Source: Bifidobacterium actinocoloniiforme DSM 22766 (GTDB lineage: Bacteria; Actinomycetota; Actinomycetes; Actinomycetales; Bifidobacteriaceae). Taken from it: 64,000 nt of DNA. Below the pieces are notes generated by a model. It worked only from the letters and a program-made list of their open reading frames with translations, ran no database searches and had not been told where the DNA came from. Of the stretch, positions 1-64,000 are shown piece by piece; position 1 is the first letter of the stretch, and every line of letters starts with the position of its first letter. The position numbers and the translations under genes were made by a program. The stretch lies in the NCBI RefSeq assembly GCF_001263395.1, contig NZ_CP011786.1, positions 1,426,001 through 1,490,000 of the forward strand. Reading direction: 5' to 3'.

Positions 1-18
1 TAACGGCCGATGACGACA
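1..18 (+). rRNA. 23S rRNA, 3' tail (partial)
   Basis: The first bases (TAACGGCCGATGAC) resemble the conserved 3' terminal helix strand of actinobacterial 23S rRNA. They lie about 185 bp upstream of a clear 5S rRNA, as expected for the 23S-5S spacer of an rRNA operon. The rest of the gene lies before the window. The exact 3' end cannot be set because the pairing 5' strand is not visible. Confidence 0.45.
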
Positions 19-203
19 CGATCACGCCCTTGCCGTGTGGTGGGGGTCGTGGCGTGGCGTGAGCTTGCCGTGACGGACGGCCTTCAACGGGTCAGGGTCC
101 GGCGCTTCAAGCGATCATGAGGAACACGCGTCCGCTAGCCGGTCCCCGAGCCAGCACCAAGCATCCCCGTCAACGCGGGGGTGGTTCATGGATTGTTGTT
201 TGT

Positions 204-323
204 TTTGCGGTGGTCATAGCCTGGGGGAGACGCCCGGTCCCATTCCGAACCCGGAAGCTAAGACCCAGCACGGCGATGGTACTGCACTCGGTAGGGTGTG
301 GGAGAGTAGCGCACCGCCGCAAC
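204..323 (+). rRNA. rrf: 5S ribosomal RNA
   Basis: This is the 5S component of the large ribosomal subunit. The terminal helix is visible as TTGCGGTGG near 205-213 pairing with CCGCCGCAA near 314-322. The conserved internal block CCCATTCCGAACCCGGAAG and the 3' loop E/helix region (GGGTGTGGGAGAGTAG) are intact. Its length of about 120 nt is normal. It is followed within 15 bases by a strong terminator, so it closes the rRNA operon. Ends are accurate to a few bases. Confidence 0.95.
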
Positions 324-336
324 ACAAACGTTCGAG

Positions 337-371
337 AGCCCCGGCAAGCACCACGCTTCCCGGGGCTTTTT
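337..371 (+). terminator. rRNA operon terminator
   Basis: An 8-bp perfect stem (AGCCCCGG with CCGGGGCT) closes a 15-nt loop and is followed by TTTTT. This is a textbook intrinsic terminator 14 bases after the 5S rRNA. Confidence 0.9.
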
Positions 372-780
372 GCATATCCAGCCGATGCCGATTCTTTCTT
401 CTCAATCAGTGGAATCCAGGTTGCGATCTTCATATAGCGCCGCCATAGGTGTACCTTCTCATGTGCTTCTAGGTTAGAACATTGTGCTGAAGCAGGGTAT
501 GTCAATGGTTGAGTTGATGCCCTTATAATTAGGCAATTGCGAATCGGACACTGACTCGCTTTTTTCTATTTTGGTTAGACTTCCCAGCCATGTGTGAAGC
601 CGGCACTTGTTAACAGTAAGTAACTGACCCGTATCAACGAATTCTATCATTAATGACACCAAGAAGAGTCTACCTGTAGGGTAAATCAGCATTAGCACTA
701 CATTTATTGTTTACAGCACAGTACTGAGCAAGTGTTAAACGAATCTGCAACTATAAGATGAAACGTTACCAAGATGGTAG
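372..780. other. AT-rich intergenic stretch
   Basis: There is no convincing gene here. Base composition falls clearly below the rest of the window (many A/T runs). Short open frames on either strand lack ribosome binding sites and family resemblance. The stretch is continuous with the AT-rich orphan gene that follows and looks like foreign or decaying DNA downstream of the rRNA operon. Confidence 0.6.
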
Positions 781-1248
781 TTAGCCATGTTTCTTGACTA
801 CCGATTCTCTGAAGGGGATTTTCGACTTTTCATCCTTGTGACGTTTTCTGGCATGGCGCGTATACGCATTGTTTAAGCCGCATGAAGAACTAAGAAATAC
901 GAGGGCAGCTTTCCTTTTGTACCGTTGCCATATCCAGTAGTTTATGTACAGATCTTCTTCGCTCCCTGCTCGGAGTAAACGCCAGGTCCTAACATGCTTG
1001 GCAAAATACTCATCTGTGTATTTGCCTTTTCTTACAAAGTCGTACAAGTAGCCGAGCGGAAAAATGATAATGAGAATGATAATGAGGAGACACAAAAAAA
1101 CAAGAACTCTGGCCAACCATTGATTTAACAAAGACTTCGCTTCCTCTGCTAAGACCGGGTTGATATGGACGGGAAAGTCGAATTCGGTGTCAGTTGACAA
1201 TGATACGGTTAAATTGTGGTAGGCAGATGTGATTGCCGTTATGCACAT
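781..1248 (-). CDS. Orphan single-pass membrane protein
   Basis: I do not recognise this 155-residue protein. Residues about 45-70 form one very hydrophobic membrane segment (LVFLCLLIIILIIIFPLGYL). A short N-terminal part precedes it, and a basic C-terminal half rich in Lys, Arg and aromatic residues follows, ending in a run of basic residues. The start is supported by AAAGGA placed 8 bases before ATG. Codon use is AT-rich and unlike the neighbouring genes, and the surrounding DNA shares this, which suggests horizontal acquisition. No partner gene is apparent, and it could be the last survivor of a mobile segment next to the rRNA operon. Whether it is expressed is uncertain. Confidence 0.5.
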   Translation of the reverse strand: MCITAITSAYHNLTVSLSTDTEFDFPVHINPVLAEEAKSLLNQWLARVLVFLCLLIIILIIIFPLGYLYDFVRKGKYTDEYFAKHVRTWRLLRAGSEEDLYINYWIWQRYKRKAALVFLSSSCGLNNAYTRHARKRHKDEKSKIPFRESVVKKHG

Positions 1249-1415
1249 GCAAAAATCCTTTCGGCAAAAATTGAAGTTCCACAGAATAGTACAAAATGTT
1301 GAAACTCACGCTCAAGAGGATCTGCCTGGCGTGTCTAGCACGAGAGTATTAAAAGCGGTTAGAAGAGTGTGGATTAGCTGGCAGGGCAGCGTTTAGGCGC
1401 ACAAAGGAGATAGGT

Positions 1416-2060
1416 ATGAACATCATAGTCGTAGGAGCCAGCGGTCGGGTTGGTCGGGCGTGTGTGCGGCGGCTGGAGGCGCAAGGGCGGCACGTTATCG
1501 CCTGCGCCAGGCATTTGGACGGCATAGAGGCCAGTGAACTGGTGACGCCGGTCGCGTTTGATATGGCCGCGCCGCTGAATGCCATGATCACGGTATTTAA
1601 GGACGCACAGGCCGATGCCATCATCTTTACGGCTGGATCGCGCGGGGCGGACGTCATTCATGTGGACGCTCTGGGGGCTATCAAGACGATGGAAGCGGCC
1701 AAGGGGGCCGGCATCAAGCGCTATGTGCTGCTGGGGGCGCTGTTTGCGGCGGAACTGGAGCGTTGGGACGAGCCTGAGGTCAAGCGGGCCATCGACCAGC
1801 TGCCGGACTATTACCCGGCCAAGTACTTTGCGGACGACCATCTGATGCACTCCGGGCTGGACTACACGATTGTGGAGCCGGGGGCGCTGGTGGAAGAGGC
1901 CAGGACGGGCGCGGTCAACGTGGATGGGCGGCAGACCGGGCCCATAGCCATCGAGGATGTGGCGGCCATGCTGGTGGACAGTCTGGGGCAGCTGGGCAGC
2001 GTGGGGCGGGTGTACCAGATCATCCAGGGGGACACGCCTATCGCGCAGGCCCTGCAGTAA
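1416..2060 (+). CDS. Atypical SDR, NAD(P)-binding protein
   Basis: This 214-residue protein has an N-terminal Rossmann fold with the glycine motif GASGRVG at residues 7-13. The body is typical of the atypical short-chain dehydrogenase group often annotated NAD(P)H-binding or NmrA-like (YwnB/YhfK type). The central KYFADDHLMHSGLDYTIVEPG segment matches the family pattern in which a conserved Lys and a TIVxPG strand shape the cofactor and substrate pocket. It is cytosolic, with no signal peptide. AAAGGAGA stands just ahead of the ATG. It appears monocistronic, with a hairpin 140 bp downstream. The substrate cannot be predicted; family members act as oxidoreductases or redox-sensing binding proteins. 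Confidence 0.85.
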   Translation: MNIIVVGASGRVGRACVRRLEAQGRHVIACARHLDGIEASELVTPVAFDMAAPLNAMITVFKDAQADAIIFTAGSRGADVIHVDALGAIKTMEAAKGAGIKRYVLLGALFAAELERWDEPEVKRAIDQLPDYYPAKYFADDHLMHSGLDYTIVEPGALVEEARTGAVNVDGRQTGPIAIEDVAAMLVDSLGQLGSVGRVYQIIQGDTPIAQALQ

Positions 2061-2202
2061 GGACGCGGCTGGGGCTGGGTGCGGCTCCGCCGTTTCGACG
2101 CGCTGGTGTGGTGAGCGTAACTCGGTGGGCTGTCGGCCCGAGGCGGGTATATATATACCGACGGGCGCGCTACCGATTGGCGGTATGTGTGGCGGATAAG
2201 GG

Positions 2203-2242
2203 GAGAGGGCCAGCGGACACGGATGTGCCTGCTGGCCCTCTC
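2203..2242. terminator. Bidirectional hairpin terminator
   Basis: A perfect 12-bp stem (GAGAGGGCCAGC with GCTGGCCCTCTC) closes a 16-nt loop between two convergent genes. There is no long T tract, so it is inferred as a shared terminator from position and stem strength. Confidence 0.7.
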
Positions 2243-2266
2243 GCTATGACGGGCGGGTGCTTACCT

Positions 2267-5200
2267 TCAGCGGACCGCGGTGAGCTGGCCTTCGCTCAGG
2301 GTCAGTAGCTGGCTGGCGTGGGCCAGAACTGACGGGCGGTGGGAGACGATCAGATAGGTCTTGCCTGCTTTACTGGACAAGAGCGCTTCGATGACCCTTC
2401 CCTCCAGCAGGGCGTCCATGTTCGAGGTCGGCTCATCCATCGCTACGAACGGGGCTTGGCTGAGAAAAGCGCGTGCCAGAGCGACCCGTTGCTTCTGCCC
2501 CTCTGACAGCTCGGCCCCGTTGCGCGCCAGGATGTGGTCCAGGCCGTTGGGAAGCTGGTCGATGACATCGTCCAGACAGGCCTGGCGAGCAGCATCCGCA
2601 ATCTGCTCGCGGCTGGCATCTGAACGCGCTATGGCGATGTTGTCCGCCATGGACACGGAGAAGATGAAGGTCTCCTGGCTGGCCAAGGTCTCCAGGCCGC
2701 GCAGGCTGGAGGTGCGCACGTCCTCGATTGGGCGATCGCACACCTCCAGACGACCGCCGGTGCGCTCACGGAAGCGCATGAGCAGGTCTATCAGGGTGGA
2801 CTTGCCGGAGCCGTTCGCCCCTTGGATGCCCACGATTGATCCAGGCTGGATGCTCAGGTTGACGCCGTCCAAGACCGGCTTGGAGCCGGAACCTGAAGCA
2901 TAGGAGAACGACAGGTTGTTGGCTTGGATACCGGAGAAGCGCTCAACCTCGGTTCCATCTTCATTCTCAACGACTGCAGGCCGCTCGTCCAACAGGGAGA
3001 AGACACGGCGGGCGGCGGCGAGTGTGGGCTGCAAGCCAGAGCCCAGGTTCGAGATCGCGGCTACAGGGGCGAAGGAGGAGACGAAACCGATGAAAGAGAC
3101 AATAGCGCCTATGAAACCGATGTGGCCGGTGAGAACCAGAATCCAAGCCAGGCAAGCGACACCGGAGAAGGCGATCAGGCAGGCCGTCATCGTGAAAATC
3201 TTATTCCAGCCGGTGTTGAACTGGGTGTCGCTTCGGGCCTGGAGCATGGTGTCTGTGGCTTCAGCAAGCCTTTGACGTGTCCGAGCCGCTGCCCCGAGGC
3301 CGAAGAGCTCCCGGCGTCCGTCGAGCGTCTCCAAAAGCATGGAATGGAGGTCTCCTTCGGCGTTGCGCTCAATCAGGGCCGAGCGGAAGGCGGTGCGGGC
3401 GGTCATCAGCGGGAGAGCGAGGCCGATGATCAGGTAGCAAAGCAGGGCGGCCAGGGCTATCTGCGGCGACAGGCAAGCCAGGACGATGACGTTGACCACG
3501 GAGGTGATGATGGCGATGGCGACAGGGGATAGGGTGTGCGCGTAGAAAATCTCCAGGAGCTCGATGTCGTCGGTGATCAGGCTGACCAAATCGCCGCGGC
3601 CACGCTCCTTGAGCTTAGTCGGGGCCAGGGCGCGCATGGCGTCGAAGACCCTGCCGCGAAGGTCGCGCAAGGCGCTGAAGGCCATCTGATGGTTATAGAG
3701 CTGCTCACCGTAAGCCAGGGGGCCTCGCAGCAGGGCAAGGACAATCGCTGTGACCGCCAGTATCTGCCAGTGGCCGATCAGGGATTTGCCCCCGATGAAG
3801 AAGCCGATGATGGCCGCGCTTGCGCACATGATGGCCCATACAGCGCACAAGTGTCTCAAGGTCCCGCAGATGATGGCCCTGAGCTCAATCGGGAGGAGGG
3901 GCCGCATGAGCTTGGTCATGCGTCGCATCGTCCCGATTGCACCCTGGGATCGATCACCGGCGTGGGAAGCCCGCTTGGACTGACCCGTATGGCCGGCGGT
4001 TTCGGCGTAAGCGGCAGCGTGGCCATCAGGGTTACTGGGATTGCCGTCCATGCTGGTGCTGGCGGCGCTTAAACGGCTGTCAGTTGGAGCCTGACCGGCT
4101 GGCGCGCCCTGCGAGGCGAGTTCCGGCACCTGAAGGCTCAGATTGTAGGATGACAGGGGGTTGGCCACCGCTCGCGATTCCTCTTCGGTCAACCCTTCGA
4201 GGCGGTTCTGCTCCTTCCACTGGTCGGCGAACAGGCCGTTCTGGATGGTGAGCTCATAGAAATCGCCGGACTGCGCGATTCGGCCTTCATCCAGCATCAG
4301 GATGCGGTCCGCCTGGCGCACACCCGCCAGACGGTGGGTGATTGTGATGACCAGGTGGTCGCGTCCCAGCTCGTCCATCAGGCTTGCCAAGGCTTCGTCA
4401 TGATCGCGGTCGACAGCGCTGGTCGCTTCGTCGAAAATGTAAATCGGGGTACGGCGCAGGAGGGCTCGGGCAATAGCCAGACGCTGCCGCTGTCCGCCGG
4501 ATAGGTTGGCACCCGCCTGTTCGACTGGCGCATCCAAACCACTGCGAGCGGTTGCTAAATCCGCGAGATCGGCCCGCTTGAGCGCATCGGTCAGCTGCTC
4601 GTCCGTGTAGCCGCTGGCAGCCGGATCCAGATTGGTGCGGATTGTGCCACTGAAAAGGTGGTCGTTGCCGGCGGCCATGGTTTCCAGGGCGATAAGGCGG
4701 TCCTGAGGCAGGCTGGACAGTTCCTCGCCGTCGATGGTGATGGAACCCTCGTAACCTGTCAGACGGCCTGAGAGCAGGCCAGCCAGGGTGCTCTTGCCGG
4801 AACCGGAGGCGCCAGCCAGACCGAAATGACCATGGGCAGGCAGGTCGAAGGACAGGTCGTGCAGGGCTTTGAACCCATCTGGATATGCGTAGGAGAGGCC
4901 TTTCACACATATGCCGCTGGTTAGTTGAACTGGAACCGTGGCCTTATCACTGGCCTGGGTGTCTGCGGACTTGGCGTCCTCGGCCGTGGCATCCTTGGCT
5001 CGGTTCGGAGCGCCCGCCCGGAGCGCCCGAGCAGCCGCGATGGCCTTGCCCTGCCGCATCGCAACGGTGGCGGAGTGAGTCAAGTACACCAGCTGCCGTT
5101 CCGGAGTGAAAAGGCGGACGCCGACAGCCGCGACAGCAATCGAGCATATGAGGCCCGTCGGGCTGGAGCGCTCCATGAACGCGGCCGTGAGGCTGGCCAA

Positions 5201-6004
5201 GATGACCGCCAGGCAGATGACCGCATCGGAGCTGACCAGACTGCGCAGCTGCCCTGCCAGGAGCTGCATGGTGGCCTTGCGGAAGCCTTCGGAGTCCTCG
5301 CTCAAACGTTTGGCCTCGTCGCCGTCCGTCGCGAAGACCTTCAAAGTCCCCAGACCGCGCAGAGCTTCCTCAAAGCGCACTCCAACGCGCTCGTAACGTT
5401 TGAGGTGGGTCACTTGGGCAGCGATGTTCTTCTGTCGGGCCATGCTTGCCGCGAAGGGCATCACCGCCATGCCTGCAATCACAATCAGGCCGGCTGCCCA
5501 GTTGATCGGCAGGAGAACCAGGGCGGCAACCAGGATCATCAAGCCGGATTGAATCAAGGTGGGCAGGAAGCTGGTGAAATACGAGCTTACCGACCTGACG
5601 CCCTCGGTGGAGAGCGCCGCCATGCTCTGGCTGGGCGGCGTGCGTAGTTCCTTGCCGGCTTGGTCTCGTTCCGTGGTCTCCGGGTTGAACAAGGAGAGGT
5701 AGAGGTCGGAGGAAAGCGCGGCGTTCATGCCGTCGCCCAGCTTAATCGAGCTCTGGTTAGCGATTATGGCGCACAGGCACTTGACCGCGGCCAGGACCAT
5801 CAGCCAAATGATGGCGGCGAGGGGGTCGGAGATGAACGAGGCGGTCCAGGCCGGAGCAACCAGGCCGAAGAGCCGTCCGAGGGCGAAAATGGCAAGTGGC
5901 AGCATCAGGGTCTCAGCCAGGGCCCCGATAGTCTGGAGCCCGCCGATGATGGTGGATCGACGCAAGTCAGCGCCGGGAAGATTCAAGAGTTCTTTACTGA
6001 TCAT
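2267..6004 (-). CDS. Fused two-module ABC exporter, CydDC-like
   Basis: This 1245-residue protein contains two complete ABC exporter halves in one chain. The first half has a six-helix-type membrane domain followed by an ATPase with Walker A GASGSGKST (about residue 397), signature LSGGQ (about 500) and Walker B YIFDEAT. A Ser/Ala/Gly-rich linker (about 600-690) joins a second membrane domain and a second ATPase with Walker A GANGSGKST (about 1060), signature LSEGQ (about 1165) and Walker B VAMDEPT. This layout fits the CydC/CydD thiol (glutathione/cysteine) exporters needed for cytochrome bd assembly, here fused. No cydAB lies in the window, so a drug or peptide exporter remains possible. 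The ATG at 6004 lacks a strong ribosome binding site. Confidence 0.8.
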   Translation of the reverse strand: MISKELLNLPGADLRRSTIIGGLQTIGALAETLMLPLAIFALGRLFGLVAPAWTASFISDPLAAIIWLMVLAAVKCLCAIIANQSSIKLGDGMNAALSSDLYLSLFNPETTERDQAGKELRTPPSQSMAALSTEGVRSVSSYFTSFLPTLIQSGLMILVAALVLLPINWAAGLIVIAGMAVMPFAASMARQKNIAAQVTHLKRYERVGVRFEEALRGLGTLKVFATDGDEAKRLSEDSEGFRKATMQLLAGQLRSLVSSDAVICLAVILASLTAAFMERSSPTGLICSIAVAAVGVRLFTPERQLVYLTHSATVAMRQGKAIAAARALRAGAPNRAKDATAEDAKSADTQASDKATVPVQLTSGICVKGLSYAYPDGFKALHDLSFDLPAHGHFGLAGASGSGKSTLAGLLSGRLTGYEGSITIDGEELSSLPQDRLIALETMAAGNDHLFSGTIRTNLDPAASGYTDEQLTDALKRADLADLATARSGLDAPVEQAGANLSGGQRQRLAIARALLRRTPIYIFDEATSAVDRDHDEALASLMDELGRDHLVITITHRLAGVRQADRILMLDEGRIAQSGDFYELTIQNGLFADQWKEQNRLEGLTEEESRAVANPLSSYNLSLQVPELASQGAPAGQAPTDSRLSAASTSMDGNPSNPDGHAAAYAETAGHTGQSKRASHAGDRSQGAIGTMRRMTKLMRPLLPIELRAIICGTLRHLCAVWAIMCASAAIIGFFIGGKSLIGHWQILAVTAIVLALLRGPLAYGEQLYNHQMAFSALRDLRGRVFDAMRALAPTKLKERGRGDLVSLITDDIELLEIFYAHTLSPVAIAIITSVVNVIVLACLSPQIALAALLCYLIIGLALPLMTARTAFRSALIERNAEGDLHSMLLETLDGRRELFGLGAAARTRQRLAEATDTMLQARSDTQFNTGWNKIFTMTACLIAFSGVACLAWILVLTGHIGFIGAIVSFIGFVSSFAPVAAISNLGSGLQPTLAAARRVFSLLDERPAVVENEDGTEVERFSGIQANNLSFSYASGSGSKPVLDGVNLSIQPGSIVGIQGANGSGKSTLIDLLMRFRERTGGRLEVCDRPIEDVRTSSLRGLETLASQETFIFSVSMADNIAIARSDASREQIADAARQACLDDVIDQLPNGLDHILARNGAELSEGQKQRVALARAFLSQAPFVAMDEPTSNMDALLEGRVIEALLSSKAGKTYLIVSHRPSVLAHASQLLTLSEGQLTAVR

Positions 6005-6194
6005 GTCTCATACCCTAGTCGTAGGAGAATCGAAGTGACTGCTTGCGACCCTAGCAAAATAGCGGCCTATGGACAAGATAAGAGTAAGAATCACGCTGAT
6101 GGGGCGCGCTCGCGACCCTCTGCGGGGTCTGGAGCGCGTCATGGGCGGCACGGTCAAAGCGGTTGCCGGGCTTCGGGACCTCGTCGGGGCTGCA

Positions 6195-6338
6195 TCAGGA
6201 TAGGCCGTCGGCGCTGGCGGGGTTGTGCCGGATGCAGTCCTCGCGCATGAAGCGATCGAGGTCGTTGAAGTCCTAGTTGTCGAAAACCTGCTGGCGGAAC
6301 CCGCTGGCCGCGGCCTTATCGATTGCACGATGCGGTGC
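6195..6338 (-). pseudogene. Decayed SnoaL-like (NTF2 fold) gene remnant
   Basis: Reading the minus strand from 6338 gives a stretch ending in QQVFDN, an in-frame TAG, then DFNDLDRFMREDCIRHNPA before another stop (TGA ending at 6195). This matches the N-terminal pattern of SnoaL-like polyketide-cyclase/NTF2 proteins (EVFNN-D-DALDRF-ED-YIQHNP). The rest of a normal domain of about 120 residues is missing and the reading is broken, so I call it a pseudogene. Call made by eye; it needs a translated search. Confidence 0.5.
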
Positions 6339-6438
6339 TCACGTCACGCTCTTTCCACGCTGGCTGTGCGCAGTAGGCTAGTGCCCGCATCCCACGGCCT
6401 GCTGGTGCCGTTCTTAAGCCAGTCCGGCCAGCCGGCGC

Positions 6439-7410
6439 TCAGCCCTCGGCAAGGGATTTGTCTAGGGACGCGGCGTAGCGGCGCTCGTCGTTCATGGTGG
6501 CGAAGTTGAGACCGATAAGGATGCCGCCGCCGACGAAATTGCCGAGCATGGCGACCGCTACCACACCGATGGCCTGCCAGGCGTTGACCGCGCCGTAGGT
6601 GCCTAAAATCAGGAAGAGGGCGGAGTCGGCGACCGAGTGTTCGAAGCCGCAGAAGGCGAAGACGAAGACCGCCACCACCATGATCGTGCACTTGGTGAAA
6701 TCATTGGTGAGTTTGCCGTTATAGACCATGAGCATGGCGATGTTGATGCAGAAATTGCACAGGATGCCGCGCACAAAAAGGTCCGCGACCCCCTGCCAGC
6801 CGCCCGTGATGTAGCCGGTCTTGGTGGCTGACGCCGCTAGCATTTGCGCCATTGTCGGGCCGGAGATGATCGTCGAGCAGCGCAGGATGAGCGCGATGAG
6901 CAGGGCGCCAGCCAGGTTGCCCAGCAGGCACAGGCCCAGGATGCGTAAGGAGTGCAGCCAGCCTAGGCGCTTGTGGTAGACGCCGATCGTGACGACCATC
7001 ATGTTCGAGGTGAGCAGCTCCGAGTTGGTGTAGTAAATCAGCACCAGGGCCCAGCCGAAGGTGAGCGCGGCTAGGACGCGGCCCGCCAGCTTGAGTCCGG
7101 GGTTGGCGGGATAGGCGGAGAACTGGCCGATGATGTAGAAGAAGGCGGTGAAGAAGATGCCGACGAACAGGCCGGCCATGACCGCCCGCTGCAAGTACTT
7201 GCTGGTCATCCGGCCGGTCATCGTGTCCTTGCTGTCCGCGACGTCCAGCACGGTGGAGATGAAGGTGCGCCCGGGGAAGAGGGGCTGGGGGGCCGCCTGG
7301 TCCGCATCTGTGGATGTTGCGCCTGGGGTTCTGCCGGGGGTCGCACCCGGCTTGGAAGGGTCCGACGGCTCGCCTTCATTGATGCTTTGATACAGTTCTT
7401 CGCTCACCAT
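6439..7410 (-). CDS. Formate/nitrite-type channel (FNT family, FocA-like)
   Basis: This is a polytopic FNT channel that moves small monovalent acids such as formate or nitrite across the membrane. An N-terminal hydrophilic arm rich in Pro, Gly and Thr precedes six membrane segments. Family signatures are present: RGILCNFCINIAMLM (the CN motif of helix 5a) and GFEHSVADSALF. In a fermenting bifidobacterium the likely substrate is formate made by pyruvate formate-lyase, which is an inference. The start at 7410 (MVSEELYQ) is chosen because the 21 codons upstream in the same frame look non-coding; 7473 is the longest alternative. No strong ribosome binding site is seen at either, so translation may be leaderless or weak. 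Confidence 0.88.
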   Translation of the reverse strand: MVSEELYQSINEGEPSDPSKPGATPGRTPGATSTDADQAAPQPLFPGRTFISTVLDVADSKDTMTGRMTSKYLQRAVMAGLFVGIFFTAFFYIIGQFSAYPANPGLKLAGRVLAALTFGWALVLIYYTNSELLTSNMMVVTIGVYHKRLGWLHSLRILGLCLLGNLAGALLIALILRCSTIISGPTMAQMLAASATKTGYITGGWQGVADLFVRGILCNFCINIAMLMVYNGKLTNDFTKCTIMVVAVFVFAFCGFEHSVADSALFLILGTYGAVNAWQAIGVVAVAMLGNFVGGGILIGLNFATMNDERRYAASLDKSLAEG

Positions 7411-7610
7411 CCAATTATGGCATCGCGAAGACGCCGGACGGCGGGAAGAGCGGGCTGATGTGCGCGAAGTCACGTTTATTTGTGCGCGCTCGCGCTCGCT
7501 GGCTATTAGTGGGCTGGCCGACTAGCAGGTTGCCGGTGCTCGGCAAGGGGTCGCCGGATGAGCCTGGCTCGCCCGCCCACCATGCGTCGCAGCCGTCCCT
7601 ACCGCTTCGA

Positions 7611-7892
7611 TTATCGGGCTTCGTTCTTGTGCGAAGGCTCAGGGATGAGCGTATCCAGGTCGATAGAGAGGGCTTCGGCCAGGCTCAGCAGGTTGCGCAA
7701 GCTGGGGTTGCTGGGCTGCCCGCTGCGGTTGGCCCCGGATTCCAGCCGTTGGCACTGTGAGCGACTCAGACCAGCCGCTGCAGCAAGCTCCTCCTGGCTG
7801 AGCCCGCGCTCGGCGCGCAAGCGGCGAAGGTTCCGTCCAAAGTCCAGTGCATACGCCGCCCATTCCTCATCAGTGAATAGCTGTCGTGGCAT
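7611..7892 (-). CDS. Small XRE-family DNA-binding regulator
   Basis: This 93-residue protein is almost entirely one helix-turn-helix domain of the Cro/C1 (XRE) type. The motif runs from about residue 19 (NLRRLRAERGLSQEELAAAAGLS) with the recognition helix RSQCQRLESG. It ends with a short tail and has no effector domain. GGTGGAGG precedes the ATG. It is flanked by the FNT channel gene and two tRNA genes and has no obvious toxin partner, so its target is unknown. Self-regulation is usual for such proteins but no operator is evident. Confidence 0.85.
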   Translation of the reverse strand: MPRQLFTDEEWAAYALDFGRNLRRLRAERGLSQEELAAAAGLSRSQCQRLESGANRSGQPSNPSLRNLLSLAEALSIDLDTLIPEPSHKNEAR

Positions 7893-8085
7893 ACCTCCAC
7901 CCTACCCCAACAGTCGACGAGTTTATTGGATGCCGGGGGCTTCTCAAGATGGGATTGGCACACGATTGGACAAATCGAAAGTCAGTGATGGCGGTCATTA
8001 GACAGAAGTCACAGCCTGGGAAACAGATATACATCGGTGAACAGCCATCTACGGCTCAAGGATAGCCCTGGACGATTCCCGAAAG

Positions 8086-8158
8086 TGGAGCTGAGGAGAC
8101 TCGAACTCCTGACCCTCTGCTTGCAAAGCAGATGCGCTACCAGCTGCGCCACAGCCCC
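8086..8158 (-). tRNA. tRNA-Ala (TGC)
   Basis: The minus strand folds as a full cloverleaf: acceptor GGGGCTG with CAGCTCC, anticodon stem TCTGC/GCAGA around the loop TTTGCAA (anticodon TGC), and T-arm loop TTCGAGT. CCA is not encoded. It lies 46 bp downstream of tRNA-Ile on the same strand. The pair is outside an rRNA operon. Confidence 0.95.
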
Positions 8159-8204
8159 AAAATATGTGGATTTAACTATCGCGGCCCATTAAGAATCCGC
8201 TGCG

Positions 8205-8278
8205 TGGGCCTGGGAGGACTTGAACCTCCGACCTCATCCTTATCAGGGATGCGCTCTAACCAGCTGAGCTACAGGCCC
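8205..8278 (-). tRNA. tRNA-Ile (GAT)
   Basis: A full cloverleaf is seen on the minus strand: acceptor GGGCCTG with CAGGCCC, anticodon stem CATCC/GGATG around CTGATAA (anticodon GAT), and T-loop TTCAAGT. CCA is not encoded. It is probably co-transcribed with the adjacent tRNA-Ala. Confidence 0.95.
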
Positions 8279-8403
8279 AAACCGTGTGGTAAGCAATCAC
8301 ACAAGCAGACAGATTATCATATGGACGCAGAAAGTCAATTTGCCTCGGCGATGCGAGTGTTTCGTGGATTGGCGAAATCAGCGGGTCGGGGGAGAATAGG
8401 GCC

Positions 8404-9084
8404 ATGCCTCTTACTCCTGATCAAAGTCGGCCCAGGCGAGGGGGCCGTGGCGAGTTCTCCCGCCGGTGGATCGATGTGGACGGCCAGCGGGCGCTGCTGA
8501 TTCGCAAGCGAGTGAAGAACGTCTACTTGCGCGTTAAACCGCCGGAGGGGCGGATTGAAGTGACCGCGCCGGCCCGCCTGCCTGAGGCTGAAATCCGACG
8601 GTTCGTTAGTTCCCGGATGGCTTGGGTGGAAGGGGCGCGCGAGCGGATCGCGCGTTCGCGGCGGGCGCTTGGTGGCGGTTCGGGTGCCGTGGCCAGCCGT
8701 GCTGAAGGTTCGGAAAGGGAGAGGCCTGCCGCCCGGGGTGAGCATGACGAGCAGGAGCGGCTGCGGCAGGCGCGCGGGATCCTGTCCGGCCAGTTGCCCG
8801 GTCTGCTGGACAGGTGGGTGCCCGTGGTGGGTCGGGGGCCCACGTCGATCACCCTGCGGAGAATGACGACTCGCTGGGGCTCATGTACGCCGGCTAGCGG
8901 GCGGATTCGGCTGAATCTGGAACTCGCATGGCTGGAGCCCCGGTTTCTGGAGTATGTCCTGGTCCATGAGCTGACACACCTGCGGGCATCGGGGCATGGG
9001 GCTCGGTTCCAAGGGCTGATGGACTCCTACTTGCCTGGATGGCGGGAGGTGCGGCGGGAGCTCAACCGGTATGTCATCGTCTGA
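8404..9084 (+). CDS. YgjP/SprT-like zinc metallopeptidase (DUF45)
   Basis: This 226-residue protein is of the YgjP-like (DUF45, M48-related) family. The N-terminal part (RKRVKNVYLRVKPPEGRIEVTAP) is the usual beta-rich segment. The conserved TTRWGSC motif follows, and then the zinc site VHELTHLRASGHGARF supplies two His and the catalytic Glu (HExxH), with a further His in the GHG segment. An extra Gly/Arg/Glu-rich insert (about residues 85-125) separates the two parts. It has no signal peptide, so it should be cytosolic. The start is the ATG after GGGAGAATAGGG. The physiological substrate of this family is poorly defined. Confidence 0.88.
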   Translation: MPLTPDQSRPRRGGRGEFSRRWIDVDGQRALLIRKRVKNVYLRVKPPEGRIEVTAPARLPEAEIRRFVSSRMAWVEGARERIARSRRALGGGSGAVASRAEGSERERPAARGEHDEQERLRQARGILSGQLPGLLDRWVPVVGRGPTSITLRRMTTRWGSCTPASGRIRLNLELAWLEPRFLEYVLVHELTHLRASGHGARFQGLMDSYLPGWREVRRELNRYVIV

Positions 9085-9097
9085 GACGGCCGCAGGC

Positions 9098-9128
9098 TGT
9101 GGATATATGTTGATAATTATGTGGATAA
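9098..9128 (+). promoter_or_regulatory. Pair of DnaA-box-like sites
   Basis: TGTGGATAT (9098) and the perfect box TGTGGATAA (9120), complement of TTATCCACA, are spaced 22 bp apart in the same orientation upstream of the SDR gene. This is about two helical turns. A role in DnaA-responsive transcription is an inference. Confidence 0.4.
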
Positions 9129-9279
9129 GTGGCACGTTCGACCACAGTTCTCATGAAGCTGACGCTGGTGGTAAGGGCGGGGTATCTTGTGGAATAAGGT
9201 AATACATAGGGCGATGAGTAGGTTGGACGGTTGGCTGGCCCGGGGTTGCGTCTGGCGGCTGCCACTGGAAGGAGACGGG

Positions 9280-10050
9280 ATGACGAACCAGAGTAAGGAT
9301 GTGAAGCGGGCGGTTGTGACCGGCGCTTCCAGCGGGATCGGGGCCGCTTCGGCCCGGGCCCTGGTGGCGGCTGGCTGGCAGGTCGTGGGCCTGGCCCGGC
9401 GAGAGGACCGTCTCAAGGAGCTGTCTGACGAGCTGGCCGGTGCTTTCTCCTACCGGGTGTGCGACGTGACCGATGAGGCCTCCACTCAGGCGGCTGTGGA
9501 GGGAATCCTCGGGGCGGGGCCGGTTAAAGCGCTGGTCAACTGCGCCGGCGGAGCGATTGGCAAGGACCCTGTGGCCGCTTCCAACCTTGATGACTGGCGG
9601 TCCATGTACGAGCTCAACGTGCTGGGCACTCTGCGGATTACCCAAAAGCTTTTGCCGGCGCTGAAGGAAGCTGAGGGCACGGTCCTGGTCATTTCCTCGA
9701 CCGCTGGCATCGAGCCTTATGAGGGCGGCGGTGGCTATTGCGCCGCCAAGGCGGCTGAGCGCGTCATGGCTCGAATCCTGCGCTTGGAGTTGATTGGACA
9801 GCCGGTTCGGGTGATAGACATCGCTCCGGGCATGGTTCACACCGACGAGTTCGCTGTCAAACGCTTCGGTGGAGACCAGGCCAAGGCCCAGGCCGTCTAC
9901 GCTGGCGTGCCTGACCCTCTGACAGCAGAAGACGTAGCTGGCTGCGTTCAGTGGGCTTTGGACCAGCCTGACACCGTGGATATCGACCAAATCGTGGTCC
10001 GCCCTCGGGCCGAGGGCTCCTACACCAAGGTTTACCGCCAGGGGTCTTAA
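9280..10050 (+). CDS. Classical SDR-family oxidoreductase
   Basis: This 256-residue cytosolic short-chain dehydrogenase has the cofactor motif TGASSGIG near residues 14-21, the NCAGG motif of the central strand, ISSTAG with the catalytic Ser, and the YCAAK catalytic Tyr/Lys pair. The segment after the active site (PVRVIDIAPGMVHTDEF) matches the YdfG / serine 3-dehydrogenase-like subgroup. The start is placed at 9280 because GGAAGGAG stands 7 bases ahead; the frame is open upstream to 9187 without another good site. The likely reaction is NADP-dependent oxidation or reduction of a small hydroxy compound, with the substrate unknown. A strong hairpin lies after the stop. Confidence 0.88.
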   Translation: MTNQSKDVKRAVVTGASSGIGAASARALVAAGWQVVGLARREDRLKELSDELAGAFSYRVCDVTDEASTQAAVEGILGAGPVKALVNCAGGAIGKDPVAASNLDDWRSMYELNVLGTLRITQKLLPALKEAEGTVLVISSTAGIEPYEGGGGYCAAKAAERVMARILRLELIGQPVRVIDIAPGMVHTDEFAVKRFGGDQAKAQAVYAGVPDPLTAEDVAGCVQWALDQPDTVDIDQIVVRPRAEGSYTKVYRQGS

Positions 10051-10096
10051 TCGGGCCGGGGTGATTCCTCGGCCGGCTGCGCGAGGGCTGAAAGCG

Positions 10097-10136
10097 AGCG
10101 GGGGCCGCGGGCCTTCCGCGGCCTGCGGCCCCCGCT
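10097..10136. terminator. GC-rich hairpin terminator
   Basis: A 12-bp perfect stem (AGCGGGGGCCGC with GCGGCCCCCGCT) sits between the convergent SDR and dps genes. There is no T run; it probably serves both directions. Confidence 0.75.
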
Positions 10137-10178
10137 AGAGAAAAGGGCGCTTACGCACTCAAGGTTTGCTGTATCGAA

Positions 10179-10658
10179 TCAGATCAGATGGCTGCGCATG
10201 AACCACTGGAAGTGCTCAAGCTCCTGCACGTGGTCCTGGACGATGTTCGAGGAAATCACATCCAGGTCGTCGAGCTGCTTGATGGCTTCGCGGTCAGCCT
10301 TGATGAACTCGCTGTAGTAGGCGTCCATGGCCTTCAGGTAGTCCAGGGCCTCCTGGCGGCCAGCGAGGTCCAGGCCCTTCCAGGTGCGGTTCTTAATGAT
10401 GTCGTCGGGACGTCCATCCGCTTGGCCGCCCAGAGTGGCGATGCGCTCGGCTGTCTCGTCGGCCATAGCCAGCACCGAGTCGACCTCCGGGTCCATCATT
10501 TCGTGGATGCCAATGAAGTTCTTCCCCTTCATGTTCCAGTGAGCGTGCTTGAGCAGCAGAGCGCATTCCTGCTCATTGCTCAGGCGGCTCTGCAAGATTG
10601 CAACGATTTTCTCGCAGGTGGCTGCGTCGAGCCCGGGAACGGTGAATTCCAATGCCAT
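10179..10658 (-). CDS. dps: Dps-family ferritin-like protein
   Basis: This 159-residue protein has the Dps fold: a four-helix bundle that assembles into a dodecamer, oxidises Fe(II) with peroxide, stores iron and in many species shields DNA. The ferroxidase signature is visible as HWNMKGKNFIGIHEMMD, followed by ADETAERIATLGG with the conserved Asp and Glu spacing. There is no long Lys-rich N-terminal tail, so direct DNA binding is uncertain. AAAGGAG precedes the ATG. A separate promoter lies about 95 bp upstream. With the nearby ahpC and ahpF-like genes it adds to peroxide resistance, although it is not in their operon. Confidence 0.93.
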   Translation of the reverse strand: MALEFTVPGLDAATCEKIVAILQSRLSNEQECALLLKHAHWNMKGKNFIGIHEMMDPEVDSVLAMADETAERIATLGGQADGRPDDIIKNRTWKGLDLAGRQEALDYLKAMDAYYSEFIKADREAIKQLDDLDVISSNIVQDHVQELEHFQWFMRSHLI

Positions 10659-10752
10659 GATTACTCCTTTGTCCGCTGTCTGCCGGATCGATTCCGGTCT
10701 GGCTTTTGCACCTGACAGCTAATCGGCCAAGGTTGGGCTCGGCCTTACTTCT

Positions 10753-10780
10753 AGAGTAGATGACCTGTGTAGGAAGTCAA
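10753..10780 (-). promoter_or_regulatory. Putative dps promoter
   Basis: On the minus strand TTGACT (-35) is separated by 16 bases from TACTCT (-10), about 95 bp before the dps start. The match to the vegetative sigma consensus is 5/6 and 4/6. Confidence 0.45.
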
Positions 10781-10868
10781 CCTCATGAGGCCTGCGACTT
10801 GTGTGATTCGCCAGACGATTCGGTGCGCGCTCAGCGCTCAGGATTCCGCTGGCCGCTGGCCGCTGCCT

Positions 10869-12290
10869 CTATCGGTCCTTGTCAGCCTTGCCGCTGGCGC
10901 CGCCCGCTTCGCTCGCGTTGCCTGCCTTACCGGCCGCTGATTCCGCCTGGTCGTCGTCAGGCGCCTCGCTCCCACCGTCTTTCTCGCCCTTTCCCTCTCC
11001 TTCGCGTTTGCGCACTTGGACGGTTTCGATCCGCCGGCCATCCATGCTGGCCACGATCATGTCGTAGCCGTCGTCGGAGCGCAGGACATCGCCTGGCTCA
11101 CCCAGCTTGCCGGTGTGGGCCTGGAAGTAGCCAGCCACCGTCTCGTAGGGTCCGTCCTCAAGCTCAATGCCGGTCAGGTCAGCGAAATCCTCGATTGTCA
11201 TGCCTCCTTCCACTGTGGCCACGCCGCCCACGAAAGCGGTGCGATTGGGCCTGGGACCGCCTTTCTCCTCCGGCAGGTCGTATTCGTCGCGGATGTCGCC
11301 CACCAGCTCCTCAGTCATATCCTCCAAAGTGACGATGCCGTCGGTGCCGCCGTATTCGTCGATGACCACGGCCAAATGGATGCCCCGCTTGCGTAGCTTC
11401 TCCAGGCTGGGCAGGAGCTTGGAGGTGCCAGGCAGGGAGATGCCAGGGCGGGTCACGTCGGCTACGGTCTTCGCCTGGGGGTCGCGCACGTCCAGCAGGT
11501 CGCGCACGTGGACGAAACCGAGCACGTCATCGAAGTCCCGGCCGGTCACCGGGTAGCGGGAATACGGCTCCTTGCGCACGAATGCGGCGGCCTCGCGCAG
11601 GCTCATGTCAGCGCTGATGAAGACCACGTCGGCCCGAGGACGCATTACTTCGGCCACGGAGGTCTCGGAGGCGTCGAACACGTCGCCTAGGATGATCCGC
11701 TCGTCCTTGCTGAGGTTCGTGTTGGACGAAACCAGGACGCGCAGCTCGTCGTCGGAGACCTCGGTGTCGGTCTGCTGTGGGTCGAAGCCCAAGAGGCGGA
11801 CCAGGCCGTTGGTGTTCTTGGCGATCAGCCAGATGAGCGGCTTGCAAACGGTGGAGAACACGTCGATGGCCGGCACCACGGCCCGCGCGATCTGTTCGCC
11901 GCGCTGCATGGCGATGCGCTTGGGCACCAGCTCGGAGATGACGATCGAGAAGTAAGAGATGATCAGGGTCAGCACAATTGTCGTCAGCGTCGAAGCCAGG
12001 CTGGCGGGCACCCCCCAGGAGCGCACCAGCGGAATCACCGAAGGCGCAATCGAAGAGGCGCCGAAGGAAGCCGAAAGGAAGCCGGAAAGGGTCACACCTA
12101 TCTGCACGGTGGACAGGAAGGTGTTGGGGTCACGGGCGATTTTCGCCACGCGCGCGCCCCGCGCATCCTCCTGCTCCATCTGATCCAGCTGCGAGCCGCG
12201 CAAAGAGACCAGCGCCAGTTCAGTGCCCGAAAAGATGGACCCAATCAGCAGAAAGACGAAAACCAACAGGATGTTCAGCCAGAGTGCCAT
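10869..12290 (-). CDS. CNNM/CorC-family membrane protein with CBS domains
   Basis: This 473-residue protein has the hemolysin C/CorC architecture. An N-terminal DUF21 (CNNM) membrane domain with three to four hydrophobic segments contains the conserved FSGTELALVSLR helix. A pair of CBS domains (about residues 200-320, including MRPRADVVFISADMSLREAAAFV and IDEYGGTDGIVTLEDM) follows, and then the CorC_HlyC domain (about 340-425). The family handles divalent cations, mainly magnesium export or sensing. The last 45 residues are a low-complexity tail of Gly, Glu, Lys, Ala and Asp with no known function. It is divergent from ahpC across about 270 bp. Confidence 0.88.
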   Translation of the reverse strand: MALWLNILLVFVFLLIGSIFSGTELALVSLRGSQLDQMEQEDARGARVAKIARDPNTFLSTVQIGVTLSGFLSASFGASSIAPSVIPLVRSWGVPASLASTLTTIVLTLIISYFSIVISELVPKRIAMQRGEQIARAVVPAIDVFSTVCKPLIWLIAKNTNGLVRLLGFDPQQTDTEVSDDELRVLVSSNTNLSKDERIILGDVFDASETSVAEVMRPRADVVFISADMSLREAAAFVRKEPYSRYPVTGRDFDDVLGFVHVRDLLDVRDPQAKTVADVTRPGISLPGTSKLLPSLEKLRKRGIHLAVVIDEYGGTDGIVTLEDMTEELVGDIRDEYDLPEEKGGPRPNRTAFVGGVATVEGGMTIEDFADLTGIELEDGPYETVAGYFQAHTGKLGEPGDVLRSDDGYDMIVASMDGRRIETVQVRKREGEGKGEKDGGSEAPDDDQAESAAGKAGNASEAGGASGKADKDR

Positions 12291-12564
12291 GCCTTCTAAT
12301 TTACGATGTCAGCGAGATAAGCGCCGTCCCAGGCTGCGGAGACCGGAGGAGGGCATGGTGGGGATTTGTGCGTAAGGCCACACTCTCGGATGCTCGGGGG
12401 TCTTATGTTGCGCGGAGGCGACGGGTAGCATGGGGAGCGCATGGCTCCGGGCGTTGGAGCGGGTAGCGCTGCTTGGCAGCGTTTCCGCGCGGCGGCCAGG
12501 CTTGTATGATGCAACATGCGCCGCAGTCGGTGCGCATGCCACTCCGCACGACGACAAAGAGGTA

Positions 12565-13131
12565 ATGATGACCCTACTGCAACATGAGCTGACCGAGTTC
12601 AAGACCCAGGCCTTCCAGGACAATAAATTCCATGAGGTGAGCAAGCAGGACCTGCTGGGACACTGGTCCCTCCTCTTCTTCTATCCGGCGGACTTTACGT
12701 TCGTCTGCCCCACCGAGCTGGAGGACCTGGCCACCCGCTATGGGGACTTCCAAAAGGTCGGTTGCGAGATTTACTCAGTTTCCTGCGACACTGAGTTCGT
12801 CCACAAGGCCTGGCACGAGGCCAATGAGAAGATCAACAAGATTCAGTTCCCGATGCTGGCCGATCCGACCGCCACGTTGGCGCGCGACCTGGACACTTAC
12901 AACGAGTCCGAGGGCAAGGCTGAGCGCGGCGACTTCATCCTGAGCCCCGAGGGCAAGGTCGTGGCCTACGAGGTCATCTCCTCCAACGTGGGCCGCAACG
13001 CCGACGAGATCCTGCGCCGTGTGCAGGCCTCCCAGTTCGTTTACGAGCATGGCGATCAGGTCTGCCCGGCCAAGTGGGAGCCAGGCGAGGAGACCATCGA
13101 GCCCAGTCTGGACCTGGTCGGCCAGCTCTGA
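12565..13131 (+). CDS. ahpC: Peroxiredoxin AhpC
   Basis: This is a typical two-Cys peroxiredoxin (about 187 residues) that reduces hydrogen peroxide and alkyl hydroperoxides in the cytosol. The peroxidatic Cys lies in FYPADFTFVCPTEL near residue 47 and the resolving Cys in DQVCPAKW near residue 166, which is the full AhpC arrangement. Two adjacent ATG codons (12565 and 12568) follow AAAGAGGT. Either can be the start; the second gives the 187-residue length usual for the family. TATGAT at 12505-12510 is a plausible -10 box. The next gene encodes its probable reductase, separated by a strong terminator, so the two may be transcribed separately or with partial read-through. Confidence 0.96.
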   Translation: MMTLLQHELTEFKTQAFQDNKFHEVSKQDLLGHWSLLFFYPADFTFVCPTELEDLATRYGDFQKVGCEIYSVSCDTEFVHKAWHEANEKINKIQFPMLADPTATLARDLDTYNESEGKAERGDFILSPEGKVVAYEVISSNVGRNADEILRRVQASQFVYEHGDQVCPAKWEPGEETIEPSLDLVGQL

Positions 13132-13170
13132 GCGCCGCCAGGTGGGGCCAGCTTCCAATGGCCCCGCCAT

Positions 13171-13212
13171 TGGGCCCCCGCCTCAAGGATTGTGGCGGGG
13201 GCCCAAGCTTTC
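13171..13212 (+). terminator. Terminator after ahpC
   Basis: A perfect 12-bp stem (TGGGCCCCCGCC with GGCGGGGGCCCA) with an 11-nt loop is followed by AAGCTTTCT. It lies 40 bp after ahpC and before the ahpF-like gene. Confidence 0.8.
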
Positions 13213-13384
13213 TCCCGGACGGTAAGCGGCTGGCCCAGTGAACGTTTCGCCTGCCGTCCATCCAGGAGTTGGGCCAGTTTGAAAGACGCGGCCTGTAGGC
13301 CCTGTGCCTGAGCACACAAGATCAATGCAACCACTATGCGACAAGACGCATGAGGAAGCACTACGTGGAGGGAACGGTATTTCC

Positions 13385-15121
13385 GTGAACCAAGAGGATT
13401 TGTACGATGCGGTGATCATTGGCGGGGGTCCTGCGGGGCTGGCGGCTGGGCTCTACCTGGCCCGCGCTCGCTACCGGACGCTGATTTTGGAGAAAGGCGA
13501 TTTCGGTGGGCAGATCACCATTACCGCTGAGGTGGTCAACTATCCAGGCGTGGCTAACACGGATGGCCGCCAGCTGACCGAGACCATGCGCCAGCAGGCT
13601 CAGCGTTTCGGGGCAGAGTTCATGAGCGCCGAAGCCACCGGCCTGGATGTGGATGGCGATGTGAAGACCGTGCACACCACGAGAGGGGACATTAAGACTT
13701 TCGGCATCCTGATCGCCACCGGAGCCACCCCGCGCAAGCTTGGCTTCGCTGGCGAGGAGGAGTACGCCGGCAGGGGCGTGGCCTACTGCGCCACCTGCGA
13801 CGGCGAATTCTTCTCCGGGCGTGAGGTGCTGGTGGTAGGCGGCGGGTTCGCGGCCGCCGAGGAGTCTGTCTTCCTGACCAAGTACGCCTCCAAGGTCACG
13901 CTCCTGGTGCGGGAGCCGGACTTCACCTGCGACGCGGCTGTGGCCGCGGACGCCAAGGCCAATCCCGGCATCGAGATTCGCTACAATACCGAACTTCTTG
14001 GCGTCTCCGCAGGCAAGGGCGGTTTGGTGGAAGCCAGGATTAAGGACAATAAGACCGGGCAGGAGTCCACTTGGACGGCCGCTGACGGCGGATCCTTCGG
14101 CGTGTTCGTCTTCGCGGGCTATGTGCCGCAGACCAGCCTGGTCCGAGGCGTGGTCGAGCTGGACCAACGCGACTACATCGTCACCCACGGCAACCTTGAG
14201 ACCTCGGTGCCTGGCGTCTACGCGGCCGGCGACTTGCGCGAAAAGAACTTGCGCCAGGTGATTACCGCCACCGCCGACGGTGCTGTGGCCGCCGTGGAGA
14301 TGGAGCGTTACGCCTCCGAGATGTCGGAAAAGACCGGTCTGCTGCCACCGCGCCCGAACGATTCCCCCTACGAGAAGGAAGAGGCGGCCGCCGCCAGAAG
14401 CGCTTCCGAAGAAGGCACCTCGCCGGCGCCAGCCGCATCCGGCAAGGTCAGTGAGGGCAAGGCATCCGGCTTCTTTAACGACGCGATTCGTCAGCAACTG
14501 GCGGTGGTTTTCGGCAAGATGGGCCAGCCGCTCACACTGGAGCTGACCTTGGATTCGACGGATTTGTCCAAGGAGCTGGAGGGCTTCATCGGCGAGCTGG
14601 TGGCCTTATCGAGCGGCAAGCTGGACAGCCGTGTGGCTGAGCGCTCCGATGCCTCTTACGACCCTGCGGCCGACATGCCCCTGGCTCGGCCCTACGTGGA
14701 GATTTGCCGGCGGAGCGCTACGGGCGACCCGGTTCACAGCGGTTTAGGCTTCCACGGGGTCCCCTCCGGCCATGAGTTCAACTCCTTCGTGCTGGCCCTC
14801 TACAATGTGGCGGGCCCCGGCCAGTCCTTGGACGCGGACACCCAGGCGCGCATCGAGGCCATCAGCGCCCCTATCGACGTGATGCTCCTGGTCTCCCTGA
14901 CCTGCACGATGTGCCCCACGACCGTGCTCTCTTCCCAGCGTATAGCCTCCGACAACCCGAAGGTGCGCGCCCAGGCCTACGACGTGGCCCGCTTCCCCGA
15001 GCTCAAGGACCAGTACGGTGTGATGAGCGTGCCCTGCATTGTGGTCAACAATGGCGGTGAGCAGATCGTTGAATTCGGCAAGAAATCCGTCCCTGAGATG
15101 CTCGATTTGATCGGCGCCTGA
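13385..15121 (+). CDS. ahpF: AhpF-like peroxiredoxin reductase, domain order swapped
   Basis: This protein passes electrons from NAD(P)H through FAD and a disulfide relay to AhpC. Residues about 1-325 are a thioredoxin reductase module: FAD motif IIGGGPAGLAAGLYLARA, redox pair CATC near residue 135, and a second glycine-rich motif VVGGGFAAAEE. A Glu/Ala/Ser-rich linker (about 330-365) follows. The C-terminal 210 residues match the tandem thioredoxin-fold domain that stands at the N-terminus of classical AhpF, including PSGHEFNSFVLALYN and the CxxC of SLTCTMCPT near residue 507. The order is therefore reversed relative to E. coli AhpF. The GTG at 13385 is chosen because the Rossmann domain begins nine residues later; the frame is open to 13304. 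Confidence 0.9.
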   Translation: MNQEDLYDAVIIGGGPAGLAAGLYLARARYRTLILEKGDFGGQITITAEVVNYPGVANTDGRQLTETMRQQAQRFGAEFMSAEATGLDVDGDVKTVHTTRGDIKTFGILIATGATPRKLGFAGEEEYAGRGVAYCATCDGEFFSGREVLVVGGGFAAAEESVFLTKYASKVTLLVREPDFTCDAAVAADAKANPGIEIRYNTELLGVSAGKGGLVEARIKDNKTGQESTWTAADGGSFGVFVFAGYVPQTSLVRGVVELDQRDYIVTHGNLETSVPGVYAAGDLREKNLRQVITATADGAVAAVEMERYASEMSEKTGLLPPRPNDSPYEKEEAAAARSASEEGTSPAPAASGKVSEGKASGFFNDAIRQQLAVVFGKMGQPLTLELTLDSTDLSKELEGFIGELVALSSGKLDSRVAERSDASYDPAADMPLARPYVEICRRSATGDPVHSGLGFHGVPSGHEFNSFVLALYNVAGPGQSLDADTQARIEAISAPIDVMLLVSLTCTMCPTTVLSSQRIASDNPKVRAQAYDVARFPELKDQYGVMSVPCIVVNNGGEQIVEFGKKSVPEMLDLIGA

Positions 15122-15238
15122 ACGCGCTCCTCTCGCGCGGTACCGATGATTAGCCGTGCGGCCGAACTTGGTCCTGTTTGACGTCATGCTGCCGGGGATG
15201 GGCGGTTCAACGGTGTCCTCACCGTCCTCCCTGGCGGT

Positions 15239-16255
15239 TCAGCAGCCGCAGGATTGACGGATGACCAGCTCGGCGTCGACCAGTTGCACGTCGGGGGTGG
15301 AGTCCGGATACAAGGCCGCCCGCATGGCGCGTTCCGCGATGCCGCGCGTGTTCTGCTGCATGGTTGTCAGCTGCGGCCAGGTGTAGAGCGAGTCCACGGT
15401 TCCGTCAAAGGATACGATCGCCACGTCTTGCGGTATGCGCAGCCCGCGTTCGTGCAGGGCCCGCAGCGCGCCCATGGCCTCCAGGTCCGAGGCGGCGAAA
15501 ATCGCGGTGGGTGGTTCCGGCTCGTCCAGGAGCGCGAGTGTGGCCTGGTAGCCGCCTTCACGCGAATAGAAGGACTGCATGACGGTGCCAGCGCGCAGGT
15601 TGGCGTCCAGGTGCGCCTCATACCAGCCTTGGATGCGCATGTCGGTGGAGTCCTTGGGCGAGCCGCCGAAGAGCATGTCAATACGCCGGTGGCCATGCTC
15701 AATCAGGTGGCCGACAGCCTGGTAGGCGGAATCGTAGAAATTGGTGGATACGCATTTGGCCCCCGGGACCGGTCTGGGCTGGTCCATGAACACGAACCGC
15801 GACTGGTTCAGGTGCGCGCCGGTGAGTTGGGAGTAATCGCGGGTGGATGACATGAAAATCGCGTCCATGTTGCGTTCCACCAGCTTGCCGATGGCGTTGT
15901 CCTCCATGCCGGTGTCGCTGCGCACGTTCATGTACACCAGCGAGTATCCTCGCGCCATGGCGGCGGTCTGCAGCTCATCGTAGACGCCGGCACTGTAGGG
16001 GTTGGAGGAGTCCGGCACCACCACGCCCATCATTTTTGAGAAGCCGGTCCGTAGCGCCCGCGCCGTTGTGTTGGGGTGGTAGTTGAGCATCTGGGCGGCC
16101 TTGCGCACCTTCTCGGCTGTCTCCGGCGCCACGTGCCTGGGGCCGTTGTTGAATACATAGCTGACCACGGCGGTCGAAACCTCGGCGAGGCGAGCCACAT
16201 CCGTCCTGGTGGCCCGCTTGGGCCGCGGCTGCCTGGCTCCTGTTTGCGCTGTCAT
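15239..16255 (-). CDS. LacI-family sugar-responsive repressor
   Basis: This 338-residue regulator has an N-terminal LacI helix-turn-helix ([24 protein letters not shown], about residues 15-38) with the hinge [13 protein letters not shown] periplasmic-binding-protein-like effector domain follows ([19 protein letters not shown] to the end). It ends in Cys-Gly-Cys. The start at 16255 follows GGAGGCGAAGG; an upstream ATG at 16312 is less likely because it precedes the usual N-terminus. It is divergent from the alpha-galactoside importer. Matching palindromes upstream of both transcription units suggest that it represses the importer operon and itself until an alpha-galactoside or related sugar binds. 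Confidence 0.92.
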
Positions 16256-16329
16256 GGCCTTCGCCTCCGTCGTCCGCCGCCTGCGGTGAACCCGCCCCAG
16301 CAATATCTCCATGCTACCCGAATACTATA

Positions 16330-16345
16330 GTCTACACGAGTAGAC
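16330..16345. promoter_or_regulatory. Probable LacI-family operator O1
   Basis: GTCTACACGAGTAGAC is a 16-bp palindrome with one mismatch and a central CG, typical of LacI-family operators. It lies 75 bp upstream of the regulator start and overlaps TATAGT, a possible -10 box of the regulator. It shares TCTACACG-GTA-AC with the second site. Confidence 0.7.
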
Positions 16346-16508
16346 AATAGTCACGCGACACCGCGCTTTGCGGGAAAGACTGATCTCTGAGTAAGCATGA
16401 ACATGCAGACAAATCCCGGAAAATAGCGGTGCAAGAAGTTCATATTGAGTGTGTCATTGATGTTTTTTCCCTATAAACCGTATGAATCTTGGCATCCAAG
16501 ACCGTACT

Positions 16509-16536
16509 TTGACAGACGAATCTACACGTGTATACT
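16509..16536 (+). promoter_or_regulatory. Importer promoter with embedded operator O2
   Basis: TTGACA (16509-16514), a 16-base spacer and TATACT (16531-16536) form a near-consensus promoter about 85 bp before the binding-protein gene. The palindrome ATCTACACGTGTATAC (16520-16535) fills the spacer and the -10 box, so a bound repressor would block RNA polymerase directly. Confidence 0.75.
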
Positions 16537-16620
16537 ATATGTACCGCTACGGAGCAGCCGTGGGGGAGATAAGGCTCTGGCTGCGTCGCGGCGAGAGACA
16601 TCCCTACGAAGGAGTGGTAG

Positions 16621-17880
16621 ATGAACAAGTTGAAGTATGTCGCAGCCGCTGTATGCTGCACGCTCGCAGTGGGTTCGCTGGCCGCCTGTGGGTCCTCGTC
16701 CTCTGGCGGGAAGCAGACGGTCGAATTCATGACCATGCAGTCCACCGGCACGCCCCAGCTCAAGGCCTTGGAGAGTATCACCAAGAAATTCGAGGCCAAG
16801 AACCCTGACATTCACATCAAGTTGAACCCGGGCACCAACACCAACGAGAACGACATCAAGGTGCGCCTCGCTGGCCATAACCCGCCCGACATCTGGAACA
16901 CCCACGGCTGGTCGCGCGATCGCTACGCCAATTTCCTTGAGCCGTTGCAGGATCGCCCTTGGGCCAAGAGGATGAAGCCAATCGGCAACGACGTCTACAA
17001 GACCAAAGACGGCAAGTTCTACGCCCTGCCAGCTGACATCCAGGTGTCTGGCATCATGTATAACGAGACTGTCCTGTCCAAGGCGGGCATCGACCCCAAG
17101 TCCATCAATTCTTGGGATGCCTTCAAGCAGGCTTGCGACAAGCTCAAGAGCGAGGGCGTGACCCCGATTATCTCCAGCCCCAAGGATCCGGGCCCGGATG
17201 GCGATCTGGCCGACTACGTGCTGCCGGGTCTGTACAAGAGCGACGAGCTGGCCTCGCTGAAGTCAGGCAAGTTCGACACCAAGATTTACCAGGGCTACAC
17301 CAGCATGATCAGCCAGTGGTCAAAGGCCGGCTACTTCAACGAGGACTACACTTCCGCCACGGTGGATGACGTCGCCCGGCTCATGGCCCAGGACAAGGCG
17401 GGATTCTACTTCCGCTCCAATGGCAACGCCCAGCTGATCACCTCCTACAACCCCAACGTCAAGCTCGGTATGATGCCGCTGCCGTCCAATGTGGGCGAGC
17501 CTTACTTCTCGACTGGCGAGGACACCCTGACCTTCGGCGTTTCCAAGACCAGCAAGGTCAAGGATGCGGCGCTCAAGTACATCGACTTCATGGCTGAGCC
17601 AGAGAACCTGCAGGAGCTGGTCGATGTGTCGATGAACGACTCCGCTTTGACCGGCGTGAAGTCGGCCCTGGGCCAGTTCCAAACCACCTATGACTACTGG
17701 GTCAAGGACAAGAAGACCAAGACCGTGCCCTTCTTCGACCGGGCTTACCTGCCCAACGGCATGTACAACACCCTGTACAAGTCCACCGATGGTCTGATCA
17801 CCGGCCAGCTGACGCCTGAAAGCGCAGCCGACCAGGTCAAGAGCTCCTTCGACAGCCTCTACGGCCAGAAGTCCTCTTGA
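16621..17880 (+). CDS. Sugar ABC importer, substrate-binding lipoprotein
   Basis: This 419-residue extracytoplasmic solute-binding protein is of family 1. A signal peptide with the lipobox LAAC (Cys near residue 23) anchors it to the outer face of the membrane after lipid modification. The mature part has the usual features of sugar-binding proteins (GTNTNENDIKVRLAGHNPPDIW; ALPADIQVSGIMYNE). GAAGGAG precedes the ATG. It is the first gene of an operon with two permeases and a GH36 alpha-galactosidase, so the ligand is probably raffinose-family or other alpha-galactosides. No ATPase gene is present; such importers often share a common MsiK-type ATPase encoded elsewhere. Confidence 0.94.
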   Translation: MNKLKYVAAAVCCTLAVGSLAACGSSSSGGKQTVEFMTMQSTGTPQLKALESITKKFEAKNPDIHIKLNPGTNTNENDIKVRLAGHNPPDIWNTHGWSRDRYANFLEPLQDRPWAKRMKPIGNDVYKTKDGKFYALPADIQVSGIMYNETVLSKAGIDPKSINSWDAFKQACDKLKSEGVTPIISSPKDPGPDGDLADYVLPGLYKSDELASLKSGKFDTKIYQGYTSMISQWSKAGYFNEDYTSATVDDVARLMAQDKAGFYFRSNGNAQLITSYNPNVKLGMMPLPSNVGEPYFSTGEDTLTFGVSKTSKVKDAALKYIDFMAEPENLQELVDVSMNDSALTGVKSALGQFQTTYDYWVKDKKTKTVPFFDRAYLPNGMYNTLYKSTDGLITGQLTPESAADQVKSSFDSLYGQKSS

Positions 17881-17907
17881 GAAGAGCGGGTTAAGCGTAG
17901 CTGAATC

Positions 17908-17950
17908 GGGCGCCGTCCTGCCGCCGACGCGGGTCGTCGGGGCGGCGCCC
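17908..17950 (+). terminator. Intra-operon hairpin
   Basis: Outer arms GGGCGCCG and CGGCGCCC and inner arms CCGACG and CGTCGG form a strong two-part hairpin 27 bp after the binding-protein gene, without a T tract. Such structures often allow partial read-through and leave more binding-protein mRNA than permease mRNA. Confidence 0.65.
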
Positions 17951-18038
17951 ACTCCCCGGGTTGTGCCCGCCGCCGGAAGGCCGGGCCGTCTCGTGCGGAA
18001 AAGTAAGAATTTTCAGGCAATATAGATGGGAGCCAGCG

Positions 18039-19019
18039 ATGACCGACGGAGTAGTAAGTACCAGCTCCTCGCTGCCGGACGCCGAAGCGAACGACGGGGC
18101 GGTGGGGAATCCACGAGCGGGTGGCGGTAAAGTGCCGGTCCACAAGCGCCATTCGTTCAAGGGCGCTTCGGTCAACCTCTTCTATCTGCCAGCGATTCTC
18201 GTGCTGGTCGTGTTCATTATTTACCCCTTGCTCTCAGGCATCGGGCTCTCCTTCACGAACTGGGATGGCTACAACGACGCCAAGGCTTTCGTGGGGCTTG
18301 CGAATTACAAGCAGATGTTCACCGACGCGAACTTCAAGCAGATTGTGCTGAACACCTTCATTTACGGCATAGGCAGCACGATTCTCCAGCAGGCGCTGGG
18401 CCTGGCTTTGGCGCTCCTGCTGAACGCCAAGATCAAGGGCCGCACGCTGATTCGGGCCATCATCTACCTGCCGGCCCTGGTGGCGCCCGTCATCATGGGC
18501 ATCATGTATTACTTCGTGTTCCAGTACCAGCAGGGTGCGCTCAACGCCTTGCTTTCGGCGCTGGGGATGCCCAAGGTGGCCTGGTTCAATAACGCCGGGC
18601 TCTCTGTAGGGATCATCGTCGTCGTCAACTCGATTCAGTTCGTCGGCGTCTCGATGATCATCTACCTGGCGGGCCTGCAAACCATGGATCAAGAGGTTGT
18701 GGAGGCGGCTGAGGTGGACGGCGCCTCGGGCTGGAAGAAGTTCTGGAACATCACCCTGCCCCTGCTCGCCCCTTCGTTCACCACCAGTGTGGTGCTTAAT
18801 CTCATCGGCGGATTGAAGCTGTACGACATGGTCAAGGTGCTCACCGGCGGTGGCCCTGGCTACTCCACGAACTCCATCTCCACCTACATCGGCACGGTTT
18901 ACTTCGATAACCAGGCTGCGGGGTACGCTTCGGCCATCGGCGTCTTCCTCTTCGTCCTGATAGCCATCGTCACCTGGCTGGTCAACAAGGGCCTGGCCAA
19001 GCTGGATTGGGAGGCATGA
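18039..19019 (+). CDS. Sugar ABC importer permease (MalF type)
   Basis: This 326-residue inner-membrane permease has six predicted membrane segments. The N-terminal stretch LFYLPAILVLVVFIIYPLLSGIGLSFTNW is typical of MalF/UgpA-type sugar permeases. The cytoplasmic EAA loop that docks with the ATPase is visible as EAAEVDGASGWKKFWNITLPLL (near residue 225). The start at 18039 follows GGGAGCC; the frame is open further upstream without a good site. It is separated by a hairpin from the binding-protein gene and touches the next permease gene, so the two permeases are translationally linked and form the channel heterodimer. Confidence 0.93.
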   Translation: MTDGVVSTSSSLPDAEANDGAVGNPRAGGGKVPVHKRHSFKGASVNLFYLPAILVLVVFIIYPLLSGIGLSFTNWDGYNDAKAFVGLANYKQMFTDANFKQIVLNTFIYGIGSTILQQALGLALALLLNAKIKGRTLIRAIIYLPALVAPVIMGIMYYFVFQYQQGALNALLSALGMPKVAWFNNAGLSVGIIVVVNSIQFVGVSMIIYLAGLQTMDQEVVEAAEVDGASGWKKFWNITLPLLAPSFTTSVVLNLIGGLKLYDMVKVLTGGGPGYSTNSISTYIGTVYFDNQAAGYASAIGVFLFVLIAIVTWLVNKGLAKLDWEA

Positions 19020-19021
19020 GC

Positions 19022-19897
19022 ATGACAAGCGCAATGAACTCGAATTCAGCGCTGAATGGTAAGACCAGGGCTGAGCGGGACTACCAGCGTGGCCGTTGGG
19101 CGATCTACCTGTTTTTGGCCATCGTCTGCATCGTTCAACTGCTGCCCTTCTACTTCGCCATTACCGCATCCTTGAAGCCGGCCGACGATATGTCGTCGGT
19201 GGTCACGATGCGCATGCATGACCTGGCTTGGAGCAACTGGTCAGAGGCCATCAACGAGGGCGGCATCCTGCGCGCGGTCCTCAACAGCGTCATCGTGACC
19301 GTGGGCACCACCTTCCTGGTTTGCGTCCTCGGAGCCGCTGCCGCTTATCCGCTGGCACGCAGGCAGACCCGGTGCAATAAGTGGATTTCGTCATTCATCT
19401 TGTCGATGATGATGATCCCGCCCCTGAGCATCCTGGTGCCCCTGTACTCCTTCTTGGTCAAAATCGGAGGCGTCAACAACTACTGGGGCATCATCCTGGT
19501 GCTGACGGCCACCAACCTGCCCTTGGCCGTGTTCCTGTACAGCGCTTTCATCCGGGCTATCCCCCCGGCCATCGACGAAGCGGGGTCATTGGACGGGGCC
19601 AACAAGCTCCAGGTGTTCGTCCGCCTTATCCTGCCCATGCTCAAGCCGGTGACGGCGACCGTGGTCATCATGACCGGGTCCACGGTCTGGAACGATTACG
19701 CCCTCTCCAGCTACATCCTGACCGATCCGAACGCCCAGACCATCGCGCCGCGCGTGGCCTCCTTCTTCTCGGCCAACGCCAACAACCTCGGCATCGCGGC
19801 GGCGGCATCCCTGATGGCGGCGGCGCCGATCGTCGTGGCCTACATGTTCCTCCAGCGCTACTTCATCGCCGGAATGATCGCAGGTTCTGTCAAATAG
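19022..19897 (+). CDS. Sugar ABC importer permease (MalG type)
   Basis: This is the second permease of the importer, about 291 residues with six membrane segments. The N-terminal RWAIYLFLAIVCIVQLLPFYFAITASLKPADD is typical of MalG/UgpE. The EAA loop DEAGSLDGANKLQVFVRLILPMLKP is present near residue 185. GGGAGG stands 8 bases before the ATG at 19022; an in-frame ATG at 19016 overlaps the stop of the previous gene and is an alternative. Together with the preceding permease and lipoprotein it makes a CUT1-type sugar importer lacking its own ATPase gene. Confidence 0.93.
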   Translation: MTSAMNSNSALNGKTRAERDYQRGRWAIYLFLAIVCIVQLLPFYFAITASLKPADDMSSVVTMRMHDLAWSNWSEAINEGGILRAVLNSVIVTVGTTFLVCVLGAAAAYPLARRQTRCNKWISSFILSMMMIPPLSILVPLYSFLVKIGGVNNYWGIILVLTATNLPLAVFLYSAFIRAIPPAIDEAGSLDGANKLQVFVRLILPMLKPVTATVVIMTGSTVWNDYALSSYILTDPNAQTIAPRVASFFSANANNLGIAAAASLMAAAPIVVAYMFLQRYFIAGMIAGSVK

Positions 19898-19925
19898 TTT
19901 CGTTGTCGCTCACAACAGTAGATAT

Positions 19926-19951
19926 GGAGCCACCATTGTGCAGGTGGCTCC
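19926..19951 (+). terminator. Hairpin between permease and alpha-galactosidase
   Basis: A perfect 9-bp stem (GGAGCCACC with GGTGGCTCC) with an 8-nt loop lies 28 bp after the permease stop. Without a T tract it may be an attenuator or processing site rather than a full terminator. Confidence 0.55.
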
Positions 19952-20000
19952 GACAGTCGGCAGAAGCTCGGAATGGAGCGCCGTCCAAGGAAGGATTACA

Positions 20001-22130
20001 ATGCTGTTTCCCTCAGTACCCGTGAATACCCGCTCCCAGACCTATCTGGCATTGGCGGATTCGACCGTCGGTGATGACCTGCCGGCCGCTTGCGAGTTGT
20101 TCGCGGCCGGCTCGGAGAGCGTCGCCTCAGTGCAAGGGCCGGCGCAGGCCGTCGGTCGCACCCCCCTGTTGGCGGAGCACTCGCAGAACATGTTCCTGCA
20201 CCCAGGGATTGAGGGGCATCGGCTGGCGGGCGCGGGCGCGCCTGAAGGCCAGGCGGCCGGCAGGAATTGGTCGCCCCGCTTCCTGCTGGACCGCGAGCCT
20301 GAACTGGGGGAGCGGCGACTGGCCTTCCATGCCACGGACACCGACTGCGGTCTGGAGCTGACGACTGAACTGGAGGCCCTGCCCGGCGGCTCCCTGCGCA
20401 TCCGTCACACCCTGCGTAACGCCGCCCCCGGTGACTACCTCCTGCAAAGCCTGAGCGTGCGCTTGCCCCTGGCTGATGATCAGAGCGAGATTCTGGACTT
20501 CGCGGGCCGCCATGAGCGGGAGCGCCAACCCCAGCGCCACAGCTTGGAGGACGGCGGCTGGGTGCGCGAGTTCCGTTGGGGTCGCACCGGCTACGAGGGG
20601 CCCGTGGTGATGGTGGGCACCCCCGGTTTCGACTTCCACGACGGCAAGGTGGTATGCGTGCAACCGGCCTGGAGCGGCAACACCGTGCTCCGGGTGGACC
20701 GCAATTCCGCCACGGACGCGGGTGTGAGCGCTGGCGAGCTGCTGCTGCCCGGCGAAATCGAGCTGGGGCAGGGGCAGGAGTACTCCACTCCTTGGGTGTT
20801 CGTCACCGCGTCCACCGCGGGTCTGGACCCGATCATGCACAGTCTGCATGACTGGGAGCGCACCCTGCCTGAGCATCCGAGCGTGCAGCCGGTCACGCTG
20901 AACGTGTGGGAAGCGGTCATGTTCGACCATAACCTTGACAAGCTCAAGGATATAGCCGACCGAGCCGCCCGGATAGGCGTGGAGCGCTATGTGCTCGACG
21001 ACGGCTGGTTCCATCAGCGTCGGGATGATACCGCTGGCCTGGGTGACTGGTGGGTGGACCCGGAGGTCTGGCCCCATGGCCTGAGCCCGATAGTGGATTA
21101 CGTGCACGATAAGGGCATGCAATTCGGCCTTTGGTTCGAGCCCGAAATGATCAACCCGGATTCCGACACCTACCGCCAGCACCCGGACTGGGCCATGCGC
21201 GCCCGGAGCGAGAACCCGCGACTGCAGCGCAACCAGCTGGTGCTGGACTTGACCAATCCGCAGGCCTTCGACCACGTCTACCGGCAGATGAGCGCGATTC
21301 TGGAGGAGTACCGGATCGATTACGTCAAGTGGGACCACAACCGTGATTTGCTGGAGGCTGGCTCCGAGGTTCATAGCCGCCGTCCGGCCGTGCACCAGCA
21401 GACGGAGGCCTACTACCGGCTGCTGGACAAGCTCCGCCAGCGCTTCCCGCACATCGCCTGGGAGTCATGCTCGTCGGGCGGCGAGCGGATCGACCTGGAC
21501 GTGATAGAGCGGGTCAAGCGCTTCTGGAACTCAGACATGACCGATGCCCTGAGCCGTCAGCTCATCCAGAGGTGGACCCTGCAAACCGTCGCCCCCGAGT
21601 ACATCGGCGCCCACATCTCCCAACCCTGCTCCCAGCAGACCCACCGCTCGTACTCCCTAGACTTCCGGGCAGCCACCGCAGTGTTCTGCGCCTTCGGCAT
21701 CGAGTGGGACATCCGCACCGCCTCGCCGGCCGACCTGGACCGCTTGGCCCTGTGGATCGCGTGGTACAAGGCTAATCGTGGCTTCCTGCACTCGGGCGAC
21801 TTCATTCGCCTGGACGTGGCCGACGCTGCCGTGATGGCCCACGGGGTGGTCGCTAAAGACGGATCGCGCGCCATCATCGCGCACGTTCAATACGAGGAGT
21901 CCTCCAGCAACCGTGGAGTCTTCCTGCGGGTGCCCGGTCTGGATCCGTCGGCCAAGTACCGGCTCAGCTGGACCAGCCCCATTGAGCCTGAGGCCAGCCT
22001 GGAGAGCTTAGACCCGGCCGGTCCGCTCGGCCAGGAGAGCGTGAGCGGTGAATACTTGTGCCGCGTGGGCTTCCTCATGCCGCGTTGCCGGCCTGAGACT
22101 GTCCGGATGATTGAGATCACCCGCCTGTAA
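20001..22130 (+). CDS. aga: Alpha-galactosidase, GH36
   Basis: This 709-residue enzyme hydrolyses terminal alpha-1,6-galactosyl bonds in raffinose, stachyose or melibiose. It has an N-terminal beta-sandwich (about 1-290), a (beta/alpha)8 barrel with WEAVMFDHN and YVLDDGWFHQRRDD, the nucleophile Asp in YVKWDHNRDL (near 445) and the acid/base Asp in WNSDMTDALSRQ (near 512), and a C-terminal beta domain. ESCSSGGERID is the family's conserved Cys loop. It has no signal peptide, so it acts in the cytosol on imported sugar. AGGAAGGA precedes the ATG at 20001; the frame is open to 19938. It is the last gene of the LacI-controlled operon. Confidence 0.95.
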   Translation: MLFPSVPVNTRSQTYLALADSTVGDDLPAACELFAAGSESVASVQGPAQAVGRTPLLAEHSQNMFLHPGIEGHRLAGAGAPEGQAAGRNWSPRFLLDREPELGERRLAFHATDTDCGLELTTELEALPGGSLRIRHTLRNAAPGDYLLQSLSVRLPLADDQSEILDFAGRHERERQPQRHSLEDGGWVREFRWGRTGYEGPVVMVGTPGFDFHDGKVVCVQPAWSGNTVLRVDRNSATDAGVSAGELLLPGEIELGQGQEYSTPWVFVTASTAGLDPIMHSLHDWERTLPEHPSVQPVTLNVWEAVMFDHNLDKLKDIADRAARIGVERYVLDDGWFHQRRDDTAGLGDWWVDPEVWPHGLSPIVDYVHDKGMQFGLWFEPEMINPDSDTYRQHPDWAMRARSENPRLQRNQLVLDLTNPQAFDHVYRQMSAILEEYRIDYVKWDHNRDLLEAGSEVHSRRPAVHQQTEAYYRLLDKLRQRFPHIAWESCSSGGERIDLDVIERVKRFWNSDMTDALSRQLIQRWTLQTVAPEYIGAHISQPCSQQTHRSYSLDFRAATAVFCAFGIEWDIRTASPADLDRLALWIAWYKANRGFLHSGDFIRLDVADAAVMAHGVVAKDGSRAIIAHVQYEESSSNRGVFLRVPGLDPSAKYRLSWTSPIEPEASLESLDPAGPLGQESVSGEYLCRVGFLMPRCRPETVRMIEITRL

Positions 22131-22317
22131 GTCGAACGCCCGCTGAGCGGTTCCGGAGCGCGCCTCCCTGGCGCTCTAGGGATGGTTCTCCGGGCGGTTG
22201 TACAGTTAGGTGGGGGTTCGCGCGCCCCTGTCAGAGCCGCCCGGAGCCGCTTCAAGGCCCCGGAGCGGTATGCGCTACAACCACAAGACTAGGGATTACA
22301 GGGTTTCATCAGTGAGC

Positions 22318-23913
22318 ATGGGCAAGAAGGACGGACATGGCAGGCGGTCGAACGAGTGGGTGAAAGGCAACGCCAGCCAGCGGCCGTCCGGCACCGTCAA
22401 AATCTCCTCGGACCGCTTGGACCGGGCCATTCCCCTGGATATGAAAGACATCGAGCGCGATTACGACAAGCCGATTGAGGAGGCTTGCATCGCGGCCAAG
22501 GCCAGCGTCATCATGCGCGTGGGCATGTTGGACCTGGGGTCGGGCACAGGCTCCTTCCGTGTGCGTGAGATGATGCACCGGGTGGCCTATCCGATGGGCG
22601 TGCACGTGCGCGCCGACGTGAACCTGACCGACATCGAAGCCACTTGCACCGATGGGTCCGGGCGCATCACCGAGGTGGTGGACCTGCCGACCACCGGCGT
22701 CAACACCGAGCGCATCTGGCTCTTGGAGCACTTCGCCGACTGGCTCTCGGTCAACTGCGGGCGTTCGTCCACCTACCACCGCGCGGCGCTCGTCTCCCAG
22801 GAGCTGGTGGACCACCTGTGCGAAGCCAAGTCTCATTGGGCGGTGCGCAAGGCCCGGGAAGCCGAGGCCGCCAAAGCGCATGAGGTAGCACGGGCCAGGA
22901 GAGGTTCGCAACCGCGTCCGGGGGGCGTTACGGTCCGCCAGGCCCACGAGCGGCTCAATCTCATCGAGCACCGCAAGCCGCTCTACCCGCCGCTCTTCTC
23001 CGCCTTCGCGTCGGCCGTGGCTTGCGCTTCGTTCGTCTGCCTCCTGGGCGGCGGCCTATACGACATGGCGGGGGCTTTCATTGGCGCGGGCGTCGGCCAG
23101 TGGATTCGCCGCCTGCTGCTGGAGCGGCGGATCAACCAGTTCTTCGTCACCGCGATCGCCGTCGTCGTCGCCGCCTTGGCTTGCGTGGGCACCTTGCGGT
23201 TCGTGGGTTTGTTCGACCCGGTTGCCCTGCGCCACGACACCGCCTATATCGGCGCCATCCTTTTCGTCATCCCCGGCTTCCCGCTGGTCACCGGCGGTTT
23301 GGACCTCGCTAAGATGGACTTCCCCTCGGGCGTGCAGCGCCTGACTTACGCCTTTGCGGTCATATTGGTGGCCACGTTGGGAGGATGGGCCGTGGCCCAC
23401 ATGGTCAGGCTCAACCCGCAGGGATTCGAGGCCTTGGACCTGACCCCCTGGGCGACCGCCGGCCTGCGCGCGCTCGCGGCATTTTGGGGGGTGTGGGGCT
23501 TCTCCGTGCTCTTTAACTCCCCGCAGCGCATGGCCCTGGTCTCGGCTGTGATTGGCGCAATCACCGACACCTTGCGCCTGGAATCCCAGGATTTGCTCGG
23601 TATGCCCCCGGAGATGGCCGCCTTTCTGGGCGCTTTCCTGGCCGGTATGCTCGCCACGGCCTGGCGCTCTTCGGTCCGCCACGGTTGGCTGCCGCCCGAC
23701 CTGGGTTTCCCGCGTATCTGCCTGACCGTGCCCTCGATTGTGATCATGGTGCCCGGGCTCTACATGTACCGGGCTATGTTCTACCTGGGCCAGTTCAATA
23801 CGCTAAGCGCTCTGGACTGGGCCTTCCGCGCCTTCATGGTCATCATCTGCCTGCCGATTGGTTTGGCGACGGCCCGTGTCATCGCCGACCGCTCCTGGCG
23901 CTACGACGTGTGA
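22318..23913 (+). CDS. ThrE-type threonine/serine exporter
   Basis: This protein of about 531 residues fuses the two halves of the ThrE family. A soluble N-terminal region (about 1-200, with VHVRADVNLTDIEATCTDGSGRITEVV) precedes about ten membrane segments. These form the ThrE (DUF1212) and ThrE_2 (DUF3815) membrane units, the latter ending around RICLTVPSIVIMVPGLYMYRAMFYLG. The family, known best from Corynebacterium, exports threonine and serine using the membrane potential. The start is uncertain: 22318 (MGKKDGHG) is the last Met before conserved sequence, and 22270 and 22210 are upstream options. It is convergent with trpS. Confidence 0.85.
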   Translation: MGKKDGHGRRSNEWVKGNASQRPSGTVKISSDRLDRAIPLDMKDIERDYDKPIEEACIAAKASVIMRVGMLDLGSGTGSFRVREMMHRVAYPMGVHVRADVNLTDIEATCTDGSGRITEVVDLPTTGVNTERIWLLEHFADWLSVNCGRSSTYHRAALVSQELVDHLCEAKSHWAVRKAREAEAAKAHEVARARRGSQPRPGGVTVRQAHERLNLIEHRKPLYPPLFSAFASAVACASFVCLLGGGLYDMAGAFIGAGVGQWIRRLLLERRINQFFVTAIAVVVAALACVGTLRFVGLFDPVALRHDTAYIGAILFVIPGFPLVTGGLDLAKMDFPSGVQRLTYAFAVILVATLGGWAVAHMVRLNPQGFEALDLTPWATAGLRALAAFWGVWGFSVLFNSPQRMALVSAVIGAITDTLRLESQDLLGMPPEMAAFLGAFLAGMLATAWRSSVRHGWLPPDLGFPRICLTVPSIVIMVPGLYMYRAMFYLGQFNTLSALDWAFRAFMVIICLPIGLATARVIADRSWRYDV

Positions 23914-23944
23914 GCCCGGCCGGCTGCGCCGCTTGCGCGAACGG

Positions 23945-25036
23945 TCAGTAGGCCATGCCCATAGCGGAGCGGACCTGGTCCAGGGTCTCTTCGGCGATGG
24001 CGTTGGCGCGCTTGTTGCCTTCGGCCAGCACATCGCGCACCGAATCCATGTCGCGGGCCAGTTCAGCCCGGCGCTCGCGGTGGGGGGCCAGGAAGTCGTT
24101 GACGGATTTGGTTACATACGCTTTCAGGGCTCCGGCGCCCGCATCGCCGATCTCCTCGGCGATTTGCGCCGGATCGCGCCCGGTCACCAGGCCGGCGGTG
24201 GTCAGCAGGGCCGAAACCTGAGGGCGTCCCACCGTGTCGAAGGTGATGCGCCGCTCGGAGTCGGTGGGGCTCTTCTTAATCAGTTTGGCTGTCTCCTCGG
24301 CGCTGGCGCCCAGCATGATCGAATTGCCGTAGGATTTGCTCATCTTGCGCCCATCCAGCCCCGGAATCTCCGGCGCGTCCGACAGAATCGCCGCCGGCTC
24401 GGGGAAGACCGGATTCTTAAGCGCGTAGCGCTCGTTGAAGCGACGGGCGATCGTGCGCGTTATCTCCACGTGCGGCAGGTTGTCCTTGCCGATTGGCACC
24501 ACGTTCGCCTTGCAGAACAGAATGTCGCAGGCCTGGTGGACGGGGTAGGTCAGCAGGAGCCCGGTCAGCGCGTGGCCGGAAGCCTCCATCTCCGACTTGA
24601 CCGTAGGGTTCCTGTGCAGCTCAGCCTCGGTGACCAACGAGAGGAAGGGAAGCATGAGCTGGTTCTCCGCAGGCACGGCTGAGTGCGTGAAAATCATGGT
24701 TTTCGTAGGGTCGATGCCAGCGGCCATGTAATCCAGCACCATGTTCAGCACGTTCTCCTGAATGTGCTCGGTGGAATCGCGGTCGGTGATCACCTGGTAG
24801 TCGGCGATCACGATATTGGTGTGCACGCCCTGGTTTTGCAGCTCCACCCGGCTCTTCAGGGAGCCGAAGTAGTGGCCCAGGTGCAAACGCCCGGTGGGCC
24901 TGTCGCCGGTCAGCATGGTGAAGTCACCGGGACGGGCGTCCAGCTTCTTCGCTACCGCGTCCGAGCGCTTCTGCGCCGCCAGGAAGCTCGCGCTGATTTC
25001 ATTGCCTGCCGCCGTCACCTGCTGTTCGCCGCCCAT
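23945..25036 (-). CDS. trpS: Tryptophanyl-tRNA synthetase
   Basis: This 363-residue class I aminoacyl-tRNA synthetase charges tRNA-Trp in the cytosol. The HIGH-type motif is TGRLHLGHYFG (near residue 45), the KMSKS loop is GRKMSKSYGN (near 215), and AGIDPTKTMIFTHSAVP is the family's conserved region. The length is normal. The start at 25036 (MGGEQQV) is favoured by AGGGTC 2-8 bases upstream and by the family N-terminus; the longest option is 25078. A divergent DUF3073 gene lies 166 bp away. Confidence 0.96.
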   Translation of the reverse strand: MGGEQQVTAAGNEISASFLAAQKRSDAVAKKLDARPGDFTMLTGDRPTGRLHLGHYFGSLKSRVELQNQGVHTNIVIADYQVITDRDSTEHIQENVLNMVLDYMAAGIDPTKTMIFTHSAVPAENQLMLPFLSLVTEAELHRNPTVKSEMEASGHALTGLLLTYPVHQACDILFCKANVVPIGKDNLPHVEITRTIARRFNERYALKNPVFPEPAAILSDAPEIPGLDGRKMSKSYGNSIMLGASAEETAKLIKKSPTDSERRITFDTVGRPQVSALLTTAGLVTGRDPAQIAEEIGDAGAGALKAYVTKSVNDFLAPHRERRAELARDMDSVRDVLAEGNKRANAIAEETLDQVRSAMGMAY

Positions 25037-25202
25037 GACCCTGCCTCTCAGCCTGTTGCGCGCGTCGGTCGGGCGCAAGTGTTACGGAATATTGCTTTTA
25101 TCGTAAAAGTCCGAGCCGACAAGCTCCCAAGTGGTAACCTCGAAAGTAATGCATGGATAACAACGCGAGGCTTCAGGGCCGTTAACTGACGAAGGGGGTC
25201 GG

Positions 25203-25958
25203 ATGGGCCGCGGACGTCAGAAGGCTAAGCAGACGAGAATAGCCCGTAAGCTCAAATATCTGACAACTGACACTGATTACGACCAGCTTGCGAAAGAGCT
25301 GAGTCAGCGCGATTCCAGCGAAGCGAGGACCGACCCCCTCCGGGTAGTGGAGGAGCAGTTCGGCGCTCAGGCGGGTAAGGACAATCGCGCTGACCGGGGT
25401 CCATCGGACCAGGCTTCGGCTGCCGCACTGGACGATGCTTTTGGTGGCGAACCCGCTGGCGACGATGACTTGGACGACTACGCGCGCTGGGCCGCCGAGG
25501 CTGCGGCCAAGGCCACGTCGGGCGAGATTCCGGCCGTTACGCCACGCCGCAAGCCCATACCGATTCCTGTGCCTTCCGCGCTGAGCCATAAGCCAGCCTC
25601 CAAGGCCGCAGTGAAGCCGGTTGAAGTTTCAACCGCCGTTGTGCCTGAGTCGGCGAAGGTCGCCCCTAAGCGGGTCGCAAGCCCTAAGACCGGTGCCGCT
25701 AAGAAGGCGGGTTCGGTGGTGAAGGCGACCGCCAAGGCGGCGAAGAAAGCGACTTCAGCCGTCACTAAGCCTGCTGGGGCGAAAGCCGCCGAGGCCGCAG
25801 GGGCCCCCAAGCCCACCAAGGCCACGGCCGCTAAGAAGAAGACCGCTGGCACCTCCACCGCCGCCGGGGCTAAGGCCAAGGGCAAGTCGGCAGCCGCAGG
25901 CCGTGCCACGCGCAGCAGCAAGAAGAAGGCCATGCCGACCACGGCTACGGCCGCCTGA
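25203..25958 (+). CDS. DUF3073 protein with histone H1-like tail
   Basis: The first 35 residues (MGRGRQKAKQTRIARKLKY, then DTDYDQLAKELSQ) are the actinobacterial DUF3073 signature, normally found in proteins of 60-100 residues. This one has 251 residues. A middle acidic part (about 60-100) leads into a C-terminal region (about 130-245) made mostly of Lys, Ala, Pro and Thr, with repeated KKA, AKAAKKA and AAKKK units like histone H1 or HupB-type tails. This suggests nucleic-acid binding, which is an inference. GAAGGGG precedes the ATG. It is divergent from trpS. Confidence 0.8.
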   Translation: MGRGRQKAKQTRIARKLKYLTTDTDYDQLAKELSQRDSSEARTDPLRVVEEQFGAQAGKDNRADRGPSDQASAAALDDAFGGEPAGDDDLDDYARWAAEAAAKATSGEIPAVTPRRKPIPIPVPSALSHKPASKAAVKPVEVSTAVVPESAKVAPKRVASPKTGAAKKAGSVVKATAKAAKKATSAVTKPAGAKAAEAAGAPKPTKATAAKKKTAGTSTAAGAKAKGKSAAAGRATRSSKKKAMPTTATAA

Positions 25959-26050
25959 GCCTCATAAGGCTCCAGAGCCCAGCCGTTATCTATGAACGCA
26001 GCGCGAACAGCCGCCCGCCGTCAAGCCGGTGAGGGTGGCGGGATTGAGCC

Positions 26051-26470
26051 TTAGACCAGGGGCAGGAGCTCGCTCAGATCGTCCCGCTCACCGAGGGCGG
26101 TGATTCGTCCGGCCTCCTGCTCCTCCTGCCAGGAAGTCACGCCGGCTGCCAGGCGCAGCCACACCTCTGGGTCCAATTCGATGGTGTCCGGCGGGGTCAG
26201 GTTGTGGGGGTCCGAGGCCGGCCCGTCCAAAATCTTAATCGCCCCCCACGGCGCTACGCGCACCTCCACGCCCGGTCCGGGCGCCTTGATCTCCAGCATG
26301 TGCAGGGAGTAGCGCACAGCCATGGCCAGTTGCCGCCGAGGCATGGGCGGGCCCACCTCCAGCCGCGCCGCCGCGTTCGGGGCCTGCGCCGCCGCCTCTT
26401 TAGCCGCGTCCCGCCAGGCGAGAAAGTCCCGCCGCCCCTCGGCCACATCATTCTCGCGTATAACGCTCAT
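26051..26470 (-). CDS. SCP-like (sterol carrier family) protein
   Basis: This 139-residue protein resembles the bacterial SCP-ortholog domain (SCP_3) common in Actinobacteria. The diagnostic parts are MAVRYSLHMLEIKAPGPGVEVRVAPWGAI in the middle and PPDTIELDPEVWLRLAAG followed by SW near the C-terminus. The family is small, cytosolic and of unknown function; lipid binding is suggested only by distant similarity. The start at 26470 follows GGGAGGAG. A large hairpin sits directly upstream. Confidence 0.75.
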   Translation of the reverse strand: MSVIRENDVAEGRRDFLAWRDAAKEAAAQAPNAAARLEVGPPMPRRQLAMAVRYSLHMLEIKAPGPGVEVRVAPWGAIKILDGPASDPHNLTPPDTIELDPEVWLRLAAGVTSWQEEQEAGRITALGERDDLSELLPLV

Positions 26471-26492
26471 GCTTTGCTCCTCCCTCCCCGAA

Positions 26493-26546
26493 GCATACAG
26501 TGAACCCCACGCAGGAACGGGCTCCCGCGTGGGGTTCACTGTATGC
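26493..26546. repeat. Perfect 20-bp inverted repeat
   Basis: GCATACAGTGAACCCCACGC (26493-26512) is exactly complementary to 26527-26546, around a 14-base loop that itself contains GGA/TCC. It lies between the end of the small membrane-protein gene (26618) and the start of the SCP-like gene (26470), both on the minus strand. There is no T tract. It could be a terminator, an attenuator or an mRNA-stabilising element. Confidence 0.85.
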
Positions 26547-26617
26547 CGACACGCGCCAGGCTGACGCCGACCTTAAATCTTCGATTTGGGTGCTAGCAGC
26601 TAACCTAGCTGCGCGGC

Positions 26618-26881
26618 TCAGCCCTGGGCAGGACTGGCGGTAGGTGTGCTGAAGACCGGCCCCTCACCCTCGGCCTGAGCGCCCTTACCTTCGCTGGACC
26701 CGGACTCGCCCTGCTCGGGCAGCCCCAGGTCCACCGGTGACGAGGAGTTCTCCCAAGGCTCCTCCCAGGGGTCGTACTCGGGGTTCTGCTGCTTGTAGAC
26801 GAAGAACGCGATAACGCCCGCCAGCAGTGTGCCGAAGAGCAGGGCGAAGAACTTCCAGCCGTTCGAGGACTTATTCTCCAT
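26618..26881 (-). CDS. Small single-pass membrane protein
   Basis: This 87-residue protein is of unknown function. Residues about 9-27 (WKFFALLFGTLLAGVIAFFVY) form one membrane helix, so the N-terminus is short and probably cytoplasmic. A Trp/Pro/acid segment (EYDPWEEPWE) follows, and then a Gly/Ser/Glu-rich tail. AAAGGA precedes the ATG at 26881; the ATG at 26896 lacks a site. It is followed by the 20-bp inverted repeat. Its role is unknown. Confidence 0.65.
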   Translation of the reverse strand: MENKSSNGWKFFALLFGTLLAGVIAFFVYKQQNPEYDPWEEPWENSSSPVDLGLPEQGESGSSEGKGAQAEGEGPVFSTPTASPAQG

Positions 26882-27023
26882 GATGGTTCCTTTCAACCGT
26901 TGGCTCGACTACCCGCACAGCCGGCCTAATGCTTACCAGTTTAATGGACATTATGTGGCGGTTGCGTGTCCCTTCCTAAGCGCCTAAGTTGGCCCGGTTC
27001 GGGCCGCCGTCCCCTCCGGCCGC

Positions 27024-28532
27024 CTATGCGGCCACAAACCGTTGGCTGCGGCTCCGTGGTCGGTCTGGATTCGTCATCGCAAGCCGTCCTTCGCGCAAAA
27101 GCTGTTCGATGTAGTTACGGCGAGCGTAATACTTGCCTATACCCAGCAATTCGGCCACGTCCTCAGCTGTTTGCGGAGTCTGGCAGAGCTCCACAATGGC
27201 CGCCAGTTTGTCCTCCCGATCCATCGCGGTCCCAGCAGCGCCGGCGAGAGGCACGCCCATTTGCGCCTTGGCTACAGCCTCTGGAGCGTTGGCGGGCTCG
27301 TCTGCGACACTGTAGAACTTGACGGTGAAGGAAGCTTGAGCCTGCCGGCTGAGGAATTCCACCGGCTTGTAGCCGCGTTCCCTGGCTTCCTCCTGGATGG
27401 CGGGTATGCCGGAGTGCCGGTTCTCGGCTATATGCTCAATCTCCAGTAGGCTCACCAATGTGGGGTTTCGGGTCTGGCTGTTCGCGAAGCCAAATTCGTT
27501 CAAGCTCTGCCCCCCATAGATGCCGCCTGGGTTGGTGCATTCCAGCCGGTCGGAGAAAAGGGTAAGTCTCACTGGCGAACCGTTGCAGTAAGGGCCATAG
27601 TCGCGGTGCATCAGGGCGTTAGTCAGAATCTCGCGTACGGCGGTCTCCGGGTACTGCGGCAGGTCGATGCGCACACCGTCGCGGATTCGGGTGGTGGTCT
27701 TGCTGTTGCGCCGCACAACGGCCATCGCGCCCTCGATCATCTCCCCGATACCGCCTTCGAATCGCTTGCTATCTATGAAGCGCTCGTCGCCGTTTCCCTT
27801 GCCCAGCTCGGTGCCGGCCACGACCGAGGCGGTTATGCATAGGTTCGGGTAGGCCTGCTGGGGGTAGTCGCCCAGGGTCATCAGATCAGCTAGTGTGGGT
27901 TTGCCGTCCTTGGTCACGCCGGTCAGTTCCAGAATCTCGTCGTCCTGGCGCCGGGCCAGTTTGGGACGCTCTTGCGTGGCTTGGCGCACGAAGTCCCGGA
28001 CCGCCTTGGCATCCAGCATGTCCATTCTCGCGTCGGGTGCCAGGCTCGCATCGTCCCGGCGCCCGTCCTTGAAGGATTCGATTTCATAGAGTTGGGTGGC
28101 GCTCATGCGCACGTCAGCGTCGTTTACGCGGGTGTAGGCGCTTTGGGTTATACCTGCTTTGGTCCGGTATACCGAGCGTTGACTCATGGGCAGACCGCTG
28201 ATGAAGGCGCAGACCACGGTTTTGCCATCGAAGGAGGCTTCATCGAATTCCGGGCGCACCACGGGTGTCATCGCCTCGCCCTGTCCGACTACTTCTTTTT
28301 TGAGTTGCTGCGCGGCGAAGACCCCAGTGGTAGTGAAGTCCTGCCCCTCGTCGATGCCGAACAGGATGAATCCGCCTTCGTTTTGGTTGGAAAAAGAGGA
28401 GAGTGAGTCATAGACTCTAGGCGTGCCTTCCGCAGCGGCCTTGACCTCGATGATCTGACCTTCGCGCTGGTTTCGCTGGACTTGCTTGACCACTTCCGTC
28501 AGGGAGGCATCCGCATCCAGTTCCCCTGCCAA
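27024..28532 (-). CDS. AlbA/Schlafen-domain putative regulator
   Basis: This 502-residue protein begins with an AlbA_2 (Schlafen-type) domain (about residues 15-130), seen in EGQIIEVKAAAEGTPRVYDSLSSFSNQNEGGFILFGIDE. A middle part follows, then the ATPase-like C-terminal block typical of the RecG-related regulator family (AVREILTNALMHRDYGPYCNGSPVRLTLFSDRLECTNPGG). A final winged-helix region (TAEDVAELLGIGKYYARRNYIEQLLREGRL) probably binds DNA. The best start is TTG at 28532 after AAGGG. These proteins occur singly in many genomes and are poorly characterised; transcriptional control or defence roles are proposed. The AT-rich DNA upstream carries palindromes and periodic repeats. Confidence 0.8.
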   Translation of the reverse strand: MAGELDADASLTEVVKQVQRNQREGQIIEVKAAAEGTPRVYDSLSSFSNQNEGGFILFGIDEGQDFTTTGVFAAQQLKKEVVGQGEAMTPVVRPEFDEASFDGKTVVCAFISGLPMSQRSVYRTKAGITQSAYTRVNDADVRMSATQLYEIESFKDGRRDDASLAPDARMDMLDAKAVRDFVRQATQERPKLARRQDDEILELTGVTKDGKPTLADLMTLGDYPQQAYPNLCITASVVAGTELGKGNGDERFIDSKRFEGGIGEMIEGAMAVVRRNSKTTTRIRDGVRIDLPQYPETAVREILTNALMHRDYGPYCNGSPVRLTLFSDRLECTNPGGIYGGQSLNEFGFANSQTRNPTLVSLLEIEHIAENRHSGIPAIQEEARERGYKPVEFLSRQAQASFTVKFYSVADEPANAPEAVAKAQMGVPLAGAAGTAMDREDKLAAIVELCQTPQTAEDVAELLGIGKYYARRNYIEQLLREGRLAMTNPDRPRSRSQRFVAA

Positions 28533-28552
28533 GCCCTTGAGTGGTCCCTACC

Positions 28553-28682
28553 TCAAAATTGAGAATAATGTTGCTCATATTGTAAATCGATATTTCAAAA
28601 TTGACGATTTTCTTGACGAATTGGGAGAAAGTGTTGCGAAATTAGTAAAGTAGATTGCGAATTCAGAGGGTGGTGGTGCGAA
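28553..28682. repeat. AT-rich array of palindromes and 21-bp periodic repeats
   Basis: TCAAAATTGA occurs twice (28553-28562 and 28595-28604), exactly 42 bp apart. Downstream, TTGACGAA (28613), TTGCGAA (28634), TTGCGAA (28655) and GTGCGAA (28676) recur at exact 21-bp steps, two helical turns of DNA. The region is AT-rich and lies upstream of the AlbA/Schlafen-type gene. A binding platform for that protein or another regulator is likely. Confidence 0.7.
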
Positions 28683-29241
28683 TATCGCAAGAATTGTGAC
28701 AGTGCGTCGAGTTTTTGGAGTCTGGGATTTCGAATACGAAGAATGGGTCTACGGATTGGGAAGAAGTGAAGTGTTGGGAGGAGTGCGGCAGAGCATGCCG
28801 CGCCCCAGGGGAAGGGGACTGCCGGACCGCGTATTTTAGGGATTGCGACTGCTCTCTCTGGTTCGTTCGGGCGCTGATTGCGGTACGCGGCGGGTGTTCC
28901 AGCCGGTGCTGCCGAGTTCGATCAAGAGAATAATCGTGGTTAACGGTACGGTAATGGCGCTCGCGGTAGGGAACGCGCCCGCGAATTTCCCTGTGCCTAT
29001 GGTGGGCCACGCATACGGCGAAAGTAGCGGGCGGGCAGTTCAGACCCGCGGTCCGATTCCCCAACCCAGCTCGGAAGGGGCACTTATCTCAATCGGTCAG
29101 AAGTAGGCCTCACTCTTGTTCCCGGCCCGTGACGGACGGTGCTTGAGCGCTTATATTCATGTCTTTGAATCGGTGTTGCTCAGAAGCGCACATGGGTCCC
29201 GCTGCGCCTCCAGTCCGGGAGCGGTCGGTAGGATGGGGGGC
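28683..29241. other. Intergenic stretch without a convincing gene
   Basis: Open frames on both strands (for example 28663-29064 minus) have biased, low-complexity composition, no ribosome binding site and no family resemblance. No tRNA, tmRNA or other structured RNA could be recognised. The composition returns from AT-rich to the high GC of the genome across this stretch. Confidence 0.55.
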
Positions 29242-30123
29242 ATGACTTACGAGCGTTCCCCTCGCATATCTACAGCACGTTCTTTCCGGCAGGAGCCGCA
29301 GTACGGGCAGCCGGCGGTGGGGCCGGAGTACTACCCTTTTGGCGGCCCGGAACCGGAGGGTGCGCCGGAGCCGAAAGGGCCTAGGCGGTCAGGCCGCCTC
29401 AAGTCGCGCCTGCGCTATTACTGGCAGGATGACGGGCCGGTCGTCACCGCAGCGATTACGGTGGCCTGTCTGCTGGTCTGGCTGGTGGAGCTCTACGGCT
29501 ACTACCTGAATCCGCGCTTTTACGAGAGCCTGCTGACCCATGCGGCCTTCATCCCCGCCTTGTCGGCCCGGATGCCCTGGATGTACGTGACCTCCATGTT
29601 CCTGCACGCCACGAACGTGACCCACATCTTGTTTAACATGCTGACCCTGTGGGCGGTGGGCCCGGTGCTGGAACGGATGGTGGGCCACTGGCGCTACCTG
29701 GCGCTTTACCTGCTCAGCGGGATTGGCGGTGGGCTGGGGATGCTGGTCTCGGCGGCCATCAGACCTGAGGGCTGGATGGTCTCGGCCGTGGGCGCTTCGG
29801 GCGCGATCTTCGGACTCTTCGCCGCCGTACTGGTCCTCTACCGGCGTTTGGGCACCGACATCCGCTCCATGCTTGTCTTCGTGGCCATCAACCTGGCCAT
29901 GCCCTTGTTCGTTTCGGGCATCGCCTGGCAGGATCACGTGGGCGGGTTCATCGTCGGTGGCTTGTTTACGCTGCTGCTGGTCTCCGGTCTGGGGCTCCTG
30001 CGGGGGAAAAGTCTCAACACTCGAATGTGGATAAGTGGATTGGTTCTGCTTCTGGTGATTATCGCTACAGCCTTGTTCTGCTATAGGGGCAACCCTATAA
30101 ACGGCATGGCGCTGCCCTTCTGA
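29242..30123 (+). CDS. Rhomboid-family intramembrane serine protease
   Basis: This 293-residue membrane protease cleaves other membrane proteins within the bilayer. A cytoplasmic Pro/Gly-rich N-terminus (about 1-65) precedes six or seven membrane segments. The rhomboid core is visible: the helix-2 region HATNVTHILFNMLTLW with conserved His and Asn, the catalytic Ser in GASGAIFG (near 185) and the catalytic His in HVGGFIVGG (near 235). The start at 29242 follows a run of G at 29235-29240; 29233 is an alternative. It is convergent with crgA and lies next to the DnaA-box cluster. Substrates are unknown. Confidence 0.93.
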   Translation: MTYERSPRISTARSFRQEPQYGQPAVGPEYYPFGGPEPEGAPEPKGPRRSGRLKSRLRYYWQDDGPVVTAAITVACLLVWLVELYGYYLNPRFYESLLTHAAFIPALSARMPWMYVTSMFLHATNVTHILFNMLTLWAVGPVLERMVGHWRYLALYLLSGIGGGLGMLVSAAIRPEGWMVSAVGASGAIFGLFAAVLVLYRRLGTDIRSMLVFVAINLAMPLFVSGIAWQDHVGGFIVGGLFTLLLVSGLGLLRGKSLNTRMWISGLVLLLVIIATALFCYRGNPINGMALPF

Positions 30124-30234
30124 GGGGTTTTCGGCGCTACTGGTGAGGTAGGAATTACAAGCGTGTAAGCTATCCACAGTTGTGGGTAAAGTTGTGGATA
30201 AGCGGAAGATAACTGAGCATTATCGGTGGATAAG
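30026..30234. promoter_or_regulatory. Cluster of five DnaA boxes
   Basis: Perfect boxes (TGTGGATAA, complement of TTATCCACA) occur at 30026-30034 and 30193-30201. One-mismatch boxes occur at 30170-30178 (CTATCCACA), 30181-30189 (TGTGGGTAA) and 30226-30234 (GGTGGATAA). Four of the five fall within 65 bp of non-coding DNA between rhomboid and crgA. No AT-rich unwinding element of clear type is seen and dnaA is not in the window. Confidence 0.6.
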
Positions 30235-30311
30235 TGTTTGTTGGCTCCCGGGAAACCATCTGTGCGCGAGCCCCCCCCCCCTCGCTTTGCCAGCGTTTGG
30301 GAAGAGACGGA

Positions 30312-30344
30312 AAGGGGCCCCGCGCCGGACGCGCGGGGCCCCTT
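30312..30344. terminator. Bidirectional terminator
   Basis: A perfect 14-bp stem (AAGGGGCCCCGCGC with its complement at 30331-30344) with a 5-nt loop lies between the convergent rhomboid and crgA genes. It is preceded by a run of eleven C (30271-30281). Confidence 0.8.
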
Positions 30345-30372
30345 AACAGTGGCTGAGCCGAAGCGGACTGAA

Positions 30373-30897
30373 CTACCGCCACCACATGGTCATAAAGAAT
30401 CCGACTAGCAAGATGCCGAAGCCCACCAACAGGTTCCACTGGCCGATTTTCGGAATGGGGAAGCTGGTGTGGCCCATCGTGGCTGCCAGGTAGTAGACCA
30501 CAATCCAAATCAGGCCCAGGAGCATCAGCGTGATGAACAAGGGGACGAACCAACGGGGGTTGGCGCGCGTGCTCTTAATCGTCTCCTCTACCCGGCGGGA
30601 GTTCTCCTCTTGCCGCTCCACGATGCGCCGCATCTGCGGGGTCATGTGTTTCTTGTCGACGTCTTGGTTCAGCACAGCCTCGACCTTGTCCATGGAGATG
30701 CCGTACTCGTCGTCTGAACCCTCGGCGTTGCCCTTGCCCGCGCCCTTGGCGTCCCCGTCGCCTGCGGCGCGTCCGCTGGCCTCTGACCCGGCTTTGGCTT
30801 TGGAGTTCTTCATCGCGCCGGCCTCGGAAGCGGCCCCTTCCGCCTCCTTGAGCTCGCCGTCACCGGTTTCGCCGTCATGGGCTTCGCGCTCTGCCAT
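30373..30897 (-). CDS. crgA: Cell division protein CrgA
   Basis: CrgA is a small divisome membrane protein of Actinobacteria that interacts with FtsZ, FtsI and other septal proteins. The C-terminal 85 residues match the family: NPRWFVPLFITLMLLGLIWIVVYYLA, then PKIGQWNLLVGFGILLVGFFMTMWWR, giving two membrane helices. The N-terminal 90 residues are an extra low-complexity arm of Ala, Gly, Glu, Lys and Ser, so the protein (174 residues) is about twice the normal size. AGGAGAG precedes the ATG. It is divergent from the DUF881 gene. Confidence 0.93.
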   Translation of the reverse strand: MAEREAHDGETGDGELKEAEGAASEAGAMKNSKAKAGSEASGRAAGDGDAKGAGKGNAEGSDDEYGISMDKVEAVLNQDVDKKHMTPQMRRIVERQEENSRRVEETIKSTRANPRWFVPLFITLMLLGLIWIVVYYLAATMGHTSFPIPKIGQWNLLVGFGILLVGFFMTMWWR

Positions 30898-30985
30898 GAG
30901 TAAACTCTCCTTCAGTAGTCTCTATAGACATAGTAACGGTTACACTCGAAAGTAACTATATCGCAAGCGCGAGAAAGGGAACCGC

Positions 30986-31774
30986 ATGGCTGGCGCGAAC
31001 CCACAGGGGGATGGAGGGCGCAAAAACCGGTCCCGGGCCAAGCACGGAGCGCGGGGCTCGGCCTTGGGCACCTTGTCGGTGGCACTCATCCTGGCGCTCG
31101 TGGGATACATGTTAGCGGTCAACGTGCGCGTCAACCGCACAGTGACCACCAGTTCGGACACCACTGGACTGTTGGAGGAGCGCGAGGGCAAGGTGCGCGA
31201 GCTGCGGCGCGACATCAACCAGATGAGCTCGCAGATCGACGCCTTGAAGAATTTCACCAACGGGCAAGACGTGTCCAAGGTGAGCGAGGACGCGGGATCG
31301 GGCACTGTGCTCAAGGCCGTGCGCGGCCCGGGCGTAAGCGTGACCTTGGATGACTCGCCCCTGTGGCAGCAGAAGGTGGATGCCACCGGTTCCGTGCCCA
31401 ATATCAACGATTACGTGATCCACCAGCAGGATATCGAAGCCGTGGTCAACGCTTTGTGGGCGGGGGGCGCTGAATCCATGCAGATCCAGGACCAGCGCGT
31501 GCTGCCGACCACAGCTGTGCGCTGCGTGGGCAACGTCCTCCTCCTGCATGGGCGCAAGTACTCGCCCCCGTTCACCGTGCAGGCGATCGGCCCGGTGGGT
31601 AAGATGACCGCGGCCCTGGATGATTCGCCTTCGGTGGGGATATACAAGGAATACGTGGCAACCTTAGGGTTAGGTTGGAAGCTGGAACGTTCGGACAAAC
31701 TGGAGTTCCCCCAGGCCACCGCCGTGCTCCAGCCTCTTCAGTACGCCACCGTTGATGAGAAAGCGCAGCAATGA
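30986..31774 (+). CDS. DUF881 membrane-anchored protein
   Basis: This 262-residue protein has a basic N-terminus, one membrane helix (about 33-53, LGTLSVALILALVGYMLAVNV), then a coiled-coil stretch (LLEEREGKVRELRRDINQMSSQIDALKNF). The DUF881 domain follows (GPGVSVTLDDSP and VIHQQDIEAVVNALWAGGAESMQIQDQRV). The family is widespread near division genes in Gram-positive bacteria and is thought to work in the cell envelope, but its activity is not established. GAAAGGGAACC precedes the ATG. Its stop overlaps the sortase ATG by the ATGA sequence, so both are translated together. Confidence 0.9.
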   Translation: MAGANPQGDGGRKNRSRAKHGARGSALGTLSVALILALVGYMLAVNVRVNRTVTTSSDTTGLLEEREGKVRELRRDINQMSSQIDALKNFTNGQDVSKVSEDAGSGTVLKAVRGPGVSVTLDDSPLWQQKVDATGSVPNINDYVIHQQDIEAVVNALWAGGAESMQIQDQRVLPTTAVRCVGNVLLLHGRKYSPPFTVQAIGPVGKMTAALDDSPSVGIYKEYVATLGLGWKLERSDKLEFPQATAVLQPLQYATVDEKAQQ

Positions 31775-32898
31775 ATCAAGACCCTTCAGTCACAAGCAGG
31801 AACCTGTCGCGTCAATCCGCCCGCGAACGGCGGCAGAGCGGGCTGTCAAAGGCGGCGGGCATAGCCGCCGAGGTGTTGGCCACTCTGGCCGTCCTGTGCG
31901 CCCTATACATCGCTTGGCAGCTCTGGTGGACTGGTGTACAGTCCGAGCACGCGCAGATTCAGGCCAGGCAAGCGTCGTCTTGGTCCGCACCCGCCTCCGG
32001 TAAGGGCGGCGCGGAGCGTATCGCGCCCAAGCAGGAGGGGGAGCCCCCGGTCCAGCCGCAGAGCGCTCAGAGGGGGGAGCTGATCGCCCAGCTTTACGTG
32101 CCGCGCTTTGGCACCACCTGGGACCGTAACGTGGTGGAAGGCACCTCTGCGGACCTGCTGGCCTACGGAGGCATTGGCCATTACACGCAGACTCAGATGC
32201 CCGGGCAGAAGGGCAATTTCGCGCTCGCCGGGCACCGGGCCGGTTACGGTGAGCCTTTCTCCAGCGTGGACAAGCTTCAAGAGGGCGACCCGATTATCGT
32301 GCGTACCAAGGATTACTGGTACGTGTACCACTACACCAGCAAGAAAGTCGTGGAACCCGGGGAGGTGAGCGTGATCGCGGCCAATCCTGAGCATCCGGAC
32401 GAGGCCGCCACGAAACGGATGATCACGCTGACCACTTGCGAGCCCAAGTACGCGACCGCCGCCCACCGTTGGATCAGCTGGGGCGAGTTGAACTACTGGG
32501 CCAAGGTCTCCGACGGCGTGCCCCAGGAGCTGGCCTCCAAGAGCAACGGGGGCGTGGTCTTCGAGAATGAGCACCAGGGGGGGGCGCTGGCCCGTTTGGG
32601 CTCCCTCCTGCCGGTCATCACCGTCCTCTTGCTGATGTACATCATCATCTACCTGGCGGCCCTGGTCGCCTGGCGCTACCCCAAGCTGCGAGCCATATCC
32701 GACGGCCGTGAGCCTAAGCCCTACCTGTCCTTCTATGGTTGGCTCAGCCGGCATCAGGCGGGCATCACGCCCGTGCGGTGGGTGCTGATGGCCTTGCTGG
32801 CCCTGATCGCGGTGTGCGCCATGCTTGAGTGGGTGTTCCCCCGGATGGCGGCCAACATACCCTTCATGCGGGCCATATCCAATTACCCGTCCGTATAG
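31771..32898 (+). CDS. Class E sortase
   Basis: This 375-residue membrane-bound transpeptidase attaches surface proteins to the cell wall. The N-terminal helix (about 25-50) anchors it. The catalytic triad is clear: His in FALAGHRAG (near 154), Cys in the class E signature TLTTCEP (near 223) and Arg in AAHRWISWG (near 234). Two further membrane segments follow the catalytic domain (about 270-300 and 330-355), which is a common layout in actinobacterial class E enzymes. It overlaps the DUF881 gene by 4 bp. A terminator follows its stop. Class E sortases usually recognise LAxTG-type signals. Confidence 0.93.
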   Translation: MNQDPSVTSRNLSRQSARERRQSGLSKAAGIAAEVLATLAVLCALYIAWQLWWTGVQSEHAQIQARQASSWSAPASGKGGAERIAPKQEGEPPVQPQSAQRGELIAQLYVPRFGTTWDRNVVEGTSADLLAYGGIGHYTQTQMPGQKGNFALAGHRAGYGEPFSSVDKLQEGDPIIVRTKDYWYVYHYTSKKVVEPGEVSVIAANPEHPDEAATKRMITLTTCEPKYATAAHRWISWGELNYWAKVSDGVPQELASKSNGGVVFENEHQGGALARLGSLLPVITVLLLMYIIIYLAALVAWRYPKLRAISDGREPKPYLSFYGWLSRHQAGITPVRWVLMALLALIAVCAMLEWVFPRMAANIPFMRAISNYPSV

Positions 32899-32947
32899 CC
32901 TGGGACGCCCAAGGCGTAAGGGCTGGGCGCGATAGGGTAGCGGACGC

Positions 32948-32985
32948 GGAAAGAGGGGCTGGAAACCAATCCAGCCCCTCTTTCC
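32948..32985. terminator. Bidirectional terminator
   Basis: A perfect 16-bp stem (GGAAAGAGGGGCTGGA with TCCAGCCCCTCTTTCC) with a 6-nt loop ends in TTTCC on the plus strand. It separates the convergent sortase and asparagine synthetase genes. Confidence 0.9.
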
Positions 32986-33043
32986 GTCAGCTATGCAAAG
33001 CCCCTGCGATGCCGCCCCCCACTTGCCGGTTCCCCTGCCTGGG

Positions 33044-35002
33044 TCAGCGCAGGGAACCCTGTTCCACCAGAGCCTGCACTTCGGGCTGCAGGTGGTTGTA
33101 CCGTTCCACGGTTCGGTCGAAGTCCACAAAGAAGAGCCGGTACCAGGTCAGGAGGGTGTAGATGTTCCACACCTGTCGACGCCCGTCTATCCGGCCGGCG
33201 TAGTTGTCGTCGAGCAGGCGCAGGATCCGCTCTTGGTCGAAGATGTCCGTCACCCACTCCTGCTCGAACAGGTTGCGCACCTGCCGGTAGTATTTCTCCT
33301 CACGCAGCCAGGACTTGATGGGGACGGGGAATCCCAGCTTGGGGCGCTTGGCCCACTCGTCGGGCAGGTGGCGGCGGGCGGCCTTGCGGAAGATGTCCTT
33401 GGTGTTGTGCCGGTTGAAGAGCATCTTGGAGGGAATCGAATTGGCCAACTCGGCCACCTGGCGGTCCAGGTAGGGCACGCGCAGCTCCAAGGAGTGGGCC
33501 ATCGAGATCTTGTCGGCCTTCTGGAGGATGTCGTTGAGCATGAAGTGGTGCAGGTCGATGTACTGCATGCGCTTAACGTCCTCAGCGCCTTTGACCTTGG
33601 CGAAATCCTCTTGGTAGATGCCGTTGACGGTCAGGTCGTTGCGGTACTCGGGCTGCAGGATCGCGTTGGCCTGCTCCGACGTGAACATGGTGGGCTGCGC
33701 CAAGTCGTACGCGAATGCTTGTCCCGCGTAGTACTCGGCGGGGTCGGCGGTGTGCGTGTAGAGCTGGACCCGGCCGGGGAAGTTGGGCATCTTGGCCAGT
33801 AGGTGCCCTATGCGGCGCTTGAGGCCGGTGGGCAGGGAGCCTAAACCGTCCGCCAGGGCTCGGATGAAGGCGTTGGAGGAATGGTCGCCGTAATTCAGGT
33901 AGCCGGCGAACAGTTCGTCCGCCCCCTCGCCCGAGAGCACGACCGTGACCTTCTGCCGTGCCAGGCGGCACAAGTACCACAGGGGAATCACAGAGGGGTT
34001 GGCGTCGGGCTCATCCAAGTGGTACTGCATCTGCTCGAAATCACGGAAAGCCTCGTCGGCCGACACGGTGGCCTTGTTGAAGTGCAGGCCCTCGTGGTCG
34101 GCCAGGGCCTGGGCCGGGCCCACCTCGTCGAAGGGTCCCTCGTCGAAGTTGACCGAAAATACCTCCTGCGGCCGCAAGAGGGAAGTGACGTAGGAGGAGT
34201 CCACGCCCTCGGACAGGAAAGCGCCCACTGGCACGTCCGCCACCGTGTGCAGGTCCACCGACTCCTGGACCGTACGGTCGATCGCGTCGATGGTCTCCTG
34301 CTGGCTGCGCCCATAGTCCACGTCGTAGGAGGCGTCCCAGTACTGGTGGACCTGGAAGTCGTCGCCCTTGAGCTCGAACCAGTGGCCGGGCGGGAAGCGC
34401 CGCACCCCCTTGAAGAAGGTCTCCTTAAGGTCGTTGTACTGGTTCATCAGGAAGGGCTTAACCGCCTGGCGGTTGAGCTCGGGCTTGAAGTTGGGCTCCT
34501 TGAAGAAGGCCTTGATCTCCGAACCCACGATGAAGGCGGAGCCTTGCTGGTAGTAGTAAAGCGGCTTGATGCCGAAGTAGTCGCGGGCGCCCAGGAGGGT
34601 CTTCTTGTTGTCGTCCCAAATCAGGAAGGTGAACATGCCGCGAATCCGCTTGAGCAGGCCGTCCATGCCCCACTGCTCGTAGCCGTGCAGGAGCACCTCG
34701 GTGTCCGCCTCGGACTTGAAGACGTGGCCGGCATCGATCAGCTGCTGGCGCAGGGGCTGGAAGTTGTAGATCTCGCCGTTGAAGGTGATCAGGACCGAGC
34801 CGTCCTCGTTGAAGATCGGCTGCTTGCCGGATTTCAGGTCAATGACCGACAAGCGGCGGAATCCCATGGCTAACTCGTCGTTGGCGTAGTATCCGGAGCC
34901 TAACTCATTGGGGCCGCGATGCTGAATCATCTTCATCATGGCCTGGATGGTGATGTCCTTGTCCAGGACTTCACGGTCGCGGAAAGCGATGATGCCGCAC
35001 AT
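33044..35002 (-). CDS. asnB: Asparagine synthetase (glutamine-hydrolysing)
   Basis: This 652-residue cytosolic enzyme makes asparagine from aspartate, ATP and glutamine. The N-terminal class II glutaminase starts MCGIIAF, with Cys2 as nucleophile after Met removal. RRLSVIDLKSGKQPIF and NGEIYNFQPLR are typical of the domain. The synthetase domain has the pyrophosphate loop in the form LSEGVDSSYV, with Glu where most relatives have Gly, and LSGEGADELFAGY. GAGAGGAG precedes the ATG. It lies between the class E sortase and the pknB operon, on the operon's strand but with its own terminator and a 133-bp gap. That slot often holds a class I glutamine amidotransferase (trpG/pabA) in other Actinobacteria. 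Confidence 0.95.
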   Translation of the reverse strand: MCGIIAFRDREVLDKDITIQAMMKMIQHRGPNELGSGYYANDELAMGFRRLSVIDLKSGKQPIFNEDGSVLITFNGEIYNFQPLRQQLIDAGHVFKSEADTEVLLHGYEQWGMDGLLKRIRGMFTFLIWDDNKKTLLGARDYFGIKPLYYYQQGSAFIVGSEIKAFFKEPNFKPELNRQAVKPFLMNQYNDLKETFFKGVRRFPPGHWFELKGDDFQVHQYWDASYDVDYGRSQQETIDAIDRTVQESVDLHTVADVPVGAFLSEGVDSSYVTSLLRPQEVFSVNFDEGPFDEVGPAQALADHEGLHFNKATVSADEAFRDFEQMQYHLDEPDANPSVIPLWYLCRLARQKVTVVLSGEGADELFAGYLNYGDHSSNAFIRALADGLGSLPTGLKRRIGHLLAKMPNFPGRVQLYTHTADPAEYYAGQAFAYDLAQPTMFTSEQANAILQPEYRNDLTVNGIYQEDFAKVKGAEDVKRMQYIDLHHFMLNDILQKADKISMAHSLELRVPYLDRQVAELANSIPSKMLFNRHNTKDIFRKAARRHLPDEWAKRPKLGFPVPIKSWLREEKYYRQVRNLFEQEWVTDIFDQERILRLLDDNYAGRIDGRRQVWNIYTLLTWYRLFFVDFDRTVERYNHLQPEVQALVEQGSLR

Positions 35003-35135
35003 GCCGGGCTCCTCTCGGTAAGGTATCGAAGTATAGATAATAGTCGCCGCTGGCGAATGGCGCCCGCGGCCTGGCGGCTTAGACGGCCGAATCGAGGCGG
35101 CAGTAGGGCGCTATAGCCCTCCACTTAGCTGGAGG

Positions 35136-37292
35136 CTAATTGGAGGAAGTGGTGATGTTGATTTGCGTGTTCTTGTCGACCGAGCTGCCGGGGCCGGGGC
35201 TGACCGCGGTGACTTTGGCGCTGCCATCCGAGGGGCCGTGGAGGGCGTAGTTGTTCAGCCCCGCTGCGCTGAGCTGGGCCTTGTAGGAGCCGAGCGTGGT
35301 GGTGGAGTCGAAGGGGGGCACGGTGGCATTGCCTGGTTCGGTGGTCAAGGTGACCGTATCGGTGTCCTTCTTGATCGCGGAGCCCGCGCCCGGGGTCTGC
35401 CCGGTCACGATGGCCGAGTCGTCCGAGGGGCCGTTCACGCTGATTTTGATGCCCGCCAGGATTTGCTTGGCCTCGCCCAGGGTCTTGCCGTTCACGTCTT
35501 TGACGGCCATGCCGTCCGAGACGTTGACGGTAACCATCGCTCCTTGGGCTACGGAGGTGTTGGCCGCCGGATCGGTGTAGATGACCGAGTCCTTGGCCAC
35601 GGTGTCCGAGTGCTGCTTCTGGACCGTGATGTTGAAGTGCTGGAGCATGGCCTTGGCCTCGTCCAGGGTCTTGCCTGACACGTCCGGCACCTTGGTCATG
35701 CCCGAGGAGATGTAGATGAGGATTGAGGAGCCCTTGGGCACGGACTGGCCACCGGCCGGATCGGTGCGGGTCACCTGGTTCTTCGGCACGTCCGGCGAAT
35801 CCTCAATCGAAGCGGAGGGGCTGACTTTGAACCCGGCTTTTTCCAATTTGTCGCGCGCGTCGTCCTGGCTCAGGCCCTTGACGTCCGGGATCTTAGTGGA
35901 CTGGGGGCCGGAGGAGAACCAGACCGTGACCGTGGAACCCTTCTTGGCCTGGACGCCGCCCTTGGGGTTTTGGTGGGTGAAGGTGCCCGCCGGCTCGGCC
36001 GAGTCGGGGTCCTCTTTCTCCTCGTACTTGAAGCCGGCAGCCGTGACCTTTTCCCGGGCCAGGAGCTTGGACATCTGCGCGTTGATTGTGGGTACGGTGG
36101 TCTCGTCGCGCTTGTCGCGGTTGAGGAAGCCCCATGCGCCCAGGCCTATCAGCGCCAAGGCCAGGATGGCGGCGATCGAGGAGATGATGATTTTCTTCTT
36201 GCGCTTCTTGGCATTGGCGGCCTTGCGGCTCTGGGCCTGGGCCACCGTCTGGGCGGTCGCGCCGGCCAAGGGCTGATTGGCCGGGCCTAAGGGGCTCATG
36301 GCCTGGGTGGCTGCGGTCTCGTCGCCGGTCGGGGGCAGGGCCGCCGTGGCGGCCTCCTCCTCGGCGGCCTTGCGTGCCTTCATGTTCGCCAGATCGGCGA
36401 GTGGGTTGAAGGCGGCGGCCACGGGGGTGCCGCCGTTCATGAAGGTCATGATGTCGTTCTTGAACCCGGAGGCCGTCGCGTAGCGGTTCCCCCGGTCCTT
36501 GGCCATGGCTTTGGCGCAGATTGAATCCCACATCTTGGGCAAGCCGGGCACGATGGCGGAAGGTGGCGTGGCCACCTCGGAGACGTGCTGGTAGGCGATA
36601 GCCACCGCGGAGTCACCGTTGAAGGGTGGGCGCCCGGTCAGCATCTCGTAGAGGACGCAGCCGGCCGAGTACAGGTCGGAGCGCATGTCCACGTTCTCGC
36701 CCCGGGCCTGTTCCGGGCTCAGGTACTGGGCGGTGCCGACCACGCCCTGGGACTGGGTCATCGTGGCGGCGGAGTCGTCCAGGGCCCGGGCGATGCCGAA
36801 GTCCATGACCTTGACGACGCCTTGCTCGGAGATCATGATGTTGCCGGGCTTGATGTCGCGGTGGATGATGCCCATGTGGTGGGAGTATTCCAAGGCGTTC
36901 AGGACACCCAGCATCACCTGCTCGGCGTCGCGCTGGCTCAGGGCGCCGTTGGCCTTGATGATGGCGCGCAGGGTCTGGCCCTTGACGTACTCCATCACTA
37001 GGTAGGGCACGCGCTCCTGGTTGCCGGCCTCTTCGACCAGGAGCTCCTCGCCCGAGTCGTAAATCGAGACGATGTTGGGGTTGTTCAACTGGGCCACCGA
37101 GTGGGCTTCACGCTTGAAACGGGTTAGGAAGATCTCGTCGTTGGTCAAGTCCGAGCGCATGATTTTGACCGCGACTGTGCGGCCCAAGCGGGTGTCGAGC
37201 GCGGTGTAGACTTCGGCCATGCCGCCGCGGCCGATAAGCTGGCCAAGCTGGTAGCGCCCGTTCGCCAGGGAGGCTGGTAGTGCGATGCTCAT
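35136..37292 (-). CDS. pknB: Ser/Thr protein kinase with PASTA repeats
   Basis: PknB is a membrane kinase that senses peptidoglycan fragments and controls cell-wall growth and division. The 718 residues hold a kinase domain (about 10-275: IGRGGMAEVY, VAVKIM, HRDIKPGNIM near 141, DFGIA, APE-equivalent SPEQARGE). A Pro/Ala/Thr-rich juxtamembrane linker and one membrane helix (about 364-391) follow, then about five extracellular PASTA repeats, the last degenerate. GGAGGGG precedes the ATG, which overlaps the stop of the preceding kinase gene by 4 bp. It is the last gene of the operon that starts with fhaA. Confidence 0.96.
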   Translation of the reverse strand: MSIALPASLANGRYQLGQLIGRGGMAEVYTALDTRLGRTVAVKIMRSDLTNDEIFLTRFKREAHSVAQLNNPNIVSIYDSGEELLVEEAGNQERVPYLVMEYVKGQTLRAIIKANGALSQRDAEQVMLGVLNALEYSHHMGIIHRDIKPGNIMISEQGVVKVMDFGIARALDDSAATMTQSQGVVGTAQYLSPEQARGENVDMRSDLYSAGCVLYEMLTGRPPFNGDSAVAIAYQHVSEVATPPSAIVPGLPKMWDSICAKAMAKDRGNRYATASGFKNDIMTFMNGGTPVAAAFNPLADLANMKARKAAEEEAATAALPPTGDETAATQAMSPLGPANQPLAGATAQTVAQAQSRKAANAKKRKKKIIISSIAAILALALIGLGAWGFLNRDKRDETTVPTINAQMSKLLAREKVTAAGFKYEEKEDPDSAEPAGTFTHQNPKGGVQAKKGSTVTVWFSSGPQSTKIPDVKGLSQDDARDKLEKAGFKVSPSASIEDSPDVPKNQVTRTDPAGGQSVPKGSSILIYISSGMTKVPDVSGKTLDEAKAMLQHFNITVQKQHSDTVAKDSVIYTDPAANTSVAQGAMVTVNVSDGMAVKDVNGKTLGEAKQILAGIKISVNGPSDDSAIVTGQTPGAGSAIKKDTDTVTLTTEPGNATVPPFDSTTTLGSYKAQLSAAGLNNYALHGPSDGSAKVTAVSPGPGSSVDKNTQINITTSSN

Positions 37293-38338
37293 TGGGAATC
37301 CCCTCCGTTTGCTGTCTGAGGATCGTCGGTCACAATGCGTGCTCTTTTGTTGAAATTGGTGATGAGGCTGGTCGCAGCCTGGCCGCCGATGTCAGGGTGG
37401 TAGACCAAGGTGGGTGCGCCGGCCGTCGGTGTCATGGGCCAGTGGGGTTTGCTGACCACTCGACGGGGTTGGAAGCGCCGCCGCTCCACCGGCTGGGTGT
37501 CCGCCAGCTGGCGGTTCAGGAGTCGCTGTTCGATCCTGGACAAGGTCCTGGAGACCGTCAGGGCGTCCTTGGGGCGGTCCTCGGGTTCCTTAGCCAGCAT
37601 GGACATGACGAATTGGGCCAGTTGGGTGTCCACCGTGTCCGGCAGGGGCGGCACCGGGTCGTTCACATGGGCGGCGGCGATGGCTACGGCCGTGGTGCCG
37701 GTGAAGGGCCGGTGGCCGCACAAGCCCTCGTAGGCCACCACTCCCAGCGAGTAAATGTCGGACTTGGGGGTGGCTTTCAATCCCTGCGCCTGCTCGGGTG
37801 AGATGTACTGGGCGGTGCCGACCACCATCCCGTCCTGGGTCAGCTGGCCCTGGTTGGTGGAGTAGGAGACACCGAAATCGGTGATTTTGACCTCGCCAGA
37901 GTCCGAGACCATGATGTTGGCCGGCTTCACGTCGCGGTGGATCACCCCGTGGCAGTGGGCCACGTACAGGCCGCGCGCCGTCTGGATCAGTATGGGCAGC
38001 AACTCGATCGGGTCGACGATGCCTTCGCGCTTGTAGAGGGCGGCAAGGGAGCCGCTGGGCACGTACTCCATGACGATGAAACCGATGCCGTCATGCTCGT
38101 AGTAGCCGAAGAGGGCGGCGATGTTCGGATGGGCCAGGTTGGCGGAGTTGTGGGCTTCGGCGCGTAGGCGTTCCAGGCGCACCTGGTCGTTGTCCAAATC
38201 CGTGCGCAGGGCCTTGATCGCGACCACGCGCTTGAGCTCTATGTCGTAGCCACGCCAGACTTCGCCCATGCCGCCCTGGGCCAGGCGCGCGTCCAGACGG
38301 TAGCGCCCGTGGATCAGTTGCCCTTGAATCAGCTTCAT
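37289..38338 (-). CDS. pknA: Ser/Thr protein kinase PknA-like
   Basis: This 349-residue kinase has a full N-terminal catalytic domain: LAQGGMGEVWRG, VAIKAL, HRDVKPANIM, DFGVSYS, and SPEQAQGLKATPKSD. A C-terminal tail of about 80 residues follows. There is no convincing membrane helix, so it is likely cytosolic or peripherally attached, unlike mycobacterial PknA, which has one. GGAGGG precedes the ATG. It overlaps both neighbours by 4 bp (ATGA), so it is translationally coupled to pbpA and pknB. It likely phosphorylates FHA proteins and division factors encoded nearby, as in related species. Confidence 0.93.
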   Translation of the reverse strand: MKLIQGQLIHGRYRLDARLAQGGMGEVWRGYDIELKRVVAIKALRTDLDNDQVRLERLRAEAHNSANLAHPNIAALFGYYEHDGIGFIVMEYVPSGSLAALYKREGIVDPIELLPILIQTARGLYVAHCHGVIHRDVKPANIMVSDSGEVKITDFGVSYSTNQGQLTQDGMVVGTAQYISPEQAQGLKATPKSDIYSLGVVAYEGLCGHRPFTGTTAVAIAAAHVNDPVPPLPDTVDTQLAQFVMSMLAKEPEDRPKDALTVSRTLSRIEQRLLNRQLADTQPVERRRFQPRRVVSKPHWPMTPTAGAPTLVYHPDIGGQAATSLITNFNKRARIVTDDPQTANGGDSQ

Positions 38339-39798
38339 TTCAGGCCCTCCTGCATGACTCGCTTCATGATAGGCCCCGCTGAAGCTGCGCCGTAGGTAGA
38401 GGTGGAGTGGACGACGACGGCGACCGCGATTTTCGGCTTTTGCGCGGGGGCGAAGCCGATGGTCCAGCCATCGTTGGAGCTGTTGGCCACGCCGATTTGG
38501 GCCGTGCCGGTCTTGGCCGCCACTTGGGCGCCGGGGATTTGCAGGTTCGGCGAGTCCTTGGTCACGACCGCTTCCATCATCGCGGTCAGGGCTTGGGCCG
38601 TGTCCGGGGAGAAGGGCTGGGAGTAGATCGCAGGGCTGGTTTCGCTCAGCACGCTCAGATCGGAGGAGCGCACCCGGTCCACTAGCGTGGGCTGCATGAG
38701 CTTTCCGCCATTGGCCACCGCCGCGGCGACCATCGCGTTCTGCAAGGGGGTGGTGAGGGTGTTGCCTTGGCCGATTGACGCCTGGGCCAGTTTGTCGGGG
38801 CTGGCGTCGGCGGGGAATTTGGAGGCGGTGGCTCGCATGGGCCGACCGGTGGAGTCAGTGCCGTCCAGGGTGATTGTGGAGCCGAAACCGAACTTTTTCG
38901 CCTCCTCGTCCAAGGCCTGTCCGCCCAGGGATACGCCCAACTGGGCGAATGCTGTGTTGGAGGAGTAGGCCAGGGCGTCCTGGAGGGTGATTTCGCCTCC
39001 GGAGCCGTTGCCTGCCGCCGTAGCGTTGGTCAGGTTGGTGGCGGTGCCGGGCAGGGTGTAGGCGGCGCCCGCCGGAACCCTGGAGTCCGCCTTGTACTTA
39101 CCGGACTCCAGGGCTGCGGCCGCGACTACCACCTTGAAGGTGGAGCCGGGCGGGTAAAGCTGGGAGCTGGCCCGGTTGAGCATGGGATTGGCGTCTTGGT
39201 TGGCCAGGTTGGTGAAGAACTGGGCCGCTTCGGAAGCGTCGTGCACGGCCAGGGTGTTCGGGTCGTAGGAGGGTGTGGAGACCATCGCCAGGACGCGCCC
39301 GGTGGAGGGTTCGATCGCCACTACCGAGCCGGACTGGCCGGCCAAGGCCTGATAAGCGGCCTGCTGGATCTTGGGATCTATTGAGGTCTCGATTGAAGCG
39401 CCTTTGTTCTGCGCACCGGTGAACAGGGTCTTGATCTTATCCAGCCACAGGCTGTCCGCCTGGCCGCTCAGCAGCTGGTTGCGGGAGCTTTCAATGCCAC
39501 GGTCCGCGCGGTTGGTGATCGAGTAGTAGCCGGTAATCGGCGCGTAGATGGGGCCGGCGGCGTACTTGCGCTGGTACTGGTAGGAATCGCTGATGGGGTC
39601 CGAATGGGCCAGAATCGTGCCGTCCGAGGCCAGGATGGCGCCTCGGGGGGCGCCGTACTCCACATAGAGGGCTCGGGTGTTGCGCGGGTCCTCGTTCAGG
39701 GCGTTGGCGCGCACGGCCATGATGGTCGTGGACGACAAGCCCAGGATCACGAACAGGACGATGACGGCGGTGAAGAGCTGGCGTAAAGCCTTATTCAT
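38335..39798 (-). CDS. pbpA: Penicillin-binding protein (class B transpeptidase)
   Basis: This 487-residue enzyme cross-links peptidoglycan. The N-terminal membrane anchor (MNKALRQLFTAVIVLFVILG) is followed by the class B dimerisation region. The transpeptidase domain has STFK (near 205, in YPPGSTFKVV), SSN (near 265) and KTGTAQIG (near 425). GGAAGGAAG precedes the ATG at 39798, which overlaps the rodA end by 8 bp; the frame is open to 39903 but inside rodA coding. It works with the adjacent SEDS protein as a glycosyltransferase-transpeptidase pair. Confidence 0.95.
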   Translation of the reverse strand: MNKALRQLFTAVIVLFVILGLSSTTIMAVRANALNEDPRNTRALYVEYGAPRGAILASDGTILAHSDPISDSYQYQRKYAAGPIYAPITGYYSITNRADRGIESSRNQLLSGQADSLWLDKIKTLFTGAQNKGASIETSIDPKIQQAAYQALAGQSGSVVAIEPSTGRVLAMVSTPSYDPNTLAVHDASEAAQFFTNLANQDANPMLNRASSQLYPPGSTFKVVVAAAALESGKYKADSRVPAGAAYTLPGTATNLTNATAAGNGSGGEITLQDALAYSSNTAFAQLGVSLGGQALDEEAKKFGFGSTITLDGTDSTGRPMRATASKFPADASPDKLAQASIGQGNTLTTPLQNAMVAAAVANGGKLMQPTLVDRVRSSDLSVLSETSPAIYSQPFSPDTAQALTAMMEAVVTKDSPNLQIPGAQVAAKTGTAQIGVANSSNDGWTIGFAPAQKPKIAVAVVVHSTSTYGAASAGPIMKRVMQEGLK

Positions 39799-41245
39799 GA
39801 GCGGCTTCCTTCCCCGCGCCCGCCCGGGCCTGCATTGGGGCTGGCTGGCGCTCATGTCCGCGCTGGTCCATCTCGTGCTCGCGCAGGACGGCAAGGGCCT
39901 CATAGCGGAAGGTGTCCGAGGAAACCTCCGGGGCTGGGCGGTTGGCGGCGTTGGATATGACGATGAGCAGGGTGGCCAGCACGCAGTTGGCGATCATGCT
40001 GGAGCCGCCCGCCGCCATATACGGCATTGTCAGACCGGTCAACGGGATGACCAAGGTGATGCCGCCCACCACGGTGAAAACCTGGAAAGCCATCGTGAAG
40101 ACCAGGCCCGAAGCCAGGAGCTTCCCGAAACCATCCTGGATTTTCATGGCCACGACCATGCCAGCCGCCACGATCACCAAGTAGAGGAGCAGGACCACCA
40201 GCAGGCCTGACAGGCCCAGCTCCTCGCCTATGGAGGAGTAGATGAAGTCGGAGTTGGCCAGCGGGGTGATCCAGGGGTGACCCTGCCCCAGACCGGTGCC
40301 TAAGAGGCCGCCGGTGGCCAGTCCGAAAACACCGCGCACCAGCTGGCCGGAGCCGCCGAACGCCTTGTTGTACTCAGCGTCGGAGAAGGGGTGGAGCCAG
40401 GCATCCACTCGGGCGCCCACGTGGGCGAAGAGGATGGACGCGGCTACAGCTCCGATGATGAAGAAGACCGCGCCGATCGCGATCCAGGACTTGCGGCCGG
40501 TGGCCACGTAGAGCATGGAGACGAACATGGCGAAGAACATCAGTGAAGTGCCCAAATCGTGCTGCATGACCAAGACGCCCATGGAGACCGCCCAGACGAC
40601 GATGATGGGGCCTAAATCCTTGAGGCGGGGCATGCGCATGCCCAGCACCTTGGGACCTGCCACAGCCAGCTGGTCGCGGTGGTCGAAGAGGTAGGCGGCG
40701 AAGAAGAAGGCCAGGAAGAGCTTGGCGAATTCTCCCGGCTGCAAGGTGTGGGAGCCTATGCCCACCCAGATGCGCGCGCCGCCGATCTCCCGGCCGAAGT
40801 GGGGGATCATGGGGGAGAGGAGGAGAGCGATGCCGACGACCATGCTCACGTAGGAGAACTTGCGCAGGACCCGGTAGTCCTTCAGGGCGATGGCCAGGCC
40901 GCCGCACAGAACCAGCGCCGAATCCAGCCAAATCAGCTGGGTGACGCCCACATTCGTTGGCTCGCCGATCTTGGCGTTGCGCATGTCGATTCGGGCGATC
41001 ATCGTCACGCCCAGGGTGCTCAGGACCGCCAGGCAAGGCAGAATCACCTGGCTGGCGTAGGGCTGAAAGACTTCCAGCACGGCCCACAGGGCTACGAAGA
41101 GCAGGCCAGTGAGCGGCAGGAGCACGGCGTACTGGGTGGGGAAGCCGCCGGAAGTGCGTTCGAACATTTGGAAGAAGGCGATGAAACCGATCAGGAGGGC
41201 CAGCAGGAGCAGGCTCACGCGTCGCAAGCGGGTAATAAGGGTCAT
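39791..41245 (-). CDS. rodA: SEDS-family peptidoglycan polymerase
   Basis: This 484-residue protein has ten predicted membrane helices and is of the FtsW/RodA/SpoVE family. Family motifs include PMIPHFGREIGGARIWVGIG, QPGEFAKLF, MQHDLGTSLMFFAMF and GLGQGHPWITPLANSDFIYSSIGEELG. These proteins polymerise lipid II and act with a partner class B PBP, here the overlapping pbpA gene. GGAGG precedes the ATG, which overlaps the phosphatase stop by 4 bp. The C-terminus has a basic and acidic tail (about 30 residues) beyond the last helix, a possible phosphorylation target. Confidence 0.95.
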   Translation of the reverse strand: MTLITRLRRVSLLLLALLIGFIAFFQMFERTSGGFPTQYAVLLPLTGLLFVALWAVLEVFQPYASQVILPCLAVLSTLGVTMIARIDMRNAKIGEPTNVGVTQLIWLDSALVLCGGLAIALKDYRVLRKFSYVSMVVGIALLLSPMIPHFGREIGGARIWVGIGSHTLQPGEFAKLFLAFFFAAYLFDHRDQLAVAGPKVLGMRMPRLKDLGPIIVVWAVSMGVLVMQHDLGTSLMFFAMFVSMLYVATGRKSWIAIGAVFFIIGAVAASILFAHVGARVDAWLHPFSDAEYNKAFGGSGQLVRGVFGLATGGLLGTGLGQGHPWITPLANSDFIYSSIGEELGLSGLLVVLLLYLVIVAAGMVVAMKIQDGFGKLLASGLVFTMAFQVFTVVGGITLVIPLTGLTMPYMAAGGSSMIANCVLATLLIVISNAANRPAPEVSSDTFRYEALAVLREHEMDQRGHERQPAPMQARAGAGKEAAHE

Positions 41246-42921
41246 AGGATGCCTCCGCTCCTGGCGGCAGCGGGTTTAATAACGGACCCGCCGGTGGAGG
41301 CTGACGCGGCCGGTTTCGTCGGTGAGGCGGGCTTGGCGGAGGCGGACGCCGAGCTTTTCTTCTCGCTCAGCTTGGTTTCCTTGGATGCCCTGCCCTGCTT
41401 GAAGGAGCGGGATTCGCGGCGGATCAGGTCGGCGTGCTCGCGGGCTTGGTCATAGTTGGAGACCGTGATGCCCTCCTGGAGCTGCTCACGCCAGGAGGAG
41501 GGCAGGTCGCCCAGCTCGATGTCGGTGCGCTCCACCGGGTGCGACAGGGACAGGCCGAATACGTTCGTGGGCACCCCCTGATAGATGGCGACCACGTCGC
41601 GGTCCTCGCCCAGGTAATACTGCTGCTGGCTCCAGTAGTAGGCCCCGTAGGCGCCGCCCGAGAGCAAGGCCAGCAAAGCCAGGACCGCCGCGACGATGAT
41701 CAGGCGGACGCGGCGTTTGCGAACCCGCTGACGCTTGCGGCGTTGGGTGTGCTCCTTGCGGATGGCCTTGGCCACATCCGGGTCGTAGGGGTCGGCCGAA
41801 GCCGAGCCGTCCTCCTTGCGCACAATGGGAATCTCGCCGGTGTCAGGCACGTCACGGTCGCCGGATTCCTCGCGGGCGCTGGAAGGTTGGGCCATGCGCT
41901 GGGGCTCATCCTGGGGGAGCTGGTCGGGTGCCGGTCCGTGAGCCGGGCCCTTCCCCTGATCCGGCGTAGCGTCGGAAGCGCCATCCTGGGCGGACTGGGT
42001 AAGGGCGGCGGCCCTCTGGGCTGGTGAGGACGAAGCGCTTTCGCGCAACTTGGGCGCTGCAGCCACAGGCTCGTGGACGATGTCCGCTAAAGCCTCCAGG
42101 TTGGCTGAGGCGGCCCCGCCAATCAAAGGGGTCTGCCGGGGCAGGTCCAGGGCGGAGGCATCCTTGCGCAGGGTGGCATCGCCGATGACTACGGTCACAT
42201 TGTCGGTGGAACCGGCCTTCAGGGCCATCGTGACCAGGCGTTGGGCGCACTCGCCTTGGTCGGGCACGCTGGACAGGGCTTCGCTGATTGTGGGGTCCTC
42301 CAGTACGCCGCACAGGCCGTCGGAGCAGAGCATCCAGCGGTCGCCAGGCTGGGCCTTGCGCATGGAGATGTCGGGGCGGGGGTCGATGTCGAAGTCGCCC
42401 AAGACCCGCATGACCACATTGCGCTGGGGGTGGCTCTTGGCTTCGGATTCAGCGATGCGACCGGTGTTGATCAGGTGCTGCACATAGGAGTGGTCCTGGG
42501 TTATGCGCAACAAGCGGCCATCGCGCAGGAGGTAGGCGCGCGAGTCGCCGATGTGGGCCAGGACCCAGAAGCCGCCGGCCAGGGCTACTGCGGTGACTGT
42601 TGTGCCCATGCCGGACAGGCGGTGCTCCCGCTTGGCCTTGCCGACGATTGCGTCGTGGGCGGCGATGACGGAGGCCTCCATCATCTGCGACAGTCGCTGG
42701 GCGTCCTCGCCCTGGTCGTCGTGCTCGATGTGGGCCAGGGAGCGCACTGCGATCGTCGAAGCCGTGTCGCCTCCCGCATGACCTCCCATCCCGTCGCACA
42801 TGGCGATCAGGCGCTGGCCGGCGAAGGAGGAATCCTGGTTGTCGGAGCGCACGTAACCGATGTCGGAGACGGTGGTGGAGTAAATGAAGAGGCTTTGGCT
42901 GTCGTCGATCGATTCGCTCAT
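41242..42921 (-). CDS. pstP: PP2C-type Ser/Thr phosphatase
   Basis: PstP reverses the action of the two kinases. Residues about 1-240 form the PP2C domain with metal-binding and catalytic motifs DNQDS, CDGMGGHAGGDTAS, AHIGDSRAYLL and LCSDGLCG. A long Ser/Ala/Pro/Gln-rich cytoplasmic linker (about 260-390) joins a membrane helix (about 400-425, LIIVAAVLALLALLSGGAYGAYYW) and an extracellular tail of about 130 residues rich in Ser, Ala and Lys. GAGGTAGG precedes the ATG. It is four bases from fhaB and overlaps rodA by 4 bp. Confidence 0.95.
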   Translation of the reverse strand: MSESIDDSQSLFIYSTTVSDIGYVRSDNQDSSFAGQRLIAMCDGMGGHAGGDTASTIAVRSLAHIEHDDQGEDAQRLSQMMEASVIAAHDAIVGKAKREHRLSGMGTTVTAVALAGGFWVLAHIGDSRAYLLRDGRLLRITQDHSYVQHLINTGRIAESEAKSHPQRNVVMRVLGDFDIDPRPDISMRKAQPGDRWMLCSDGLCGVLEDPTISEALSSVPDQGECAQRLVTMALKAGSTDNVTVVIGDATLRKDASALDLPRQTPLIGGAASANLEALADIVHEPVAAAPKLRESASSSPAQRAAALTQSAQDGASDATPDQGKGPAHGPAPDQLPQDEPQRMAQPSSAREESGDRDVPDTGEIPIVRKEDGSASADPYDPDVAKAIRKEHTQRRKRQRVRKRRVRLIIVAAVLALLALLSGGAYGAYYWSQQQYYLGEDRDVVAIYQGVPTNVFGLSLSHPVERTDIELGDLPSSWREQLQEGITVSNYDQAREHADLIRRESRSFKQGRASKETKLSEKKSSASASAKPASPTKPAASASTGGSVIKPAAARSGGIL

Positions 42922-42925
42922 GGGC

Positions 42926-43459
42926 CTACCTCAACTCGAAGGTGGTGGCGCCGATGCGCACCGGGGTGCCAGTGGGCAGGATGGTGGGTTCGTTGAGCCG
43001 CTGGCCGGCAACGACCGTGCCGTTGGTCGAGCCCAGGTCCTCAATGGCCCACTGGCCGGACACTGGATCCTGGTAGACGCGAGCGTGGTGGGAGGAGACG
43101 AATTCGTCATCCAGGACCATGGAGTTGGAGGAGGCGCGTCCCAGTGTGATTGGTTGTGCGTCCAAGGGCAGGGATGAACCCGCCAGAGGGCCGTCTATGA
43201 CGACCAGCAGGGAGGGTTGGCCGCCAGCGGCATGGGCCCTGCGGCGGCTGAGGGAGGCGGGTTCGGGTGTGGGAGGCGCTGAAATGGCCGCAGGGACCGC
43301 CTTCCTGGCGGCGCGCTGGCGCTTGCGCTGGGTGCGAGAAACCTTCGGGCTGAAGGTCTCGATGTCCTTGCGTAAGGACCGGATCGCCAGCCAGAGGAAG
43401 ACCCAGAGCAGGGCCAAGAAGCCATATTTCAATATGGCGAATGTCAGTTCGGTCAGCAT
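42926..43459 (-). CDS. fhaB: FHA-domain protein FhaB
   Basis: This 177-residue protein has an N-terminal membrane helix (about 8-28, FAILKYGFLALLWVFLWLAI), a basic linker and a C-terminal FHA domain (about 95-175). The phosphothreonine-binding signature is visible: TLGRASSNSMVLDDEFVSSHHA with Arg and SxxH, and LGSTNGT. In mycobacteria FhaB (FipA) binds phosphorylated partners in division and cell-wall synthesis. It lies between fhaA and pstP with gaps of 31 and 4 bp. Confidence 0.93.
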   Translation of the reverse strand: MLTELTFAILKYGFLALLWVFLWLAIRSLRKDIETFSPKVSRTQRKRQRAARKAVPAAISAPPTPEPASLSRRRAHAAGGQPSLLVVIDGPLAGSSLPLDAQPITLGRASSNSMVLDDEFVSSHHARVYQDPVSGQWAIEDLGSTNGTVVAGQRLNEPTILPTGTPVRIGATTFELR

Positions 43460-43490
43460 AAGTAGTTCGACCTTACGTCAAGGCCTGGGC

Positions 43491-44198
43491 TTACTCCTCC
43501 GCTTGCTCCTGTGAAGACGCCCAGTAGAGGATGCGAGTGCGGCCGATTGTGATGGTGTTGCCGTCCAGAAGGGTGGCTGCGGGGACTTGGTGGCCCTCCA
43601 CGTAAGTGCCGTTGGTGGAGCCCAAGTCGCGCGCGATGACGCCCTTGTCGGTGATGTCGATTTGCAAGTGCTTGCGGGAGATGCCCGGGTCGTCGATGAC
43701 GATGTCGCAGGCCGAGCCGCGACCGATCACCGTGGATGGAGCGGTCAGCAGGTACTGGCGACCGTTGATTTCCAAGACCGGGCAGTCCTTGGAATCGGAG
43801 GCTGCCGTGGCTGGCGCCGCGTTGCCCTGCACCGACTCCGAGCTCAGGCGGAAGTCGCCCTTGCTCAGTTCCAGGTCTTCCTCGAAGATTACGACGACTG
43901 GGCCCACGAACGCATAGTGTTGGCTCTCCGCGTACTTGGTCAGATTGTCGGCCAGCTCGTTCGCCAAGGCCTCGGAACCCCACTGCTCGATCCGGTCGAA
44001 GTCCGGCGTGGAAAGCTGAAAACGGTATTCGTTGGGCGCCACGGTGCGATCGCGGCCTACGGGCATGGCCTGCGCGTCAATCTCGCGTTCCAGGGCGCTC
44101 GACAGATCAACAGGCTGCAGATCTTTGGAGCCGAACTTTGAAAAGACGCCGTTGACGGCGCCTTCAACGCTCTTCTCAAAACGATCGAGAACGCTCAT
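43491..44198 (-). CDS. fhaA: FHA-domain protein FhaA (DUF3662)
   Basis: This 235-residue protein begins with the DUF3662 domain (about 1-120; FEKSVEGAVNGVFSKFGSKDLQPVDL) and ends with an FHA domain (about 155-230: VIGRGSACDIVIDDPGISRKHLQ, DLGSTNGTYV). The linker is short, whereas mycobacterial FhaA has a long one. It is the first gene of the kinase operon. AAAGGG stands 7 bases before the ATG at 44198; the ATG at 44204 is too close to that site. In related bacteria FhaA binds phosphorylated MurJ/MviN and restrains peptidoglycan synthesis. Confidence 0.94.
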   Translation of the reverse strand: MSVLDRFEKSVEGAVNGVFSKFGSKDLQPVDLSSALEREIDAQAMPVGRDRTVAPNEYRFQLSTPDFDRIEQWGSEALANELADNLTKYAESQHYAFVGPVVVIFEEDLELSKGDFRLSSESVQGNAAPATAASDSKDCPVLEINGRQYLLTAPSTVIGRGSACDIVIDDPGISRKHLQIDITDKGVIARDLGSTNGTYVEGHQVPAATLLDGNTITIGRTRILYWASSQEQAEE

Positions 44199-44421
44199 AG
44201 TCATCCCTTTCTTCGTAACCCCTCTATCCTACGCAAGGGTCTCAAACATGCGCAAAAAGTCACCTAATGCTTGCAATTTCTTCATTCCGCGCCACCCTTG
44301 AGCGCCCTTTAAGCCCAAAGGCCAGGCGGGTTTTGGGACGGGTGGGCCATAAGATATCGGCGTAAGGTCGCGAACGCCACAACGGCGGGCGGTCAGCGCG
44401 CGGATGGTAGGAGCAGAAGGC

Positions 44422-46779
44422 ATGGCTGAGGAAACGGACGAAGCGGAGCTGTCGGCGAGCCAGGTGGGGGAGCGGATCGCGGGCTTCCCGCAAACCAAGG
44501 CGCGCACCCTACGTTTCACGCTGGGCGCCCCCAGGTCGATTCGGATGGCTGGGGATGGGCGACGGGCCTTCTTCCTGCGCTCGGACGGCCCAGAAGACTT
44601 TGAGACCAGCCTGTGGATGAGCGTCTTCGACCAGGGTGACGGCCACAGGGAGGTGCTCCTTGCTGACCCCCGCGACCTGCTGGCGGATGCGGCCCAGGAG
44701 CAGGTACCAGCCGAGGAGCGGGCGCGAAGGGAACGTTCGCGCGAAGGCGGACGGGGCATCGTGGCTTACAGCGTTGATGCGGCCGGTCATCGATTGGTCT
44801 TTACCCTGGGCTCTCGCCTGTGGCTCACCCAACTGGATTCGGATGGGCTGGGAGCCAGCACCCGGTCTCTGACCCTGCCCGCTGAGCTGGGCGAAGGGCA
44901 TGCCATCCTCAACCCAGAGATTTCCGCTGACGGCACCCGGGTGGCCTACACCACCGGTCGTCAACTGGCTGTGGTGACCATCGGAGCCGACCCCGCCGCC
45001 GACGCCGCGCGCGTGGTGCTGGCGCTGGAGGATGGTGCCGGCGAAGAGCAGAAGCTGGGCCTGGCTGAATTCGTGGCCGGCGAGGAGATGGACCGCTACC
45101 AGGGATTCTGGTGGTCGCCAGCTTCCGACGCCCTGCTGGTGGAGTCCTACGACGCCAGCCCCGAGCCGGTGTGGTACATCAGCGACCCCGCTGAACCAAG
45201 CCACCCAGGCCAGTCCCGCCGCTACGCTCAGGCGCTGACTGCGAACGCGAAAGTGCGCCTGCTGCTGGTGCGCCTGGGCTCGGATGGCTCGGCCTCGTCT
45301 CTGGTCCGTGTGGACTGGGACCACAAGGCTTACGAATACCTGGCGGTGGTGCGCTGGCAGGCCAAGCACGAGCCCTTGCTGCTGCTGCAGAACCGTCGGC
45401 AGACCCGAGACCAGATCGCGGCTGTGGAGCTCGGCGGCGGCCAGCAGGAGCCTGGCGCCGACTGTGGCACGAAGACCTTTGGATTCGATGACTTGCCCGA
45501 CTTGCCCTCCCTGCCTACACGGTCCTTGCGTGAGCACGAAAACGACCGGTGGCTGGACCTGGTGCCCGGGCTGCCCGCTTGGACGCCCGATGGGCGCCTG
45601 GCAGAAGCCGTAATCGACGAGGGCGCGGACACCATCCGCCTGGCCCTGGACGGTCAGGCCTTCTCGCCGGTCGGCTGCCAGCTGCGAGAGGTGCTGGACT
45701 TAGGCGAGAGCGACGCGCTCGCGGTCGTTTCCTCCGACCCCCGCTCCTTCGACCTGGTCCGCTTCGGATACGATGGCAGCCTGAAAGTCCTGAACTCACG
45801 GCCGGGCGTGTGGACCGCCTCCAGGGCCGGGCGGGGCATCGTCGTGTCCGGGCGCACCATGCAGGAGCCGGGCGTCAAAGCCTGGCACTCCTTGCTCGCG
45901 CCTGGGGCCAGCCTGGACGCCTTGGCCTGCTGCGGCGAAGCTCGGCCCCAGAGCGGGGTTGAGGCCAGCGCCCGCCTGACCAGCCAGGCCGCTGACCCTG
46001 GTTTCACTCCCAACGTGGACTTCGTGCGCTTGGGGGCCGACCAGCTCTTCGGGGCGGTGGTGCGGCCCAGCGAATCCAGCCCCTGGGCGGGTGAGGGGAA
46101 ACTGCCGGTGCTGCTGAAGCCTTACGGCGGTCCAGGTTTCCAACAGGTGGTCTTCAGCCAGTCTTACTACTGGGAGTCCCAGTGGTGGGCGGACCAAGGC
46201 TTCATAGTGCTCACCGCGGACGGCCACGGCACCACTGGGCGCGGTCCCGCTTGGGATCGGGCGATTTTTGAGGACATGGCCCAGGTGACCCTGGACGACC
46301 AAGTTGCGGCGGTGCAGGCCCTGCCGGACCTGGTGCCGCAGGCTGATTTGAGCCGGGTGGCCATGATTGGCTGGTCGTACGGCGGCTTCCTGTCGGCCCT
46401 GTCCGTGCTGCGGGCGCCGGATGTGGTCCACGCGGCCTGCGCGGGTGCGCCCCCTACCGACTGGACCCTGTACGACACCCACTACACTGAGCGCTACTTG
46501 GGTTTGGACCGGGAGGTTTACCGGCGCAACTCAATCATCGACGATGCGCCCAAGCTGCGCCGCCCGCTCATGCTGATTCATGGTTTCGCCGACGACAATG
46601 TGTCGGTCGCGAACACCCTGCGCCTCTCCCAAGCCCTGATGGCGGCGGGTCGGCCCCACACCGTGCTGCCCCTGACCGGTATCACGCATATGACCAACGA
46701 TCCTACCGTCGCGCGCAACCTGCTGGTCCTTCAACGGGACTTCCTCTACCAGGCGCTCGGCATTCAACCGCGCGATTGA
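44422..46779 (+). CDS. S9-family (prolyl oligopeptidase-type) peptidase
   Basis: This 785-residue enzyme has an N-terminal beta-propeller-like domain (about 1-510) of the DPP IV type. A C-terminal alpha/beta-hydrolase domain follows with the catalytic Ser in MIGWSYGGFLSAL (near 651), Asp in HGFADDNV (near 724) and His in TGITHMT (near 756). The DPP IV-like Glu-Glu motif in the propeller (AGEEMDRYQGFWWSP) argues for dipeptidyl peptidase activity, releasing X-Pro or X-Ala dipeptides. It has no signal peptide, so it probably processes imported peptides in the cytosol. GGAG stands 8 bases before the ATG at 44422; 44404 is an alternative. Confidence 0.93.
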   Translation: MAEETDEAELSASQVGERIAGFPQTKARTLRFTLGAPRSIRMAGDGRRAFFLRSDGPEDFETSLWMSVFDQGDGHREVLLADPRDLLADAAQEQVPAEERARRERSREGGRGIVAYSVDAAGHRLVFTLGSRLWLTQLDSDGLGASTRSLTLPAELGEGHAILNPEISADGTRVAYTTGRQLAVVTIGADPAADAARVVLALEDGAGEEQKLGLAEFVAGEEMDRYQGFWWSPASDALLVESYDASPEPVWYISDPAEPSHPGQSRRYAQALTANAKVRLLLVRLGSDGSASSLVRVDWDHKAYEYLAVVRWQAKHEPLLLLQNRRQTRDQIAAVELGGGQQEPGADCGTKTFGFDDLPDLPSLPTRSLREHENDRWLDLVPGLPAWTPDGRLAEAVIDEGADTIRLALDGQAFSPVGCQLREVLDLGESDALAVVSSDPRSFDLVRFGYDGSLKVLNSRPGVWTASRAGRGIVVSGRTMQEPGVKAWHSLLAPGASLDALACCGEARPQSGVEASARLTSQAADPGFTPNVDFVRLGADQLFGAVVRPSESSPWAGEGKLPVLLKPYGGPGFQQVVFSQSYYWESQWWADQGFIVLTADGHGTTGRGPAWDRAIFEDMAQVTLDDQVAAVQALPDLVPQADLSRVAMIGWSYGGFLSALSVLRAPDVVHAACAGAPPTDWTLYDTHYTERYLGLDREVYRRNSIIDDAPKLRRPLMLIHGFADDNVSVANTLRLSQALMAAGRPHTVLPLTGITHMTNDPTVARNLLVLQRDFLYQALGIQPRD

Positions 46780-46852
46780 GCCTGCGCCGCCCCCGCGCCT
46801 GGTCTGCGCGTGGCGTCTGGTTTTGACCCCGCTCTTGGCTAGATTGGTGGAC

Positions 46853-48211
46853 GTGACTACAGCAGAGCGAACACCAGCCTTAACGCCGGGCCCCGGCCAG
46901 ATTGCGGCCCAAGCCCAGGCTGCGGGCGCGCGCCCCTTGCTGCCCCACGGCTGGGCCCTGGCGCTCTCAGCTCTGGTCCTGGGCGCTCTGGCTGGTGTCT
47001 CCTCCGGCCTGCTTTCCCTCTTCCTGGATTTGGTGGAGCAGGTGTTCCTTGGTTTCGTCGAGAATTCCGCCCTTCCTGGTCCGTTCGGGGTACCCCCGCT
47101 GCGGCGGCTGCTTTCCGTGCTGGTCGCAGGCGCGATTGCGGCCCTGATTTGGTGTCTGTTGCGGAATAAGTGCGCGCGCGTGCCCTCAGTGGCGCAGGCG
47201 GTCAAAGGCGCTTGGATGCCGGTGTGGCAGACCGTCGTGCATGTGCTCACTCAGATTCTCCTCGTGGCCGCCGGAGCCTCCATCGGCCGCGAGGTGGCCC
47301 CTCGCGAGGCTGGCGCCATGCTCGGCGGCGTCTGGTTCCGCCTGGCCCATCGCCTGGGCCTGCGCCCCAGCGACCGTCGGCTTCTGGTAGCCGCGACTGC
47401 TGGCGCGGGATTCGCGGGCATTTACATCTCCCCGCTCACGGGCGCCCTGTTCGGGGTGGAGGTCCTGCTGGGCAGCATGGACCTGACTACGGTGGCGGTT
47501 TGCCTGGGCATGTCCTCGGTGGCTACGCTGGTCGGCGGGTCGATTAAGGGTTTCGAAGCGTACTATGCGGTCAGCTCCCAGCCTTTCCCCCTGCGGGTCA
47601 TGCTGTTCGCGCTGGTGACCGGCCCCCTGGCCGGGTTCGTGGGCGCTGCCTTCCGCCGCATGACCTCCTGGGCTGAGTCGCATCAGACGACCGGGCGGGC
47701 CATCCTCTGGCAGCTTCCGGCCGTTGCCGGGCTGACCGGTCTGATCGCCATCCTCCTTCCCGAGGTCATGGGCAATGGGCGGGCCTTGGCCCAGACCGCG
47801 ATGGGCCTGTCCGCCGAAGCCGCGAGCCCGCAAACAGGCAGCCGGCTCTGGCTGCTCATCGCCACTTTCCTGGCTTTCGGGCTCTGGAAGGCCATTTGCA
47901 CGGTCCTGACCATTCGCGCCGGCGCTTCCGGTGGCACCCTGACCCCCTCCATCGCGCTCGGCTCGGCCCTAGGAGCCATCCTGGCGCTCATCGCCTCGCC
48001 CTTGGCGCCGGTCATTCCCTTCTGGCAAGCCGCGGTCATCGGCGCCGCCGCCACTTTGGCCGCCTCCCAGCAGGCTCCGCTGATGGCGTTGTTCATGCTC
48101 TTCGAGGTCTGCCACCTGCCTGCGCCGGCCCTAATGCCCCTGGCCCTGGCGGTGGCCCTATCGACCGCCGTCTCCCGTGGCATCCTCAGCCGCTTCCAGG
48201 CCCGCGCATAA
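46853..48211 (+). CDS. ClC-family chloride channel/antiporter
   Basis: This protein of about 452 residues has ten or more membrane helices and belongs to the ClC family. Motifs are GASIGREVAPREAG (the region that carries the gating Glu in GREGP-type proteins, here modified after Glu), AGFAGIYISPLTGALFGVEVLL and RAGASGGTLTPSIALGSALG. The second of these lies in the pore-lining helix region. It probably exchanges chloride or fluoride for protons. There is no CBS domain. The start is set at GTG 46853 after GGTGG; the frame is open to 46823. It is 73 bp from the peptidase gene and may be co-transcribed. Confidence 0.9.
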   Translation: MTTAERTPALTPGPGQIAAQAQAAGARPLLPHGWALALSALVLGALAGVSSGLLSLFLDLVEQVFLGFVENSALPGPFGVPPLRRLLSVLVAGAIAALIWCLLRNKCARVPSVAQAVKGAWMPVWQTVVHVLTQILLVAAGASIGREVAPREAGAMLGGVWFRLAHRLGLRPSDRRLLVAATAGAGFAGIYISPLTGALFGVEVLLGSMDLTTVAVCLGMSSVATLVGGSIKGFEAYYAVSSQPFPLRVMLFALVTGPLAGFVGAAFRRMTSWAESHQTTGRAILWQLPAVAGLTGLIAILLPEVMGNGRALAQTAMGLSAEAASPQTGSRLWLLIATFLAFGLWKAICTVLTIRAGASGGTLTPSIALGSALGAILALIASPLAPVIPFWQAAVIGAAATLAASQQAPLMALFMLFEVCHLPAPALMPLALAVALSTAVSRGILSRFQARA

Positions 48212-48427
48212 CCCCCATAATCCCGACCCGGACGCTCAGGCAAGCGCCGTGCGCTGGAAGCCGGTCGGCCTTCATGGGTGTATTTGGGCCTGCGCCGGCC
48301 CTCAGCGGCCATGCCTTCTGCGCGTGCCGTCCTACCGGGTCATGTGCGCGTTCTTGGTCCGGCAAACGTGGGAATCGCCCGGTCCAACGCGTGGCTTCTG
48401 CCTCTGGCGCTGGGTAGGCTGGTTGGT

Positions 48428-49537
48428 ATGGAGCTTGATTTGATTGATGAGGGGCAATACGAGCAGACCATGCGTCAGACGGTGCTGCCTGCCTTGGAGG
48501 CTTGCAAGCGCGAGGGGTGGATGTGCTCGAATGCGCCTGGAGATGATGGGACGGCGCGGTTTGGTCCGGCTGACCTGCCTGGCCGGCGTGCCGTAGTTCC
48601 GACTAGCCCGGACCGTCTGCACTATGTGTGCTACGAGGCCGCCCGTTTCGACGAGCTGGGGTTGCCTGGGTCCCAGGGCCTGCGCCGGGGCGCGGTCGTC
48701 ATCTCCCACGGTTTCACCGAATTCGCTGGCAAGTACAGCGAAATGGCCTGGTACTTCCTGTTGGCTGGTTACACGGTCTGCATCCTGGAGCACTGGGGTC
48801 ACGGGCTCTCCGGCCGGGGGTTGGACGATCCGAACCTGGTGTGGGTGGACTCATACCGGCGCTATGTGGATGATTTGGCCGTCTTCTGCAAGGAGGTGGC
48901 CGTTGACTATGGCGGCGACCTGCCCATATGCCTTTACTCCCATTCGATGGGCGCCGGCGTCGCGGCCTCCCTGTTGGAGCGCTATCCGGCGCTGGTGGAC
49001 CGTGCCGTGCTCTCCTCGCCGATGATTGCTCCGAGGACCGGCCTGCCGCTAGGCCTGACGAATATGGTCATGAACGCCGCTTGCGGCCTGGGGATGGGCC
49101 AGTGCAAGGTGCCCGGCCACCACCGGTTCGACCCCCACTTCGACCCGGGCTCGGTGGGCAATGCCAGCCAGGCGCGCTTGCGTTGGAACCACGGCTTGCG
49201 GGCCGCTGACCCCGCTTATCAGACCTCCGCCGCCACCTACGGCTGGGTCCGCCAGGCCATTGCGATGTCACGGGATGTGCTGAAACCGGCCCTGTGTGAG
49301 CGGGTGGAGGGTTCGACCCTGGTCTTTCAGGCCAGTCCGGACGCGCTCGTCCCGCCCAAGCCCCAGGAGCGCTTTGTCAACCAGGTCCGCGTCGGCGGAT
49401 GTCAAATCGACTTGGTCCGCGTCCCCAACGCCACGCATGAGCTTTACACCATGCCCAACCGGGTCCTGTCCCCCTACCTTGAACGCATCCTGACCTTCTT
49501 CTCCGAGCCTGACTCCCTGGCTGGAAGCGACGGATAG
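48428..49537 (+). CDS. Lysophospholipase-like alpha/beta hydrolase
   Basis: This 369-residue protein is a serine hydrolase of the monoacylglycerol lipase/lysophospholipase group. The oxyanion-hole region is VVISHGFTEFAGKYSEMAWYFL, and the nucleophile Ser lies in LYSHSMGAGVAASLL (near 180, SHSMG instead of GHSMGG). The Asp is in PDALVPPK (near 300) and the His in NATHELYTMP (near 338). It lacks a signal peptide. The start at 48428 (MELDLIDEG) follows AGGCTGG and fits the family N-terminus; the frame is open to 48278. It probably hydrolyses lysolipids or monoacylglycerol. Confidence 0.9.
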   Translation: MELDLIDEGQYEQTMRQTVLPALEACKREGWMCSNAPGDDGTARFGPADLPGRRAVVPTSPDRLHYVCYEAARFDELGLPGSQGLRRGAVVISHGFTEFAGKYSEMAWYFLLAGYTVCILEHWGHGLSGRGLDDPNLVWVDSYRRYVDDLAVFCKEVAVDYGGDLPICLYSHSMGAGVAASLLERYPALVDRAVLSSPMIAPRTGLPLGLTNMVMNAACGLGMGQCKVPGHHRFDPHFDPGSVGNASQARLRWNHGLRAADPAYQTSAATYGWVRQAIAMSRDVLKPALCERVEGSTLVFQASPDALVPPKPQERFVNQVRVGGCQIDLVRVPNATHELYTMPNRVLSPYLERILTFFSEPDSLAGSDG

Positions 49538-49578
49538 GGAGGCCGCCGCCAGGCCTGGCCCGGGTTTGTAAGCCGGCC

Positions 49579-52545
49579 CTACTTGTTGAGCACCTTTTCC
49601 GGGTCTGCGTCGAAGGTCTCGACGCAGCCGGGGCTGCAGAAGTAGTAGGTCTTGCCTTGGTAGTCGCGGGTGGCGGCGGCCGTTGTGGGATCGATGCTCA
49701 TGCCGCAGACCGGGTCGGTGACCTTGGTGTTCTCTGCCATATCGGCACTTCCTTTCGGTTGATTTGCATTCCTTACATTCATGGTCCCACCGTTTGCGGC
49801 GGGTGGGCGCCGGACCAGGGCCTTGAGGGCGGGCATGTCGACCGGTTTGGGGTCGCGTACGGGCCGGGCTTGGAGCGGGGTGACGCGCAGGCGGTTGGCG
49901 TTCAACACCACCGAAAGCGAGGAGAAGGCCATTGCAGCGCCGGCGATCATCGGGTTCAGCAGGAGGCCGATGAAGGGGTAAAGGACGCCAGCGGCGATTG
50001 GAATGCCCAAGCCGTTGTATCCGAAGGCGAACCAGAGGTTTTCATGGATGTCGCGCATGGCCGCGCCGGACAGGTCGATCGCTGTCACCGCGCTCTGGAG
50101 GTCGCCCGACACCAGGGTGATGTCGGCGGACTCGATCGCCACGTCGGTGCCGGTGCCGATGGCCATGCCCAGGTCGGCTTGGGCCAGTGCGGGCGCGTCG
50201 TTGATGCCGTCGCCGATCATGGCCACGGTGTGCCCCTGCCTTTGGAGGGCCTTGACGATCGTGGCCTTGTCTTCGGGGCGGACTTGGGAGACCACGCGCT
50301 CCACGCCCACCTCCCGCCCCACGGCTTGAGCGGTGCCTGCGCCGTCGCCCGTGAGCATGACGGCCGCGATCCGCCTGTCCTTGAAGGCTTGGATGGCCTT
50401 GGCGGAGCTGGGCTTGACCTTGTCGGACACGGCTAGAACGCCGGCGAAGCGGCCGTCGACTGCCACGTAGACCGTGGTCTTGCCTTGGGCGGCCCATCGC
50501 TGGGCGCTCATCAGTGCAGGGTCGTCCCCGGCGGGCAGGTCGATGCCCCGCTCGTCCAAAAGTGCCTTGCTGCCGACCAGGACCCCGCTCTGGCGGCCTT
50601 CACCGCCGTCGTGGACGCTTGACTTGTCCACATCTGCTTCAGCCGATCTTGACTTCGCGGGTTCAGAGGTAGCCGAGCTGGATTGGAGGGAAACCAGCGC
50701 GTCCACGCCAGCGCCGGTCAGGGAAGAGAAAGACAAGACTGGCGGCAGTCGCAGCCCCTGCGCCTTCGCCCCGTCCACGATGGCTAGGGCAAGGGGGTGC
50801 TCGGAGTCCCCCTCTGCCGAGGCGGCCAAGGCCAACAGCTCCTTTCGGCTCCAGCCGATCGCGGTGGCGGTATCGGTCAGTTGGGGCTTGCCGACAGTGA
50901 TTGTGCCGGTCTTGTCGAGCACGATCACGTCAACTTTCTGCGCCTTCTGCAGGGCGTCGGCCGACCGGTAGAGCACGCCGGACCGGGCGCCGCGTCCCGT
51001 CCCGATCGTCACCGAGAGCGGCGTGGCCAGGCCCAGCGCGCAGGGGCAGGCGATGACCAGCACCGAGACCGCGGCAACGATGCCATTGACTCCTTTGGGC
51101 AGGGGCCCAAAGAGCCACCAGACCACGAAGGTCCAGATGGCCACCAGCATCACGCCGGGCACGAAGATCGAGGCGATTTTGTCGGCCAGCTTCTGGATGG
51201 GGGCCTTGGAGGATTGGGCTGCCTTGACCAAGCGGATGATCTGTGCCAGCACGGTGTCCTGCCCCACCTGCGTGGCGCGGTAGCGCAGGGAGCCGGTCGA
51301 GTTGATCGTCGCGCCGACTACCTGATCGCCCGCCTTTTTGAGCACGGGCATGGGCTCGCCGGTCACCATCGACTCATCCACAGAGGAGGAGCCGGAGATC
51401 ACGGTGCCGTCCACCGGCAGCTTCTCGCCCGGGTGAACCAACACGATGTCTCCGACAGCCACATCGTCCACGTCGATTTGCTCCACTGTTTCGCCCCCCT
51501 GCTCCCCGGTCCGCAGCACCGAGGCGGTTTTGGGCTTCAAGCCCACGAGGGAACGGATGGCGTCGCCGGTGCCCCGCCGGGCCCGGGCTTCGAAGACCTG
51601 GCCCAGGAGCATCAGCGTGATGATTGTGCCCACGGCCTCATAGTAGGGGTTGCGGGCGGAAGGCGGCAGGATGCCGGGGGTGAGCGTGACGACCAGGGAG
51701 TAGGCGAAGGCGGTCATCGTGCCCAGGGCCACTAGGGAGTTCATCTCCGGGGCGCGGTGGGCCAGGGCCAACCAACCCACCCGTTGGATGGGCCAGCCTG
51801 AATAGAACATGACCGGCAGAATCAGGGCCAGCTGGGTCCAGGGGTTCATCAAGAGGGCCGGCATGCGGATGAACATGCCGAACATGGCGGCGGTGAGGAC
51901 CGGAAGGGTGAAGACCAGGGCCACGACGAAGCGGGCGGTCAGGGAGCGAATCTCCTTGTTGCGCTCGAGGTCTTCGTCCTCCGGGTCCCCTTGGGCCAGG
52001 ACCTTGCCGTGGGCCGGATGGGCGGGCTCGCTCTTGGGCGTGGTCGTGGCCATGCTATGGGCGGATCGTGTGTCCGCCGGTGAGACCTGGTTCGGTTGCT
52101 CTGGCTTCAGCTCGGCGCTCGCCGGGCTCCGCTGGTTCCGGGAATCCTGGGCGTCGCGCTCGCTGGAGTCGCTCTGGCTGGGCAGGGCCCGGAGCATCCC
52201 GTGGAGCATGTTCATGCCGCAGGCGAACGGGTAATCGCCGGGCTTGGGCAGGGTCAAATCCAGGCTGGTGGTCTTGAAGGCGGGCAGCATCTGATCGATG
52301 CCCAAATCGGGGAAGATCACGTGCGAGGAGCATTCGCCGGACTCCTGCCGGTCGAAGATCAGGCGGACCGGCCGGTTGGCGTCCACCTGGACAAGCTGGG
52401 GGGAGTAGCCGCCCTTGACCGCTATGCGAATCGTCTGCACTCCGCCTTCGTTGGAGGCCTGGACCGCCTTTTTGGGCGCGAAGAAGAACCAGATGATGGC
52501 GATGGTGACCAGGGCCGCTGCAGCGACGACGATTGCGTTGAGCAA
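49579..52545 (-). CDS. copA: Copper P-type ATPase with cupredoxin and YHS domains
   Basis: This 988-residue copper pump has an unusual set of end domains. A membrane helix (about 1-25) leads into a cupredoxin-like domain (about 40-135; [42 protein letters not shown]). A Ser/Glu/Pro linker follows, then the P1B ATPase core: eight helices, TGEPMP, CPC in IACPCALGL (near 498), DKTGTIT (near 542), SEHPLA and [14 protein letters not shown]-terminal YHS domain (about 945-988; [17 protein letters not shown]) ends the protein. No HMA domain is present. The TTG at 52545 is chosen as start because AAGGAG stands 7 bases ahead and the region upstream is the CsoR operator; the same frame runs open to 52800. 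Confidence 0.93.
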
Positions 52546-52579
52546 GGCGTGCTCCTTTCCAAGGGAACTATCTCCACCA

Positions 52580-52598
52580 TATACCCCCGGGGGGTATA
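52580..52598. promoter_or_regulatory. CsoR operator between copA and csoR
   Basis: TATACCCCCGGGGGGTATA is a G/C-tract palindrome of the classical CsoR type (TAC then C/G tracts then GTA). It lies in the 157-bp gap between the divergent copA and csoR genes, 35 bp before the copA start, and overlaps possible -10 boxes in both directions. Confidence 0.85.
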
Positions 52599-52702
52599 GT
52601 GGCAAAAGCTCCACTGCGGGCAGGGCCGACGTGGTGCTGCAGAGGCTCGGGGTGGTCCAGGCCCTGGCCTGGGTCCGACGCGAACGTGATGAGGAGGATG
52701 CA

Positions 52703-52984
52703 ATGGCGGGATACATGAACGATAAACAGCGGGTCATCACGCGCCTGCGCCGCATCGAAGGGCAAGTGCGGGCCATCGAATCAATGGTGGAATCGGACAC
52801 CTACTGCATCGACGTGCTCACCCAGATTGCGGCCTCCACTTCCGCCCTGAAGTCGGTGGCCCTGAACATCTTGGACGACCATATGAACCACTGCGTGCGC
52901 GAGGCGGCGCAAAAAGGCGGCGACGAGGCTGATGGAAAGATGCAAGAGGCCTCGGACGCCATAGCCCGCCTGGTCCGCTCCTGA
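52703..52984 (+). CDS. csoR: Copper-sensing repressor CsoR
   Basis: This 93-residue all-helical DNA-binding protein is of the CsoR/RcnR family. The copper site residues are present in the family spacing: Cys in [10 protein letters not shown] (near 36) and His-x3-Cys in DHMNHCVRE (near 61 and 65). [20 protein letters not shown]-like sequence in the first helix (here [13 protein letters not shown]) is the DNA-contacting signature. GAGGAGG precedes the ATG at 52703. Binding Cu(I) releases it from the nearby palindrome and opens copA and its own gene. Confidence 0.95.
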
Positions 52985-53170
52985 GTTTGTCCGGGCATTG
53001 CGCGTCTCTGCTGCGGTCACAGACGACCCCCTTACGCTAGGCGCGTGACGGGGTGATAAGAGTGTACCGCTGCGCGTCTATGCTTATGAGGGACTTAATG
53101 CTCAACCGGGAGGGGACCCCGGCTCAGGATTCACCGCCGGTCTTGCGGGGGATGATGTAAGGTGGTGCGA

Positions 53171-54937
53171 ATGGCTAAACATGCTCCTCATGGCGTGCAT
53201 GAGGCGAAGCATGTCCCGAGCAAGTCGCGCAAGCGCAAACATGGTGCCACGCGGGATATTCCCCAGCATGAGGAAGAGCCGAAAGCCTTAACGACGCCGG
53301 AGCAGGCGGGTCAAGTCGACAAAGCAAGCCAGGCCGCTCAGTCCGGCTGCACCCCCAGAATGGTTTCATCCTTGCCTGTGGTGGCGCCCCCGGACGCCCT
53401 GTCCGCTGTTGTTCCTGGAGTTACTCCTGCGTTGGCGGCTACCGGGTCCGCTTCCTCCGCGCCCGGCTCTTACCCCGATTTTTCCGGCCAAGCGGTTACG
53501 GCATCCGCCAATCCCGCCTCAGCCCCTTCTTTTGGCGCTCCCGACTTTCAGCCCGAATTCGACGCAGGAGCAGCCGCCTCCGTCGGACCCACTGGCGAAT
53601 CACCGGCCCCTTGGCAGCCGCAAGCATCCTGGACACCGGAGCCGGCGTCCACTGCGATTCCTTCGCTCACGGCCCCCGAGCTGACGAACTTGCCGGACGA
53701 CCTGGCCTTTTCGATGCCGGCATCCCCGCAAGCGCCTCTGAGGGCTCCGCTCGCTTCCCCCATGCCACCCGACCTGGCCCCGGGCCCCACTGAGTCAGCA
53801 GCCGCAGCCCCGCCGTCCCTTGATCGGTCATTCGAGGCGCGATACGACGCCCAGCGCGCAGCGCTTTCGCGACCATTCCCCGACTCCCCAGCCCCCGCTC
53901 CTGCCGGAGATTCGCCTACTCCCTCTTCGTCCGTCCCTGCTTCCGCGGCACCTTCCGCTTCCGCAGCCTCCATGTCGGTCCCGGGCGCGCGCCCGCCGGT
54001 CAGCTCCGGCTTAAGCAAAGCCTCCCACCGGGCAGGTCGGCGTCCGAAGATGGACTGGTCGGTGCTGGTGGCGGTGGCGCTTGTCTGCATGTTCGCATTG
54101 GGCTATGCCCTCTACAGCGGCAGCATGTTCATGCAGAACCACAACGACCACGAATCCACTCAATCGGTAGATAAGTACGACCAGGCGGTGCGCAAGCTCA
54201 GCCCCAAGCAAATCAAGGCGATCCGTGCCGACATCAGGCGCTACGATGGCAACCTGCGCGCCGGAGGACCCTTGGACCCCTTCTCCGGCAAACCAGTCAA
54301 TTCCCAGGAAGCTGGCAAGGTGGAGGACTACACCAAGATTCTAGGCAAGGTCAGCCCGGACATGGTGGGCTACCTGAGCGTGCCCAAGGCCAAGTTCGCC
54401 GGTCCGATCTACTACGGCGACGTCAACAGCACGCTCACCCGAGGGGTGGGCTACCTGGACCAGACCGCCATCCCCGCGGACGTCAAGGGCACGCGCTCGG
54501 TCTTGTATGGACACACTGGTTTGGATGATATGCACGTGTTCGACGACCTGTACCGGGTGCGCAAGGGCGATACCTTCTCCGTGCGCGTACTGGATGCCAC
54601 CTACCATTACAAGGTCTCCGACATCAGCACGGTCAAGCCTACCGAGACCGACTCCCTGCGTCCCCAGAAGGACAAGACGATCGTGACCCTGCTGACCTGC
54701 ACGCCCAAGGGCGTCAACGACCACCGGCTCTTGGTCTCTGGGCAGTTGACCGATGTGACCACCGACAAGCCCAAGCTCAATCACACGATTTCGCCCCTGA
54801 TGCTGATCGTCACTGCCATACCGCTGGCCCTGGCGGTGGTGGGCGCGGCTTATGTGGCCCTGCGCCGCCAGCAGCTGCGCGGGGGCTCCAGCGCTGGCTT
54901 GAAACCGGGCGGCGGCCAAGGTTTGGGGGCGGTATGA
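53171..54937 (+). CDS. Class C pilus-type sortase with long disordered N-terminal arm
   Basis: This 588-residue protein has a cytoplasmic N-terminal arm of about 290 residues dominated by Ala, Pro, Ser and Thr. A membrane helix (about 295-320, WSVLVAVALVCMFALGYALYS) and a class C sortase domain follow. The DPF lid motif (GGPLDPFSGKPV) marks the pilin-polymerising class. The triad is His in YGHTGLDD (near 448), Cys in TLLTCTPKG (near 509) and Arg in NDHRLLVSG (near 519). A second membrane helix (about 545-567) follows. Class C sortases build covalent pili by joining LPxTG pilins through a pilin-motif Lys. AAGG precedes the ATG at 53171. The next sortase gene overlaps by 4 bp. The long arm is unusual. 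Confidence 0.9.
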   Translation: MAKHAPHGVHEAKHVPSKSRKRKHGATRDIPQHEEEPKALTTPEQAGQVDKASQAAQSGCTPRMVSSLPVVAPPDALSAVVPGVTPALAATGSASSAPGSYPDFSGQAVTASANPASAPSFGAPDFQPEFDAGAAASVGPTGESPAPWQPQASWTPEPASTAIPSLTAPELTNLPDDLAFSMPASPQAPLRAPLASPMPPDLAPGPTESAAAAPPSLDRSFEARYDAQRAALSRPFPDSPAPAPAGDSPTPSSSVPASAAPSASAASMSVPGARPPVSSGLSKASHRAGRRPKMDWSVLVAVALVCMFALGYALYSGSMFMQNHNDHESTQSVDKYDQAVRKLSPKQIKAIRADIRRYDGNLRAGGPLDPFSGKPVNSQEAGKVEDYTKILGKVSPDMVGYLSVPKAKFAGPIYYGDVNSTLTRGVGYLDQTAIPADVKGTRSVLYGHTGLDDMHVFDDLYRVRKGDTFSVRVLDATYHYKVSDISTVKPTETDSLRPQKDKTIVTLLTCTPKGVNDHRLLVSGQLTDVTTDKPKLNHTISPLMLIVTAIPLALAVVGAAYVALRRQQLRGGSSAGLKPGGGQGLGAV

Positions 54938-56124
54938 GCGAGCATAGCGGCAAGGGGCGTGCGGGCGCCAGCAAGGACCAGTCCAGGCTGAGGTCAAGTC
55001 GCGCCCAGGGGGCGCGGCGGGAGGTGGTGAAACCCGGTCGGCCCGGGCACGCTGGTAGGAGCATCAAGTGGCGGTCCATGGTCGACTTGCTGATTTTCCT
55101 GATCGGGCTGGGCATCTTCATGTACCCGCTGGTGGCCGCCTATGTCAATTACCAGTCCGCTTCCAGCGCGATTGACAACTACGACTCGATCGTCGAGCGC
55201 CTGACCCCGGCTGAAAAAGCGGAGATGTGGGCGCAGGCCAAGCGCTACGACGAGGAGTTGGGCAAGCCTACCCTGCGAGACCCCTTTAAGTATCACAAGC
55301 TCAAGTACCCTGTCAACCTCTACAACCGCACGCTCAACGTGGACGGCAAGGGCATGATGGCGTACGTGGAGATTCCGAAAATCTCGGTCAAGCTCCCTGT
55401 CTACCACGGCACCAGCGACGACGTCTTGCTCAAGGGCACCGGCCACATCGCCACGACCCACATTCCGACCGATAACAAGACCTTGCACGGTGTGATCACC
55501 GGCCACACGGGCGCGGTGGGTCATATCTTCTTCGACAACCTGACGCAGATGAAGAAGGGCGATGTCTTCCAGGTGCGCGTCCTGGACCACCACTTGTCTT
55601 ACAAAATCGACCAGATTCGTGTGATCATGCCCAACGACGTGCACAACCTGCAGCCGGTGGAGGGCCGCAACTACGTGACCCTGCTGACGTGCACCCCCTA
55701 CGGCATCAACTCCCACCGTCTGATTGTGCGCGGCCGTTATATAGGTGACAACATCCCCGGCACCCCGCCTCAGGGGGCGCCTAAGTGGGTGCTCTGGATC
55801 TTCCTGCTGGCCCTGCTGATCACCGCGCTCCTGATGCATCTGGTCACTCGGAAGCGGCGGCAGTGCCGAATCGCTATCGCCTTAATCCATCGCAATTACG
55901 GGCTGGGCCCGGGCGGCGATCCAGGCTTGGCTGGCGGCTTGCCAGGGCCTGGCTCCCCAGGGTCGGCGTTCATCGGTCCGGCCGGCGTCGCCCCGGCTGG
56001 TGGCCAAATGCCCAGGGCCCCGGCCGGCCCCGCATCACTGGCTAGATCATCCTTGCCTGCGGGAGGGTGGGACGATGCTTCCGGGCCGGGAGCCCCTGGT
56101 TCGCGCATGGACCAGGGCTTCTGA
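54934..56124 (+). CDS. Class C pilus-type sortase
   Basis: This 396-residue sortase starts within the stop of the preceding one (ATGA overlap). A basic cytoplasmic N-terminus (about 1-45) precedes a membrane helix (about 48-70). The catalytic domain contains the DPF lid motif (TLRDPFKYHKL) and the triad: His in ITGHTGAVG (near 191), Cys in TLLTCTPYG (near 253) and Arg in NSHRLIVRG (near 262). A second membrane helix (about 285-305) leads to a Gly/Pro-rich tail of about 80 residues. It matches class C enzymes that polymerise or terminate pili. The closest visible substrate is the LPLTG pilin encoded 5.5 kb downstream. Confidence 0.93.
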   Translation: MSEHSGKGRAGASKDQSRLRSSRAQGARREVVKPGRPGHAGRSIKWRSMVDLLIFLIGLGIFMYPLVAAYVNYQSASSAIDNYDSIVERLTPAEKAEMWAQAKRYDEELGKPTLRDPFKYHKLKYPVNLYNRTLNVDGKGMMAYVEIPKISVKLPVYHGTSDDVLLKGTGHIATTHIPTDNKTLHGVITGHTGAVGHIFFDNLTQMKKGDVFQVRVLDHHLSYKIDQIRVIMPNDVHNLQPVEGRNYVTLLTCTPYGINSHRLIVRGRYIGDNIPGTPPQGAPKWVLWIFLLALLITALLMHLVTRKRRQCRIAIALIHRNYGLGPGGDPGLAGGLPGPGSPGSAFIGPAGVAPAGGQMPRAPAGPASLARSSLPAGGWDDASGPGAPGSRMDQGF

Positions 56125-56230
56125 CCGGGCTCAGGCCGCACGGGCCGCTATAGTATGGTGAGATATATCTGGGTGGGCGGGCCGGTAGTCCTGCCCGCTG
56201 CCGCTTCGTGGGGCAAGGGGTGTAGTTCAG

Positions 56231-57358
56231 ATGATATGGAACGAGCAAACGGGCCGGGAGGGGGAACCAACTGTGACCGGCGCGGAAGGCGGGCAAGAGG
56301 AGCGCAGGGCCGCCGATGCGTTCGTGGCCCGTGCCGCCGCCGTCGCTTTTGCCGTCAACCGTCACCATCCCGGTTCGGGCCGACGCAGGTCCAGCGATGG
56401 TGAGGAACAGCCTTCGTATCTGGAAGTGCCCAGGCTCAAGCTCCAGCAGGTCGATGCGGAGCCGCAGCAAGAGTCCCAGTGGTCCGGCGCTGTCCCTGAT
56501 GATTCCAACCCGGCTCTCGGCCTGTATGGCTCCTACCCCGAGACTCAGCGGCCTGCGTCGCCCGGCACTGTGCCTCGTGTGAGCCCGGAGCCCTACGCCC
56601 CGGCTGTTCCTCCCGACCTGGATGTTCCTGTGACAGCTGCGCCGCTGAACCCAGCGTCAACCCAGCTGACGTTGACGGAAGACAGCCCTTGGCGGCCCAG
56701 CCCCGTTCCGGTGGTTCCCCCAACGCCTACTGTTTCCCCCGTCCGCGCGCCCTCCTTCCCCAGGCAGGCATACAACCCTTACAGCGCTCAGAGTGTTCAG
56801 AGCGCGCCTGTGTCCCCCGTTCAGCCCTCCTTCGGCGCTACGGCCCCGCTGGCCCCGTCTTCGCGGTCCATCCCGGAGCAGTCTGCGGGCCAAGCTCAGA
56901 CACCTGTGTCGGCGATCAATTCCGCGTATTCGTCTATGGAAGCCCCTCAAACCATGCCATTCACTTCATCCACTCCGTCTGATTCTCCTTTGGGTAGTCA
57001 GACCGCCGCCATCGGTTCCGGCGCCCCAGCCCAGCGGCAGAGGCAAAAGCCGGAGCAAGAGCGCAATCAGTCAGCCGTCTCCAAGCCTTCAGGCCGCAAG
57101 CGGGGCGGCGCCAGCGTGCCCAAGGGCCGGCATACGCCCGTCTGGAGCCGGAAGCGCCCCAGCGACATCAAGGCCTTGCGAGCGAGGGAGAGGCGCCTGA
57201 CCGTGCTCTGGTGGATTCTGGCTGCCCTGGCCCTCTTCTTCGCTTGGGCGTCCTTCGGCCTCATGATGCGAATCGGCTTCCTGCCTACTTTCGACCTGGG
57301 CTACTCCTGGTTCGACTCCCACATCGCCTTCTTCTTCGGCATCAGTCCCAGCAATTAG
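56231..57358 (+). CDS. Pro/Ser-rich protein with C-terminal membrane helix, unknown function
   Basis: I do not recognise this 375-residue protein. Most of it (about 60-320) is low-complexity Pro, Ser, Ala, Gln and Val. The C-terminal 60 residues hold a basic patch (KALRARERR) and one strong membrane helix (LTVLWWILAALALFFAWASFGLMM), then an aromatic tail (FFFGISPSN). It has no signal peptide and no LPxTG motif, so the long N-terminal part is probably cytoplasmic, like the arm of the first sortase. It begins 107 bp after the second class C sortase on the same strand, and a hairpin follows. Linkage to the sortases by position suggests a role in pilus or surface assembly. Confidence 0.6.
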   Translation: MIWNEQTGREGEPTVTGAEGGQEERRAADAFVARAAAVAFAVNRHHPGSGRRRSSDGEEQPSYLEVPRLKLQQVDAEPQQESQWSGAVPDDSNPALGLYGSYPETQRPASPGTVPRVSPEPYAPAVPPDLDVPVTAAPLNPASTQLTLTEDSPWRPSPVPVVPPTPTVSPVRAPSFPRQAYNPYSAQSVQSAPVSPVQPSFGATAPLAPSSRSIPEQSAGQAQTPVSAINSAYSSMEAPQTMPFTSSTPSDSPLGSQTAAIGSGAPAQRQRQKPEQERNQSAVSKPSGRKRGGASVPKGRHTPVWSRKRPSDIKALRARERRLTVLWWILAALALFFAWASFGLMMRIGFLPTFDLGYSWFDSHIAFFFGISPSN

Positions 57359-57401
57359 CCCAGGGATTAGGCTGGCCCGTCGCCGGCCCTGACTTAGCCG
57401 G

Positions 57402-57421
57402 CCGGGCGTTTCCCCGCCCGG
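57402..57421 (+). terminator. Hairpin after the sortase cluster
   Basis: A short GC-rich stem (CCGGGCG with CGCCCGG) around a 6-nt loop lies 43 bp after the stop of the Pro/Ser-rich gene. There is no T tract, so termination is only likely. Confidence 0.45.
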
Positions 57422-57439
57422 GCCCGCCTCGGCGAAGCC

Positions 57440-57621
57440 TCTACTCGCAAGTGAAGGACGCGGTGCAGAGGCAGCTTGGCCATACGTCGGCGGCGATGAC
57501 GTTGGACGTGTACGCTGACCTCTTCGATGACGACCTGGATTCGGTCGGCGAGTCCATGAATGACCTGCTGTTGGAAAGTGCGCTCAAAGTGCGCTCAAAA
57601 ACAATTAGGAGCGCTGCGTAG
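57440..57621 (+). pseudogene. Tyrosine integrase C-terminal remnant
   Basis: The reading KDAVQRQLGHTSAAMTLDVYADLFDDDLDSV is the last part of a phage-type tyrosine recombinase: LGH with the conserved His and the catalytic Tyr in TLDVYADLF. The N-terminal and core regions, including the first catalytic Arg, are missing, and sequence upstream in this frame is the shadow of the preceding gene and hairpin. It ends 49 bp from the 3' end of tRNA-Leu, the usual site for integrase genes, so it marks a lost integrative element. Confidence 0.75.
57578..57599 (+). repeat. Tandem 11-bp repeat in the integrase remnant
   Basis: GTGCGCTCAAA occurs twice head to tail, 71 bp from the 3' end of tRNA-Leu. It could be a duplicated scar or recombinase arm site. 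Confidence 0.6.
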
Positions 57622-57669
57622 TTTGCCGCAATCCTAATGATTCCAGGGGTTTTTGTAGGGGGGAAAGAG

Positions 57670-57752
57670 TGCGAACGGAGGGAGTTGAACCCTCACGAGC
57701 ATGAGCTCACTGCCACCTGAAGACAGCGCGTCTACCATTCCGCCACGTTCGC
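57670..57752 (-). tRNA. tRNA-Leu (CAG)
   Basis: A class II tRNA with a variable arm is seen on the minus strand: acceptor GCGAACG with CGTTCGC, anticodon stem CTGTC/GGCAG around TTCAGGT (anticodon CAG), a long variable arm (GAGCTCATGCTC), and T-loop TTCAACT. The 3' end faces the integrase remnant. Confidence 0.95.
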
Positions 57753-57931
57753 AAGCAATCAGTAAATTTACCACGCCTCTCCACAGCGCGCAAGCCTGCC
57801 AGAACTCGGCCGTGTCGCGCCGGCTGCTCCCGGCGACTGCCCGGCCCAAACCCCGCAGGAGGTCGCTTTCGCTGCGGGCTTTCAGGCGCTGGGATCATGG
57901 GCGTTGGCTGTTGGCGCGGTCGTAGCGGCCC

Positions 57932-59197
57932 TCAGCCTTTGGAGCCGTGAGCGTAGAAGCGGGCAAGGGTTTCGCGCTTGTAGTCGTCGAAGTAGCCGCC
58001 GTCGATCGAGGCGCGGATTTCATCCAGGAGCCGCACGAAGAAACGCTCATTGTGGATGCTGGCCAGGGTCAGGCCGTTGAGCTCGTGCGCATGCAAGAGG
58101 TGGCAGATGTAGGCCCGCGTGTAGTGAGTGCAGGTGTAGCAGTCGCAGTCTGATTCGATGGGCCGGAAGTCGTGGCGCATGCAGGCGCGCATGATGTTCC
58201 AGCGTCCGTCCCGGGTGAACACAGCGCCGTTGCGCCCGCAGCGGGCGGGGGAGACGCAGTCGAAGGTGTCACCACCGTTCTCGACCCCGGCGAAGATGTC
58301 GTCCACGGCCGCGATGCCGAGCACGTGCCTGGGGCGCTCCTCCGGCATTTCGTCGCAGATCCAGGCGCAGGTCTGTCCCAGCAGCCGCTTCTCGATGGCG
58401 CCCCCGATGCCCACCCCGTCGAAGGGGAGCGAGGCGATTTGCCCGGCCGCCCTCCGCCGCAGGTCCTCATAGTTGGCCCCCTGCACCACCCCAAAGAGCG
58501 CCTGGTACGGCTTATCGGCGCGGACCTCGGTCAGTCGCTCGTGCTCGGCTACGCATCGTTGGGCCCAGCGGTAGGTGCGCTCAACGGATTCCTCCTGGTA
58601 TGAGCGGGTGTTCATCAGCGTGGTCAGCTCGTCGAAGGAGAACATGACGTCAGCGCCGATTTTATGCTGGATTCCCATGGAGATTTCGGCGGAGAACCGG
58701 TGGAGGTTGCCGTTCAAAGGCGATTTGAAAGTCACGCCATCCTCGTCCACGAAGGCCCGCCGCTCCTTTCCGTCGGCGATTACCTGGTCGGATTTCAAAC
58801 CGGTCACATCCATGGCCAGGGTCTTTTTGAATCCAGCACCCAGCGAAAGCACCTGGAAACCGCCGGAGTCGGTGAACGTTGGGCCCGACCAGTTCATAAA
58901 GCGCCCGAGTCCGCCGGCCTCATCAAGCACGTCCTCGCCTGGTCGTTCGAACAGGTGGAATGCATTCGACAGCAGAGCCTGCGCTCCCAGGTCCTTCATC
59001 TGCTCGGGGGGGATGCCTTTCATCGCCGCCTGGGTGGCCACAGGTATGAAGGCGGGTGTGCGGATGTCGCCGTGTGGCGTGTGAATGATGCCTGTTCGCC
59101 CGTAGCGTGCCCCGTCACGTCCGAGCCCGTCGGCGGTGGGGGATAGGCGCTGCGTGGTTTCAAAGCCAAAGGTCCCTGGATTGCTGCTATAGCTCAT
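57932..59197 (-). CDS. tgt: Queuine tRNA-ribosyltransferase
   Basis: This 421-residue cytosolic enzyme exchanges guanine 34 of GUN-anticodon tRNAs for queuosine precursors. DSGGFQVLSLG carries the first catalytic Asp, GIGGAIEKRLLG the substrate loop, and FDCVSP the second Asp. The zinc site is CDCYTCTHYTRAYICHLLHAHE (three Cys and one His). It starts at 59197 (MSYSSNPG); the frame is open to 59374 but the upstream part has no family match. No preQ1 synthesis genes (queCDEF) are in the window, so it may use salvaged base. It is divergent from htrA. Confidence 0.95.
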   Translation of the reverse strand: MSYSSNPGTFGFETTQRLSPTADGLGRDGARYGRTGIIHTPHGDIRTPAFIPVATQAAMKGIPPEQMKDLGAQALLSNAFHLFERPGEDVLDEAGGLGRFMNWSGPTFTDSGGFQVLSLGAGFKKTLAMDVTGLKSDQVIADGKERRAFVDEDGVTFKSPLNGNLHRFSAEISMGIQHKIGADVMFSFDELTTLMNTRSYQEESVERTYRWAQRCVAEHERLTEVRADKPYQALFGVVQGANYEDLRRRAAGQIASLPFDGVGIGGAIEKRLLGQTCAWICDEMPEERPRHVLGIAAVDDIFAGVENGGDTFDCVSPARCGRNGAVFTRDGRWNIMRACMRHDFRPIESDCDCYTCTHYTRAYICHLLHAHELNGLTLASIHNERFFVRLLDEIRASIDGGYFDDYKRETLARFYAHGSKG

Positions 59198-59302
59198 GTC
59201 CAACCACTCTACCGAGGCCCCGGTAGGAGGCTCTGATTCGCTGTGCCGTATCCGCTTTCGGTGAATACATGGCAGGACCGATGACGGCTTCCAGTTGGTA
59301 TT

Positions 59303-59328
59303 CAGACAACAATCAGATTGATTGTCTG
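59303..59328. promoter_or_regulatory. Imperfect palindrome in the tgt-htrA gap
   Basis: Arms CAGACAA and TTGTCTG flank inner arms CAATC and GATTG, giving a 26-bp near-palindrome. It lies 48 bp upstream of TATAAT (59376-59381), a likely -10 box of the htrA gene. A regulator binding site is possible. Confidence 0.45.
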
Positions 59329-59456
59329 TACTGTAAGCACAGTGCAAAAGTTGCCCCTGTGGTGGCCGAGGCAAGTATAATCAACCCGGATTGAACAATA
59401 ATGGGTGAGGGTCCCGGTTCGGCAGGCGGATCGCAAGCTAGCGTGAAGGAGCATCG

Positions 59457-61304
59457 ATGGCGGACGACAATAACATCAACCCCTGGCAGGGTCAGGATGA
59501 TCAGTCTTGGCAACCCAGCCATATCGAAGAGGGAAAGACCGTGGCCTCCGAGTCCGCTGATTCAAACGATTCAGACAGTCACAATGATTGGCATCAGTCA
59601 GGCCAGGATGCTGATGCCAAGGGGGAGACCACTCGCATCGAGCCAACCCAGCCAGTCCTCCCGGTGACTGAACCCCAGCCGACTGCGCCGGTGGAGGGGC
59701 AGCCTCTGCCCTCTGGTGCTCCGGCAGCATCCGGACCCGGTCAGCAGGTCCCTGCCTATCGTCCAGCTCCCCTGTATGGTGCTTATGCGCCTGCCGGCCA
59801 GCAGGCTCAGCCCCAGCAGAATCAGGGGCAGCCACAGCCGGAGACCGGCCAGGACTCGGGTCAAGCGGACCAAGCTCAGAATAAAGGCTTCATCTTCGGT
59901 CAGCGGCCCCCGGCGGGCCAGCCTCAGCAGCCAAACGGTTACGGTGCTCCCAACGCTCCCAACCCTTCCGGCCCATACCCGCCGGTTGGCGGCCAACCAG
60001 GTCAGTTCCAGCCTGGAGGGGCTCGCCCTCTCGCCCCACAGCCGACGCCGGGCCAGCCGCGGTATGTCCTGACTGCGGTCATAGCCGCGGTCGTCGCCGC
60101 CGCTTTGATGCTGGCCCTAGGTTGGGCCGCCATCACCAACGGTTGGGTCTCGGTGCCTAACGCTTCCTCCCTGGGCGCGGTCTCCTCCGACACCTCTGGA
60201 CAGGGATCGGCCAAGGTGCCGGATGGCAAAGCCCCCGATTGGCAAGCCGTGGCCAAGACGGTGTCGACTTCCGTGGTCTCCATCCAGGTGCAGGTCAATG
60301 ACAGCGTGGGTGCCGGGTCCGGAGCGATTCTGGATGAGCAAGGTCATATCGTGACCAACAACCACGTGGTCTCGGGCGCCCAGAAAATCCAGGTGACGCT
60401 GGCTAATGGGCAAATTTACTCGGCTCAGGTGGTGGGTACCGATTCCACAGCCGACTTGGCGGTCATCAAGCTGGACAATCCTCCCAAGGATTTGAAGCCG
60501 GCTGAATTCGCAGATTCAAGCAAGCTCGCCGTGGGTGAGAACGTCATGGCTATTGGCAACCCGCTGGGTTATGACAACACGGCGACCACCGGTATTGTCT
60601 CCGCCCTGGACCGTCCGGTTTCGGTCATGGATGAGTCCGGTGGCACACCCGTGGTCACGAATGCGATTCAGCTCGACGCGGCCATTAACCCAGGCAACTC
60701 GGGAGGCCCCACATTCAATGTCGCTGGACAGGTTGTGGGCATCAATTCCTCAATCGCCTCCACTGCCACTTCCAAGTCCCAGGCAGGTTCAATCGGTATC
60801 GGTTTCGCCATTCCCTCCAACTTGGCAAAGCGCATCTCGAATGAAATCATCAAGGACGGCAAAGTCAAGCATGTGGCCTTGGGCATCACGATTCAGTCCG
60901 GCACCGCCCAAGCGGACGGCGTCACCCGTGGCGGCGCCAAAGTGATGAAAGTGACGTCCGGTTCCCCCGCTGATAAGGCAGGCATTAAGGAAGGCGACGT
61001 GATTGTGGCTTTCAATGATCATGCGGTCAACAACAACTATTCGCTGCTAGGCTACGTCCGGGCGGCCGAGTTTGGTTCGCAGGCTAAGATTACGGTGGTG
61101 CGTAGCGGAAGGACAATGGATGTGAATGCCACGCTGAACCAGGAGGAGCAGGCCGTCAACGGCACGCCCAAGTCTGATTCCAACGGGCGCAGCAAGAAAA
61201 AGCATGACGACTCTAATGGCGGTTCCGATTCGGATGGCTCGAACGGTTCGGACGGTGGCTCCGGCGACGATGATCCCTTCAGTTTCCTCTTCGGCGGACA
61301 GTGA
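59457..61304 (+). CDS. htrA: HtrA/DegP-like serine protease (S1C)
   Basis: This 615-residue membrane-anchored protease degrades or refolds damaged envelope proteins. A cytoplasmic N-terminal arm rich in Gln, Pro and Gly (about 1-200) precedes one membrane helix (about 202-226). The trypsin-like domain has the triad His in TNNHVVSG (near 302), Asp in STADLAVIKLD (near 333) and Ser in NPGNSGGPTFN (near 414). One PDZ domain follows (about 470-560), then a Ser/Asp/Gly-rich tail. GAAGGAG precedes the ATG. It lies directly upstream of the LPLTG pilin gene, with the same strand and a 355-bp gap, so it may clear misfolded pilins at the secretion site, which is an inference. Confidence 0.94.
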   Translation: MADDNNINPWQGQDDQSWQPSHIEEGKTVASESADSNDSDSHNDWHQSGQDADAKGETTRIEPTQPVLPVTEPQPTAPVEGQPLPSGAPAASGPGQQVPAYRPAPLYGAYAPAGQQAQPQQNQGQPQPETGQDSGQADQAQNKGFIFGQRPPAGQPQQPNGYGAPNAPNPSGPYPPVGGQPGQFQPGGARPLAPQPTPGQPRYVLTAVIAAVVAAALMLALGWAAITNGWVSVPNASSLGAVSSDTSGQGSAKVPDGKAPDWQAVAKTVSTSVVSIQVQVNDSVGAGSGAILDEQGHIVTNNHVVSGAQKIQVTLANGQIYSAQVVGTDSTADLAVIKLDNPPKDLKPAEFADSSKLAVGENVMAIGNPLGYDNTATTGIVSALDRPVSVMDESGGTPVVTNAIQLDAAINPGNSGGPTFNVAGQVVGINSSIASTATSKSQAGSIGIGFAIPSNLAKRISNEIIKDGKVKHVALGITIQSGTAQADGVTRGGAKVMKVTSGSPADKAGIKEGDVIVAFNDHAVNNNYSLLGYVRAAEFGSQAKITVVRSGRTMDVNATLNQEEQAVNGTPKSDSNGRSKKKHDDSNGGSDSDGSNGSDGGSGDDDPFSFLFGGQ

Positions 61305-61659
61305 TTTCAGTGTGGTGACAGGCGGCGGAAGGGCTGCGGGCCGTTGCGGCCAACGATTCTGACCTCTGCGGTTCGCGGGGCGATCAATCCGGGTGGGAAT
61401 CCGGTTGGTCGCCCCCCCCTTCTTTTCTCGGCGACGGCAAGTGAGGATCGGGTTGATTCTGGGCGAAGTGACAAGGCTGGCATTTGGGGCTCCGTTGCGA
61501 AGCTGCTAGTATTGCACACAGATTGTCAGTGTAGGCATGCTCGCTTCCCAGAGTGGTAGCGGCGTGCTTCATTCTGGCATCCCTGGGTAGAGGCTTTGCG
61601 AGTAAGGGCTTCAGTGGGGACCAGGGTATGTGGGGTTGAAAGTAGGGGAAAGGTGTGGT
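61305..61659 (+). other. Gap between htrA and pilin gene
   Basis: The 355-bp gap holds no convincing gene. AAAGG at 61650-61654 serves the pilin start. No perfect terminator stem was found after htrA, and promoter boxes for the pilin are not clear, so read-through from htrA cannot be excluded. Confidence 0.5.
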
Positions 61660-63777
61660 ATGCGCAAGCATTCACTGAGGATGTGGACCAACGGCAGGGC
61701 CTGGTTGGTGGCGATCCTGGCGTTTGCCGTGGCTCTGGCGATGGTGGTTGCGGTTATGCCGTCAGCGCATGCTGATACATCCACATACACAACAGATGAT
61801 GACTTCCTGCCTGGTGACACGCCCGATTCAACTCATCCAGCGAAGCTGGTCCTTACCAAGCTGCTCACCTCGAAGCCGGGATTCACCGCAACGGGATCCA
61901 TCCAAGACAAGACCAACTCCAATATGCCCGATAACCAGGTTGGCAAGGGCGTGCCTTTCAAGCTGACCCAGATTACTCCGCCGGGCGGCGCGCATCCCGG
62001 AGACATGAAACCCAATCAGGAGAACACCTTCGTTCGCCGCACGGAGTATGTGGGCATGACCGATGATTCTGGTGTTATCCAGAATGGCGGCAGCGGCATA
62101 GGTCACTGGCACACAAGAAGCGCGGGAGGTTATACGGACACGACTAGCTTGGCCTCCTTCCCTCATGGCTATTACCTCTTGGAGGAGGTCACAGGGCCAG
62201 GCAGCGGCAACCCTTATACCGATCCGTCCAATCCCTTGTTCAACCCCCGATACACTCCAGTCGAGAAGGCGATTTACGATTTGCCTTATCGGTCAACCAA
62301 CACCACCACCCCAAGCCCTGGTGGCACCCCCACTCCGGTTGAGGGCTTCGTCTATAACCTTCATATCTATCCCAAGAACATCAATGACGCGCAGCTGATC
62401 AAGCAAGTCGTCTCGGTCAAGAAACCCAACGGGGCATCCCGCGACAAGAATGTCGCCCAAGTCGGTGACACGGTCACGTGGAAGATAACCCAGAAGCTGT
62501 ACGACGATAATCACACCACGAGCCCGAATGGTGATGGCAGGCTTGATTTAAGCGAAATACCGGATACCGCCTCGACCGCTGACGCCCTCGCGCTGGTGGA
62601 TGTATTACCAACCTCGTTGGACCTCGTCTCGGGCAGCGTCCACGTCGCGCTTTCCTGGACGGATAATAACGTTGCCCATCAACCTGTTACGACTGGATTG
62701 CCATCCTTCGGCGATATCGGACGTTCGAATATGAGTCGCCCTGTGGCAGGGCATTCCCAAGAGTCGATGGTGGATCCCTCCATGAGGCCTGATACGCAGA
62801 AGCAGAATCGCCTGTTGAGCTTCGAGGTAAAAAATGGATCCTCTCTCAAGACCCTTTACGGGAATTACGTGTCCGGCAACACATACACTGATATTCAAGT
62901 AGCCATAACCTATGACACTAAAGTGACCGCCGAGGGCGACGGGGACGCCGGACCGATGGGGCTCTTAACGAATGTAGCTGTTTCGGACAACTTGGATAAT
63001 TCAGGCTCAAACAGCAAACCCTTCAGCGTCGCGGCTTCCGTGGCTTCGCCTGGTTTCCAGTTCGCGAAGACCAATAAGGCCGAAGCGTCCCATGTCCCTC
63101 CGATTACACTGGCCGGCGTTCCTGGCGCGGTTTTCCGGCTAACCGACCCCTCCGACCGAACTCAGTTCCTGTGCGACGATGCGGCCTTCCACACCGATAC
63201 GCAAATCAACTCCTTTGGTGGCCGTGTCAAAGCCATCGAAGCCACGTCCAACGAGAACGGTATCGTCACTTTCACTGGCATCCCGATCGTCGATGATACG
63301 GCCAATGCGGTTTACAGCGATGCATCCAAGTTGAAGTTCGGCATGGTGGAGTACAAGAAACCCCAGTACTGCACCGCTAACTGCAACACGCCCTCCCCGA
63401 CGATGACCGACTATCTTGCCCCGTCGGCTAACTTCAAGACCGTTGATTTCTCTAGTCTGAGCGGTAAGCCGATCGCCGACCTGCAAGACACGGAGGTCAA
63501 GCCGGACGTAAGCAAGCTGGATTTCAAGGATTATAAGACTCCAAGCATGCCTACAGGCACCACGTCGACATTCAAGAATATGCGCGGTGACGTGATTACC
63601 CTGGGCCTGACTAACTGGCAGCAGGATCAAACTGATCCGGCTAAGGTCGGAGCGTTGCCTCTGACTGGCGGCCGGGGCATCCTCCTGATGCTGATCATTG
63701 GCCTAATCATCATGGTCATTGGTCTGGTTGTCTCCAAGCAGCGAGAACGCCGCATGGCCGCCAGGGGAGCTTACTAG
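61660..63777 (+). CDS. LPLTG-anchored major pilin (SpaA/FimA type)
   Basis: This 705-residue surface protein is built to be a pilus shaft subunit. A signal peptide (WLVAILAFAVALAMVVAVMPSAHA) is followed by an N-terminal domain with an E-box-like segment (HGYYLLEEVTGP). The pilin motif is NLHIYPKN (near 244), whose Lys would accept the sortase bond. A D2-type fimbrial domain follows (VKKPNGASRDKNVAQVGDTVTWKI), then a C-terminal CnaB-like domain with MVEYKKP. The sorting signal is LPLTG, then a membrane helix and KQRERR. AAAGG precedes the ATG at 61660. Class C sortases 5.5 kb upstream are the probable polymerases. A terminator follows. Confidence 0.92.
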   Translation: MRKHSLRMWTNGRAWLVAILAFAVALAMVVAVMPSAHADTSTYTTDDDFLPGDTPDSTHPAKLVLTKLLTSKPGFTATGSIQDKTNSNMPDNQVGKGVPFKLTQITPPGGAHPGDMKPNQENTFVRRTEYVGMTDDSGVIQNGGSGIGHWHTRSAGGYTDTTSLASFPHGYYLLEEVTGPGSGNPYTDPSNPLFNPRYTPVEKAIYDLPYRSTNTTTPSPGGTPTPVEGFVYNLHIYPKNINDAQLIKQVVSVKKPNGASRDKNVAQVGDTVTWKITQKLYDDNHTTSPNGDGRLDLSEIPDTASTADALALVDVLPTSLDLVSGSVHVALSWTDNNVAHQPVTTGLPSFGDIGRSNMSRPVAGHSQESMVDPSMRPDTQKQNRLLSFEVKNGSSLKTLYGNYVSGNTYTDIQVAITYDTKVTAEGDGDAGPMGLLTNVAVSDNLDNSGSNSKPFSVAASVASPGFQFAKTNKAEASHVPPITLAGVPGAVFRLTDPSDRTQFLCDDAAFHTDTQINSFGGRVKAIEATSNENGIVTFTGIPIVDDTANAVYSDASKLKFGMVEYKKPQYCTANCNTPSPTMTDYLAPSANFKTVDFSSLSGKPIADLQDTEVKPDVSKLDFKDYKTPSMPTGTTSTFKNMRGDVITLGLTNWQQDQTDPAKVGALPLTGGRGILLMLIIGLIIMVIGLVVSKQRERRMAARGAY

Positions 63778-63803
63778 GCCTGACGTTTACCCGAATGCAA
63801 TCT

Positions 63804-63835
63804 AAGCCGTTTCCGCCCCCAGGAAGCGGCTTTTT
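63804..63835 (+). terminator. Terminator after the pilin gene
   Basis: An 11-bp stem (AAGCCGTTTCC with GGAAGCGGCTT, one G-T wobble) around a 7-nt loop is followed by TTTTT. It is 27 bp after the pilin stop and ends the visible transcript. Confidence 0.9.
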
Positions 63836-64000
63836 CCATTTTCCAGCGTTCCAGTCCGTGATAATCCCAAACCGCTGAACAACGATGCAAACGCTTCCGA
63901 AGAGAGTCACAAGCAATGGATCCCAAATCGGTGTTGATGGGGAATAATCGATTCAGAACGATATGAACCGATCAACAATGACATGAGTCGTTCCGAAATG

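Follow-up and report, generated by a model that had tools for sequence, protein, structure and literature searches.

Two genes for class C sortases in Bifidobacterium actinocoloniiforme DSM 22766 are followed on the same strand by a gene, ORF3, whose product is a long, largely disordered membrane protein, which raises the question of what this third protein has to do with the two enzymes. The three genes were described in an earlier note on this DNA, and the coordinates given there proved to be correct. With Bifidobacterium xylocopae, Bombiscardovia coagulans, B. indicum and the B. asteroides group as its relatives, the organism belongs to the insect-type bifidobacteria. In the following, the window refers to the whole stretch of 64,000 nucleotides that was analysed.

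Sortase genes of the window

The sortase genes, all on the forward strand as is ORF3, and their features are:

53171-54937, forward strand: srt1, class C sortase of 588 amino acids
53171-54049, forward strand: disordered cytoplasmic arm of srt1, residues 1-293
Domains of srt1: sortase domain at residues 402-526, between helices at 296-314 and 544-562
54934-56124, forward strand: srt2, class C sortase of 396 amino acids
Features of srt2: predicted helices at residues 53-71 and 286-304, Gly/Ala/Pro-rich cytoplasmic tail
56231-57358, forward strand: ORF3
31771-32898, forward strand: third sortase of the genome, outside the three-gene module

srt1 and srt2 overlap by 4 bp (ATGA), and a gap of 106 bp separates srt2 from ORF3. 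With the NCBIfam profile for class C sortases (NF033745), which has a cut-off of 160 bits, srt1 scored 181.7 bits and srt2 240.3 bits. The characteristic motifs are intact in both proteins, namely the DPF lid (starting at residue 369 in srt1 and 116 in srt2), GHTG with the histidine (447 and 190), TLLTC with the cysteine (506 and 249) and HR with the arginine (517 and 260), and hydropathy predicts two flanking membrane helices in each. In all these features they agree with the known class C family (NF033745 / PF04203), and judged by them srt1 and srt2 are ordinary class C sortases; the earlier note had likewise described both as class C sortases with the DPF lid and intact catalytic residues. 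The additional arm of about 290 Ala/Pro/Ser-rich residues that had been noted in srt1 was also recovered: residues 1-293 consist of 20% A, 17% P and 14% S, and the arm is present in all four nearest relatives that carry the gene, with a variable length and a conserved start, MA[K/R]HA. A frameshift or assembly artefact, which was considered for both the srt1 arm and ORF3, was rejected because four other species have the arms and a separate ORF3 as well, with the starts conserved.

The third sortase is the only other one on the single contig of 1.83 Mb and, judged by its gene context, is probably a housekeeping (class E-like) enzyme. Apart from tRNA, no structured RNA or terminator was found between the genes, where terminator-like sites occur at chance expectation, and no long homopolymer that could serve as a slippage tract was found in the three-gene module (53171-57358). 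Elsewhere in the window, the intergenic DNA that follows a rhomboid-like gene contains a C11 tract at 30271. To the left of the sortase genes lies a conserved neighbour, a copper-type P-type ATPase (region 49579-52984) that begins with a cupredoxin-like domain and ends with a YHS domain; its gene is divergent from an ORF for a metal-sensitive (CsoR-like) repressor ending at 52984.

Conserved and variable parts of ORF3

ORF3 encodes 375 amino acids, for which no profile match was found in Pfam, NCBIfam or PHROGs, in line with the earlier view of a candidate undescribed module. It consists of two parts:

56231-57097, forward strand: arm of ORF3, residues 1-289, disordered and Pro/Ser/Ala/Gln-rich, predicted to be cytoplasmic, 22-31% identical to relatives
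57098-57358, forward strand: conserved module of ORF3, residues 290-375, with a basic juxtamembrane stretch, a helix at 323-341 and the outer tail GFLPTFDLGYSWFDSHIAFFFGI

ORF3 is not a protein built in the same way as srt1, as which the earlier note had described it. The part that is conserved lies in the C-terminal ~86 residues, which comprise the membrane helix and a short outer tail of about 30 residues ending LPxFDLGYSWFDxHIxxFFGI. Across homologues, what is conserved is a single helix and, after it, LPxxDLGYxWF(D/N)xxI...F at the extreme C-terminus. According to hydropathy and charge distribution, seven K/R residues precede the helix and one follows it, and this asymmetry suggests an N-in/C-out orientation, in which the arm is cytoplasmic and the tail lies across the membrane, where the sortase domains are also predicted to be.

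In comparison with the four relatives, of which Bifidobacterium xylocopae is the closest for ORF3, residues 290-375 are 76-84% identical, a range near that of the catalytic part of srt2 (residues 46-308, 79-86%), whereas the arms reach 22-31% in ORF3 and 10-30% in srt1. The start codon of ORF3 is conserved in the relatives, as is a short VPxL-like motif early in the arm. The disordered arms are apparently genuine, yet by their sequences they look like tolerated, fast-changing spacers. These values bear on the function proposed in the earlier note, according to which the arms may concentrate the sortases at pilus foci, through contacts between the arms of srt1 and ORF3 in the cytoplasm or through binding to the Sec translocon. 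Each of the five species in the lineage of the window does have the arms, and the srt1 start and the VPxL-like motif would fit a shared binding function; however, the arms differ widely in length and their likeness is explained by composition alone. Since they are the least conserved portion of both proteins, are short in the indicum type of the gene and nearly absent in an 86-aa form from Eggerthellaceae (both described below), we consider it quite unlikely that the arms are the working part.

Fused and separate forms in Bifidobacteriaceae

When the relatives were searched with ORF3, the matches clustered in the last ~60-85 residues and often lay within open frames of about 490-550 codons, and a search for class C sortases placed sortases in the same frames of the same genomes. 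In one genome, for example, a sortase at 272489-273136 and an ORF3-like segment at 273401-273568 share one frame of 500 codons (G001:C1). Reading of such loci gave the order arm, helix 1, sortase, helix 2, linker, helix 3 and tail for the fused polypeptide. The helix and tail of ORF3 align to this C-terminal extension with 45-56% identity, and srt2, which ends without a copy of the tail of its own, is the orthologue of the sortase that bears the fused third-helix module in the relatives. Compared with a class C sortase as known, the module therefore adds a third helix and an outer tail, which are part of the enzyme in most relatives and encoded by a separate gene in the window.

Three states were found among 23 srt2-type sortases. 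The module is fused in 15 of them, which belong to the asteroides group, two Aeriscardovia MAGs, two Bifidobacterium genomes and a second cluster in the genomes G007 and G018. In five species, namely that of the window, B. xylocopae, Bombiscardovia coagulans, G007 and G018, it is encoded with a long arm by a gene that directly follows the sortase gene, at a distance of 85-116 bp. In the remaining three (B. indicum, G026 and an uncultured Bifidobacterium MAG) it is a short overlapping gene, where the overlap with the sortase gene is about 100-155 bp for the longest open frames and 8-11 bp from the likely start codons; in B. indicum and a related MAG the free module measures 128-141 aa, with a short cytoplasmic part. 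A split module gene is always the next gene after an srt2-type sortase. Read-through from srt2 into ORF3 by frameshifting was rejected for the window because of the 106-bp gap and the conserved start of ORF3. In every genome of the family with a strong match, the module is fused to or adjoins a class C sortase, and an ORF3-type gene without a sortase was not found in the family, so that the earlier assignment of ORF3 to the sortases stands.

An AlphaFold2 model of a fused homologue from an Aeriscardovia MAG (mean pLDDT 65.9) shows a sortase-like fold whose strands are surrounded by three long helices; in the tail, the pLDDT is 30-50 by block and the modelled position is unreliable. The second cluster in G007 (L046:8000-10549) and G018 (L047:8447-11113) is a tandem of two sortases that both carry a fused tail, that of the srt1-type sortase being strongly diverged.

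Phylogenetic tree and history of the split

The phylogenetic tree was constructed from 66 sequences, comprising srt2-type sortases, other class C sortases and sortases of Coriobacteriia. All 23 srt2-type sortases of the family form one clade (98/93), each of them with a module, and srt2 of the window is placed inside it together with fused forms. The group with separate genes (100/99) and the group with overlapping genes (100/99) lie apart from each other, with fused forms beside and outside them, and the overlapping-gene group is the sister of the fused asteroides sortases (100/99). As a consequence of this placement, the state must have changed at least twice, and on this tree a fission together with a re-fusion costs as much as two fissions. 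The 31 other class C sortases in the tree form a clade of their own and lack the module, so that pilus polymerisation as such does not depend on it.

Interpretation of ORF3 as a part of the sortase

Since most relatives carry the module fused to the second sortase, ORF3 is probably a non-catalytic part of srt2. We therefore favour, with a probability of roughly 0.7, the reading that ORF3 is the detached C-terminal membrane domain of srt2, i.e., a non-catalytic subunit of the pilus sortase that came to be encoded apart after gene fission. The basis of this reading is homology, the repeated alternation of fused and separate forms, constant linkage, conservation and predicted topology. The probable ancestor would have been one polypeptide with a cytoplasmic arm, helix 1, an outer sortase domain, helix 2, a short cytoplasmic linker, helix 3 and an outer tail. 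In the lineage of the window, a break in the gene would have separated helix 2 from helix 3, and long low-complexity tails would then have arisen at each of the ends so formed. Helix 3 and the tail most likely re-associate with srt2 in the membrane, packing with its helices, and this would place the tail at the outer membrane surface near the active site, where it might dock the sorting signal of the pilin, hold the acyl intermediate or shield the enzyme. A subunit of this kind may help to dock or retain the membrane-held pilin/sortase intermediate during pilus assembly, and srt1, srt2 and ORF3 together would form the pilus-polymerising sortase set of this bifidobacterium.

An alternative is that the module guards the stability or processing of the sortase, by shielding membrane helices from signal peptidase or quality-control proteolysis, and takes no part in substrate docking. 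A helix with a short outer tail beside the sortase has a plausible geometry for shielding a cleavage site, and a possible analogue is SafA, a sortase-associated factor of Actinomyces, a small membrane protein that works with a sortase. The resemblance serves as a lead only, the partner of SafA is the housekeeping sortase, and the other class C sortases examined do without the module; a guarding function therefore appears unlikely.

Class C sortases are commonly regarded as enzymes with two helices that need no partner. In Bifidobacteriaceae and, as shown below, again in Coriobacteriia, the module is found in some genomes within a sortase and in others as a gene of its own, and this "Rosetta-stone" pattern is strong evidence that the pilus sortase has a non-catalytic subunit; the module probably marks an undescribed pilus-sortase domain. 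No description of the third-helix/tail domain, of its gene fission or of its recurrence across classes was found in the profile libraries or in the open-access literature searched, which is no proof of absence. Read as a detached domain, ORF3 is no longer just a disordered protein of unknown kind: its partner can be predicted, and it becomes a clean test object, in which the target for mutation is reduced to 86 residues.

Occurrence outside Bifidobacteriaceae

The alternation of fused and separate forms is repeated in Coriobacteriia. One locus (L134) encodes a fused protein of 415 aa, and another, from an Eggerthellaceae MAG (L097), has two class C sortase genes followed by a gene for 86 aa with little beyond the module, which reproduces the gene order of the window; in the tree, the two sortases in question form a sister pair (100/95). 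The module is rare: in profile searches it was found in 2 of 296 genomes of the class Coriobacteriia, 2 of 291 of a clostridial class and 3 of 200 and 1 of 150 in two clostridial families, counts that include the genomes which supplied the queries. Among 396 genomes of the phylum, it was found only in the window's own genome.

A pattern and tblastn scan of genome contigs gave 22 loci with a related tail (L098-L119), all in MAGs that are clostridial or similar; the set is biased towards the motif by a seed pattern demanding DLGY-type letters. Many of these proteins begin with a segment that weakly resembles sigma-70 region 2, continue with a disordered linker and a single helix, and end with the tail. 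At two loci (L105 and L110) the gene for such a sigma-like tail protein lies 9-12 bp upstream of a sortase gene, which is followed by that of a very long surface protein; the one checked, in L110, is a SpaA-repeat adhesin with 16 SpaA-domain matches. This combination would suit a sensor, in which the outer peptide reports the state of the sortase or pilin across the membrane. For ORF3 we regard this as very unlikely, because the bifidobacterial forms have no regulatory domain, the sigma-70 region 2 matches are weak and below the curated cut-offs, and 20 of the 22 clostridial loci do not adjoin a sortase. The latter also qualifies the result obtained within the family, where no ORF3-type gene occurs without a sortase, and points to a possible role of the tail at the membrane that is not confined to sortases. 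From the reading of the loci, the next gene in L117 is signal-peptidase-like, and several tail proteins of Lachnospiraceae MAGs sit between RNase G-like and rplU/rpmA/obgE-like genes.

A broader proposal is that the helix and the DLGYSWF tail form a portable, undescribed sortase-partner module of Actinomycetota and Clostridia, which is fused to a sortase, present as a separate subunit or carried by a membrane protein of sigma-factor-like type, through which gene expression would follow the state of the sortase machinery; we consider a module of this scope improbable.

Candidate pilins and the neighbouring tRNA region

The window contains one candidate pilin substrate of the sortases:

61630-63777, forward strand: pilin of 715 aa, SpaH/EbpB-type-like, with LPLTG, candidate substrate

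This protein scores below the cut-off of the SpaH/EbpB family. Its gene starts 4.3 kb past ORF3, with tRNA-Leu, an oppositely oriented tgt and htrA in between, and is kept at the same place in B. xylocopae (53% identity). It is the one pilin in view, as the earlier note had stated, but other candidate substrates exist in the genome. A major and a minor pilin are encoded about 150 kb from the sortases with no sortase nearby (G000:C1:1325583-1328719, L143:3584-6720); the major one has 669 aa, LPLTG and a score above the SpaH/EbpB cut-off, the minor one 283 aa and LAATG, and they are 27% and 35% identical to the pilin and minor pilin of B. polysaccharolyticum. A pilin-like LPLTG protein of 797 aa lies at 100036-102429 of the same genome. 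srt1 and srt2 are, by the gene content of the genome, the only class C sortases available for these dispersed pilins.

Known sortase-dependent pilus clusters of Bifidobacterium, such as those of B. breve UCC2003 and others, consist of a major pilin, a minor pilin and a class C sortase, and the pili of B. breve are switched by slippage in an intragenic G-tract (PMC9187656). The asteroides-type relatives have exactly this order, with the homologous pilin and minor pilin directly before the fused sortase. The genome of the window likewise encodes SpaH/EbpB-type pilins, but its sortases lie apart from them and lack the pilin genes in the same cluster that are usual for class C systems. ORF3 has stayed linked to srt2 while the pilins are dispersed, which argues that it acts with the enzyme and not with a particular pilin.

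An intragenic G-tract like that of B. breve was not found in the pilin of the window. A C8 tract at 61412 is located about 210 bp upstream of the pilin start, outside the reading frame, and is absent from the three relatives checked. Between ORF3 and the pilin, the C-terminal remnant of a tyrosine integrase (57424-57621, forward strand, LGHTSAAMTLDVYADLF; PHROG integrase, E 1.7e-6) adjoins the 3' end of tRNA-Leu(CAG) at 57669-57752. In G018 (L031/L138), the same interval holds more than 20 kb of extra genes, including one for an LPLTG protein of 1600 aa.
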